Virus record (IMG/VR): IMGVR_UViG_3300028844_001719
Location: 1-23,773 of that record
DNA from: a virus
Length of the DNA: 23,773 nt
Direction: 5' to 3' (one strand)
The notes under the pieces: model-generated
What the model was told of the DNA's origin: nothing
Database searches by the model: none
The model's input: the letters and a program-made list of their open reading frames with translations, nothing else
Shown here: positions 1 to 23,773 of the stretch, piece after piece
Position numbering within the stretch: position 1 is the stretch's first letter
Layout: each line of letters opens with the position of its first letter
Made by a program: the position numbers and the translations under genes

Positions 1-723
1 GAAAGTGGTATTGATGTTCTTCGTTCGAAGATTCGTCAGTTCGCTTCTTCGGTATCTTTGATGGGAAAAGACTACAAAGTCGTTATTCTGGATGAGGCGG
101 ATTATCTTAACGCTCAGTCAACGCAACCTGCTCTTCGTGGTTTCATTGAAGAGTTCAGTAACAATTGTCGTTTCATCCTTACGTGTAACTTCAAGAATCG
201 TATCATCGAACCTCTTCATTCTCGGTGTACGGTTGTGGAGTTCAATACGAGTAAGAAGCAACTTGCAAAACTCTCCGGAGGTTTTATGAAAAGATTGCAG
301 TTGATTCTTGATGCAGAAAACGTCAAGTTCAACAACAAGATTCTTGCGGATCTTATTATGCGTTTTGCTCCGGATTGGCGAAGAGTTCTCAACGAGTGTC
401 AAAGGTACAGTTCTTCTGGTGAGATCACAGCCGATGTTCTGGTTGGAATGTCCGATCAAAGTGTTTCAGAACTTGTTGGATATCTCAAGGCGAAAGACTT
501 CAAGAAGATGCGTAGTTGGGTCACGAACAACAGTGATGTTGACTCGTCGGTTATCTTTCGAAGAATCTACGATACTCTTTACGAGTTTGCAGAACCTCAA
601 TCGATTCCAAGTGTCATTATGTCTCTTGGTGAGTATCAGTATCGTGCAGCGTTTGTTGCGGATCAGGAGATCAATACTGTCGCTTGTCTCACAGAACTTA
701 TGGCATCTTCGAAATGGAAGTAA
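1..723 (+). CDS. gp44: Sliding-clamp loader large subunit gp44 (5' partial)
   Basis: AAA+ ATPase subunit of the T4-type clamp loader, which with gp62 opens and loads the gp45 sliding clamp for gp43. The frame is open from the first base, so the gene starts upstream; 240 residues are visible of a family about 320 long, and the Walker A P-loop is outside the window. Visible are Walker B (VVILDEADYL), a sensor-1-like FILTCN stretch and the conserved EPLHSRC box, whose SRC Arg acts as the arginine finger in clamp loaders. The C-terminal helical collar follows. It overlaps the DUF2061-like gene by 10 nt and lies directly before gp62, the usual T4-like order. Family assignment is firm. Confidence 0.95.
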   Translation, partial: ESGIDVLRSKIRQFASSVSLMGKDYKVVILDEADYLNAQSTQPALRGFIEEFSNNCRFILTCNFKNRIIEPLHSRCTVVEFNTSKKQLAKLSGGFMKRLQLILDAENVKFNNKILADLIMRFAPDWRRVLNECQRYSSSGEITADVLVGMSDQSVSELVGYLKAKDFKKMRSWVTNNSDVDSSVIFRRIYDTLYEFAEPQSIPSVIMSLGEYQYRAAFVADQEINTVACLTELMASSKWK

Positions 724-884
724 CGATAAAAGTTGTTACGTGGAGAGTTCTTTCGGTAATTCTTTGTACATTGATGGGAAGAATCTGGTTTGGAGATTGG
801 CATGTCACTGCCTTTGGAATCTTCATCTCAATCGTAATGATGTTCGTACACTATGGATTTGAAAAGGTATGGCCGATAAACTAA
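714..884 (+). CDS. Small membrane protein, DUF2061-like
   Basis: A 56-residue protein starting at ATG 714 inside the end of gp44 and overlapping the start of gp62 by 16 nt, so it is embedded in the clamp-loader operon. The pattern K-V-V-T-W-R near the N-terminus, a hydrophobic central stretch and the ending H-Y-G-F-E-K-V-W match the DUF2061 family of small predicted inner-membrane proteins (K..tWR ... HE..W). One or two membrane segments are likely. DUF2061 has no established function. An upstream TTG-type start at 684 in the same frame would only add residues from inside gp44 and is not favoured. Confidence 0.75.
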   Translation: MEVTIKVVTWRVLSVILCTLMGRIWFGDWHVTAFGIFISIVMMFVHYGFEKVWPIN

Positions 885-1306
885 CACCATTTACTTTCAT
901 CAACTCGATCAACGAAGGAACTTTTGGTAAGAATCTTCTGAAGGATTGTAAGGCGGATTCGTCTACGGATCCTAACGATCCTTCTTCGCCCGATAAGAGT
1001 TATGTTCCCTTTATCATCAATCGAGGTCTTTCGTATTTCTCTGATACGGTTCTCTTTGCAAATGAGATGAATCGTTTGTCACATCTTCCGCATCGTATGC
1101 AGTATGACTTTCTACGAGATGCTGTAAACCCGCGAAAGAGGTTCTCCAAGTGGACAAAGAAGAGAAGTGTCGAGGATGATGTTAAATTGATTCAACGCAA
1201 GTACAACTACTCAAGAGCCAAGGCAGAGGCGGTTTATCCTCTCTTTTCTTCGGAAGAGGTGAACAAATTGCGGAAATCAATGGATAAAGGCGGGTTTCAA
1301 AAGTGA
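869..1306 (+). CDS. gp62: Sliding-clamp loader small subunit gp62
   Basis: 145-residue non-ATPase subunit of the T4-like clamp loader; it forms the gp44/gp62 complex. Recognised by the marine T4-like gp62 pattern: N-terminal PFTFINSI, the central block PFIINRGLSYFSDTV followed by ANEMN, then RKRFSKW and a Y-x-Y-S-x-x-K-A motif towards the end. It is shorter than T4 gp62 (187 aa), as in marine relatives. The start ATG 869 is preceded by AAAAGG at a suitable distance and overlaps the preceding gene. Position between gp44 and RegA supports the call. Confidence 0.92.
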   Translation: MADKLTPFTFINSINEGTFGKNLLKDCKADSSTDPNDPSSPDKSYVPFIINRGLSYFSDTVLFANEMNRLSHLPHRMQYDFLRDAVNPRKRFSKWTKKRSVEDDVKLIQRKYNYSRAKAEAVYPLFSSEEVNKLRKSMDKGGFQK

Positions 1307-1312
1307 TCATAA

Positions 1313-1320
1313 TATAAATA
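1313..1320 (+). promoter_or_regulatory. T4-type late promoter TATAAATA before regA
   Basis: Exact match to the T4 late-promoter octamer TATAAATA, which is recognised by gp55 sigma with gp33/gp45. It ends 5 nt before the regA ATG, so transcripts would begin at or just inside the start codon. It may therefore serve hsp20 downstream more than regA, or give a leaderless regA mRNA. Octamer match is exact; activity is inferred. Confidence 0.6.
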
Positions 1321-1325
1321 TCATT

Positions 1326-1745
1326 ATGAATAGTTTTATAGATGATTGGACACCAACAGATATGTTGGAAGTGACTCTGAATGAACCTGATGATTTTCTC
1401 AAGATAAAGGAAACTCTTACTCGGATTGGAGTTTCTTCTAAGAAGTTACCTAACACTCTTTTTCAAAGCTGTCATATTCTTCACAAACAGGGGAGATACT
1501 TCATTGTACATTTCAAGGAACTCTTTCTTTTGGATGGAAAGAACGCAAGTCTCACCGAGAACGATATCGAACGACGAAACACGATCACAACACTTCTCTC
1601 GGATTGGGGACTTCTCAATATTGTAAACGAGGGGAAGGCTCAACCACAAACCGATCTAAGACTTATCAAAATTATTTCACATCGAGACAAATCACAATGG
1701 GATTTACAGCCAAAATATTCTATTGGAAACGTTAAGAAAGTATAA
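1326..1745 (+). CDS. regA: Translational repressor RegA
   Basis: RNA-binding protein that represses translation of phage early mRNAs by binding at their initiation sites. The 139-residue product carries the RegA core: DDFLKIKETLTRIG, FQSCHILHKQGRYFIVHFKE, LFLLDGK, then the RRNTITTLLSDWGLLNIV block. T4 RegA is 122 aa; marine homologues are somewhat longer. It sits directly after gp62, the T4 order (44-62-regA-43), although here hsp20 and a beta-barrel gene separate it from gp43. Start at ATG 1326 agrees with the family N-terminus; no Shine-Dalgarno is visible because the late-promoter octamer lies immediately upstream. Confidence 0.93.
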   Translation: MNSFIDDWTPTDMLEVTLNEPDDFLKIKETLTRIGVSSKKLPNTLFQSCHILHKQGRYFIVHFKELFLLDGKNASLTENDIERRNTITTLLSDWGLLNIVNEGKAQPQTDLRLIKIISHRDKSQWDLQPKYSIGNVKKV

Positions 1746-1748
1746 ATA
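1741..1748 (+). promoter_or_regulatory. T4-type late promoter for hsp20
   Basis: Exact TATAAATA overlapping the last codon and stop of regA (GTA TAA). The next start codon is 90 nt downstream (hsp20), leaving room for a structured leader with a Shine-Dalgarno. This makes hsp20 and the following beta-barrel gene a likely late unit that ends at the terminator at 3041-3080. Confidence 0.7.
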
Positions 1749-1837
1749 CATAATCAATTTCAAACCACACGCTGTGGTTCGAATGGGATGCCGAAAGGGT
1801 CTCACAAACAAAACCTGCCTAATGGAGGAAAATAAAT
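1749..1837 (+). promoter_or_regulatory. Structured 5' leader of hsp20
   Basis: An 89-nt leader with a perfect 7-bp hairpin (AACCACA 1763-1769, loop CGC, TGTGGTT 1773-1779). A second element contains CCGAAAGG, a GNRA-type GAAA loop closed by two C-G pairs and possibly extended by GGGA/TCTC across an internal loop. A strong Shine-Dalgarno (GGAGG) lies ahead of ATG 1838. For a heat-shock gene an RNA-level control (thermometer or translational enhancer) is conceivable, but no ROSE or fourU pairing to the Shine-Dalgarno is evident by eye. Confidence 0.5.
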
Positions 1838-2278
1838 ATGACAACAACAACCTGGCCTCGTTCCGCCTTTATTGGTTTCGAACGAGTATTCGAAGAACTT
1901 GAGCGTGCCCGCAATGGCAACTCAACTCACACAAACAACACTTATCCACCACATAATGTCATTCGTATTGATGATGACAATTATGAAATCGAACTGGCAG
2001 TCGCCGGATTTGATGAATCTGATCTTGAAGTTACCTACAAGGATAACGTTCTAACTATAGAAGGAAACAAAGACTCAAAGGAACAAGCGGAATATGTCCA
2101 TCAGGGCATCTCAAATCGTAAGTTCGCAAAGACTTTTAACCTCTCTGAGCATATCGAGATTCGTGGAGCCGATCTAGTCAATGGTATCCTGAGTGTCCGT
2201 TTGGAGAGAGTTATACCTGAAGATCTGAAGCCTCAAATCATTAAAATAGGTTCAAAAAAAAGCTTCCTTCAGGACTAA
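1838..2278 (+). CDS. hsp20: Small heat-shock protein Hsp20 (IbpA-type)
   Basis: 146-residue alpha-crystallin-domain chaperone that holds unfolding proteins, likely supporting host or virion protein folding during infection. It closely follows the IbpA layout: N-terminal SAFIGFERVFEEL, then YPPHNVIRIDDDNYEIELAVA beginning the alpha-crystallin domain, DNVLTIEG, a Y-V-H-Q-G-I-S-N-R-K-F segment and LVNGILSVRLERVIPE near the end. The C-terminal K-I-G resembles the I-x-I/V oligomerisation tail only loosely. GGAGG stands at good spacing before ATG 1838. Hsp20 is a recurrent gene of marine T4-like phages. Confidence 0.95.
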   Translation: MTTTTWPRSAFIGFERVFEELERARNGNSTHTNNTYPPHNVIRIDDDNYEIELAVAGFDESDLEVTYKDNVLTIEGNKDSKEQAEYVHQGISNRKFAKTFNLSEHIEIRGADLVNGILSVRLERVIPEDLKPQIIKIGSKKSFLQD

Positions 2279-2296
2279 CCACAACAAAGGAAATGC

Positions 2297-3019
2297 ATGA
2301 CTAAATCAAAAAAACTAACGATACTAGGTATCGTCCTTATAGCTGTTGGCTGTTTCTTCGCCGGTAAAACTTATGGTGCCGATGAAGAAATCATAGTTGA
2401 CAACTCAACTGGAATAAAGATCAACAAGGTCTCGGCCGGTTGGTATGATCAGAAGATATCTGATGGAAAATATAGTGAGACCGAAGTTCCCTTTGGGAAA
2501 ATTGGACTCTCTCTTGGATCCATTGGAAATTTTGATTTTGACGGAGGAATCGAATACATCACAGATGGGTTTGACAGAGTAGATTATACTCTTGGAACTT
2601 CATTTAATTTTGTTGAGACAGCTCTCGTCATTAAAAGTGATTCAAGAAAGAGGACAGCGATTGAGCTCGATACTTACTATGAATTACCTTTCATACCATT
2701 CTTTGACGCTGAGATGAAGGTGACATTTGCGGATAACAATAAAGGAGACGTATTTCAAGATGTGAATTACTTTTCTTCAATTGTTCTCTCAAAAGATTAT
2801 CACGTTGAATCTTGCGATCTTGGACTTCGCGTTGGCGGAGAAACAGGTCGCACTTACAGTATGCATAATGATTATGATTATCACAGATTGTTTGGTCGTC
2901 TCACCAAAGGCATTACTTCTAATGTAGATGTGTTTGGTCAAGTAGATGTACTTACAAACGATGAAAAAAGTTTGAGCAGTGAGGAAAGTTTTTATGTTGG
3001 AATTGTGTCGAAATTTTAA
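2297..3019 (+). CDS. Secreted outer-membrane beta-barrel-like protein
   Basis: 240 residues; no family recognised with certainty. Residues 1-28 form a signal peptide: lysines at 3, 5 and 6, a hydrophobic core and either Sec cleavage after TYGA or a weak lipobox at AVGC. The rest alternates hydrophobic and polar residues in short strands rich in Gly, Tyr and Phe (for example GKIGLSLGSIG, YTLGTSFNFVETALVI), with acidic turns. The C-terminus FYVGIVSKF ends in Phe with alternating hydrophobics, like the BAM beta-signal. Length fits an 8-10-strand barrel. It follows hsp20 by 18 nt with AAAGGAAA as ribosome-binding site and is followed by a terminator. A surface or superinfection-exclusion role is possible but inferred. 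Confidence 0.6.
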   Translation: MTKSKKLTILGIVLIAVGCFFAGKTYGADEEIIVDNSTGIKINKVSAGWYDQKISDGKYSETEVPFGKIGLSLGSIGNFDFDGGIEYITDGFDRVDYTLGTSFNFVETALVIKSDSRKRTAIELDTYYELPFIPFFDAEMKVTFADNNKGDVFQDVNYFSSIVLSKDYHVESCDLGLRVGGETGRTYSMHNDYDYHRLFGRLTKGITSNVDVFGQVDVLTNDEKSLSSEESFYVGIVSKF

Positions 3020-3040
3020 CGTTCAATTCATTTAAGTCTA

Positions 3041-3080
3041 AGAGGGTGGGAGGAGAAAATCCTCTCACCCTTTCTTTTTT
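3041..3080 (+). terminator. Intrinsic terminator after the hsp20/beta-barrel unit
   Basis: A 12-bp GC-rich stem (AGGGTGGGAGGA 3043-3054 with TCCTCTCACCCT 3060-3071, one G-U wobble, extendable by two pairs) and a 5-nt loop, followed by TTTCTTTTTT. It separates the late unit from the gp43 promoter, whose -35 begins 2 nt after the T run. Confidence 0.92.
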
Positions 3081-3081
3081 A

Positions 3082-3110
3082 TTGACAAAACACCCTAATT
3101 GGTGTAGTAT
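3082..3110 (+). promoter_or_regulatory. Sigma70-type early promoter of gp43
   Basis: TTGACA (3082-3087), 17-bp spacer, TAGTAT (3105-3110). Counting the usual six bases after the -10, the predicted +1 is 3117, the A of the gp43 ATG, so the transcript would be leaderless. There is no Shine-Dalgarno between the -10 and the start. Confidence 0.8.
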
Positions 3111-3116
3111 TCATCT

Positions 3117-5651
3117 ATGATTTCTAATGGTTTCTATACAAGCGTAGATCGCTTTGGCAACTCTCTCCTTTATCGTGGTTATGACGACGAGGGTAAAAAG
3201 ATTCTCAAGAGAGTCAAATACCAACCAAGACTTTTCCTTCCTTCTAAAAACAAGAATACCGATTGGACTGCCCTTGATGGAACTCCGGTCGAGCCTATCT
3301 CGTTCAACACTATGTCGGAAGTTCGTACCTTTGAAAAAACCTACAACAGTGTAGATGACTTTCAACTTTACGGAAACACTCGTCACGTTCCGGCATTCAT
3401 TCAGTCGGTCTTTCCCAATGAGATTCGGTACAGTCGTAAGATGGTTGACACGGCTTCTCTTGATATCGAGACTTCGTATGGTGATGGTTTTCCGGATGTT
3501 CATAATCCCACAAATCAGATCCTCACGATTGCCTACAAAAGTTCGAAGGACAAAACTTATCGTGTGTGGGGAATCAAAGGTTACGATGAGTCTAAGTCTC
3601 AACTAGATCTTGAGATCGAGTATCGCCAGTTTACCGATGAGGCTTCTATGTTGGATGCGTTCATTCAGTTCTGGGCCAATCCCGAGAACACTCCGGATAT
3701 CATCACAGGTTGGAATACTCGACTCTTTGATATTCCTTACATGGTTGCCCGAATGCGGTATCTTCTGGGAGATACCAAAACAAATCTCCTTTCTCCTTGG
3801 AAGAAGATCGATGAAAGAGAGATTGTCATTCAGGGAAGAGATCATACTATCTTTGAGATCAAGGGGATTCAACACTTGGATTACATGGATCTCTTCAAGA
3901 AGTTCACGCTGAATACTTATGGGAATCAAGAATCTTATTCCTTGAATCACATTGCGAATGTCGTTCTAGGTGAGAAGAAGTTGGACTATTCCGAAGTCGG
4001 TTCTCTTCGAGATCTTTACGATGCGGATTACCAAATGTTCGTTGACTACAATATCAAGGATGTTGAGTTGATTGAGAGAATGGAAGACAAGTTGGGTTTG
4101 ATTACTTTGGTTCTGACTATGGCGTATCTTGGTGGAGTCAACTATCAGGATACTCTGGGAACAACTGCGATCTGGGATTCGATTATCTTTCGTCGTCTGG
4201 CTCGTAGTAAAGTGGCAATCATGCCATCCAACAACAATACCAAGTCGAGTAAGTTTCCAGGCGGTTTCGTCAAGGAGCCTCAAGTTGGGATGCACGATTG
4301 GGTGATGTCGTTTGACTTGAACTCTCTCTATCCCAATCTAATTATTCAGTACAATATGTCACCGGAGACTCTGGTTCGACAGTCTTGTGTTTCAGATACT
4401 AATCCCGACAAGATTCTTTCCGAAGAGAAGGTCAATGTTCCGAATGACAATCTTGCGGTTGCTTGTAATGGTGCTACATTTCGTCGTGACAAGAAGGGAA
4501 TCATTCCGGAGATCGTCGAGGAACTCTATGCTCGTCGTGTGACGATCAAGAAGGAGATGTTGGAGGAGAAGACAAAACTTGAGACTCTTTCCAATGTAAG
4601 TTCTTCTGAGTATTTCCGAACGCAATCAAATGTCGCTCGTCTGGAGACTCTTCAGGTTGCGATCAAGATTCTGCTCAACTCACTTTACGGTGCCTTGGGG
4701 AACAAATACTTTCGTTACTTTGACATTCAAGTTGCGTCGGCAGTCACTCTTTCCGGTCAAACCGTTATTCGTTGGGGTGAGAAGACCGTCAACGATTACC
4801 TATCCAAAGTTCTGGGTGATGACAAGGATCGTGTCGTTGCGATTGACACGGATTCGCTTTACATCAATGTCAATGATCTGGTCGAGAAAGTGAAACCCGA
4901 CAATCCCATTGACTTTCTTGACAAGTTTGGATCGGAAGCTATCGAGCCTTTGCTTGAAAAGTCCTATGGTCGTTTCGCGAAAATCACAAATGCCTATTCA
5001 AATCGTATGGTGATGAAACGCGAGGCGATTGCGGATCGTGGAATCTGGACTGCGAAGAAGAGATACATTTTGAATGTCCACAACAACGAGGGTGTCCAGT
5101 ATTCAAAGCCAAAGATCAAGATGATGGGCATCGAGGCTGTCAAGTCTTCTACTCCACAGGTTTGTCGTGATGCGATGAATGAGATGTTCAAGATCATTAT
5201 GACAGGTGACGAGAAGAAAACTCAGGATGCGATTGAAATGTTTCGTCAACACTTCTCAACTCTTCCGCCCGAGGCAGTTTCTTTTCCAAGAGGAGTGAGC
5301 AATGTCACAGGATTTCGCGATGCAGAAAAGGTCTATCGTAAGGGAACTCCGATTCACGTTCGCGGGTCTCTTCTCTACAATCACTATCTCAAACGCCATG
5401 GCTTGGAGAAGAAATATGAGTTGGTTCGTAATGGAGACAAGATCAAGTTTCTTTATCTTCTTATTCCAAACTCTATTCAGGAGAATGTGATTTCGTTTCC
5501 GGAAACTTTGCCCACCGAACTTGGCCTCAACAAATACATCGACTACAAGAAACAGTTTCAAAAAACTTTTCTGGATCCTCTTGAAATGATTCTGGATGCG
5601 ATTGATTGGAATTCCGAGCCAGTTGTTTCTCTTGAAGATTTCTTTGTTTAA
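3117..5651 (+). CDS. gp43: Family B DNA polymerase gp43
   Basis: Replicative DNA polymerase with 3'-5' proofreading; 844 aa (T4: 898). The exonuclease domain has Exo I (SLDIETS, D116 and E118), Exo II (TGWNTRLFDIPY) and Exo III (YNIKDVELIE). The polymerase domain has motif A (FDLNSLYPNL, D400), motif B (KILLNSLYGALGN), motif C (AIDTDSLY, D577 and D579) and TAKKRY. All catalytic carboxylates are present, so the enzyme should be active. The C-terminal DFFV resembles the sliding-clamp-binding tail of T4 gp43. It has its own early promoter and is followed by another early promoter. Confidence 0.98.
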   Translation: MISNGFYTSVDRFGNSLLYRGYDDEGKKILKRVKYQPRLFLPSKNKNTDWTALDGTPVEPISFNTMSEVRTFEKTYNSVDDFQLYGNTRHVPAFIQSVFPNEIRYSRKMVDTASLDIETSYGDGFPDVHNPTNQILTIAYKSSKDKTYRVWGIKGYDESKSQLDLEIEYRQFTDEASMLDAFIQFWANPENTPDIITGWNTRLFDIPYMVARMRYLLGDTKTNLLSPWKKIDEREIVIQGRDHTIFEIKGIQHLDYMDLFKKFTLNTYGNQESYSLNHIANVVLGEKKLDYSEVGSLRDLYDADYQMFVDYNIKDVELIERMEDKLGLITLVLTMAYLGGVNYQDTLGTTAIWDSIIFRRLARSKVAIMPSNNNTKSSKFPGGFVKEPQVGMHDWVMSFDLNSLYPNLIIQYNMSPETLVRQSCVSDTNPDKILSEEKVNVPNDNLAVACNGATFRRDKKGIIPEIVEELYARRVTIKKEMLEEKTKLETLSNVSSSEYFRTQSNVARLETLQVAIKILLNSLYGALGNKYFRYFDIQVASAVTLSGQTVIRWGEKTVNDYLSKVLGDDKDRVVAIDTDSLYINVNDLVEKVKPDNPIDFLDKFGSEAIEPLLEKSYGRFAKITNAYSNRMVMKREAIADRGIWTAKKRYILNVHNNEGVQYSKPKIKMMGIEAVKSSTPQVCRDAMNEMFKIIMTGDEKKTQDAIEMFRQHFSTLPPEAVSFPRGVSNVTGFRDAEKVYRKGTPIHVRGSLLYNHYLKRHGLEKKYELVRNGDKIKFLYLLIPNSIQENVISFPETLPTELGLNKYIDYKKQFQKTFLDPLEMILDAIDWNSEPVVSLEDFFV

Positions 5652-5653
5652 TC

Positions 5654-5682
5654 TTGACAACACTGTAAAAATAATATAGTCT
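5654..5682 (+). promoter_or_regulatory. Sigma70-type early promoter
   Basis: TTGACA (5654-5659), 17-bp spacer, TAGTCT (5677-5682), then six bases to ATG 5689, the same geometry as the gp43 promoter. TATAGT at 5675-5680 is an alternative -10 with a 15-bp spacer. The predicted +1 is the A of the ATG. Confidence 0.7.
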
Positions 5683-5688
5683 ACTCTT

Positions 5689-5949
5689 ATGAATGAAATA
5701 CCAAAATCCGAATTGGATTATTACAAATACCGAGTCACCTTGTTAAGAGAACAGGTTGACTTACTCAAACAAAGTGTTGGATATGGTCTGCCTGATTATA
5801 TCATTCCGGTTGTAAACGACGAAGAAGTCGTGGATCATCTACTAGACATTCGAGAAAATATAAATACATTCTTGAAACGATTCAATTATCCTATCTTTTC
5901 TTCGGAAGATGAAAGTAATGAAATGGTTCACGACAAACAAGTAGAGTAA
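5689..5949 (+). CDS. Conserved-looking hypothetical protein
   Basis: 86 residues, not recognised. The N-terminal half is a probable amphipathic or coiled-coil helix (residues 8-28, Y-Y-K-Y-R-V-T-L-L-R-E-Q-V-D-L-L-K-Q), followed by an acidic segment and a second helix ending in NTFLKRFNYPIF. No membrane segment, cysteine or catalytic motif is visible. It is first in the unit that includes ferredoxin (1 nt gap) and SNase, and is driven by the promoter at 5654-5682. A TATAAATA octamer at 5859-5866 lies inside it. Confidence 0.7.
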   Translation: MNEIPKSELDYYKYRVTLLREQVDLLKQSVGYGLPDYIIPVVNDEEVVDHLLDIRENINTFLKRFNYPIFSSEDESNEMVHDKQVE

Positions 5950-5950
5950 T

Positions 5951-6187
5951 ATGGCAAGTATAGAAGACAAATTAGTTGATAACGTAGAGGGAAAGTTCTA
6001 CGTGGATGATCAGTGTATTGACTGCGATCTTTGTCGGGAGACTGCTCCCGATTTCTTCACACGAAATGAGGAAGAGGCGTATTCCTATGTTCATACTCAA
6101 CCAATAACACAAGAAGACATCGATCTTTGTATGGAGGCTCTTGAGGGTTGTCCAGTTGAAGCAATTGGTGATGACGGAGATCAATAA
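5951..6187 (+). CDS. Small single-cluster ferredoxin
   Basis: 78-residue electron carrier. Motif C22-x2-C25-x2-C28 (CIDCDLC) plus C67-P (GCPVEAIG) is the ligand set for one [4Fe-4S] (or [3Fe-4S]) cluster; C60 is an additional cysteine that may be structural. The protein is strongly acidic, typical of soluble ferredoxins. Marine T4-like phages often carry such ferredoxins, probably to supply electrons to a phage or host redox enzyme. No partner reductase is in the window. It overlaps the next gene by one base (TAATG). Confidence 0.88.
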   Translation: MASIEDKLVDNVEGKFYVDDQCIDCDLCRETAPDFFTRNEEEAYSYVHTQPITQEDIDLCMEALEGCPVEAIGDDGDQ

Positions 6188-6612
6188 TGTACGATTATAA
6201 AGTAAAAGTTTTAAGAGTGGTCGATGGTGACACAGTTGATGTGGATATCGATCTTGGATTTGGTGTATGGCTCAAAAAAGAGCGAGTACGAATTATGGGT
6301 ATTGATACTCCGGAGAGTCGTACACGAGACAAGGTAGAAAAGAAGTTTGGACTTGCCGCAAAGAAGCGACTCAAAGAACTTCTGGGAAAGACTGGTACTC
6401 TTCATACACAGATCTCAAGAAGCGGAGAAGATAAGAAGGGTAAGTTTGGTCGTATCCTTGGTGACTTCGAAGTCGGAGATCGTATGGTTACGGACATTAT
6501 GATTGAAGAAGGCCAGGCGGTTCACTATATGGGACAATCCAAAGAAGACGTGCAAGAAGCACATATGGAAAATCGTAAAAGGTTGATTGAAGAAGGTGTT
6601 GTCGTTCTTTGA
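6187..6612 (+). CDS. Staphylococcal-nuclease-like thermonuclease
   Basis: 141-residue SNase-fold protein, predicted Ca2+-dependent endonuclease of DNA/RNA. Catalytic residues align in order with S. aureus nuclease: D13-G-D15-T (VVDGDTV), R35, D40 and E43 (VRIMGIDTPE) and R89 in GKFGRILGDF. No signal peptide is present, so it acts in the host cytoplasm, perhaps in host DNA breakdown or nucleotide salvage. Translationally coupled to ferredoxin upstream and to the LigA-Ia-like gene downstream by one-to-four-base overlaps. Confidence 0.92.
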   Translation: MYDYKVKVLRVVDGDTVDVDIDLGFGVWLKKERVRIMGIDTPESRTRDKVEKKFGLAAKKRLKELLGKTGTLHTQISRSGEDKKGKFGRILGDFEVGDRMVTDIMIEEGQAVHYMGQSKEDVQEAHMENRKRLIEEGVVVL

Positions 6613-6893
6613 GCTACGAAGGAACAGCCACAACATACATAGAAGAAAATAAGGACATGATGGTGCCTTGGTACCTTATGGCGTCTTATGCGTATTACGA
6701 AGAAAGCGATCCGATCTTCAGTGATTACTTCTATGACACTCTTGCTCAAAGAATGATCGTCGAGTGGGAAAACATCAATCATTTTCATAAACAGCTGATT
6801 AGCCTTGACGATTTGACTGCGGGATGTTATATTGGTGAATATCCAAAAAGAATAATCAATGCTTTGAAACATTTGAGAACGTGTACTCCCTAA
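6609..6893 (+). CDS. Small protein resembling NAD+-ligase domain Ia
   Basis: 94 residues from a TTG start (6609) that overlaps the SNase stop as TTGA; ATG 6657 or 6660 are alternative starts but would drop a conserved-looking YIEENKDMMVPWYLM segment. The core A-Y-Y-x-x-S-D-P-I-F-S-D-x-x-Y-D-x-L copies the domain Ia signature of NAD+-dependent DNA ligases (YY..d.P.iSD..YD.L), which binds the NMN half of NAD+. The nucleotidyltransferase domain is absent, so it cannot be a ligase by itself; an NMN/NAD-binding or ligase-modulating role is a guess. It overlaps the next gene by 13 nt. Confidence 0.72.
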   Translation: MSYEGTATTYIEENKDMMVPWYLMASYAYYEESDPIFSDYFYDTLAQRMIVEWENINHFHKQLISLDDLTAGCYIGEYPKRIINALKHLRTCTP

Positions 6894-7810
6894 CATTATT
6901 TAAATCCATTTTTGACAACAAGACTGATAAGTCTATGTCTTTTGATTCGTTTGAGAAGTTTGAGGGACTTCTCTACGATCTTAGTAAACAGCCAGGATAC
7001 AAACCAAAGAAGGGCGATTTCCGTCAAGGTTCTCCTCTGATTAGTCCGGCGTCTTACGAAAGTAACACCACAAGAAAAAACACCAACGTGATTCAATGGA
7101 ATCGTTGGGCGGCGCTGGATGTGGATGAGTATGACTCGACGTTTGAGGATGCGTTACGAGTCTTTGAAGATCACTACTTCATCTGTTACTCATCTGCATC
7201 CAGCACAAAGGAGAAACCAAAGTTTCGAATTGTTCTGCCTCTTACGGATGTTGTACCTTCCGATAAGATTCGTCACTTCTGGTTTGCCCTCAACACCGAG
7301 TTCAATTCTCTGGGTGACAAACAAACCAAAGACTTGAGCCGAATGTATTATGTTCCGGCTCAGTATCCGAACGCCAACAATTTTATCTTCACCAACAAAA
7401 AGGACTTTCTGAATCCTAAAGAATTGATGAAGAAACACGAGTATGTCGAAGGATTCCGCAACAGTTTTCTTGATTCCATTCCAGAACATATGAGAAAGGA
7501 ACTTGATGAACATCGTAAGAATCAGCTGACAAACACCAACATTGTTTGGTCTACCTATCGTGACTGCCCCTTTGTCAACAAGAGGATGATCGCTGAATAC
7601 CGGACAATCACCGAGACAGGATGGTACTCAAAGATGTATCAGATCATGGTCTCAATCGCTTCAAATGCGATCAAGTCCAAGTATCCGATCACTCCAGAGG
7701 AAGTTTCTCGTCTCTGTAAGGAGATCGACCTTGAGACGGGTAATTGGTACAAACAAAGACCGATGACAATGGAAGCTGGAAGGGCGATTTCCTACGCTCT
7801 TTCTCAGTGA
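6881..7810 (+). CDS. Putative AEP (primase-polymerase)-like replication protein
   Basis: 309 residues from GTG 6881; an internal ATG at 6935 would remove SLTLFKSIFDN, which looks like a genuine family N-terminus. Features consistent with the archaeo-eukaryotic primase fold: a hDhD-type motif (ALDVDEYD, D80 and D82), a basic strand KFRIVLPL (residues 114-121) after SSAS, and D-x-S-R-x-x-Y-x-P (from D151), similar to the third AEP/RepS motif. The C-terminal helical segment (250-309) resembles PriCT-like tails. No Walker motif. It may prime or initiate replication; motif-level evidence only, and the active-site His of motif II is not clear. Confidence 0.55.
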   Translation: MYSLTLFKSIFDNKTDKSMSFDSFEKFEGLLYDLSKQPGYKPKKGDFRQGSPLISPASYESNTTRKNTNVIQWNRWAALDVDEYDSTFEDALRVFEDHYFICYSSASSTKEKPKFRIVLPLTDVVPSDKIRHFWFALNTEFNSLGDKQTKDLSRMYYVPAQYPNANNFIFTNKKDFLNPKELMKKHEYVEGFRNSFLDSIPEHMRKELDEHRKNQLTNTNIVWSTYRDCPFVNKRMIAEYRTITETGWYSKMYQIMVSIASNAIKSKYPITPEEVSRLCKEIDLETGNWYKQRPMTMEAGRAISYALSQ

Positions 7811-7812
7811 AT

Positions 7813-7869
7813 CTTTTACACTTTTTTTACTATGTAAGCTCTTGACTTCTGTACAGGATAGTGTAGAGT
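7813..7869 (+). promoter_or_regulatory. Early promoter with upstream twin box
   Basis: Upstream boxes CTTTTACA (7813-7820) and TTTTTTAC (7823-7830), then -35 TTGACT (7842-7847), 16-bp spacer and -10 TAGAGT (7864-7869). The predicted +1 is 7876, the A of the downstream ATG. The box arrangement recurs at 8157, 8741 and 17527. Confidence 0.75.
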
Positions 7870-7875
7870 GTAGGT

Positions 7876-8154
7876 ATGATTAAGAGAGTTACTAAAGAAA
7901 CAGTTAAAGAGGCGCTTGTTGCCGCCATCAAACTTCCAGAAAACCGTTTCGAAGACGGTTCTTTGAACTGGAATTTCATCGATGCTGATACCTACATCGA
8001 AGTCTTCGAACCAGAAGGGGCCCCTCGTCCATGTGTGCGACTAGTCTGCGAGCGTGATAAGGAGAAGTTTTATGAATACTTCGATGAATTGGTCTCGGAG
8101 ATTCCTCCAGATCTTCGGCCTAAAGCGACACACAAGTACGGTCGGTTCTGGTAA
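7876..8154 (+). CDS. Hypothetical early protein
   Basis: 92 residues, not recognised. The N-terminus is a basic helix (IKRVTKETVKEALVAAIKL); the middle is a mixed strand region with YIEVFEPEGAPRPCVRLVC; the end is proline-rich (SEIPPDLRPKATHKYGRFW). No membrane segment or catalytic signature. Its own early promoter and small size suit an early host-takeover or regulatory gene. The start is set by the promoter spacing: ATG falls at the predicted +1, with no Shine-Dalgarno. Confidence 0.7.
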   Translation: MIKRVTKETVKEALVAAIKLPENRFEDGSLNWNFIDADTYIEVFEPEGAPRPCVRLVCERDKEKFYEYFDELVSEIPPDLRPKATHKYGRFW

Positions 8155-8156
8155 AG

Positions 8157-8212
8157 CATTTACAAGTTTTTTACAAAAATAGGGTTGACATTCAATAAAA
8201 TTAGTTTAGAGT
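8157..8212 (+). promoter_or_regulatory. Early promoter with upstream twin box (copy 2)
   Basis: CATTTACA (8157-8164), TTTTTTAC (8167-8174), -35 TTGACA (8185-8190), 16-bp spacer, -10 TAGAGT (8207-8212). Predicted +1 is 8219, the A of the ATG. From ACAAAAATAGGG through the -10 it is almost identical to the promoter at 8769. Confidence 0.8.
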
Positions 8213-8218
8213 ATAGAC

Positions 8219-8497
8219 ATGATCACGATTGAAGAAGAAAGAAAACGCCTCTCAGGTTACATTAACACTTTCGCGACGGTCTTCGGGCCCGATGGAAAAG
8301 ATCACGGCACGATTCGTCTTACGGAAGATAGGGTTCACTACTCCGATGGTTACGCCATCCACTTTGATTACCCTCTCGAAAAAGCGGTTGCGGTAGTCAA
8401 CTTCTTTAAGAGCGCCGGTTCTCGGATCGGCCCCTTCTATAGTTACGATCACAACAATGGTGGTTTGCGCCCTGGCCCTAACACTCCCATCAACTAG
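8219..8497 (+). CDS. Hypothetical early protein
   Basis: 92 residues, not recognised. An acidic-basic N-terminal helix (TIEEERKRLSGYINTFATVF) leads into short strands with GTIRLTEDRVHYSDGYAIHF and a Gly/Pro-rich tail ending GGLRPGPNTPIN. The F-K-S-A-G-S segment near the end has no clear match. Starts at the predicted +1 of the promoter immediately upstream; followed after 17 nt by another small gene with a normal AAAGGAAA ribosome-binding site. Confidence 0.7.
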   Translation: MITIEEERKRLSGYINTFATVFGPDGKDHGTIRLTEDRVHYSDGYAIHFDYPLEKAVAVVNFFKSAGSRIGPFYSYDHNNGGLRPGPNTPIN

Positions 8498-8514
8498 TAA
8501 GAAAGGAAAAAATT

Positions 8515-8757
8515 ATGGCAATGAACGTTTACGAAAATACTCCTCTCGATTTCCGAATCGAATCGCGATTTGTAAAAAGACCGGGCGAAACCAGAAATTT
8601 CAATTGGTCACTTATGTGGTCGTTTACTACGAAGGATCAGGCGGTTGCAATGATCGAGACTCTTCGAAACAGCGAGTATGCAACACGAGAAGATTGTGAC
8701 ACTCCCATCGAGGAATATCGTCTTACAGCGGTTGACTCCTCTTTTACAAATAATTAA
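8515..8757 (+). CDS. Hypothetical small early protein
   Basis: 80 residues, not recognised. ATG 8515 is preceded by AAAGGAAAAAATT, a standard Shine-Dalgarno, unlike its leaderless-looking neighbours, so it is probably co-transcribed from the promoter at 8157-8212. It contains strands FRIESRFVKR and NWSLMWSFTT, then a helix KDQAVAMIETLRNSEYA, the look of a small alpha/beta protein. The last codons overlap the upstream box (8741-8748) of the next promoter. Confidence 0.7.
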   Translation: MAMNVYENTPLDFRIESRFVKRPGETRNFNWSLMWSFTTKDQAVAMIETLRNSEYATREDCDTPIEEYRLTAVDSSFTNN

Positions 8758-8796
8758 CAAAAATAGGGTTGACATTCAACAAAATTGGTTTAGAGT
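8741..8796 (+). promoter_or_regulatory. Early promoter with upstream twin box (copy 3)
   Basis: CTTTTACA (8741-8748), TAATTAAC (8751-8758), -35 TTGACA (8769-8774), 16-bp spacer, -10 TAGAGT (8791-8796). Here the predicted +1 (8803) is 24 nt before ATG 8827, so this copy gives a normal short leader. Confidence 0.8.
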
Positions 8797-8826
8797 AATA
8801 ATAGAAACTGAGATAAGAAATATATT

Positions 8827-9177
8827 ATGGCATACATGAACAAAGAACGAAAAGCGGAGCGAGCTCCTGCTATCAAGAAAATCCTTAAAAAGTACGGTCT
8901 TAAGGGATCGTTATCGGTTCGAAATTACTCGACTCTTGCTCTGAAAATCAGGGACATTCGCGGTCTCTTTGAGAGTCACATGGACGACTTCAAGAGAGTG
9001 TGGGGATTGTCAATCAATCCTTATCACTACAACAATTTCTCTCCAGAGATCACCAAGTTGTTCGACGAGCTGACTGCGGCGATGTACGGAAAGGATTACT
9101 TCAACGAGAGTGATGCTATGACAGATTACTTTCATGTCAGTCATTACATCTCAATTGATGTTCTTCCTGCTAAATAA
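8827..9177 (+). CDS. Conserved T4-like phage hypothetical protein
   Basis: 116 residues. The N-terminus MAYMNKERKAERAPAIKKI, then LKKYGLKGSLSVRNYSTLAL, and a C-terminal AMTDYFHVSHYISIDV block look like a conserved hypothetical protein family of marine T4-like phages (pattern recalled, not searched). The basic first 40 residues, rich in Lys and Arg, could bind nucleic acid; this is a guess. Followed closely by the small gene at 9180. Confidence 0.75.
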   Translation: MAYMNKERKAERAPAIKKILKKYGLKGSLSVRNYSTLALKIRDIRGLFESHMDDFKRVWGLSINPYHYNNFSPEITKLFDELTAAMYGKDYFNESDAMTDYFHVSHYISIDVLPAK

Positions 9178-9179
9178 GT

Positions 9180-9338
9180 ATGAATGGCAAAGGAAGCAAG
9201 AGGCGATTGGAACAGATTTCCGATGCACAGATGCAGGAAAACTGGGACAAAATTTTCGGTAAAGCGGAGGACAAGAAAAACTATGATAGACGAAAAAATC
9301 CTATCAATTCTCGAAAGAGAACAAAATCGACAGACTGA
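9180..9338 (+). CDS. Small conserved basic protein (MNGKGSK family)
   Basis: 52 residues from ATG 9180. The start M-N-G-K-G-S-K-R-R followed by ENWDKIFGK is a pattern seen in small conserved proteins of marine T4-like phages. The tail after residue 32 is basic (KNYDRRKNP, SRKRTK). It begins 2 nt after the preceding gene and its last 56 nt overlap the start of the SHMT gene in another frame, whose Shine-Dalgarno (GCGGAGGA) lies within it. Function unknown. Confidence 0.65.
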   Translation: MNGKGSKRRLEQISDAQMQENWDKIFGKAEDKKNYDRRKNPINSRKRTKSTD

Positions 9339-10371
9339 TACTGTTGAACTTATCGCGAGTGAAAACTTCGCGAGCCAAGAGGTAATGGATTTGTGTGGAA
9401 GTGTCTTCACAAATAGAAGTGTCTTCACAAATAAGTACGCCGAAGGATATTCCGGTAAACGTTATTACAACGGATGCGATCATATGGACGAGATCGAGGA
9501 TCTAGCCATCGAAAGGGCAAAGTCTCTCTTTGGTTGTAAGTACGCAAATGTCCAACCACACTCGGGCGCCAACGCGAACACCGCCGTCTATCAAGCATTT
9601 CTGAAACCTGGCGATGTCCTTCTGGGTATGGATCTTGCTTCAGGTGGTCATCTATCACATGGAAGTCCGCCGAACATATCCGGTAAAATTTACCACTCAT
9701 ATTCCTATGGTGTGGATGATGAAGGTCTCTTGGACTATGATGCAATCGAGGAACAAGCCCTAGCAATAAAACCAAAAATGATTGTTGCGGGGGCGAGTGC
9801 CTATCCAAGACAAATTGACTTTTCGCGATTCTACGAAATCGCACAAAAGTGTGGAGCATATCTCCTTGCAGACATCGCACACTATTCTGGATTGATTGCA
9901 GGATCTGCTTATGAGAGTCCCTTTCCTTATGCAGATGTAGTCACTTCGACAACTCACAAGACTCTTCGAGGGCCACGAGGTGGAATCATTTTGTGGAACA
10001 AGAGAGAGTACAATCGGAGAATCAACAGTGCAATTTTTCCAGGCACTCAAGGTGGCCCACTGATGCATATCGTTGCGGCAAAGGCACAATGTTTTCACGA
10101 GGCGTTGCAACCCGAGTTTGAAACCTATGCGGTCAATGTCATTGAAAACGCAAAGGCGATGGGAAAGGTCTTTCGGAAACGAGGTATCAAAATTCAAACG
10201 AATGGAACAGATAGTCACATTCTTTTGTTGAATCTAACTAAGAGTAAGTACAGTGGGCGTGAAGCCGCTGATCTTCTTGAAGAGAATGGTATCACAGTCA
10301 ACAAGAATGGGATTCCAAACGATCCAAGATCATTCACCGAGACGAGCGGAATACGAATCGGCACTGCGTGA
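9283..10371 (+). CDS. glyA: Serine hydroxymethyltransferase, C-terminally truncated
   Basis: PLP enzyme converting serine and tetrahydrofolate to glycine and 5,10-methylene-THF, the one-carbon donor for dTMP synthesis. ATG 9283 is preferred over the in-frame 9184 because the family N-terminus (TVELIASENFAS) fits it and GGAGGA lies just upstream. Hallmarks present: KYAEGYSGKRYY, QPHSGANAN, the PLP-lysine motif TTHKTLRGPRGG and SGIRIGTA with the substrate-binding Arg. Two defects: a 6-residue tandem duplication (SVFTNRSVFTN) right before KYAEGY, and a stop immediately after SGIRIGTA. At 362 aa it lacks about 50 C-terminal residues (E. coli GlyA 417). Activity is doubtful; it may be a decaying gene or a minimal form. 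Confidence 0.85.
   Translation: MIDEKILSILEREQNRQTDTVELIASENFASQEVMDLCGSVFTNRSVFTNKYAEGYSGKRYYNGCDHMDEIEDLAIERAKSLFGCKYANVQPHSGANANTAVYQAFLKPGDVLLGMDLASGGHLSHGSPPNISGKIYHSYSYGVDDEGLLDYDAIEEQALAIKPKMIVAGASAYPRQIDFSRFYEIAQKCGAYLLADIAHYSGLIAGSAYESPFPYADVVTSTTHKTLRGPRGGIILWNKREYNRRINSAIFPGTQGGPLMHIVAAKAQCFHEALQPEFETYAVNVIENAKAMGKVFRKRGIKIQTNGTDSHILLLNLTKSKYSGREAADLLEENGITVNKNGIPNDPRSFTETSGIRIGTA
9398..9433 (+). repeat. Perfect 2 x 18-bp tandem duplication inside SHMT
   Basis: GAAGTGTCTTCACAAATA occurs twice in direct succession (9398-9415 and 9416-9433), in frame. It adds six residues next to the conserved active-site loop KYAEGY. Identity is 100%, so it is either recent or an assembly error. 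Confidence 0.95.
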
Positions 10372-10428
10372 TTATATACGAACTCAATTTTACTTACAGA
10401 TAAAAAATCGAAATACTAAAATAAAAAA

Positions 10429-11490
10429 ATGTTACCAAATAACAGAACAAAAAAAATACTAGGTAAAAACCTAGATCTATCTGAATTGTCGAATAAACTA
10501 CCTTTCGATGGTGAAGATATCACAAGTCTACCAGTCGAATATACACCCATTGGTTGGGACTGGTATGACTTGTCTACCTATGTGGAAGACGACAACAAAA
10601 CAATCAGATCTGAAGGCAATGCCGGGTCGAAGATTCAACTGAATCAGGAAGAATTAATGGCTGGTCTGGAAATGAATGGATGGGATACTAAATTCATTCC
10701 TCCTGTTATTAATGATTCTGGTGAGTTACAGGATGGAAGACAGAGGTGTAGATCAATGATCGCACTTGGTCAAAGCTTTGTGCCGGCACTAGTGGTCACT
10801 ATAAATGGAAATGCTCGAGCAGCTGCGTCTGTAATGAACATTCATCCTACGCATTCAAACCGGACTATGGAAGACCTTGTTGTCTCTATGCTTGCTGATT
10901 ATTATGACGGTCGTTACAAAGCGGACAGTGGAGAAATCGAAAAACTGTTGATTACAGAATATCAGATTTGGAAATCTTTCCGAAAAAATAGTGGAATATT
11001 AACAAAAGTAACAAATATTATTAAGCGTAGAATTGATGAAGATGACGCTAATATTAGGAGAAAGCCAAGAGATGAGTGGATACAATGGTTGAAAGATCAA
11101 GTGAATATTGATTTGAAAAAGGATAATATCCTTCTATATCGAGCTACCGCTCAAGCCAGTAAGGACTTTTTGATGGATCGCTTTCTCGATATTGGGAAAA
11201 GAGGTGGAAAACCCAAAATTATCTTATATGTAGATGTAGATGTAAAATCTAAAGCTCGAGCTCGAGTTGATGCTTTTATGGACGAAATCACATCATTCCA
11301 AAAAAACATTTTTGGATATGTTAGCACATCTGTTTTTACGGGTACGAACAAAAACACGAAATTAAGTCCCCCAAAAAACTCGGTTGATCTAGTTGGAATT
11401 ATTCCTCAGGCATCCACTAAACTTGAGAAAGAGTATTATGAGAGTGGAAAACTTCTCACACGAGAGGAGTTCAACTCGCTGGATCAGTAG
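10429..11490 (+). CDS. ParB/sulfiredoxin-fold-like protein
   Basis: 353 residues. The N-terminal region carries a ParB-like core: FIPPVINDSGELQDGRQRCR with DGRQR at 102-106, then ALGQSFVPALVV, matching the iDG.hR...a....G...vPv.v pattern of ParB-N/Srx domains (DNA binding, CTPase or kinase activities are known in this fold). The C-terminal 200 residues are helical and basic and not recognised. It is AT-rich with AAA-type codons unlike gp43 or gp41, and has no visible Shine-Dalgarno, only an A-rich run before ATG 10429. Seven bases separate it from the PP-loop ligase, so they probably act together. Confidence 0.65.
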   Translation: MLPNNRTKKILGKNLDLSELSNKLPFDGEDITSLPVEYTPIGWDWYDLSTYVEDDNKTIRSEGNAGSKIQLNQEELMAGLEMNGWDTKFIPPVINDSGELQDGRQRCRSMIALGQSFVPALVVTINGNARAAASVMNIHPTHSNRTMEDLVVSMLADYYDGRYKADSGEIEKLLITEYQIWKSFRKNSGILTKVTNIIKRRIDEDDANIRRKPRDEWIQWLKDQVNIDLKKDNILLYRATAQASKDFLMDRFLDIGKRGGKPKIILYVDVDVKSKARARVDAFMDEITSFQKNIFGYVSTSVFTGTNKNTKLSPPKNSVDLVGIIPQASTKLEKEYYESGKLLTREEFNSLDQ

Positions 11491-11497
11491 TTGATGC

Positions 11498-12319
11498 ATG
11501 ATCAGAAATCTTCTTACCGATCATATTAAGAATAACGCCCCCGATAATGAGATTGCGGTCTTGTTGTCGGGAGGCGTTGATTCTTTGTCTTGTGCAATCT
11601 CCGCCACAGATGCTGGTAAAACCGTAAACGCTTATTCCTTTCATCTTGACGGTAATGAGAGTTATGATTTTCACAAAGCCAAAGAGGTGTGTGAGATCAT
11701 GGATTGGAACTTTACTGGAGTTTCAGTTCCTCTGGATAATCTGGAAGAAGACTGGTTTCATTTGATGAATGAAATTGGATGTAAGAAAAAGACTCATTAC
11801 GAGTGTGTATGGCCATTTCTCTATGTTTACCCGAAGATCAAAGAAAAGTATGTTTTGACAGGCTGGGGTGCTGACGGTTATCACGGAGTCAGTAAAAAAG
11901 CAGTGATGCATTACAAGCACACTAAGGAAAAGTTTGATCAATTTCGAGATGAATATTTTCTACCAGAAAAGACGGCAGGGCTCAATTGGCACTTGACATT
12001 ATCAGAAAGGTATGATACTATTATGGTCAATCCTTTCTTAGATGAGAAAGTAAAAAAATATTTCTATCAATTCACATGGGACGAGTTAAACATTCCAAAA
12101 CAGAAACAACATATTCGAGATGATTTTCCGGAGCTAAATAGCTTTGGAAATGTCAAACCACATTTAAACTTACAACTTGCGTCTGGAGTAGATGACGTAT
12201 TTCTCACACTGCTTGATAACAAGAAAATCAATTTCAACAACCGAGAAAGAATTATGGACATCTGTAGAGACTGGAACATCAGAAACAACATAGTATCTTT
12301 AGAACAATTTTATGTATAA
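11498..12319 (+). CDS. Stand-alone asparagine-synthetase-like PP-loop ATPase
   Basis: 273 residues. PP-loop signature AVLLSGGVDSLSCAISA (SGGVDS at 24-29) for ATP adenylation, then YVLTGWGADGYHGVSKK (121-134), equivalent to the vL.GdGaDE.fgGY block of AsnB, and NPFLDEKVKKYFYQF with a later Lys-rich K-Q-K-Q-H-I-R segment. This is the synthetase half of asparagine synthetase; the N-terminal glutaminase domain is missing, so the amine donor is not glutamine hydrolysed in cis. Expected chemistry is adenylation of a carboxylate followed by amide formation. AT-rich like the ParB-like gene; overlaps the methyltransferase by 8 nt. A DNA-bound carboxymethyl substrate is proposed in the findings. Confidence 0.78.
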   Translation: MIRNLLTDHIKNNAPDNEIAVLLSGGVDSLSCAISATDAGKTVNAYSFHLDGNESYDFHKAKEVCEIMDWNFTGVSVPLDNLEEDWFHLMNEIGCKKKTHYECVWPFLYVYPKIKEKYVLTGWGADGYHGVSKKAVMHYKHTKEKFDQFRDEYFLPEKTAGLNWHLTLSERYDTIMVNPFLDEKVKKYFYQFTWDELNIPKQKQHIRDDFPELNSFGNVKPHLNLQLASGVDDVFLTLLDNKKINFNNRERIMDICRDWNIRNNIVSLEQFYV

Positions 12320-13463
12320 ACCATACAAGTTACAGGATGTAATTGAAGCATCAAATCAAAACAAATTCAAAGTAATATCTACCTTTGCTGGTGGAGGTGG
12401 TTCTTCGACTGGTTATCGACTTGCCGGAGGAAATGTTCTTTGCATCAACGAGTTCGTTGAAGAAGCTCAGAACACTTATGCACAGAACTATCCGAACACT
12501 CCTATCATTCCAGGCGACATCAAAGAACTGAAGGGTTCAGATTTTCTGGATCTCGTTGGTCTCAAGGAGGGTGAGTTGGATATTCTTGATGGGTCGCCTC
12601 CTTGCTCTGCTTTTTCTGTTGCCGGAAAACTTTCTCATTCGTCGGGCGGAAGTCATTCGGATGGATGGGGACAAACCAAGAACTATTCTGATGGTAAGAT
12701 CGTTGAGAACATCGAAGATCTTTTCTTTGAGTTTCTTCGTGTCGCAAAGAACATTCAACCAAAGGTGATTGTTGCGGAAAATGTCAAAGGGTTGACTATC
12801 GGAGAAGCCAAAGGATACATGAAGCGTATTCTCAAGACCTTTGAAGAGATCGGATATTCTCCTTCTTATGAGGTTCTGGATTCTCGATACTATGGTGTTT
12901 CTCAAACGAGGACTCGTGTTATCTTTATTGCGATTCGTAATGACGTGATGGATGAAGTCGGTTTGAACTTTATGACAATCGGTCATGTGTTTCCGGAGCC
13001 GAGCAAAGAAGTCATTCCTTTGAAAGATGCTCTGGTTGGTCTGGAATACGATAAAGAAGAGGTTCAATACTTGACAGACAAGTTCACAAAAACAGCCTAC
13101 TGGAAAGATACGGGATCTAAGATGGAGACCTTTCCAAAGAAGGTTTTGACTGGAGGAGACTACCATCCGAAAGGTCATCACTTCAATCTCAAGAGAGTTT
13201 CTCTGGAAGTTCCTGCTCCAACCTTGACTGCTATGGGAAGTGGTGACACGACTGCCGGTGCATTTCATTGGAGTGAAAAAAGAAAGTTGACATTAGGCGA
13301 ATTAAAGCGTATTATGTCTTTGCCTGATGATTTTAAACTAACTGGAAAATGGAATCAACGTGCCGAACGCTGTGGCCGCATGGTTCCTCCTCTAATGATG
13401 AAAAAGATTGCAGAAGCAGTCTACGAAAATGTTCTAAAAATATACAATGAAAAACACACCTGA
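12312..13463 (+). CDS. C5-cytosine DNA methyltransferase, predicted carboxymethyltransferase
   Basis: 383 residues. C5-MTase motifs in order: I FAGGGGSSTGYRLAGG (25-40), II with ribose-binding E47 (CINEF), IV GSPPCSAFS (catalytic C98), VI AENV (155-158), VIII QTRTR (198-202), a target-recognition region around 250-315, IX-like RIMSLPDDF, and X RCGRMVPPLM. In motif X the near-invariant Asn of GNxVPP is Arg (R356). This residue borders the methyl donor; its Lys substitution in M.MpeI allows carboxy-SAM use. The gene overlaps the PP-loop ligase (8 nt) upstream and the CmoA homologue (17 nt) downstream. It is solidly a C5-MTase; donor choice is inference. After the first ~80 nt its codon use matches the phage core. 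Confidence 0.92.
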   Translation: MYKPYKLQDVIEASNQNKFKVISTFAGGGGSSTGYRLAGGNVLCINEFVEEAQNTYAQNYPNTPIIPGDIKELKGSDFLDLVGLKEGELDILDGSPPCSAFSVAGKLSHSSGGSHSDGWGQTKNYSDGKIVENIEDLFFEFLRVAKNIQPKVIVAENVKGLTIGEAKGYMKRILKTFEEIGYSPSYEVLDSRYYGVSQTRTRVIFIAIRNDVMDEVGLNFMTIGHVFPEPSKEVIPLKDALVGLEYDKEEVQYLTDKFTKTAYWKDTGSKMETFPKKVLTGGDYHPKGHHFNLKRVSLEVPAPTLTAMGSGDTTAGAFHWSEKRKLTLGELKRIMSLPDDFKLTGKWNQRAERCGRMVPPLMMKKIAEAVYENVLKIYNEKHT

Positions 13464-14166
13464 TTTTACCTTTGCCCATCGAGAAGAGGGGTTTGACAAT
13501 CACATCGAGGATTCGATTCGAGGTTACTCTAACCTCCACGACGATGTAGTGAATCTCTCTCAATACTTTGTTGAGAATGATTCGGACAAAATGGTTCTGG
13601 ACATTGGTTGTTCGACCGGAAAAACCATCATGGCTATGATGGAACAGAATCGCTCATTTGCTCCTAAGACTCTTTATGTTGGAGTTGAGTATGCAAGTGG
13701 GTTTCGCGATGGTTTGTGGAATCGAGAAGAAGAGATCAAACAAAAGGAGCTGGGTCGGGCAAAGTTTCACGTCGAGGACATTCGAAACTTCAAGTTCAAG
13801 TCATCCAGTTATTCTTTGATTACATCTCTCTTCACTCTACAGTTTATGCCTCCATCCGAACGGCAGGGAATCTTGAAAAAGATCTATGACAGTCTTGTGT
13901 CGGGTGGTGCGTTTATCTTTTCAGAAAAAACTATTTCTTCCGATTCAAGGATTCAAGACATGATCACCTTTACTTTCTACGATCACAAGAGGAAGACATT
14001 TGATGATAAGGATATCCTTGATAAGGAAAGGACTCTGCGACATATGTTGAAGCCTAACACTTGGCAAGAGTTGGTTTCTATGTTGGAGACTGCGGGATTC
14101 GATTCAAGGAAGATTCAACCCTTCTGGCAAAACCATCTCTTCATGGGAGCAATTGCAATGAAATGA
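13447..14166 (+). CDS. cmoA: CmoA-like carboxy-SAM synthase
   Basis: 239-residue SAM-binding protein with the CmoA layout: S-I-R-G-Y-S-N-L (CmoA SVPGYSN), SAM motif VLDIGCSTGKT, then SLFTLQFMPPSERQGILKKI and GGAFIFSEK followed by YDHKRK and the helix ILDKERTLRHML, where R195 is the likely equivalent of E. coli CmoA R199, which binds the Cx-SAM carboxylate. CmoA (247 aa) makes carboxy-S-adenosyl-methionine from SAM and prephenate. In bacteria this feeds CmoB for tRNA cmo5U, but no CmoB is here. Overlap with the C5-MTase points to supplying Cx-SAM to it. The stop overlaps dCMP deaminase as ATGA. Confidence 0.86.
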   Translation: MKNTPDFTFAHREEGFDNHIEDSIRGYSNLHDDVVNLSQYFVENDSDKMVLDIGCSTGKTIMAMMEQNRSFAPKTLYVGVEYASGFRDGLWNREEEIKQKELGRAKFHVEDIRNFKFKSSSYSLITSLFTLQFMPPSERQGILKKIYDSLVSGGAFIFSEKTISSDSRIQDMITFTFYDHKRKTFDDKDILDKERTLRHMLKPNTWQELVSMLETAGFDSRKIQPFWQNHLFMGAIAMK

Positions 14167-14606
14167 ACGATCAGTGGAAAAACAGATATTATGATCTTGC
14201 TGGTGAAGTTGCCACTTGGAGTAAAGATCCATCGAAAAAGGTAGGTGCGATAATCGTAGGAAAACATGGTCAAGTTCTCTCACAGGGATACAATGGATTT
14301 CCAAGAGGTATGGACGACGATCCGAAATACTACGATGATCGAGAAAGAAAGTATGAAAGGATTGTTCATGCGGAAGCGAATGCGATCTACAACGCAACAC
14401 GCAACGGAGTTTGTTTGGATGGGTCTACGATGTTTGTCTACGGTCTTCCAATTTGTCACGAATGTGCAAAGGCTGTTATTCAGGTAGGAATTTCTGAAGT
14501 GGTGATGAAGTGGGAGAAGATTCCGTATAAGTGGCAAAAAAGCTGTCATTTGGCGGAAAAATTCTTTGACGAATCAAAAGTTAAACGCACTTACCTAGCC
14601 CCCTAA
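14163..14606 (+). CDS. cd: dCMP deaminase
   Basis: 147 residues from ATG 14163, which overlaps the preceding stop as ATGA; the frame is open further upstream but those codons lie inside the CmoA gene. Zinc and catalytic motifs: IVHAEANAI (HAE) and PICHECAKAV (PC..C). An N-terminal S-K-D-P-S-K-K-V-G-A-I-I-V strand and SQGYNGFPRG loop are typical of deoxycytidylate deaminases. It converts dCMP to dUMP for dTTP synthesis. It ends just before a weak hairpin with a T run. Confidence 0.94.
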   Translation: MNDQWKNRYYDLAGEVATWSKDPSKKVGAIIVGKHGQVLSQGYNGFPRGMDDDPKYYDDRERKYERIVHAEANAIYNATRNGVCLDGSTMFVYGLPICHECAKAVIQVGISEVVMKWEKIPYKWQKSCHLAEKFFDESKVKRTYLAP

Positions 14607-14628
14607 GTGTTCGCCTTTTTTTTTCTTT
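14587..14628 (+). terminator. Possible weak terminator after dCMP deaminase
   Basis: CACTTA (14588-14593) pairs with TAAGTG (14604-14609), with a 10-nt loop, followed after a few bases by TTTTTTTTTCTTT. The stem is short and overlaps the end of the coding sequence, so it would be inefficient. Confidence 0.35.
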
Positions 14629-14654
14629 ACAAACACCTAAAAATGTGGTATCCT
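14626..14654 (+). promoter_or_regulatory. Sigma70-like promoter of uvsX
   Basis: TTTACA (14626-14631), 17-bp spacer, TATCCT (14649-14654); predicted +1 near 14661, giving a 13-nt leader to ATG 14674. It lacks the CTTTTACA twin box seen at four other promoters. Confidence 0.5.
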
Positions 14655-14673
14655 ATACAGGTTAAATAAAATT

Positions 14674-15662
14674 ATGTCATTACTAAGTAAACTCAAAAAG
14701 TCTTCTCGGATTAGTGCATCAGATATTCTGTCTGATTCTAAGTTTTTTGCCGAGAAGGAACAAACACCAACTTCGGTGCCAATGATCAATGTGGCACTCC
14801 GTCAAAACACTTCAAGACATCCTTTGCCCTTCTGATGGCATCGTCGTATCTTGATCGACACGAGGATGCGGTTCTTCTCTTCTATGATTCGGAGTTTGGA
14901 TCGCCGCAGTCTTACTTCAAATCCTTTGGTATTGACACAAGTCGAGTTCTTCACAGTCCGGTAACGAACATCGAAGAGTTAAAGTTCGATCTGGTCAATC
15001 AACTCAATGAGATCGAAAGAACTGATAAGGTTATTGTTGTGATTGATTCGGTTGGTAATATCGCATCTAAGAAGGAACTTGATGACGCTATGAATGAGAA
15101 GTCTGTTGCGGATATGACAAGAGCAAAGGCTCTGAAGGGTCTCTTCCGCATGATCACTCCTCAGTTGACGATGAAGGACATTCCTCTTCTTGCGGTCAAT
15201 CACACGTATATGGAACAGGGAATGTTTCCAAAGGCGATTGTCTCGGGTGGAACGGGTGTTATGTATTCCGCCGACAATGTGTGGATCATCGGTCGTCAAC
15301 AGGATAAGAAGGGAACAGAGATTCAGGGATATCACTTTATCATCAACGTTGAGAAGTCTCGATTTGTTCGAGAGAAGTCAAAGATTCCGATCTCAGTCTC
15401 GTGGGATGGTGGTATTCAAAAGTGGTCTGGTCTTTTGGATGTGGCGCTTGAATCCGGTCACGTTCGTAAACCAAAGAACGGCTGGTATCAGGCAATGAAT
15501 CCTGAAACGGGCGAAGAACTTTCTCAGAATCTTCGAGAAGCTCAAACCATGAATCGCCTATTCTGGGAAAAGGTTTTTGAGAAGACCGACTTTGAATCTT
15601 ACATCGAAAAGCGTTTCAAGGTTGCAAGCAAGGATATGATACAGGAGCAAATCGAAGAATGA
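14674..15662 (+). pseudogene. uvsX: Recombinase UvsX (RecA-like) with internal deletion and frameshift
   Basis: Strand-exchange ATPase of T4-like phages for recombination-dependent replication. The first frame (ATG 14674) encodes the proper N-terminus (SLLSKLKKSSRISASDIL, VPMINVAL) but then shifts and stops at TGA 14833-14835. The rest of UvsX continues in another frame from about 14793: Walker A G-T-P-S-K-H-F-K-T, SFALLMASSYL, LLFYDSEFG, Walker B VIVVIDS, NHTYMEQ, NVEKSRFVREKSK, to TGA at 15662. Compared with T4 UvsX, the segment between NVAL and the P-loop (about 17 residues) is missing, consistent with a ~52-nt deletion. ATG 14835 can restart translation but omits Walker A. Either a real lesion or an assembly error. 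Confidence 0.85.
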
Positions 15663-15850
15663 AGTTAGGAATCAAAATTGTTGGAATCATTTCGTTTCTC
15701 CTTGTAATCTGGACATTAGGCCCACTCATTGCTATCTGGAGTATCAACACTCTCTTTCCCATAGAAATAGAGTACAACTATAAAACTTGGTTGGCGACAT
15801 TCTCACTTGGGATGCTTTGCCGCGGATCTATAAACTTCAATAAAGAATGA
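15659..15850 (+). CDS. Small conserved membrane protein between uvsX and gp41
   Basis: 63 residues with two predicted membrane helices (about 5-30 and 40-55). The segment LGPLIAIWSINTLFPIEIEY followed by YKTWLATFSLG resembles a small conserved protein family found between uvsX and gp41 in marine T4-like phages (recalled). Start ATG overlaps the uvsX stop (ATGA) and its end overlaps the next gene by 4 nt. Function unknown. Confidence 0.8.
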   Translation: MKLGIKIVGIISFLLVIWTLGPLIAIWSINTLFPIEIEYNYKTWLATFSLGMLCRGSINFNKE

Positions 15851-16170
15851 AAACGAAAATAACATACGTAGAAAAGGCAGATTCTGATTTTACTTCAATT
15901 AAAGTCTTGCAAAAACCCTATAATGGTATAATATACACCTATGGAAAAGTTAAAGTATCTGAGCCCAATGGTGAGGGTGAAAATGCAACACTCTCGTTTG
16001 ATTATCGAGTTGAAGAAGTTCCTCCTGTCTTTGGTAAAACAAAGGAAGAGATTGAAAACGATCCAGACTTCTCACGATTTATTGGTGACGTTCTTGTTGA
16101 AATTTTGGAGGACAGCGTAGATAATGACAGATCTTCAGACGATAATACTTCAGACGATAGTAAAGAATGA
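15847..16170 (+). CDS. Conserved hypothetical protein upstream of gp41
   Basis: 107 residues, acidic. The pattern QKPYNGIIYTYGKVKVSEP, a later LSFDYRVEEVP strand, and DFSRFIGDVLVEILED resemble the small protein that marine T4-like phages usually place just before gp41 (recalled). The tail is repetitive (SSDDNTSDDSKE), encoded by a 15-bp tandem repeat at 16133-16162 that lies in the 47-nt overlap with gp41. No known function. Confidence 0.78.
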   Translation: MKTKITYVEKADSDFTSIKVLQKPYNGIIYTYGKVKVSEPNGEGENATLSFDYRVEEVPPVFGKTKEEIENDPDFSRFIGDVLVEILEDSVDNDRSSDDNTSDDSKE

Positions 16171-17488
16171 GGACTTTTGCCGAAAGGTAATTCCTCACGT
16201 AAAATCGGAATACTTTGAGAATGAGAAGAAACCAGTCTATGAATTGATTCTAAGTTTCATCTCTAAGTTCAACAAAGTTCCTAATGTCACAGCCCTTGAG
16301 GTTGAGTTTCAAAGTTCGCCGGCACTGAATCGGTCGGATGCAAATGATATTCTTACTTGCATCAAATCGATTGATCAGGGTGAACCAAGTGATACTGACT
16401 GGTTATTGAACAGAACCGAAGAGTGGTGTAAACAACGAGCTGTAACTATTGCAATCGTCAAGTCTATTTCGATCATTGACGGAAAGGACAAGAAACACAC
16501 CGAAGGTGCAATACCAGATATTCTATCCAAGGCTCTGGCAATCTCCTTTGATGCAAACATCGGTCACGACTATCTTGAGAATGTCGATCAGAGATATGAC
16601 TTCTATCACTTGAAAGAAGACAAGAGTCCATTTGACATTGAACTTCTGAACACGATCACAAAGGGTGGTGTGTCGCGAAAGACTCTCAACATTGTTCTTG
16701 CCGGAACGGGTGTTGGTAAGAGTTTGGCGATGTGTCACTTCGCTGCCGACAATCTTCGACAGGGTAAGAATGTTCTCTACATCACATTGGAGATGGCTGA
16801 GGAAAAGATCGCGGAACGTATCGATGCAAATCTTCTGGATGTTCAGATTGATCAGATTGAGAATCTTCCAAGAGATACTTTCAAGACAAAGGTTTCGAAG
16901 ATTCGAGAGAAGACTCAAGGTAAGTTGATCATCAAGGAATATCCAACTGCGACTGCTCATGTCGGTCACTTTCGTGCTCTTCTGGATGAGTTGCGAATGA
17001 AGAAGGACTTTTCTCCGGATTCGATCTACATCGACTATCTCAACATTTGTGCAAGTTCTCGAATGAAGGGTCTGGGTGGATCAGTCAATACTTACTCATA
17101 CATCAAGGCAATCGCCGAGGAGTTGAGAGGATTAGCAGTTGAATTCAATGTTCCGGTCTGGTCTGCGACTCAGGTAACACGATCTGGATTTGGTAATACT
17201 GATGTCGAGCTCACCGATACTTCAGAATCATTTGGTCTTCCGGCAACGGCGGATTTGATGTTCGCTTTGATCTCTACCGAGAAACTTGAAGGTCTCAATC
17301 AATTGATGATCAAACAACTCAAGAATCGGTACAACGATCCAACTCAAAACAAGAGATTTGTGGTGGGAATTGATCGGTCAAAGATGAGGCTGTACGATGT
17401 CGAAGAGTCCGCTCAGACTCTTACATCCGAGGATTCTGGTACTTCTAACAAGAGTTCATCTCACGATTTCAGTTCTTTCAAGATCTAA
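16124..17488 (+). CDS. gp41: Replicative DNA helicase gp41 (DnaB family)
   Basis: 454-residue hexameric 5'-3' helicase of the T4-like primosome (T4 gp41 475 aa). The N-terminal helical domain (1-150) is followed by a RecA-type motor: Walker A GTGVGKS (194-200), LYITLEMAEEKIAERI (DnaB motif 1a), Walker B SIYIDYLNIC, the Q/sensor segment VWSATQVTRSGF and the basic NRYNDP strand. The Ser-rich tail ends in DFSSFKI. Its first 47 nt overlap the upstream gene in another frame, where a 15-bp repeat gives LQTII-LQTIV. A hairpin follows directly after the stop. Confidence 0.97.
   Translation: MTDLQTIILQTIVKNEDFCRKVIPHVKSEYFENEKKPVYELILSFISKFNKVPNVTALEVEFQSSPALNRSDANDILTCIKSIDQGEPSDTDWLLNRTEEWCKQRAVTIAIVKSISIIDGKDKKHTEGAIPDILSKALAISFDANIGHDYLENVDQRYDFYHLKEDKSPFDIELLNTITKGGVSRKTLNIVLAGTGVGKSLAMCHFAADNLRQGKNVLYITLEMAEEKIAERIDANLLDVQIDQIENLPRDTFKTKVSKIREKTQGKLIIKEYPTATAHVGHFRALLDELRMKKDFSPDSIYIDYLNICASSRMKGLGGSVNTYSYIKAIAEELRGLAVEFNVPVWSATQVTRSGFGNTDVELTDTSESFGLPATADLMFALISTEKLEGLNQLMIKQLKNRYNDPTQNKRFVVGIDRSKMRLYDVEESAQTLTSEDSGTSNKSSSHDFSSFKI
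16133..16162 (+). repeat. 15-bp tandem repeat in a dual-coding overlap
   Basis: CTTCAGACGATAATA (16133-16147) followed by CTTCAGACGATAGTA (16148-16162), 14 of 15 identical. It codes for SDDNT/SDDSK in the upstream gene and LQTII/LQTIV in gp41. Confidence 0.85.
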
Positions 17489-17518
17489 TGTCCAGTTTTT
17501 GCACATAAAAACTGGACA
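17489..17518 (+). terminator. Perfect hairpin after gp41 (possible terminator)
   Basis: TGTCCAGTTTTT (17489-17500) and its exact complement at 17507-17518 with a 6-nt loop, starting right after the gp41 stop. No immediate U-tract follows on the + strand, so it could be a weak or bidirectional terminator, an mRNA 3' stabiliser or a processing site. Confidence 0.55.
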
Positions 17519-17526
17519 AATATCCA

Positions 17527-17583
17527 CTTTTACATCTTTTTTACACGATTAGGTCTTGACTTTCATAGGTTATAGTTCATAAT
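17527..17583 (+). promoter_or_regulatory. Early promoter with upstream twin box (copy 4)
   Basis: CTTTTACA (17527-17534), TTTTTTAC (17537-17544), -35 TTGACT (17556-17561), 16-bp spacer, CATAAT (17578-17583). TATAGT at 17571-17576 is an alternative -10 but sits too close to this -35. The predicted leader to ATG 17592 is 2 nt, or 9 nt including GGGGTAAG with the alternative -10. Confidence 0.6.
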
Positions 17584-17591
17584 GGGGTAAG

Positions 17592-18065
17592 ATGATAGTT
17601 CAAATAGAAGGTTCTACCGAGACAAAAAGGAAACATGTGGAGGCAGCTGCCTACTTTTTCGAGAGACTTCTCTTCAAACGAAAGTTACCGAGTCTCAGGT
17701 TGAACATCGAATTGATTCATCGACTCAAGTACAAGGAGGATACCGAAGGGGATTGTATTTGGGAAGACCGCCCGACTAAACCAAGGGAGTTTACAATCCG
17801 TTTGGACTCAAGTAATAACCTTGCGGATCTTATCAAGACCTTGGCTCATGAGATGGTTCACGTCAAACAGTATGCCCTTGGAGAGTTGAAAGATACCTCT
17901 CTTGTGAGTGTTATCTGGTTGGGTGAAGACTACAATTGTGAGAAGGTTCACTACTATGATTGGCCTTGGGAGATCGAGGCGGCTGGTCGAGAAACTGGTC
18001 TCTATGTGAGATATATGGAGAAGTTTGAATACACTCACGAAAAGTGGGCCAAGGGGTTCATTTAA
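17592..18065 (+). CDS. Putative zinc metallopeptidase (HExxH)
   Basis: 157 residues. Contains LAHEMVHVKQYALGEL, an HExxH zinc motif (H86, E87, H90), followed by PWEIEAAGRETGLYVR (125-140), whose glutamates could provide the third ligand, as in SprT-like or other gluzincin families. The upstream strand REFTIRLD fits the edge strand of such folds. No signal peptide, so intracellular. The substrate is unknown; processing of host or phage proteins is possible. It has its own early promoter. Confidence 0.7.
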   Translation: MIVQIEGSTETKRKHVEAAAYFFERLLFKRKLPSLRLNIELIHRLKYKEDTEGDCIWEDRPTKPREFTIRLDSSNNLADLIKTLAHEMVHVKQYALGELKDTSLVSVIWLGEDYNCEKVHYYDWPWEIEAAGRETGLYVRYMEKFEYTHEKWAKGFI

Positions 18066-18077
18066 ATTAGTCAATCT

Positions 18078-18085
18078 TATAAATA
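18078..18085 (+). promoter_or_regulatory. T4-type late promoter of the head/internal-protein block
   Basis: Exact TATAAATA in the intergenic stretch after the metallopeptidase gene, 26 nt before ATG 18112. It marks the switch from early/middle to late genes. Confidence 0.8.
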
Positions 18086-18111
18086 GATACATTATCTAAT
18101 TCATGGGATCT

Positions 18112-18408
18112 ATGTTAAAGTTTAAAGAATTTTTATCAGAAGAAGTCAATCTATCCGATTTCCCCAAAGGAGTCTTTGGTGGCTTACCAGTTAAAAAAAA
18201 GAGCGAAAACAGTAGAACAGCTGTATTTGTCGTTAAATCGAAGGATATTCCAAAAGATAAAGAAAAGATCTTAGGTAATCTTCTTCGGGCCGGCGAAAGT
18301 GCAAGCGGTGATTATGGCGAAATGCGGATCCGAGTGAATCCAAAGGTCTTGCGTGGCGAGAAAGGAATTTCGAAAAAAATAATTAACATAGACTTCAAAA
18401 AAGGTTAA
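18112..18408 (+). CDS. Short paralogue of the downstream gene, with capsid-targeting peptide
   Basis: 98 residues from ATG 18112 (an in-frame ATG at 18103 would add MGS). The first ten residues MLKFKEFLSE match the T4 internal-protein capsid targeting sequence (IPIII: MKTYQEFIAE), cleaved after L/I-x-E by the prohead protease. The whole protein is homologous to the first ~100 residues of the next gene, about 90% identical in DNA over the first 121 nt, then diverging. It looks like a partial tandem duplication kept as a separate gene. Function unknown; probably packaged in the head. Confidence 0.75.
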   Translation: MLKFKEFLSEEVNLSDFPKGVFGGLPVKKKSENSRTAVFVVKSKDIPKDKEKILGNLLRAGESASGDYGEMRIRVNPKVLRGEKGISKKIINIDFKKG

Positions 18409-18532
18409 GTGATGTTAAAGTTTAAAGAATTCTTATCAGAAGAAGTCAAACTATCCGATTTCCCCGAAGGAGTCTTCGGTGATTTACCAGTTGAAAAAAA
18501 GAGCGAGAACAGTAAAACAACCGTATTTGTCG
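18112..18532 (+). repeat. Direct repeat: duplicated 5' gene segment
   Basis: Positions 18112-18232 recur at 18412-18532, 300 bp apart, with about 11 differences in 121 nt by eye, a mix of silent and replacement changes. Repeat units are the first 40 codons of two adjacent genes. Confidence 0.9.
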
Positions 18533-19704
18533 CTAGATCTAATGATCGTCTCACAGATAGAGATGAGATCGCACGTAATCTTCTTCAGGCTGGACTAAAT
18601 GCACAGGTAAGAGAAAAATCCGGTCAATCGGTAGATCCAGTCCACATAGATTCAGGATTTGATAGTAAAATCATCATACTGGTCAAACCTCTTTCGGGTG
18701 GAATAGGAGAAACAACTCTCAATTCATCAATTACAGAATTGTTTCCAGCAATTGCATGGGAGACACGATACAATCCCACCGAAAACGTTGATGACTTTTA
18801 CGACCATCTCCTTAAACAAGATCCCAAGAAGCTCAAATCAGTAAATCCGAAAGATCTAAAGGCGGCAATCGATACTATTCAAAAAGCATCCGAATCTTCA
18901 AAGTTCAACGAGAAGATGTTGAATGCAGTGGGAGTTCTTAAATATATCAAAAATGAAGAATCCTCAAAGTCGATTAAAATGGTTCATTGGGGATATCGAG
19001 CCAAACCCAAAGGTGTTCCAAAAAATCATCCGGGCGATATCTTTTTAGAGTTCAATGATGGAACAATACTTGGAGTTTCTCTTAAGGCCGGAGGAAAGAA
19101 AACAAAAGAACCAAAACTTAACACCTACGTGAACCCCATCTTCAATTCTTTTGGACAGTCTCGAATGATCAAATCTCTTCGTGAAAACCTTTGGGATAGA
19201 GTCTATTCAGAAATTGAAGGAATTCCAAGTAAGAAGGCGTATGATGGTTCGGGAAGAAGACAAACCTCGAAGGCCTTGGTCGATCTCTTCAAAAAAGATT
19301 CTAAAAGATACGAAAGACTCTACGACGAATCACTTGATATTTGCCGTAAGGCGGTGATAGATCTTTTTAATCAGGATAAGGATAAAACTTTGGATTACAT
19401 TCGCAGTGAGATACTAAGAGATGCTCCCGAAGTTCCCACAAAGGTAATTAAAGCAGTAAAGAACGAATATGAGGAGATCACTGCCGACGATGAGTTGGGT
19501 GTTTTTCTTCCGTTGGTTCGTTTCATTCGGGCATATGCATCAACCACTTCAAAACAGAATTGGTTTATTGATTTGAAATCTAAAGATTCTACTGTTACAA
19601 TGGAAATGTCCATACGCACCAATAAGGCTGGAAATGCAGGATCAAAAAAGCTGGGTCAGTTTTTCAACCTCTCTGTCAAATACAACTCCTTGAAGGTAAA
19701 GTAA
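18412..19704 (+). CDS. Predicted head-internal protein with nuclease-like motif
   Basis: 430 residues from ATG 18412 (GTG 18409 is in frame and adjacent). The N-terminus MLKFKEFLSE is a T4-type capsid targeting peptide. The middle has PGDIFLEF-NDG-TILGVSLKAGG (PGD followed by SLK), resembling the PD-(D/E)xK nuclease core with Ser in place of Glu, then KLNTYVNPIFNSFG. The C-terminal end (LFNQDK to SVKYNSLKVK) is unrecognised. If packaged, it would enter the cell with the DNA. Nuclease activity is an inference from one motif. Overlaps the next gene by 1 nt (TAATG). Confidence 0.65.
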   Translation: MLKFKEFLSEEVKLSDFPEGVFGDLPVEKKSENSKTTVFVARSNDRLTDRDEIARNLLQAGLNAQVREKSGQSVDPVHIDSGFDSKIIILVKPLSGGIGETTLNSSITELFPAIAWETRYNPTENVDDFYDHLLKQDPKKLKSVNPKDLKAAIDTIQKASESSKFNEKMLNAVGVLKYIKNEESSKSIKMVHWGYRAKPKGVPKNHPGDIFLEFNDGTILGVSLKAGGKKTKEPKLNTYVNPIFNSFGQSRMIKSLRENLWDRVYSEIEGIPSKKAYDGSGRRQTSKALVDLFKKDSKRYERLYDESLDICRKAVIDLFNQDKDKTLDYIRSEILRDAPEVPTKVIKAVKNEYEEITADDELGVFLPLVRFIRAYASTTSKQNWFIDLKSKDSTVTMEMSIRTNKAGNAGSKKLGQFFNLSVKYNSLKVK

Positions 19705-20939
19705 TGATAGGATTTCAAGAGTTCCTGGCCGAGTCAAAGGCTGGCAAGAATGTCCACATGACACACATCGAAGATCGTGTGATCTACGGTGGTGTGACTG
19801 GTGCGAGAGATGCAATCGCTGCTCTTCGTGCGTTTCGCGATATGTTGGCGGGACAGGGTAAGAGTCGATTCGATGTAACAGTCAAGTGGGATGGAGCTCC
19901 CGCAGTCTTTGCCGGAACTGATCCAAGTGATGGTAAGTTCTTCGTTGCAAAGAAAGGAATTTTCAATAAGGATCCAAAGGTCTACAAGTCAGAAGCCGAT
20001 GTTCGTGCTGATACTTCCGGAGATCTTGCGGATAAACTCGTAACAGCGTACAATGAATTGAAAGATCTTGGAATTAAAGATGTGATTCAAGGCGATATTA
20101 TGTTTACAAAGAATGATCTTAGCGTTGAGAATATCGACGGTGAGAAGTACGTAACATTCCAACCAAACACAATCGTCTATGCAGTACCCGTCAAGTCCAA
20201 TCTAGCAAAAACCATAATGAAGGCAAACTTAGGTGTGGTCTTTCATACAACCTACACAGGAAAATCCTTTGAGGAAATGAAAGCATCATACGGAGTAGAC
20301 ATCGGTAAACTTAAGAAAAAAACTTCTATATGGTATCAGGACGCGGATTACAAGGATCAAAGCGGAACAGCAACACTCACAGACACAGAAACAAGAGAGG
20401 TAACGGAGGCACTATCAAAAGCCGGAAAGATATTTCAAAAGATAGCGGGCACTACGTTGCGTCAACTCCAATCAAACAGCGAGCTCGCTGGATACATCGA
20501 GACCTTCAACAATTCTTTGGTGCGGAGAGGCGAGAGGATACAGAACACGGGGAAACATGTGAACGATTTAATCCTTTGGTTTGAAGATAAGTTTGGTAAG
20601 GAAATGGAGAAGAGAAAGACCGAAAAGGGTAAAGCCGGAGTACAGGCAAAACTTGATGAGGTTATGAAGTTCTTCTCAAAGGACAATAAGAAGAACTTAG
20701 ATCTGGTCTTTGCTCTACAGAACGCACTTGTCGATGCAAAACTTCTTATCATTTCAAAACTTGATAAGGTCAAGGAACTTGACACTTTCGTAAGAACTCG
20801 AAACGGTTTCAAAGTCACGGGCAGTGAAGGTTTTGTTGCGATAGACAAGACGAACGACGGTGCCGTAAAACTTGTGGATCGTATGGAGTTCTCAATGAAT
20901 AATTTTTCAAAGGATGTAGTCAAAGGTTGGGAGAGATAA
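19704..20939 (+). CDS. Nucleotidyltransferase/ligase-like protein with capsid-targeting peptide
   Basis: 411 residues. The first ten, MIGFQEFLAE, fit the T4 capsid targeting sequence with cleavage after Glu10. The following domain has covalent nucleotidyltransferase motifs: VTVKWDGAPAVFAG (motif I K-x-D-G, K61), VIQGDIMF (III-like, 128-134), NTIVYAVPV (IIIa-like), SEGFVAID (IV, E375-G376) and AVKLVDR (V, K389). The order fits DNA/RNA ligases that attach AMP to the motif I lysine. A central helical, Lys-rich insertion (about 240-355) is unusual. It may repair or seal nucleic acid at infection onset; the substrate is unknown. Confidence 0.72.
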   Translation: MIGFQEFLAESKAGKNVHMTHIEDRVIYGGVTGARDAIAALRAFRDMLAGQGKSRFDVTVKWDGAPAVFAGTDPSDGKFFVAKKGIFNKDPKVYKSEADVRADTSGDLADKLVTAYNELKDLGIKDVIQGDIMFTKNDLSVENIDGEKYVTFQPNTIVYAVPVKSNLAKTIMKANLGVVFHTTYTGKSFEEMKASYGVDIGKLKKKTSIWYQDADYKDQSGTATLTDTETREVTEALSKAGKIFQKIAGTTLRQLQSNSELAGYIETFNNSLVRRGERIQNTGKHVNDLILWFEDKFGKEMEKRKTEKGKAGVQAKLDEVMKFFSKDNKKNLDLVFALQNALVDAKLLIISKLDKVKELDTFVRTRNGFKVTGSEGFVAIDKTNDGAVKLVDRMEFSMNNFSKDVVKGWER

Positions 20940-20942
20940 ATA
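20935..20942 (+). promoter_or_regulatory. Possible late promoter (GATAAATA)
   Basis: One mismatch from TATAAATA, overlapping the preceding stop codon and ending 5 nt before the GTG start at 20948, the same spacing as in front of regA. Confidence 0.4.
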
Positions 20943-20947
20943 ATACA

Positions 20948-22705
20948 GTGAAATCATTTATACAGTACAACGAGGATAAGAAGAAGGAAGTAGTATTCAC
21001 TTTTGGTCGGTTCAATCCACCGACAACAGGCCACGAGAAGTTGATGAACAAACTTGCATCGGTTGCGATTGGCAGCAACTATCGTGTGTACGCATCTCAC
21101 TCCAACGATGCCAAGAAAAATCCTCTTCAGTACGATGAGAAGGTAAAGATTATGCGTAAGATGTTTCCAAAGCACGGAAGGAACATCATTCTCGATTCGC
21201 GAATCAAGAACGTCTTTGATGTGGCTACTTCTCTTTACGATCAGGGATACACTCGTATCGTAATGGTTGTTGGATCGGATCGTGTTGCCGAGTTCCGTAA
21301 ACTTCTCAACAAGTATGTTGGAGTCAAGGGACGGCACGGTTTCTACGAGTTTCCGGATGGTATTGATGTAATCTCCGCCGGTGAAAGAGATCCCGATGCA
21401 GAAGGTGTGACAGGAATGAGCGCCTCTAAGATGAGAGCGGCCGCAGTTGCAGGTGACTTCAAATCCTTTTCTCAGGGTCTACCGAGATCCTATGGTGAGG
21501 ATATGACACTCTTTAACCTACTTCGTAAGAGAATGGGATTGAAGGAAAAGGTCAACTTTCGCAAACACATTCAGTTGCCACAGTTGTCTACCATTCGTGA
21601 AAGATATGTTGCGGGTGACATCTTCAATGTTGGAGATACCGTTTACTCGGGTAACAACGAAATCACCATTGCTGAAAGAAGAACAAATTTCATCATTGAC
21701 ACCAACGAAAACAAACACTTCGTTGATAGTCTTTCCGAAGTTCGACAGGACAAAGATGTAAAAGATCGTAAGGGAACACAGCCCGCAAAGTATTACGGAA
21801 AAGATGCCAAAGGAAAGGATATGAAGAAGTCCACTAAGGCAGCTAGAGCTCGTCACTTTGAGAAGGGTGCGAAGAAGTCCGACGAAGATCCTTCGGCATA
21901 CAAACCCGCTCCGGGCGATGCATCCGCCAAGACGAAACCTTCGAAATACACTCAGGCAATGAAGAAAAAGTTTCCGGAGTTGTACAAGGAAGAAGTCACC
22001 GCAAAACAACTTGCAGATCTTGAGAAGTTCGGAGATCGCCTCTTGAATAAGTTCGACATTGACATTGAATTTACAAAACATTTTGCGGATCGTATGAATG
22101 ACAAACGCAACAAACCAGCTATCACAGTTCAGGAGTTGCAAAGGTTGTTCAAGAAGATCGCAAGGAACAAAGGAAAGAACATCAAGAAACATGGAGACGC
22201 CGAAGCAGTTCTGAAGGACATACAGTCCGATCTCAATCTACCTGTTGTGGTTGATTTCAAGAACGGAGAGTTTGAAGTCACAAACAAAACGATTATGCGT
22301 AAGAAAGATTTTAAAACAACGGATCCAGTCCTTGCGTATGAAGATCTCAATCTTGACGAAAACGATAAGGCAAAACTCTATAAGTTATACACGAAGGCAA
22401 TGAAACACATGCCGAATTCTCCTGCTCAGTTGAGGATACGTAAGGAGATTGAAGAACTTCGTAAGAAGATGAAACTTGACGAATCCTCCGCAGACAAATC
22501 CATTGCAAAAAAGGCAAAGGCTTCTGGCATCTCTGCATCCATACTGAAACAGGTTTACAAGAGAGGTGTGGCCGCATGGAGAACAGGACATCGCCCCGGT
22601 ACAACACCGGAACAGTGGGGACACGCCCGAATCAATTCGTTTATCACGGGTGGAAAGACAAGAACAACTGCCGACGCTGATCTCTGGAAGAAACATAAGG
22701 GATAA
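20948..22705 (+). CDS. Cytidylyltransferase-like multidomain virion-associated protein
   Basis: 585 residues from GTG 20948 (TTG 20927 is in frame but lies within the previous gene). The N-terminus MKSFIQYNE vaguely resembles a capsid targeting peptide. Residues 15-200: nucleotidyltransferase fold with FTFGRFNPPTTGHEKLM (T-x-G-H form of HxGH) and GMSASKMRAAA, the ISSTxxR-like motif of NadM/CoaD-type enzymes. Then a Lys-rich linker, a FTKHFADRMNDKRN domain (about 375-440), and a C-terminal AAWRTGHRPGTTPEQWGHAR segment followed by INSFITGG, typical of phage structural-associated proteins. Role unknown; NAD-type nucleotide chemistry on infection is possible. Confidence 0.7.
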   Translation: MKSFIQYNEDKKKEVVFTFGRFNPPTTGHEKLMNKLASVAIGSNYRVYASHSNDAKKNPLQYDEKVKIMRKMFPKHGRNIILDSRIKNVFDVATSLYDQGYTRIVMVVGSDRVAEFRKLLNKYVGVKGRHGFYEFPDGIDVISAGERDPDAEGVTGMSASKMRAAAVAGDFKSFSQGLPRSYGEDMTLFNLLRKRMGLKEKVNFRKHIQLPQLSTIRERYVAGDIFNVGDTVYSGNNEITIAERRTNFIIDTNENKHFVDSLSEVRQDKDVKDRKGTQPAKYYGKDAKGKDMKKSTKAARARHFEKGAKKSDEDPSAYKPAPGDASAKTKPSKYTQAMKKKFPELYKEEVTAKQLADLEKFGDRLLNKFDIDIEFTKHFADRMNDKRNKPAITVQELQRLFKKIARNKGKNIKKHGDAEAVLKDIQSDLNLPVVVDFKNGEFEVTNKTIMRKKDFKTTDPVLAYEDLNLDENDKAKLYKLYTKAMKHMPNSPAQLRIRKEIEELRKKMKLDESSADKSIAKKAKASGISASILKQVYKRGVAAWRTGHRPGTTPEQWGHARINSFITGGKTRTTADADLWKKHKG

Positions 22706-23268
22706 TGAAGAATTTTAAAGAACATTTTGTGTTTGAGTCCATAGTCGAAATGGCAAAGAGAGAGATTCCCTTTGTCGATAACATCTATCGGCCTGGATCA
22801 GATCGTTACTTTGAATTCTTTCGCGAGACCCGAGAACTTTGGTTAGAGGGAAAGATCGAACTCAACGATATCAACGAAGACATCATCAAGACTGACATCG
22901 GAGAGATCTCCAAGTATAAGGGATATGAAGTCCCGTTAGACTGGCCAATGGTCGAGTCAATTGAAGATTGGAATGAGTCGCTCAACGAAGAGGATCCAGA
23001 ACTGAACAAACCCAAAAGAGGTGGTAACAAAAAGTTCTATGTTTATGTTCGAGATCCTCAAACAAAGAACATCAAGAAGGTTTCCTTTGGGGATACGACG
23101 GGTCTCAAGGTAAAACTCAACGATCCCAAGGCGAGGAAATCCTTCGCAGCTCGTCATAAATGTGACACGAGAGACGATAAAACAAAACCATCCTATTGGT
23201 CTTGTCGTCTACCTCGTTTCGCGAAATCTTTAGGTATGCAAGTTGATAATCCAAATGGATGGTGGTAG
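22705..23268 (+). CDS. Conserved phage protein (KKFYVYVRDP / YWSCRLPR domain)
   Basis: 187 residues. ATG overlaps the previous stop (TAATG). The N-terminus MKNFKEHFVFE is reminiscent of the capsid targeting peptides upstream, though less regular. The C-terminal half has KKFYVYVRDPQTKNIKKVSF, then ARKSFAARHKCDT, YWSCRLPR and a terminal NPNGWW, a domain recurrent in marine T4-like phages (recalled). The two cysteines and histidine could bind metal. Function unknown; probably virion-associated. Confidence 0.72.
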   Translation: MKNFKEHFVFESIVEMAKREIPFVDNIYRPGSDRYFEFFRETRELWLEGKIELNDINEDIIKTDIGEISKYKGYEVPLDWPMVESIEDWNESLNEEDPELNKPKRGGNKKFYVYVRDPQTKNIKKVSFGDTTGLKVKLNDPKARKSFAARHKCDTRDDKTKPSYWSCRLPRFAKSLGMQVDNPNGWW

Positions 23269-23524
23269 TTACGAAGATTTTTATCGAAGCGGGCTTCACT
23301 TTCGGAAGATCTTCGCAAATGCAGAATCCTCGGAGTTGGAATGGCATCGAGACGAAAACAACAGAACAATTCATATCGTTTTAGGTGAGAGTTGGGAACT
23401 TCAAATGGATAATGAGTTACCAAAGAAACTAGAACAAGGTAAAGAATATTACATAGAAAAAAATACGTTTCATAGAGTTTTTAGTGGAAAAGACGACTTA
23501 TTGATACGTATAGAAGAAGAGTAA
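23255..23524 (+). CDS. Small cupin-like protein
   Basis: 89 residues from ATG 23255 (TTG 23243 in frame), overlapping the previous gene by 14 nt. The sequence ELEWHRDENNRTIHIV, WELQMDNELPKKL, GKEYYIEKNTFHRVFSG and LLIRIEEE resembles a one-domain cupin-like fold with H-x-D and later F-H-R residues that could coordinate a metal. A similar small protein occurs in marine T4-like phages (recalled). No catalytic assignment. Confidence 0.6.
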   Translation: MDGGSYEDFYRSGLHFRKIFANAESSELEWHRDENNRTIHIVLGESWELQMDNELPKKLEQGKEYYIEKNTFHRVFSGKDDLLIRIEEE

Positions 23525-23526
23525 AT

Positions 23527-23534
23527 TATAAATA
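23527..23534 (+). promoter_or_regulatory. T4-type late promoter
   Basis: Exact TATAAATA ending 6 nt before ATG 23541, with no room for a Shine-Dalgarno. Confidence 0.7.
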
Positions 23535-23540
23535 GAAAAC

Positions 23541-23773
23541 ATGGGCAAGTTGAAAGAAATTAGTAGTTTTAAGCGGCGTGAGATTGCACAGGAACTTGGT
23601 AAAGAAGGGTCTAACAATTACGCCATTATGTTCAAAGGAAAGAAGACATTCTGGAAAGTTGTCAGTAGTAAAAGACTTGCCGACAAAATAGTTTCAACTT
23701 TAAAAAGTCAAGGAAAGGACGCAAAAGTTGTTCTAACTGCTGCTCCCGTAACCGAAACCAAAGTTCGAAAGAA
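23541..23773 (+). CDS. Hypothetical protein (3' partial)
   Basis: 77 codons open to the window end, no stop. Starts MGKLKEISSFKRREIAQEL, followed by NYAIMFKGKKTFWKVVSSKR, a basic helix LADKIVSTLKSQGKDA and a Val/Thr/Ala-rich stretch. Overall strongly basic. Not recognised; placed behind its own late promoter at the end of the virion-associated block. Confidence 0.65.
   Translation, partial: MGKLKEISSFKRREIAQELGKEGSNNYAIMFKGKKTFWKVVSSKRLADKIVSTLKSQGKDAKVVLTAAPVTETKVRK

Follow-up and report, generated by a model that had tools for sequence, protein, structure and literature searches.

Four genes of the window (the whole 23,773-nt stretch of viral DNA analyzed) very probably encode, as judged from homology, a CmoA-CmoX-CmoY hypermodification of cytosine that would most likely end in a glycine amide, would shield the phage DNA from restriction and would sit in an exchangeable slot. 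This route was reported for Synechococcus phage S-B43 by Yang et al. (Nat Commun, Dec 2025; PMC12783734), where CmoA makes carboxy-SAM (Cx-SAM), CmoX, which takes Cx-SAM only, produces 5-carboxymethylcytosine (5cxmC) at GC, and CmoY ligates glycine, as shown biochemically and in virion DNA. The pathway is therefore no longer new, and the window adds a well-supported member from an uncultured phage group. With identities to the S-B43 enzymes of 63% (CmoX), 52% (CmoA) and 48% (CmoY), the cassette is by sequence another member of the described type. The new finding is that in close relatives this position holds another DNA-modification cassette or no cassette at all.

In the proposed mechanism, CmoA would make Cx-SAM from SAM and host prephenate, and CmoX would act once the DNA is replicated, carboxymethylating cytosine C5, probably at GC dinucleotides. 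CmoY would then adenylate the carboxylate and ligate an amino acid, most likely glycine, to give 5-glycylcarboxymethylcytosine, which would shield phage DNA from host restriction. The cassette would occupy an exchangeable DNA-modification slot reaching from the serine hydroxymethyltransferase (SHMT) gene to uvsX. These enzymatic steps are demonstrated only for the S-B43 homologues; in the window they are assigned on the strength of sequence identity, residue conservation and the order of the genes. A sequence-only reading of the window had proposed the passage from CmoA through Cx-SAM and a C5-methyltransferase (MTase) with Arg in motif X to 5cxmC as a natural phage pathway, and by analogy with these close homologues that part stands.

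Cassette organization and contig integrity

The overlapping or nearly abutting genes of the sequence-only reading were all found between positions 10429 and 14166, where it had placed them, as tightly packed ORFs on the plus strand with spacings, in order, of +7, -8 and -17 nt (Table 1). Its operon of four genes was too short, as the start of the dCMP deaminase gene overlaps CmoA and the transcription unit thus extends past the cassette. In relatives, dCMP deaminase is a constant flank, and it forms the right border of the slot in the window lineage, with SHMT as the left border. The window derives from an uncultured marine T4-like phage.

Table 1 Features of the cassette and its borders in the window.
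Feature	Position	Strand	Details
Serine hydroxymethyltransferase (SHMT)	9184..10371	+	PF00464, E 2e-142; C-terminally truncated
ParB-fold-like protein (low confidence)	10429..11490	+	353 aa; ORF call; motif DGRQR, residues 102-106
CmoY, predicted ATP-dependent amide ligase	11498..12319	+	273 aa; PF00733, E 1e-8
CmoX, predicted DNA cytosine C5-carboxymethyltransferase	12312..13463	+	383 aa; PF00145, E 2e-56
CmoA, predicted carboxy-SAM synthase	13447..14166	+	239 aa; phrog_4752 'tRNA methyltransferase', E 6e-58
dCMP deaminase	14163..14606	+	PF00383, E 8.5e-20; 4-nt overlap with CmoA

SHMT and uvsX carry irregularities that may be contig assembly errors. The window SHMT contains an 18-bp in-frame duplication and lacks its C-terminus where it meets the ParB gene, ending in SGIRIGTA-stop where relatives continue ...AAETTRHGGDTEWFENLANKISDILC, and uvsX has a deletion of ~52 bp at 14798 compared to relatives. 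These defects, together with an SHMT-ParB junction for which no second covering contig was found, could mean that the cassette itself is broken or chimeric, through misassembly or gene decay. We regard this as improbable, given that all four cassette ORFs are intact and that an independent contig (L006) runs from the 3' end of ParB through CmoY, CmoX and CmoA to dCMP deaminase at 97-99% nucleotide identity. Intact SHMT copies in relatives are a possible glycine supplier. SHMT was also considered as a general partner of the Cmo genes and rejected, as 75 of the 79 SHMT loci in the set lack Cmo genes and only 6 of the 80 CmoX loci include SHMT.

CmoA and CmoX as a conserved pair

The window CmoX matched 8YF3 best in the PDB (E 5e-152), and it conserves every residue that was reported to bind the cofactor or take part in catalysis in the S-B43 enzyme (SpCmoX). 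The Cx-SAM pocket residues F25, E47, F48 and D69 are identical with the same numbering, the SPPC motif aligns as S95-P96-P97-C98, and motif X reads CGRMVPP, with R356 aligned to Arg350 of SpCmoX in place of Asn. Among 85 aligned proteins, 84 carry Arg at this position; the single exception has Leu and belongs to a phage without a detected CmoA.

The sequence-only reading had expected CmoA beside C5-MTases of this kind, which was borne out in IMG/VR. A same-strand CmoA accompanies the MTase relative in 79 of 80 contigs (within 30 nt in 73), and the single exception is cut off by the contig edge, so the association is not due to chance. CmoY is present in 34 of these 80 contigs and a ParB-like relative in 15. 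As a strict marker of a phage CmoA, the motif X Arg was rejected. Moraxella phage Mcat8 has the Arg, and CmoA was not detected in this phage (we can only guess that the host supplies the function), while Staphylococcus phage F1 has an MTase beside CmoA without an alignable motif X Arg. In view of these two exceptions, the rule is strong and not absolute.

Membership in PF00145 would also suit an ordinary SAM-using 5-methylcytosine methylase, with CmoA serving tRNA modification. The Arg in place of the motif X Asn, the 63% identity to an enzyme that takes Cx-SAM only and the conserved pairing of CmoX with CmoA argue against such an arrangement, as does the absence of CmoB noted for S-B43 (PMC12783734), and we consider it extremely improbable. 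CmoB was likewise not seen in the window.

CmoA of the window matched the E. coli enzyme in the PDB (4GEK, E 2e-18) and retains its SAM site, with Tyr39, Asp62, Gly64, Ser66, Asp117 and Glu164 corresponding to Y27, D52, G54, S56, D111 and E160. In E. coli CmoA, Arg199 pairs with the carboxylate of Cx-SAM in a salt bridge (PMC3663124). This residue is not kept in the window, where the position is E194 and an arginine (R198) lies one helical turn on. Phage CmoA proteins have Glu here, with Arg or Lys at +4 in most of them, and since the active S-B43 CmoA likewise has Glu, Arg199 does not define the phage CmoA branch.

The predicted CmoY ligase, its likely amine and the ParB-like protein

The window CmoY has the PP-loop motif SGGVDS and an adenylation domain of asparagine-synthetase type. 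Its AF2 model (pLDDT 87) superimposed on residues 233-527 of human ASNS with a Z of 22.2 (rmsd 2.8, 252 aligned). At 273 aa the protein aligns solely to the synthetase domain of ASNS, from residue 233 onward, and the glutaminase domain with Cys2 is absent. For a ligase that is close to S-B43 CmoY (SpCmoY) and has no glutaminase domain, glycine is, by sequence comparison, most likely the amine and more likely than ammonia.

Two other products were weighed against the glycyl amide. Following an analogy with asparagine, the sequence-only reading had the PP-loop ligase adenylate the carboxylate and form an amide, which agrees with the S-B43 homologue as far as adenylation and amide formation go; ammonia as the amine, giving the simple amide 5-carbamoylmethylcytosine, is very improbable for the window. 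The modeled asparagine-synthetase fold is compatible with it, and a genuine glutamine-dependent AsnB occupies the corresponding position in one relative (L012) and, partly, in a second (L013). However, the L012 ligase has the N-terminal glutaminase domain (MCGIIGG..., GATase_6/7) that the window CmoY lacks, its motif is the AsnB-like SGEGAD where the window has TGWGAD, and the closest characterized homologue of the window CmoY uses glycine (PMC12783734).

The same pathway could instead attach another alpha-amino acid, or a small amine, and so yield a base other than 5-glycylcarboxymethylcytosine; this we judge unlikely, though less so than the simple amide. It is suggested by the 48% identity to SpCmoY and by changes at 9 of the 64 positions invariant in the window CmoY and its kin (22 relatives), e.g., Ile in place of W123 next to the PP-loop partner motif. 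Conversely, SpCmoY agrees at the other 55, including K98, H100, E102, R150, R207, R249 and R251, and glycine is thus retained as the predicted amine.

ParBc-domain genes often neighbor Cmo genes, with a role left unexplained in the S-B43 study (PMC12783734). The protein encoded upstream of CmoY had been labeled ParB-like by the sequence-only reading; the gene is present, and the label finds no footing in sequence families, as searches of Pfam, PHROGs and PDB sequences returned no match and the PF02195 profile gave nothing even at E 10. Across 11 distant homologues, G103, R104 and R106 of the DGRQR motif (cf. Box II G-x-R) are invariant. A low-confidence AF2 model (pLDDT 65) had only ParB, Noc and PadC among its top 12 Foldseek matches, all with E >= 0.026, and aligned to pNOB8 ParB-N with a VIA-align Z of 7.0 (rmsd 4.0, 154 aligned). 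We tentatively describe the product as a divergent ParB-fold-like protein on the basis of this model.

A proposed exchangeable slot and relations to known systems

Upstream of uvsX, relatives of the window carry the Cmo module alone, with CmoY, with ParB and CmoY, or with a glutamine-dependent AsnB, and others have a Dam methylase or a T4-type dCMP-hydroxymethylase/glucosyltransferase module, or lack any module. The T4-type module lies at the orthologous slot in L181, L271, L291 and others, and is widespread there in outer relatives. Flanks are 86-98% identical between phages with differing slot ligases. In two candidates for bare 5cxmC (L008 and L009), no Asn_synthase was found elsewhere in the records, which are fragments of 30 and 44 kb.

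Dinucleotide composition was compared between contigs with and without CmoX. GpC was the most discriminating of ten dinucleotides, with a median rho of 0.80 in CmoX-bearing and 1.12 in CmoX-lacking contigs (phylogeny not removed) and a value of 0.66 in the window. Exceptions occur in both directions: three contigs (L059, L069, L081) bear CmoX yet have a GpC rho of 0.96-0.99, phage Sf-CH5 has 0.71 though no CmoX was found, and GpC is also depleted in members of the lineage (L098, L261, L264) whose slot holds no Cmo genes. Loss of GpC by deamination is unsupported: GpT/ApC shows no increase, with an AC rho of 0.92 in the window and a median of 0.98 both with and without CmoX. On balance, we lean towards viewing the slot as a swap site for DNA chemistry, in which the Cmo module replaced a T4-type module, the ligase itself was exchanged, and GC-directed modification left a genome-wide GpC deficit.

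These phages offer a natural comparative series in which near-identical flanks enclose, at one locus, differing predicted DNA chemistries (bare 5cxmC, glycyl amide, simple amide, N6-adenine methylation, glucosyl-hydroxymethylcytosine or no module). The series makes it testable whether restriction by the hosts, both modification-dependent and ordinary, drives the exchange, and which amide each ligase makes; from sequence alone, the GpC deficit gives an inexpensive test of CmoX-type targeting.

Among known systems, S-B43 (MN018232; PDB 8YF3) shares with the window the three enzymes, their key residues, a compact co-directional cluster and a T4-like marine phage background. By sequence, the two differ in gene order (CmoA-CmoY-CmoX in S-B43, ParB-CmoY-CmoX-CmoA in the window), in enzymes that are 48-63% identical, and in the adjoining SHMT and linked dCMP deaminase of the window. 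M.MpeI N374K is able to use Cx-SAM through a basic residue that replaces the motif X Asn, as the window CmoX would through its Arg; that enzyme is engineered and CG-specific, whereas the window system is natural and comes with a phage CmoA and a ligase. The E. coli CmoA/CmoB wobble modification draws on a homologous Cx-SAM synthase for tRNA, while the predicted target here is DNA and Arg199 is replaced by Glu, with Arg or Lys one turn on in most relatives. Asparagine synthetase B and beta-lactam synthetase share the PP-loop adenylating amide ligase fold of CmoY (Z about 22), which differs in having no N-terminal glutaminase domain and a predicted acceptor carboxylate on a DNA base. Finally, the T4 hydroxymethylcytosine/alpha-glucosyl pathway (gp42, AGT) follows the same logic of installing a handle on cytosine C5 and then hypermodifying it, but the handle chemistry differs, and hydroxymethylcytosine is made at the nucleotide level whereas 5cxmC is made on DNA.

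The cassette and its match to phage S-B43

Four intact open reading frames, overlapping or almost abutting on the same strand, were called where the sequence-only reading had placed a carboxymethylation-amidation cassette, and the dCMP deaminase gene follows directly after CmoA with a 4-nt overlap. That reading proved correct, with the ligase, methyltransferase and CmoA identities solidly supported by Pfam, PHROGs and PDB sequence searches; only its ParB label lacked profile support (no match in Pfam, including PF02195, or PHROGs). The label is tentative, drawing on a low-confidence predicted model whose best structural matches were ParB-N domains, and on a G-R-x-R, within DGRQR, invariant among homologues.

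Work on Synechococcus phage S-B43 found that CmoA makes Cx-SAM, that CmoX uses Arg350 to form 5cxmC at GC and that CmoY joins glycine to it; 5-glycylcarboxymethyl-dC is present in the virion DNA (PMC12783734). In the same study, Yang et al. 2025 (PMC12783734) list 5,615 putative CmoX proteins, drawn from IMG/VR among other sources, and note ParBc neighbours. The window enzymes belong to the same families (CmoX 63%, CmoA 52% and CmoY 48% identical), and every SpCmoX residue named in PMC12783734 is kept in window CmoX. On this basis the proposed route can be assigned with high confidence to the S-B43-type pathway, which is already published and so not new; the moderate interest of the cassette lies in its module-swap series and GpC signal.

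The predicted amide

The predicted CmoY structure matches asparagine synthetase in the latter's synthetase domain (Z 22.2, rmsd 2.8, 252 residues aligned). Of the 64 family-invariant positions of CmoY, 55 are common to the glycine ligase SpCmoY. Judged by sequence, glycine is most likely the amine; a different amino acid is possible, and ammonia unlikely. Unlike window CmoY, which has no glutaminase domain, the 474-aa AsnB in the same place in relative L012 is glutamine-dependent; relative L013 has the end of an AsnB there, and a simple amide is the predicted product of both.

SHMT yields glycine and CH2-THF, the latter needed by hydroxymethylase. Its gene lies upstream of the hydroxymethylase in L181, an hmC-type relative, and upstream of CmoY in L010, where glycine would be used by CmoY. 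In window SHMT, 18 bp are duplicated in frame (VFTNRSVFTN), and ~24 residues are missing from the C-terminus where the ParB-like gene joins; this truncation makes its glycine supply doubtful.

An apparent exchange slot and a GpC signature

Against L007, L008, L009 and L011, in which CmoX directly follows SHMT, window homology stops at 10367 and restarts at 12312. Flank nucleotide identity is 86-97% where both flanks were compared, and contents range from Cmo genes without a ligase, with CmoY, with ParB and CmoY or with AsnB, to Dam, nothing, or a T4-type hmC/glucosylation set. The stretch from SHMT to dCMP deaminase/uvsX appears to be an exchange slot for DNA-modification modules.

Features of the window and of related loci
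Locus	Positions	Feature
Window	9184-10371	SHMT
Window	10429-11490	ParB-like
Window	11498-12319	CmoY
Window	12312-13463	CmoX
Window	13447-14166	CmoA
Window	14163-14606	dCMP deaminase
Window	14619-15662	uvsX; ~52 bp deleted at 14798/14799 versus relatives, frame broken
L006		ParB-CmoY-CmoX-CmoA-dCMP deaminase; confirms window order
L010		CmoY as sole extra
L012		AsnB
L098		SHMT, directly dCMP deaminase, then DruA-domain gene
L098	2984-4111	DruA-domain (PF14236) gene adjoining empty slot, no Cmo module
L264		As above, DruA-domain gene
L116/L261		Dam-type methylase in place of Cmo genes
L181	3386-4579	MT2, divergent C5-cytosine methylase homologue (VCPCAG), directly upstream of uvsX
L093 (Erwinia phage pEa_SNUABM_28)	1642-3771	CmoX homologue split exactly at SPPC by long insertion
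L086 (Moraxella phage Mcat8)	2971-4041	C5-MTase with motif X Arg, 43% identical to window CmoX
L096 (Staphylococcus phage vB-SscS-F1)	4774-5781	CmoA-CmoY-like-MTase cluster; MTase without alignable motif X Arg

The uvsX deletion is either a real mutation or an assembly error.

Flanks are less similar in L181 (86% in SHMT, 77% in uvsX), whose slot encodes a dCMP hydroxymethylase (PDB 1b49, E 2e-85), a DNA alpha-glucosyltransferase (PF11440, E 7e-84; PDB 1y6f, E 3e-95), a MazG-like protein, dCMP deaminase and another C5-MTase homologue. MT2 recurs in many hmC-type loci, its carriers having the dCMP hydroxymethylase/AGT set. Across a wider uvsX-anchored group (UvsX ~75-81% identical), more than 20 contigs carry the hydroxymethylation set, and CmoX is absent from the regions seen. 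The simplest reading of these contig fragments is that a carboxymethylation module would have replaced an hmC module at the orthologous locus, with ligases exchanged secondarily.

The GpC odds ratio is 0.66 in the window and 0.66-0.76 in Cmo-bearing lineage members, versus 0.96 in L181, 0.92 in L265 (also hmC-type) and 0.96-1.28 in the wider hmC group. This strong under-representation, not shared by the hmC-type relatives, matches the GC target of S-B43 CmoX, and synonymous choice agrees with it, since in window NGY codons C follows G in 22% versus 41% after A. Median GpC rho was 0.80 in 59 CmoX-bearing loci versus 1.12 in 129 others, relatedness not removed, and GC was the best separator among ten dinucleotides (AUC 0.09). 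Depletion is missing in some CmoX phages and present in Sf-CH5, though no CmoX was found in that phage; L098, L261 and L264 have low GpC despite lacking Cmo genes at the slot, through recent loss or another cause. Deamination fits less well than GpC avoidance because GpT is not raised.

CmoX and CmoA in other phages

The insertion that splits the L093 CmoX homologue at its catalytic motif is probably an intein. CmoA was not detected in Mcat8, whose methyltransferase might use host Cx-SAM, and that of vB-SscS-F1 possibly binds Cx-SAM another way.

In E. coli CmoA, Arg199 salt-bridges the Cx-SAM carboxylate (PMC3663124). This position is Glu in nearly the whole phage branch (window E194), active S-B43 CmoA included, and four residues on most phage enzymes have Arg or Lys (window R198). 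A testable guess from this alignment is that the carboxylate-binding arginine has shifted by one helical turn; PaBG and Erwinia phage CmoA keep Arg199 and have Glu at +4.

Follow-up and report, generated by a model that had tools for sequence, protein, structure and literature searches.

A probable carboxy-SAM-dependent cytosine carboxymethylation gene set in a T4-like phage fragment

Introduction

Does a DNA cytosine C5-methyltransferase homologue that carries an arginine in motif X, and whose gene adjoins one for a putative carboxy-SAM synthase, transfer a carboxymethyl group rather than a methyl group? The question is raised by a viral DNA fragment, the entire IMG/VR record of 23,773 bases, which we refer to as the window. 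The precedent is CmoX of Synechococcus phage S-B43 (SpCmoX), described by Yang et al. (Nat Commun, 7 Dec 2025; PMC12783734) as a DNA cytosine carboxymethyltransferase. According to the accessible text of that article, the CmoA of this phage was assayed as a carboxy-SAM (Cx-SAM) synthase, SpCmoX generates 5-carboxymethylcytosine at GC, CmoY adds glycine, and resistance to HhaI was shown for the modification. The same text reports that the side chain of SpCmoX R350, at the position of N304 in M.HhaI, contacts the Cx-SAM carboxylate in the crystal (PDB 8YF3), that the wild type accepts Cx-SAM only, and that an R350N variant is inactive with both cofactors.

We consider it very probable that the window, a fragment of a T4-like phage, harbors a set of CmoY, CmoX and CmoA, which would carboxymethylate cytosine with Cx-SAM and then ligate an amine, likely glycine, to the product. 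Our own evidence comprises sequence, residue identity, fold, gene order and the association of the arginine with CmoA, while the chemistry is taken from S-B43. The motif X arginine is a known mark of an enzyme family described in 2025, and the window extends this family by one member, from a further phage. The tracking of this arginine with CmoA, a sister lineage with leucine and a TET enzyme, and the exchange of the slot upstream of CmoX go beyond what the accessible part of that article covers.

Results

Open reading frames and Pfam or PHROG matches revealed T4-like phage genes in the window for a clamp loader, DNA polymerase B, a DnaB-type helicase and dCMP deaminase. On the plus strand, the genes of interest follow each other in the order SHMT, 353-aa protein, CmoY, CmoX, CmoA and dCMP deaminase, and the last four are joined by end-to-start overlaps. 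The features are as follows (loci from other records are cited by number, with the prefix L).

9283 to 10371, plus strand: serine hydroxymethyltransferase (SHMT), C-terminally truncated by an inserted segment (PF00464, E 2.3e-142)
10368 to 12311, no strand: segment with the 353-aa protein and cmoY, missing from L008 (blastn blocks; L008 is 97% identical on both flanks)
10429 to 11490, plus strand: 353-aa protein, ParB-like by eye only (DGRQR stretch), no profile match
11498 to 12319, plus strand: CmoY, predicted ATP-dependent amide ligase of the asparagine-synthetase type, overlapping the cmoX start (PF00733, identity to SpCmoY)
12312 to 13463, plus strand: CmoX, predicted DNA cytosine C5-carboxymethyltransferase (PF00145), 383 aa (63% identity to SpCmoX; 8YF3 by phmmer and model)
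12450 to 12452, plus strand: E47, ribose-binding Glu, in 87 of 87 aligned rows (role from the accessible text of PMC12783734)
12594 to 12605, plus strand: catalytic S95-P-P-C98, in 87 of 87 aligned rows
13371 to 13391, plus strand: motif X, C-G-R-M-V-P-P (C354 to P360), by direct reading
13377 to 13379, plus strand: R356 codon, equivalent to SpCmoX R350 and M.HhaI N304 (alignments to the 8YF3 chain and SpCmoX; N304-R350 equivalence from the accessible text of PMC12783734)
13447 to 14166, plus strand: CmoA, putative carboxy-SAM synthase, with a 17-nt overlap with the 3' end of cmoX (TIGR00740, identity to SpCmoA, PHROG 4752)
14163 to 14606, plus strand: dCMP deaminase, nucleotide metabolism (PF00383, E 1.6e-19)

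The dCMP deaminase is a neighbour that is unnecessary for the carboxymethylation pathway. For the product of 10429-11490, no match was found in Pfam, PHROG or NCBIfam, and its ParB-like identity was discarded, as the window protein and five relatives gave no PF02195 match at E 5.

The CmoX protein matches PF00145 (E 2.4e-56) and contains S95-P-P-C98, which confirms a C5-MTase domain. Residue 356 is arginine (codon CGC), and 13377-13394 translates to R-M-V-P-P-L, so that the arginine in motif X, from which a preliminary description of this DNA had started, is indeed present. The identity to SpCmoX extends over 375 aa, phmmer relates CmoX to 8yf3 with E 5e-152, and R356 aligns with R350 of SpCmoX. 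F25, E47, F48, D69 and S95 to C98 are identical to 8YF3, and E47, which had been stated to be unchanged, is invariant in the alignment. Structure prediction, which had been suggested as a check, agrees with this: an AlphaFold2 model (pLDDT 88.5) has 8YF3 as its first match among PDB chains, with TM scores of 0.83 and 0.95 when normalised to query and target, respectively. M.HhaI and M.HaeIII share the fold and the ten-motif plan with the window enzyme (phmmer E about 1e-16 to 1e-21), but they carry Asn at motif X and use SAM. A basic residue at this position also occurs in M.MpeI N374K, according to the accessible text of PMC12783734 an engineered user of Cx-SAM; however, that residue is an engineered Lys, its target is CG, and the native enzyme is a methyltransferase.

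The arginine is conserved in each of the 80 viral loci that the window MTase retrieved (72-98% identity), and therefore is no chance substitution. An ordinary C5-methyltransferase has Asn at motif X, and the window CmoX departs from this. To call the Asn invariant, as had been done, was slightly too strong, because relatives with Met (12 of 80 bacterial loci and one Flavobacterium phage) or Leu (80 of 80 loci similar to Methylophilales phage Melnitz) exist. The Met enzymes form a clade that comprises MTases from Bacteroidota and Firmicutes (L349-L361) and the one from the Flavobacterium phage (L251), with no CmoA nearby. Conservation within CmoX is lowest in the segment that separates the catalytic motifs, and the target site of the window enzyme may differ from that of S-B43. 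In large Erwinia phages (L006:4992-7121; L252:1384-3513), the Arg MTases measure about 710 aa, and their catalytic Cys is followed by a long insert, as it is in the MTase of Erwinia phage Y3; by its position, this insert is possibly an intein.

The gene downstream of cmoX had been taken for a carboxy-SAM synthase gene, and this assignment stands at the level of homology. CmoA matches TIGR00740 with E 9.7e-30 and 104 bits, which is under the curated cut-off of 193.3, and phmmer links it to the CmoA entries 4gek, 4iwn and 1im8. Since every phage CmoA tested misses that cut-off, including the assayed one from S-B43, its membership of the phage subfamily rests on the 51% identity to SpCmoA. The window CmoA is thus a homologue of Cx-SAM synthases, with the activity predicted.

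The occurrence of Arg at motif X was then compared with that of CmoA in three collections. With the window MTase as query, all 80 viral loci had Arg and 79 had CmoA; the query from Moraxella phage Mcat8 gave three loci, all with Arg and CmoA, and that from Streptomyces phage TurkishDelight gave 80 loci, all with Arg and 75 with CmoA. The 80 viral loci retrieved with the Melnitz MTase, 55 of which have at least 1.5 kb downstream, all had Leu, and none had CmoA. In total, CmoA was present in 157 of 163 Arg loci versus 0 of 80 Leu loci, with the weak point that 22 of the 157 calls have E values above 1e-10 and that the model was built from window-like CmoA. The six Arg loci without CmoA are all fragments of 5.7-43 kb, one of which (L038) ends at the MTase, and no CmoA match was found in any of their contigs. 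Among 17 whole phage records, which were hand-picked from 551 matches, CmoA was found in 6 of 6 with Arg versus 0 of 11 without (Asn 9, Met 1, Leu 1; two of the nine Asn records were scored by eye). In bacteria (80 loci), CmoA was in the locus for 20 of 22 Arg enzymes, none of 42 Asn enzymes and none of 12 Met enzymes; both Arg loci without a local CmoA have one elsewhere in the assembly, and the remainder comprises two gapped loci without CmoA, one gapped locus with CmoA and one locus without an MTase ORF. These counts are not independent events, because common descent links the Arg rows. Arginine without CmoA is uncommon in these collections, in line with the earlier contention that their proximity is unlikely to be coincidental. 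CmoA lies on the same strand as CmoX in all 157 viral loci and is at most 600 nt away in 126 of them. Erwinia phage Y3 has all three genes, with those for CmoA and a ligase lying together at a distance of approximately 17 kb from the Arg MTase. Scans with the L003 MTase and the L013 ligase gave three and two loci, respectively. The Verrucomicrobia MAG FR_27 holds four loci with Arg MTase and CmoA on different contigs (L340, L343, L346, L348), and two further Verrucomicrobia MAGs hold two such loci each.

The third gene of the set, cmoY, encodes 273 aa with a match to PF00733 (E 9.9e-9), 48% identity to SpCmoY and an SGG-DS loop. Its product is assigned to the asparagine-synthetase-type AMP-forming ligases, has no glutaminase domain and adjoins CmoX.

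The region upstream of CmoX varies between close relatives. In seven loci (L007-L013), the MTase is 95-98% identical to that of the window. CmoX directly follows SHMT in L008, L009, L010 and L012; L011 has SHMT, then CmoY and CmoX; L013 has SHMT, then a 474-aa ligase with a glutaminase domain (PF13522, PF13537, PF00733) and CmoX; and in the window and L007, the slot is filled by the 353-aa protein and CmoY. The window and L008 are alike on both sides of the slot, with blastn blocks that end at 10367 and resume at 12312, and this break indicates that about 1.9 kb has been exchanged for 111 bp, which removed the C-terminus of SHMT. PF00733 had no match in the contigs of L008, L009, L010 and L012 (6-44 kb), nor in the complete S-CRM01 genome or the 200,733-base L044 contig. 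For a census of the slot, we used 78 viral loci with Arg, a CmoX of 70% identity or more and no less than 1 kb of upstream sequence, with repeats removed. The slot contained CmoY in 30, an A2-family protein in 12 (one of which also has CmoY elsewhere), a glutaminase-type ligase in one and neither kind of protein in 35. When mapped onto a 79-row tree of CmoX, slot content changes at least 17 times, versus a mean of 34.1 after shuffling, a count that any cmoX recombination or assembly joins would inflate. A ligase of these types is present in 37 of 90 distinct loci that have Arg, CmoA and 1.5 kb on both sides.

The conserved A2-family protein in the ligase slot has about 265 aa (e.g., L319:3973-4797; L015:2354-3151) and no match in Pfam or PHROG. 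Its model has a pLDDT of 55, and the best Foldseek matches are GT-A enzymes (E 0.03-0.17, probability 0.82-0.87) alongside many unrelated ones; given the low pLDDT and these weak and mixed matches, we treat the glycosyltransferase label as a lead only. It often has a second protein (L015:762-1598) and a PhyH dioxygenase (L273:3268-3987) as neighbours.

SHMT is full-length in L008, L009, L011 and L012. The window copy stops roughly 25 residues short of its relatives, contains a 6-aa tandem duplication (SVFTNR/SVFTNK) absent from them, and may be inactive. We discarded the idea that SHMT is there to supply CmoY with glycine, as only 6 of 80 loci have it, it occurs both with and without a ligase, and the window copy is truncated.

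The MTases of Mcat8, the Melnitz-like loci and TurkishDelight are 43%, 40% and 38% identical to that of the window, respectively; the Leu enzymes thus stand about as near to the window enzyme as that of Mcat8 does, and nearer than that of TurkishDelight, although the latter has the Arg. The Melnitz-like enzymes align with the same cofactor-site residues and differ in the Leu at motif X and in their neighbours. A complete Melnitz-3 genome has no CmoA. The protein downstream of one Leu MTase (L004:5208-6194) matches the TET/JBP family PF12851 with E 3.6e-11, above the cut-off, and has a conserved H-x-D (H244, D246). Such a dioxygenase is present in 64 of 80 Melnitz-like loci (L171-L250), in 50 of the 62 that have at least 1.1 kb downstream, and elsewhere among all loci examined only in L004. 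By stop-to-stop ORF ends, 35 of the 64 share the strand of the MTase and start between -60 and +120 nt from its end. In two trees built without the motif X columns (64 and 70 rows), the Leu rows nest inside the Arg rows; the relevant forks in the 64-row tree have support of 100/99, 98/96 and 97/90, and for the 70-row set, the Arg rows stayed on one side in 0% of 200 bootstrap trees. A single Arg clade is nevertheless compatible with the AU test, which failed to reject it in two runs (p 0.147, and p 0.348 for the 70-row set), and for this reason we do not claim a loss of Arg.

Discussion

For the window, we infer the enzyme activities, the GC target, glycine as the amine and the protection of phage DNA. 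CmoA would convert SAM and prephenate to carboxy-SAM. CmoX would flip the cytosine out, C98 would attack C6, and the carboxymethyl group would be transferred to C5. R356 is expected to pair with the carboxylate of Cx-SAM, and we propose that Cx-SAM would therefore be selected over SAM. CmoY would activate 5-carboxymethylcytosine with ATP and join it to an amine, most likely glycine, and the resulting 5-glycylcarboxymethylcytosine would shield the phage DNA from restriction. The window and S-B43 have in common all three genes, the catalytic C98, the cofactor residues, the selecting Arg and the near-invariant ligase residues, at identities of 51% (CmoA), 63% (CmoX) and 48% (CmoY). They differ in gene order, which is CmoY-CmoX-CmoA in the window and CmoA-CmoY-CmoX in S-B43, and in the 353-aa protein and truncated SHMT upstream in the window. 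In essence, the preliminary description was right in linking the arginine to Cx-SAM, and with R356 equivalent to R350, the biochemistry and crystal structure of the 63% identical homologue in the accessible text of PMC12783734 put that interpretation already in print.

That description had also left room for continued use of SAM. If the window CmoX used SAM, alone or besides Cx-SAM, it would make 5-methylcytosine and the Arg would be neutral, and a complete C5-MTase SAM-binding site (E47, F25, D69) is in fact retained. Since wild-type SpCmoX took Cx-SAM only, SAM use is unlikely by homology, and the R356N variant that had been put forward was in effect made as the inactive R350N of SpCmoX (both according to the accessible text of PMC12783734). 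Moreover, Arg MTases and CmoA co-occur in the viral, whole phage and bacterial collections, and the related lineage without Arg is also without CmoA; we hold this alternative to be very improbable. CmoA might instead serve tRNA (cmo5U) in the bacterial style and be a chance neighbour of an unusual MTase. A tRNA role is known for bacterial CmoA, and PHROG 4752, which the window CmoA matches with E 5.8e-58, is annotated as tRNA methyltransferase. However, the constant strand and short distances to CmoX, the presence of all three genes in Erwinia phage Y3 despite their separation, the absence of a tRNA gene from the window, and the lack of CmoB in S-B43, as the accessible text of PMC12783734 has it, make a chance neighbourhood scarcely credible.

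A further option accepts the carboxymethylation and departs from it in the last step, in that the ligase would use an amine other than glycine, or that the adjacent SHMT would supply the substrate. Ligase clusters with other likely amines exist according to the accessible text of PMC12783734, and SHMT, which makes glycine, sits upstream. Yet 26 positions, picked by conservation, are near-invariant across 72 CmoY rows, and the window CmoY has the SpCmoY residue at every one of them. SHMT is not tied to CmoY either, for the contigs of L008, L009, L010 and L012 contain SHMT but lack a ligase, whereas the window has CmoY and a truncated SHMT. We regard this option as unlikely, if well worth bearing in mind, and glycine ligation after carboxymethylation as the preferred reading.

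Some phages are known to encode a C5-methyltransferase together with a TET enzyme and glycosyltransferases (the accessible text of PMC12730594, citing Burke et al. 2021). For the exchange of partners described here, the simplest reading would be that one MTase family serves either of two handles, with the motif X residue and the partner gene changing together. Arg would go with CmoA and a carboxymethyl group, and Leu with TET/JBP and a methyl group from SAM that is then oxidised. The slot upstream of CmoX would act as a plug-in, holding the glycine ligase, a glutaminase-type ligase, the 265-aa protein or none, such that related phages would differ in the DNA chemistry that they build on a common handle. 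We see the arguments for this wider scheme as evenly balanced. We found no published report of the TET exchange or the slot exchange in a literature search that was thin on subscription papers and preprints. If the Leu/TET lineage truly methylates with SAM, one active-site position and one neighbouring gene would set the cytosine chemistry. Should the slot exchange prove real, phages would renew their DNA chemistry by swapping the last enzyme only, which would explain how they stay ahead of modification-dependent restriction, and the slot would yield a list of candidate DNA-tailoring enzymes.

Apart from the gene set, the window contains at 18103-19704 two adjacent ORFs with nearly the same start (LKFKEFLSEEV-LSDFP-GVFG-LPV-KKSEN), a partial tandem duplication.

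Follow-up and report, generated by a model that had tools for sequence, protein, structure and literature searches.

Candidate T4-type capsid-targeting peptides on enzyme-like proteins of a marine T4-like phage

The window, meaning the whole 23,773-nt stretch of DNA that was analysed, comes from a marine T4-like phage, and its T4-like replication cluster is closed by five consecutive genes on the + strand between 18112 and 23268 (Table 1). Their N-termini are as quoted in the original prediction, whereas the end given there, 22749, falls short of the end of gene 5.

Table 1. Features of the tagged gene cluster (window coordinates).
Feature	Position	Strand	Description or basis
T4-type late promoter TATAAATA	18078..18085	+	Heads the tagged operon
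Gene 1	18112..18408	+	98-aa tagged protein; truncated tandem copy of the gene 2 start
Gene 1 capsid-targeting peptide MLKFKEFLSE	18112..18141	+	Sequence reading
Gene 2	18412..19704	+	430-aa tagged protein, phrog_2496; nuclease-like at best
Gene 2 capsid-targeting peptide MLKFKEFLSE	18412..18441	+	Homologue N-termini
Gene 3	19704..20939	+	411-aa tagged DUF6267 protein; looks like an RNA-ligase-like nucleotidyltransferase
Gene 3 capsid-targeting peptide MIGFQEFLAE	19704..19733	+	Homologue N-termini; model
Gene 4	20948..22705	+	585-aa mosaic; GTG start; looks NMNAT/cytidylyltransferase-like, with phrog_23027 and DUF5824
Gene 4 variant targeting peptide MKSFIQYNE	20948..20974	+	F4, Y7, E9
Gene 5	22705..23268	+	187-aa protein; C-terminal W-S-C-R domain (phrog_7595); N-terminus MKNFKEHFVFE

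Three consecutive proteins had been predicted to begin with M-x-x-F-x-E-F-L-x-E, and the peptides do read so, but their independence was overstated. Gene 1 and the start of gene 2 are identical at 83/90 nt and 129/150 nt, and because gene 1 is a shortened tandem copy, the two tags represent one event; genes 1 and 2 as two independent tagged proteins were rejected. Gene 1 has no Pfam or PHROG match, and tblastn at 48 gene-2 loci, some of them cut at a contig end, gave no extra stretch indicating a second upstream copy of the gene 2 start. Aromatic residues at the targeting positions 4 and 7 are present in genes 1–4 and absent from gene 5 (H7). The hydrophobic residue at 8 and E10, which make up the L/I-x-E processing site of the prohead protease gp21, are present in genes 1, 2, and 3 and absent from gene 4 (N8, E9) and gene 5. 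Two more starts had been called similar. That of gene 4 stands as a variant (F4/Y7, then N-E), and among its homologues both this register and the canonical one occur, e.g., MIKDFKSYLTEE. That of gene 5 is only loosely alike and is retained in close relatives only; since it is missing in most homologues, gene 5 was rejected as a convincing example.

The strict pattern, M-x(1,2)-[FY]-x-x-[FYIL]-[ILVMF]-x-E at the N-terminus, recovers T4 ipII and ipIII and was compared with a null in which residues 2–15 were shuffled. For the 31 called genes of the window, about 0.06 matches are expected; 2 were observed for called starts, and gene 1 also matches when read from its second ATG. The motif search proposed earlier found the strict pattern in no called gene upstream of 18103. 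Twelve T4-like genomes or fragments contain 27 matches versus 1.7 expected, with a maximum of 6 in 500 shuffles. In the controls lambda, T7, P-SSP7, and S-CBWM1, neither a strict match among 305 called genes nor a gp21 match was found, and HTVC008M gave 0 strict matches in 193 called genes despite having homologues. Starts in most genomes were taken from our own gene caller and may be wrong, and S-CREM2 was therefore repeated with annotated CDS.

In T4, the capsid-targeting sequence (CTS) is a ten-residue N-terminal peptide that is removed after docking on the prohead core and also functions on foreign cargo; in the IPIII protein, positions 4 and 7 serve targeting, and positions 8 and 10 serve processing (accessible text of PMC9026906). 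The aromatics at 4 and 7 and the gp21 site ending at E10 are common to T4 and the present peptides. The ten residues vary among relatives, yet F/Y4, F/Y7, L/I8, and E10 are retained. The aromatic anchor is fitted by 22/24 distinct gene-2 homologue N-termini (F/Y4 in 22/22, F/Y7 in 21/22, L/I8 in 19/22, and E10 in 20/22) and by 51/56 distinct gene-3 homologue N-termini (F/Y4 in 51/51, F/Y7 in 49/51, L/I/V8 in 47/51, and E10 in 40/51), where the counts at 4 and 7 are partly set by the anchoring and those at 8 and 10 are independent of it. The positions kept in both families are those mapped by mutation in T4 IPIII. Standalone DUF5824 proteins have a full tag of their own in 8 of 12 distinct N-termini, with a ninth partial, and DUF5824 fused behind the gene-4 domain uses the single tag at the front of the protein.

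The cleavage site also occurs in the capsid. At the place of the T4 FLTE, the major capsid proteins of eight relatives have FLTE (three), FLAE, ILTE, LLTE, FLSE, or FLGE; the capsid search pattern gave no match in DLP6. The comparison covers relatives, the window being a 23.8-kb fragment without its own capsid gene. The protease gp21 (Peptidase S77) is encoded by 4/4 named relatives and by 3/5 of those from IMG/VR, and the window has none because it is such a fragment. Small tag-like proteins adjoin gp21 in phage C48C1 and in G001 and G002, and contig G001 is close to C48C1 as judged by blastn of one stretch against phages.

The octamer TATAAATA, a T4-type late promoter (consensus in the accessible text of PMC2984593), begins 34 nt 5′ of the ATG at 18112. 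Among distinct upstream stretches, 21/27 of those for gene-2 homologues have it in the 150 nt before the gene, against 1/62 for gene 3, 2/52 for gene 4, and 0/9 for gene 5.

Ligase nucleotidyltransferases have a motif I of K-x-D-G, a motif IV of E-G, and a motif V lysine. Gene 3 has the corresponding residues K61-W-D63-G64, E375-G376, and K389, which are invariant in 24 sequences. Its product matches Pfam PF19782 (DUF6267; E 7.3e-105) from residue 16, beyond the tag, which the model places, unstructured and at low confidence, ahead of the folded domain. The 50 PDB matches listed in the structure search all belong to RNA or DNA ligases, but the top one has a Z of 7.7, with an rmsd of 3.8 over 180 aligned residues. 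The ligase-like domain predicted earlier is supported, and gene 3 looks like an RNA-ligase-like nucleotidyltransferase. For gene 4, the cytidylyltransferase-like domain is likewise supported, as PF01467 scores 24.6 bits against a curated cut-off of 21. PF19141 and PHROGs 3041, 395, and 23027 are also matched, with phrog_23027 at 352–462 and DUF5824 at 515–578, and the predicted protein looks NMNAT/cytidylyltransferase-like. The PD-(D/E)xK-like assignment of gene 2 is only hinted at. Its PHROG match has an E of 2e-111, D209 and S223-x-K225 are invariant in the homologue alignment, and the model has a pLDDT of 84.4 overall and 37 in the first ten residues. The best Foldseek row is a weak match to HinP1I (E 6.4e-3, rmsd 9.7), and the VIA rows cover the N-terminal part only; gene 2 is possibly nuclease-like. 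Residues 20–122 resemble the virion protein gp282 of S-SCSM1 (hhalign probability 95%), a likeness confined to the N-terminal domain of gp282, which belongs to phrog_1462 and was dropped as a member of phrog_2496.

Some tagged relatives appear in published virion proteomes. In S-CREM2, the strict motif is present in 4/219 CDS, and the products of 4/4 were detected in virions (p 2.9e-3; 2.7e-4 among 193 non-structural CDS); permitting L at position 4 as well gives 5/6. The tagged four are a SAM hydrolase, a kinase, a cytidylyltransferase, and one unknown protein, and the Cas9-like gp12 has a tag-like stretch at residues 17–26 rather than at residue 1. Over three phages, 6/10 tagged proteins are detected in virions (S-CREM2 4/4, S-SCSM1 1/2, and S-SZBM1 1/4; combined p 0.0035) and 4/10 are undetected. 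Three cytidylyltransferases had been seen before the pattern was set, and leaving them out gives 3/7 detected with a combined p of 0.11; S-CREM2 alone then gives 3/3 (p 0.012; 0.002 among non-structural proteins). The S-SCSM1 set comprises 47 annotated virion proteins among 282 CDS by visual count, compared with 45 in the paper; that of S-SZBM1 is 30/218 from the paper, and the tagged matches in both come from the gene caller with alternative starts included. The accessible text on S-CREM1 gives 14 virion proteins, and that of the DLP6 paper contains no virion proteomics.

Gene 4 orthologues are virion proteins in three phages, with the tags MKNFSSFLTE, MKSFLQFLKE, and MRFRQFIIEA. Gene 3 orthologues without the tag are not found in virions, a comparison that covers untagged orthologues only. 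S-SZBM1_139 was dropped as a virion DUF6267 homologue, since the DUF6267 protein is S-SZBM1_141, untagged and undetected. The S-CRM01 kinase, reported in virions as cited in the accessible text of PMC10665884, begins with MISFDQFLSE. The tag is not the sole route into the virion, because the strict form is missing from a number of non-structural virion proteins (S-SCSM1 gp282 and gp280; S-CREM2 gp155, gp156, and gp160; and S-SZBM1_139). In the accessible text of two proteome papers, the authors consider that enzymes may be carry-over in the CsCl-purified suspension.

On the conserved mapped positions, the capsid cleavage site, the promoter, and the virion relatives, there is good support for T4-type targeting of the products of genes 2 and 3; for gene 4 it is plausible, and for gene 5 the case is weak. 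We consider it quite likely that the tagged proteins are prohead-targeted, gp21-processed, and co-injected enzymes. The genes would form an operon expressed late, and the first ten residues would use the aromatics at 4 and 7 to dock on the prohead core. The protease gp21 would cut behind residue 10, the end of the L/I-x-E site, to leave the mature protein free in the head, and at the following infection the protein would be delivered into the host together with the DNA. On this reading, the gene 4 peptide would direct targeting yet be cut poorly. The cargo would comprise the RNA-ligase-like gene 3, the NMNAT/cytidylyltransferase-like gene 4, the possibly nuclease-like gene 2, and gene 1 as a truncated duplicate of the N-terminal domain of gene 2. 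Packaging in this phage, cleavage, injection, and activity are what we infer from these tags and their conservation, the promoter, the gp21 of relatives, and the published virion detection of tagged relatives; by this analysis, the enzymes probably reach the host together with the phage DNA.

Alternatively, the tag may package proteins whose role, like that proposed for IPIII, lies inside the head (assembling the core or condensing DNA) and which have no enzymatic role after injection. Loss of T4 IPIII causes head defects (accessible text of PMC9026906), and the small tag-like proteins beside gp21 would suit such a role. However, the catalytic motifs of gene 3 are invariant, the cytidylyltransferase domain of gene 4 scores above threshold, and cargo that varies by phage (kinase, SAM lyase, ligase-like) is a better fit to host-directed effectors; a pure head role appears unlikely. 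A different sorting or interaction function, such as membrane or replisome docking, for a peptide that only resembles the CTS is very improbable: the window genes do come after replication genes and not head genes, but the S-CREM2 virion proteome is enriched in tagged proteins, the motif ends in a site also present in the capsid protein, and a late promoter heads the operon. Chance or descent would take short F-rich starts to be common in AT-rich phages; genes 1 and 2 are duplicates, and the weak cases of genes 4 and 5 rest on a loose pattern. This reading is scarcely credible against 27 strict matches where shuffling gives 1.7, 0/305 in four phages without a gp21 match, and a tag that lies outside the Pfam domain, is missing from untagged orthologues, and is placed before unrelated domains.

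The preferred reading, delivery of co-injected enzymes, differs from the T4 system in its cargo. In T4 the CTS is on small basic proteins, whereas here it is on large enzyme-like proteins encoded in a late operon next to replication genes, and unlike T4, the T4-like relatives have the tag on different modules in different phages. In phage P1, an N-terminal signal also loads the large anti-restriction protein DarB of the Dar system into the head (accessible text of PMC9024508). Virion enzymes of T4-like cyanophages include a cytidylyltransferase/NMNAT, an APH/ChoK-like kinase, a SAM hydrolase, and a Cas9-like nuclease (S-CREM2), according to the accessible text of the proteome papers. Among them are gene 4 orthologues, and the S-CREM2 SAM hydrolase, kinase, and cytidylyltransferase have the strict tag at residue 1. 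In their accessible text, these papers report detection only, leave the loading mechanism open, and mention no targeting peptide. A literature search, with most subscription papers and all preprints outside its scope, found nothing linking the CTS to cyanophage virion enzymes; the accessible text of PMC9026906 suggests in general that the CTS allows T4-like phages to package various proteins. Cyanophage virion proteomes repeatedly show enzymes that are unexplained and for which contamination was not excluded by the authors, and the T4-CTS-like tag offers a mechanism and predicts both the loaded proteins and their cleavage sites. With it, one could tell from sequence which proteins abundant marine phages inject, and natural peptides would be at hand for loading cargo into phage heads.

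A broader proposal, tentative and on balance doubtful, is that a single transferable N-terminal delivery code is common to T4-like ocean phages and labels a repair and counter-defence kit that is loaded in advance and active before phage gene expression. The RNA-ligase-like enzyme would mend cut RNA, the NMNAT-like enzyme would restore NAD, and nuclease-, kinase-, and SAM-lyase-like cargo would serve in other members; if so, the ten-residue code would allow the proteome that these phages inject to be predicted with nothing but the sequence.

The window, a complete 23.8-kb virus record, carries a T4-like replication cluster in which UvsX was assigned by Pfam; other ORFs are presumably, from their position, a clamp-loader-like protein, a regA-like protein, a DNA polymerase and a DnaB-like helicase. 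The cluster ends with five consecutive genes (genes 1–5), whose called N-termini agree with those of the original prediction. The strict pattern of the T4 capsid-targeting sequence (CTS or tag, ten N-terminal residues cleaved by prohead protease gp21), M-x(1,2)-[FY]-x-x-[FYIL]-[ILVMF]-x-E at the protein start, is carried by genes 1–3; genes 4 and 5, predicted to be similar, fall outside it, and no remaining called gene of the window matches. Gene 1 is a shortened tandem copy of gene 2, with which it shares 83 of its first 90 nt and 129 of its first 150 nt. The UvsX gene appears broken, with its start seemingly in one ORF and the remainder in a different frame. Its RecA match starts only at profile position 80; the preceding part, with the first ATP-binding motif, is apparently missing, which appears to reflect a deletion or an assembly error.

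Coordinates of genes 1–5, promoter octamers and related features
Feature	Genome	Position	Strand	Details
Gene 1	window	18112-18408	+	98 aa; MLKFKEFLSE
Gene 2	window	18412-19704	+	430 aa; MLKFKEFLSE
Gene 3	window	19704-20939	+	411 aa; MIGFQEFLAE
Gene 4	window	20948-22705	+	585 aa; GTG start; MKSFIQYNE
Gene 5	window	22705-23268	+	187 aa; MKNFKEHFVFE
UvsX	window	14674-15662		ORF 14674-14835; other frame from 14835
TATAAATA	window	18078	+	between ORFs; begins 34 nt 5' of gene 1
TATAAATA	window	1313, 23527	+	between ORFs
TATAAATA	window	1741	+	overlaps end of ORF stopping at 1745
TATAAATA	window	5859	+	within an ORF
Protein before gp21	C48C1	14434-14631		MRTFKELREA
Protein before gp21	G001	50007-50204		MKTFQQIRES
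Protein before gp21	G002	95993-96205		MKTYKNLITE
gp12, Cas9-like	S-CREM2	7704-10313		LRFASFMAEA at residues 17-26
gp12 relative	L242	3922-4473
gp12 relative	L243	from 3016
gp279	S-SCSM1	9627-9836		69 aa; RTFKEFLEYIE at C-terminus
gp61.1	T4	18966-19130	-	54 aa; MKTFKEFIKE
DUF6267	DLP6	12001-13236		MMKFTQFLAE

In the T4 internal head protein IPIII, the reference CTS carrier, the first ten residues suffice for loading, with positions 4 and 7 serving targeting and positions 8 and 10 processing (available text of PMC9026906). Homologue N-termini from IMG/VR (all 48 loci of gene 2, 80 of the 263 of gene 3) were anchored on [FY]-x-x-[FYHIM], which partly sets positions 4 and 7 and leaves 8 and 10 independent. 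The anchor is matched by 22 of 24 distinct gene 2 N-termini (F/Y4 22/22, F/Y7 21/22, L/I8 19/22, E10 20/22) and by 51 of 56 for gene 3 (F/Y4 51/51, F/Y7 49/51, L/I/V8 47/51, E10 40/51). For gene 4 it is matched by 24 of 36, all with F/Y7. The register is shifted in most of these, position 8 being N or S and position 9 E (17/24); others have a canonical tag such as MIKDFKSYLTEE. Most gene 5 homologues have no tag-like start. On the sequence features tested, genes 2 and 3 work like the T4 CTS system and belong to it, whereas gene 4 misses the processing positions and gene 5 misses targeting.

The T4 late promoter TATAAATA (that of S-PM2 is NATAAATA; available text of PMC2984593) occurs five times in the window, always on the plus strand, with about 0.2 expected. 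Of 27 distinct gene 2 homologues, 21 have it in the 150 nt upstream; it is rare there for homologues of gene 3 (1/62) and gene 4 (2/52), which indicates that the octamer heads the operon. The protease gp21 was found in four of four named relatives and three of five IMG/VR relatives. Within its first 65 residues, at the place of FLTE in T4, the major capsid protein has FLTE in C48C1, G001 and G002, FLAE in S-SCSM1, ILTE in S-SZBM1, LLTE in S-CREM2, FLSE in Melnitz and FLGE in HTVC008M; the tag ends FLSE, FLAE, FITE and YLEE agree with these peptides. Small proteins directly before gp21, at a core-protein position, have tag-like starts in C48C1, G001 and G002.

Tagged relatives are present in virions. 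The S-CREM2 virion proteome comprises 52 proteins of 219 CDS (available text of PMC10665884) and includes all four strict-motif CDS, namely gp6 (SAM hydrolase), gp14 (APH/ChoK-like kinase), gp136 and gp154 (cytidylyltransferase), with p 2.9e-3, or 2.7e-4 among 193 non-structural CDS. Permitting L at position 4 brings in gp13, a virion protein, and gp175, which is not one, giving 5/6, and a looser pattern gives 5/9 (p 0.037). The S-SCSM1 NMNAT, which starts MKSFLQFLKE, is in virions (available text of PMC9602691). It is one of five virion-annotated proteins encoded in a row between helicase and nrdA, where genes 1–5 lie in the window; tagged gp030 is without virion annotation. The S-SZBM1 cytidylyltransferase _140 (MRFRQFIIEA) is among the virion proteins in the available text of PMC9146016; three further tagged products, _191, _192 and that of a 63-aa ORF, are not. 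Pooled over the three phages, 6 of 10 tagged proteins are in virions (p 0.0035). The three cytidylyltransferases were known before the pattern was fixed; leaving them out gives 3/7 (p 0.11), and 3/3 for S-CREM2 alone (p 0.012; 0.002 among non-structural). The S-CRM01 kinase, starting MISFDQFLSE, is reported in virions, as cited in the available text of PMC10665884. Possible co-purification was flagged by the authors of the S-CREM2 and S-SCSM1 proteomes (available text of PMC10665884 and PMC9602691). Several virion proteins are without the strict tag, so it is not the sole route into the virion. The N-terminus shared by the S-CREM2 virion protein gp12 and its relatives has R-W-x-x-W and, after it, a stretch resembling the CTS (about residues 17–26), which points either to a tag of greater length or to a wrongly placed start. 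The small S-SCSM1 virion protein gp279 has a CTS-like C-terminus.

Across 12 T4-like genomes or fragments, the strict pattern has 27 matches against 1.7 in shuffles (residues 2–15, 500 times; largest total 6). HTVC008M has none. Four phages in which gp21 had no match (lambda, T7, P-SSP7 and S-CBWM1) have 0 in 305 called genes. The three T4 matches are ipII, ipIII and gp61.1, and IPI begins MKTFKEF with F4 and F7 present. Hypothetical gp61.1 adjoins primase and, from its full CTS match, is a candidate for a so far overlooked internal head protein; a literature search by name gave only an unrelated paper.

Judged from sequence, the tag is modular, being present or absent on the same family and shared by unrelated domains. 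Among 12 distinct N-termini of standalone DUF5824, eight have a full tag (MTSSFKEFITE twice, MNINFEQFISE, MIKFSQFITE, MITFKKYLEE, MINFKQYLSE, MIKFKKYLEE, MISFKKYLEE), one a partial tag and three none; fused behind the gene-4 domain, DUF5824 shares a single tag at the front. Melnitz fuses the gene 4 and gene 5 domains with one tag-like start (MKKFSEIIEA). P-loop-containing proteins (G001, G002) and the SAM lyase and kinase of S-CREM2 are also tagged.

Gene 3 is a DUF6267 protein (E 7.3e-105) whose domain begins at residue 16, behind the tag. K61-W-D-G64, E375-G376 and K389 are invariant in its family alignment (24 sequences). For its AlphaFold2 model (pLDDT 79.5, pTM 0.72; residues 1–19 below 50), every one of the 50 PDB rows listed is a ligase, of RNA or of DNA, the best at a middling Z of 7.7 (rmsd 3.8, 180 residues). 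The predicted ligase-like domain is thus likely an RNA-ligase-like nucleotidyltransferase. Untagged orthologues are S-SZBM1_141 (MAKNTHLEHLED) and S-CREM2 gp87 (MNKATKPLTHIEH); in S-SCSM1 the domain starts at most two codons from the annotated start, leaving no space for a tag. DUF6267 is absent from the reported virion proteins of all three phages. Gene 4 bears out the predicted cytidylyltransferase-like domain (24.6 bits, cut-off 21) and also has DUF5824 and, in the centre, a phrog_23027 domain. Gene 3 (profile 20–341) and the gene-4 domain (profile 419–722) match one and the same family, PHROG 455, so the family contains a form combining the two. Gene 2 (phrog_2496) may be PD-(D/E)xK-like as proposed: D209 and S223-x-K225 are invariant among 20 sequences and restriction enzyme HinP1I is the top Foldseek row (E 6.4e-3), but at rmsd 9.7. 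Its VIA-align rows are mostly nucleotidyltransferases, with Z up to 8.9, and are confined to residues 1–97. Residues 20–122 of gene 2 are similar to S-SCSM1 gp282 in its N-terminal domain (hhalign probability 95%); gp282 is annotated as a virion protein.

In the window's phage, tagged proteins would dock on the prohead core, be cut after residue 10, remain in the head and then be injected; gene 4 would perhaps be targeted yet poorly cut. As a guess, RNA-ligase-like gene 3 and NMNAT-like gene 4 enzymes would suit repair of the RNA damage and NAD loss that host defence causes. That the CTS allows T4-like phages to package varied proteins has been suggested in general (available text of PMC9026906), and the DarB signal of phage P1 is an analogue (available text of PMC9024508). 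A literature search for a CTS tied to cyanophage virion enzymes found no paper; what is new is that marine T4-like phages use the CTS on a set of enzymes, and its match to previously unexplained virion enzymes. The soil Stenotrophomonas phage DLP6 carries a tagged DUF6267 protein, so the tagged enzyme is not limited to marine hosts.
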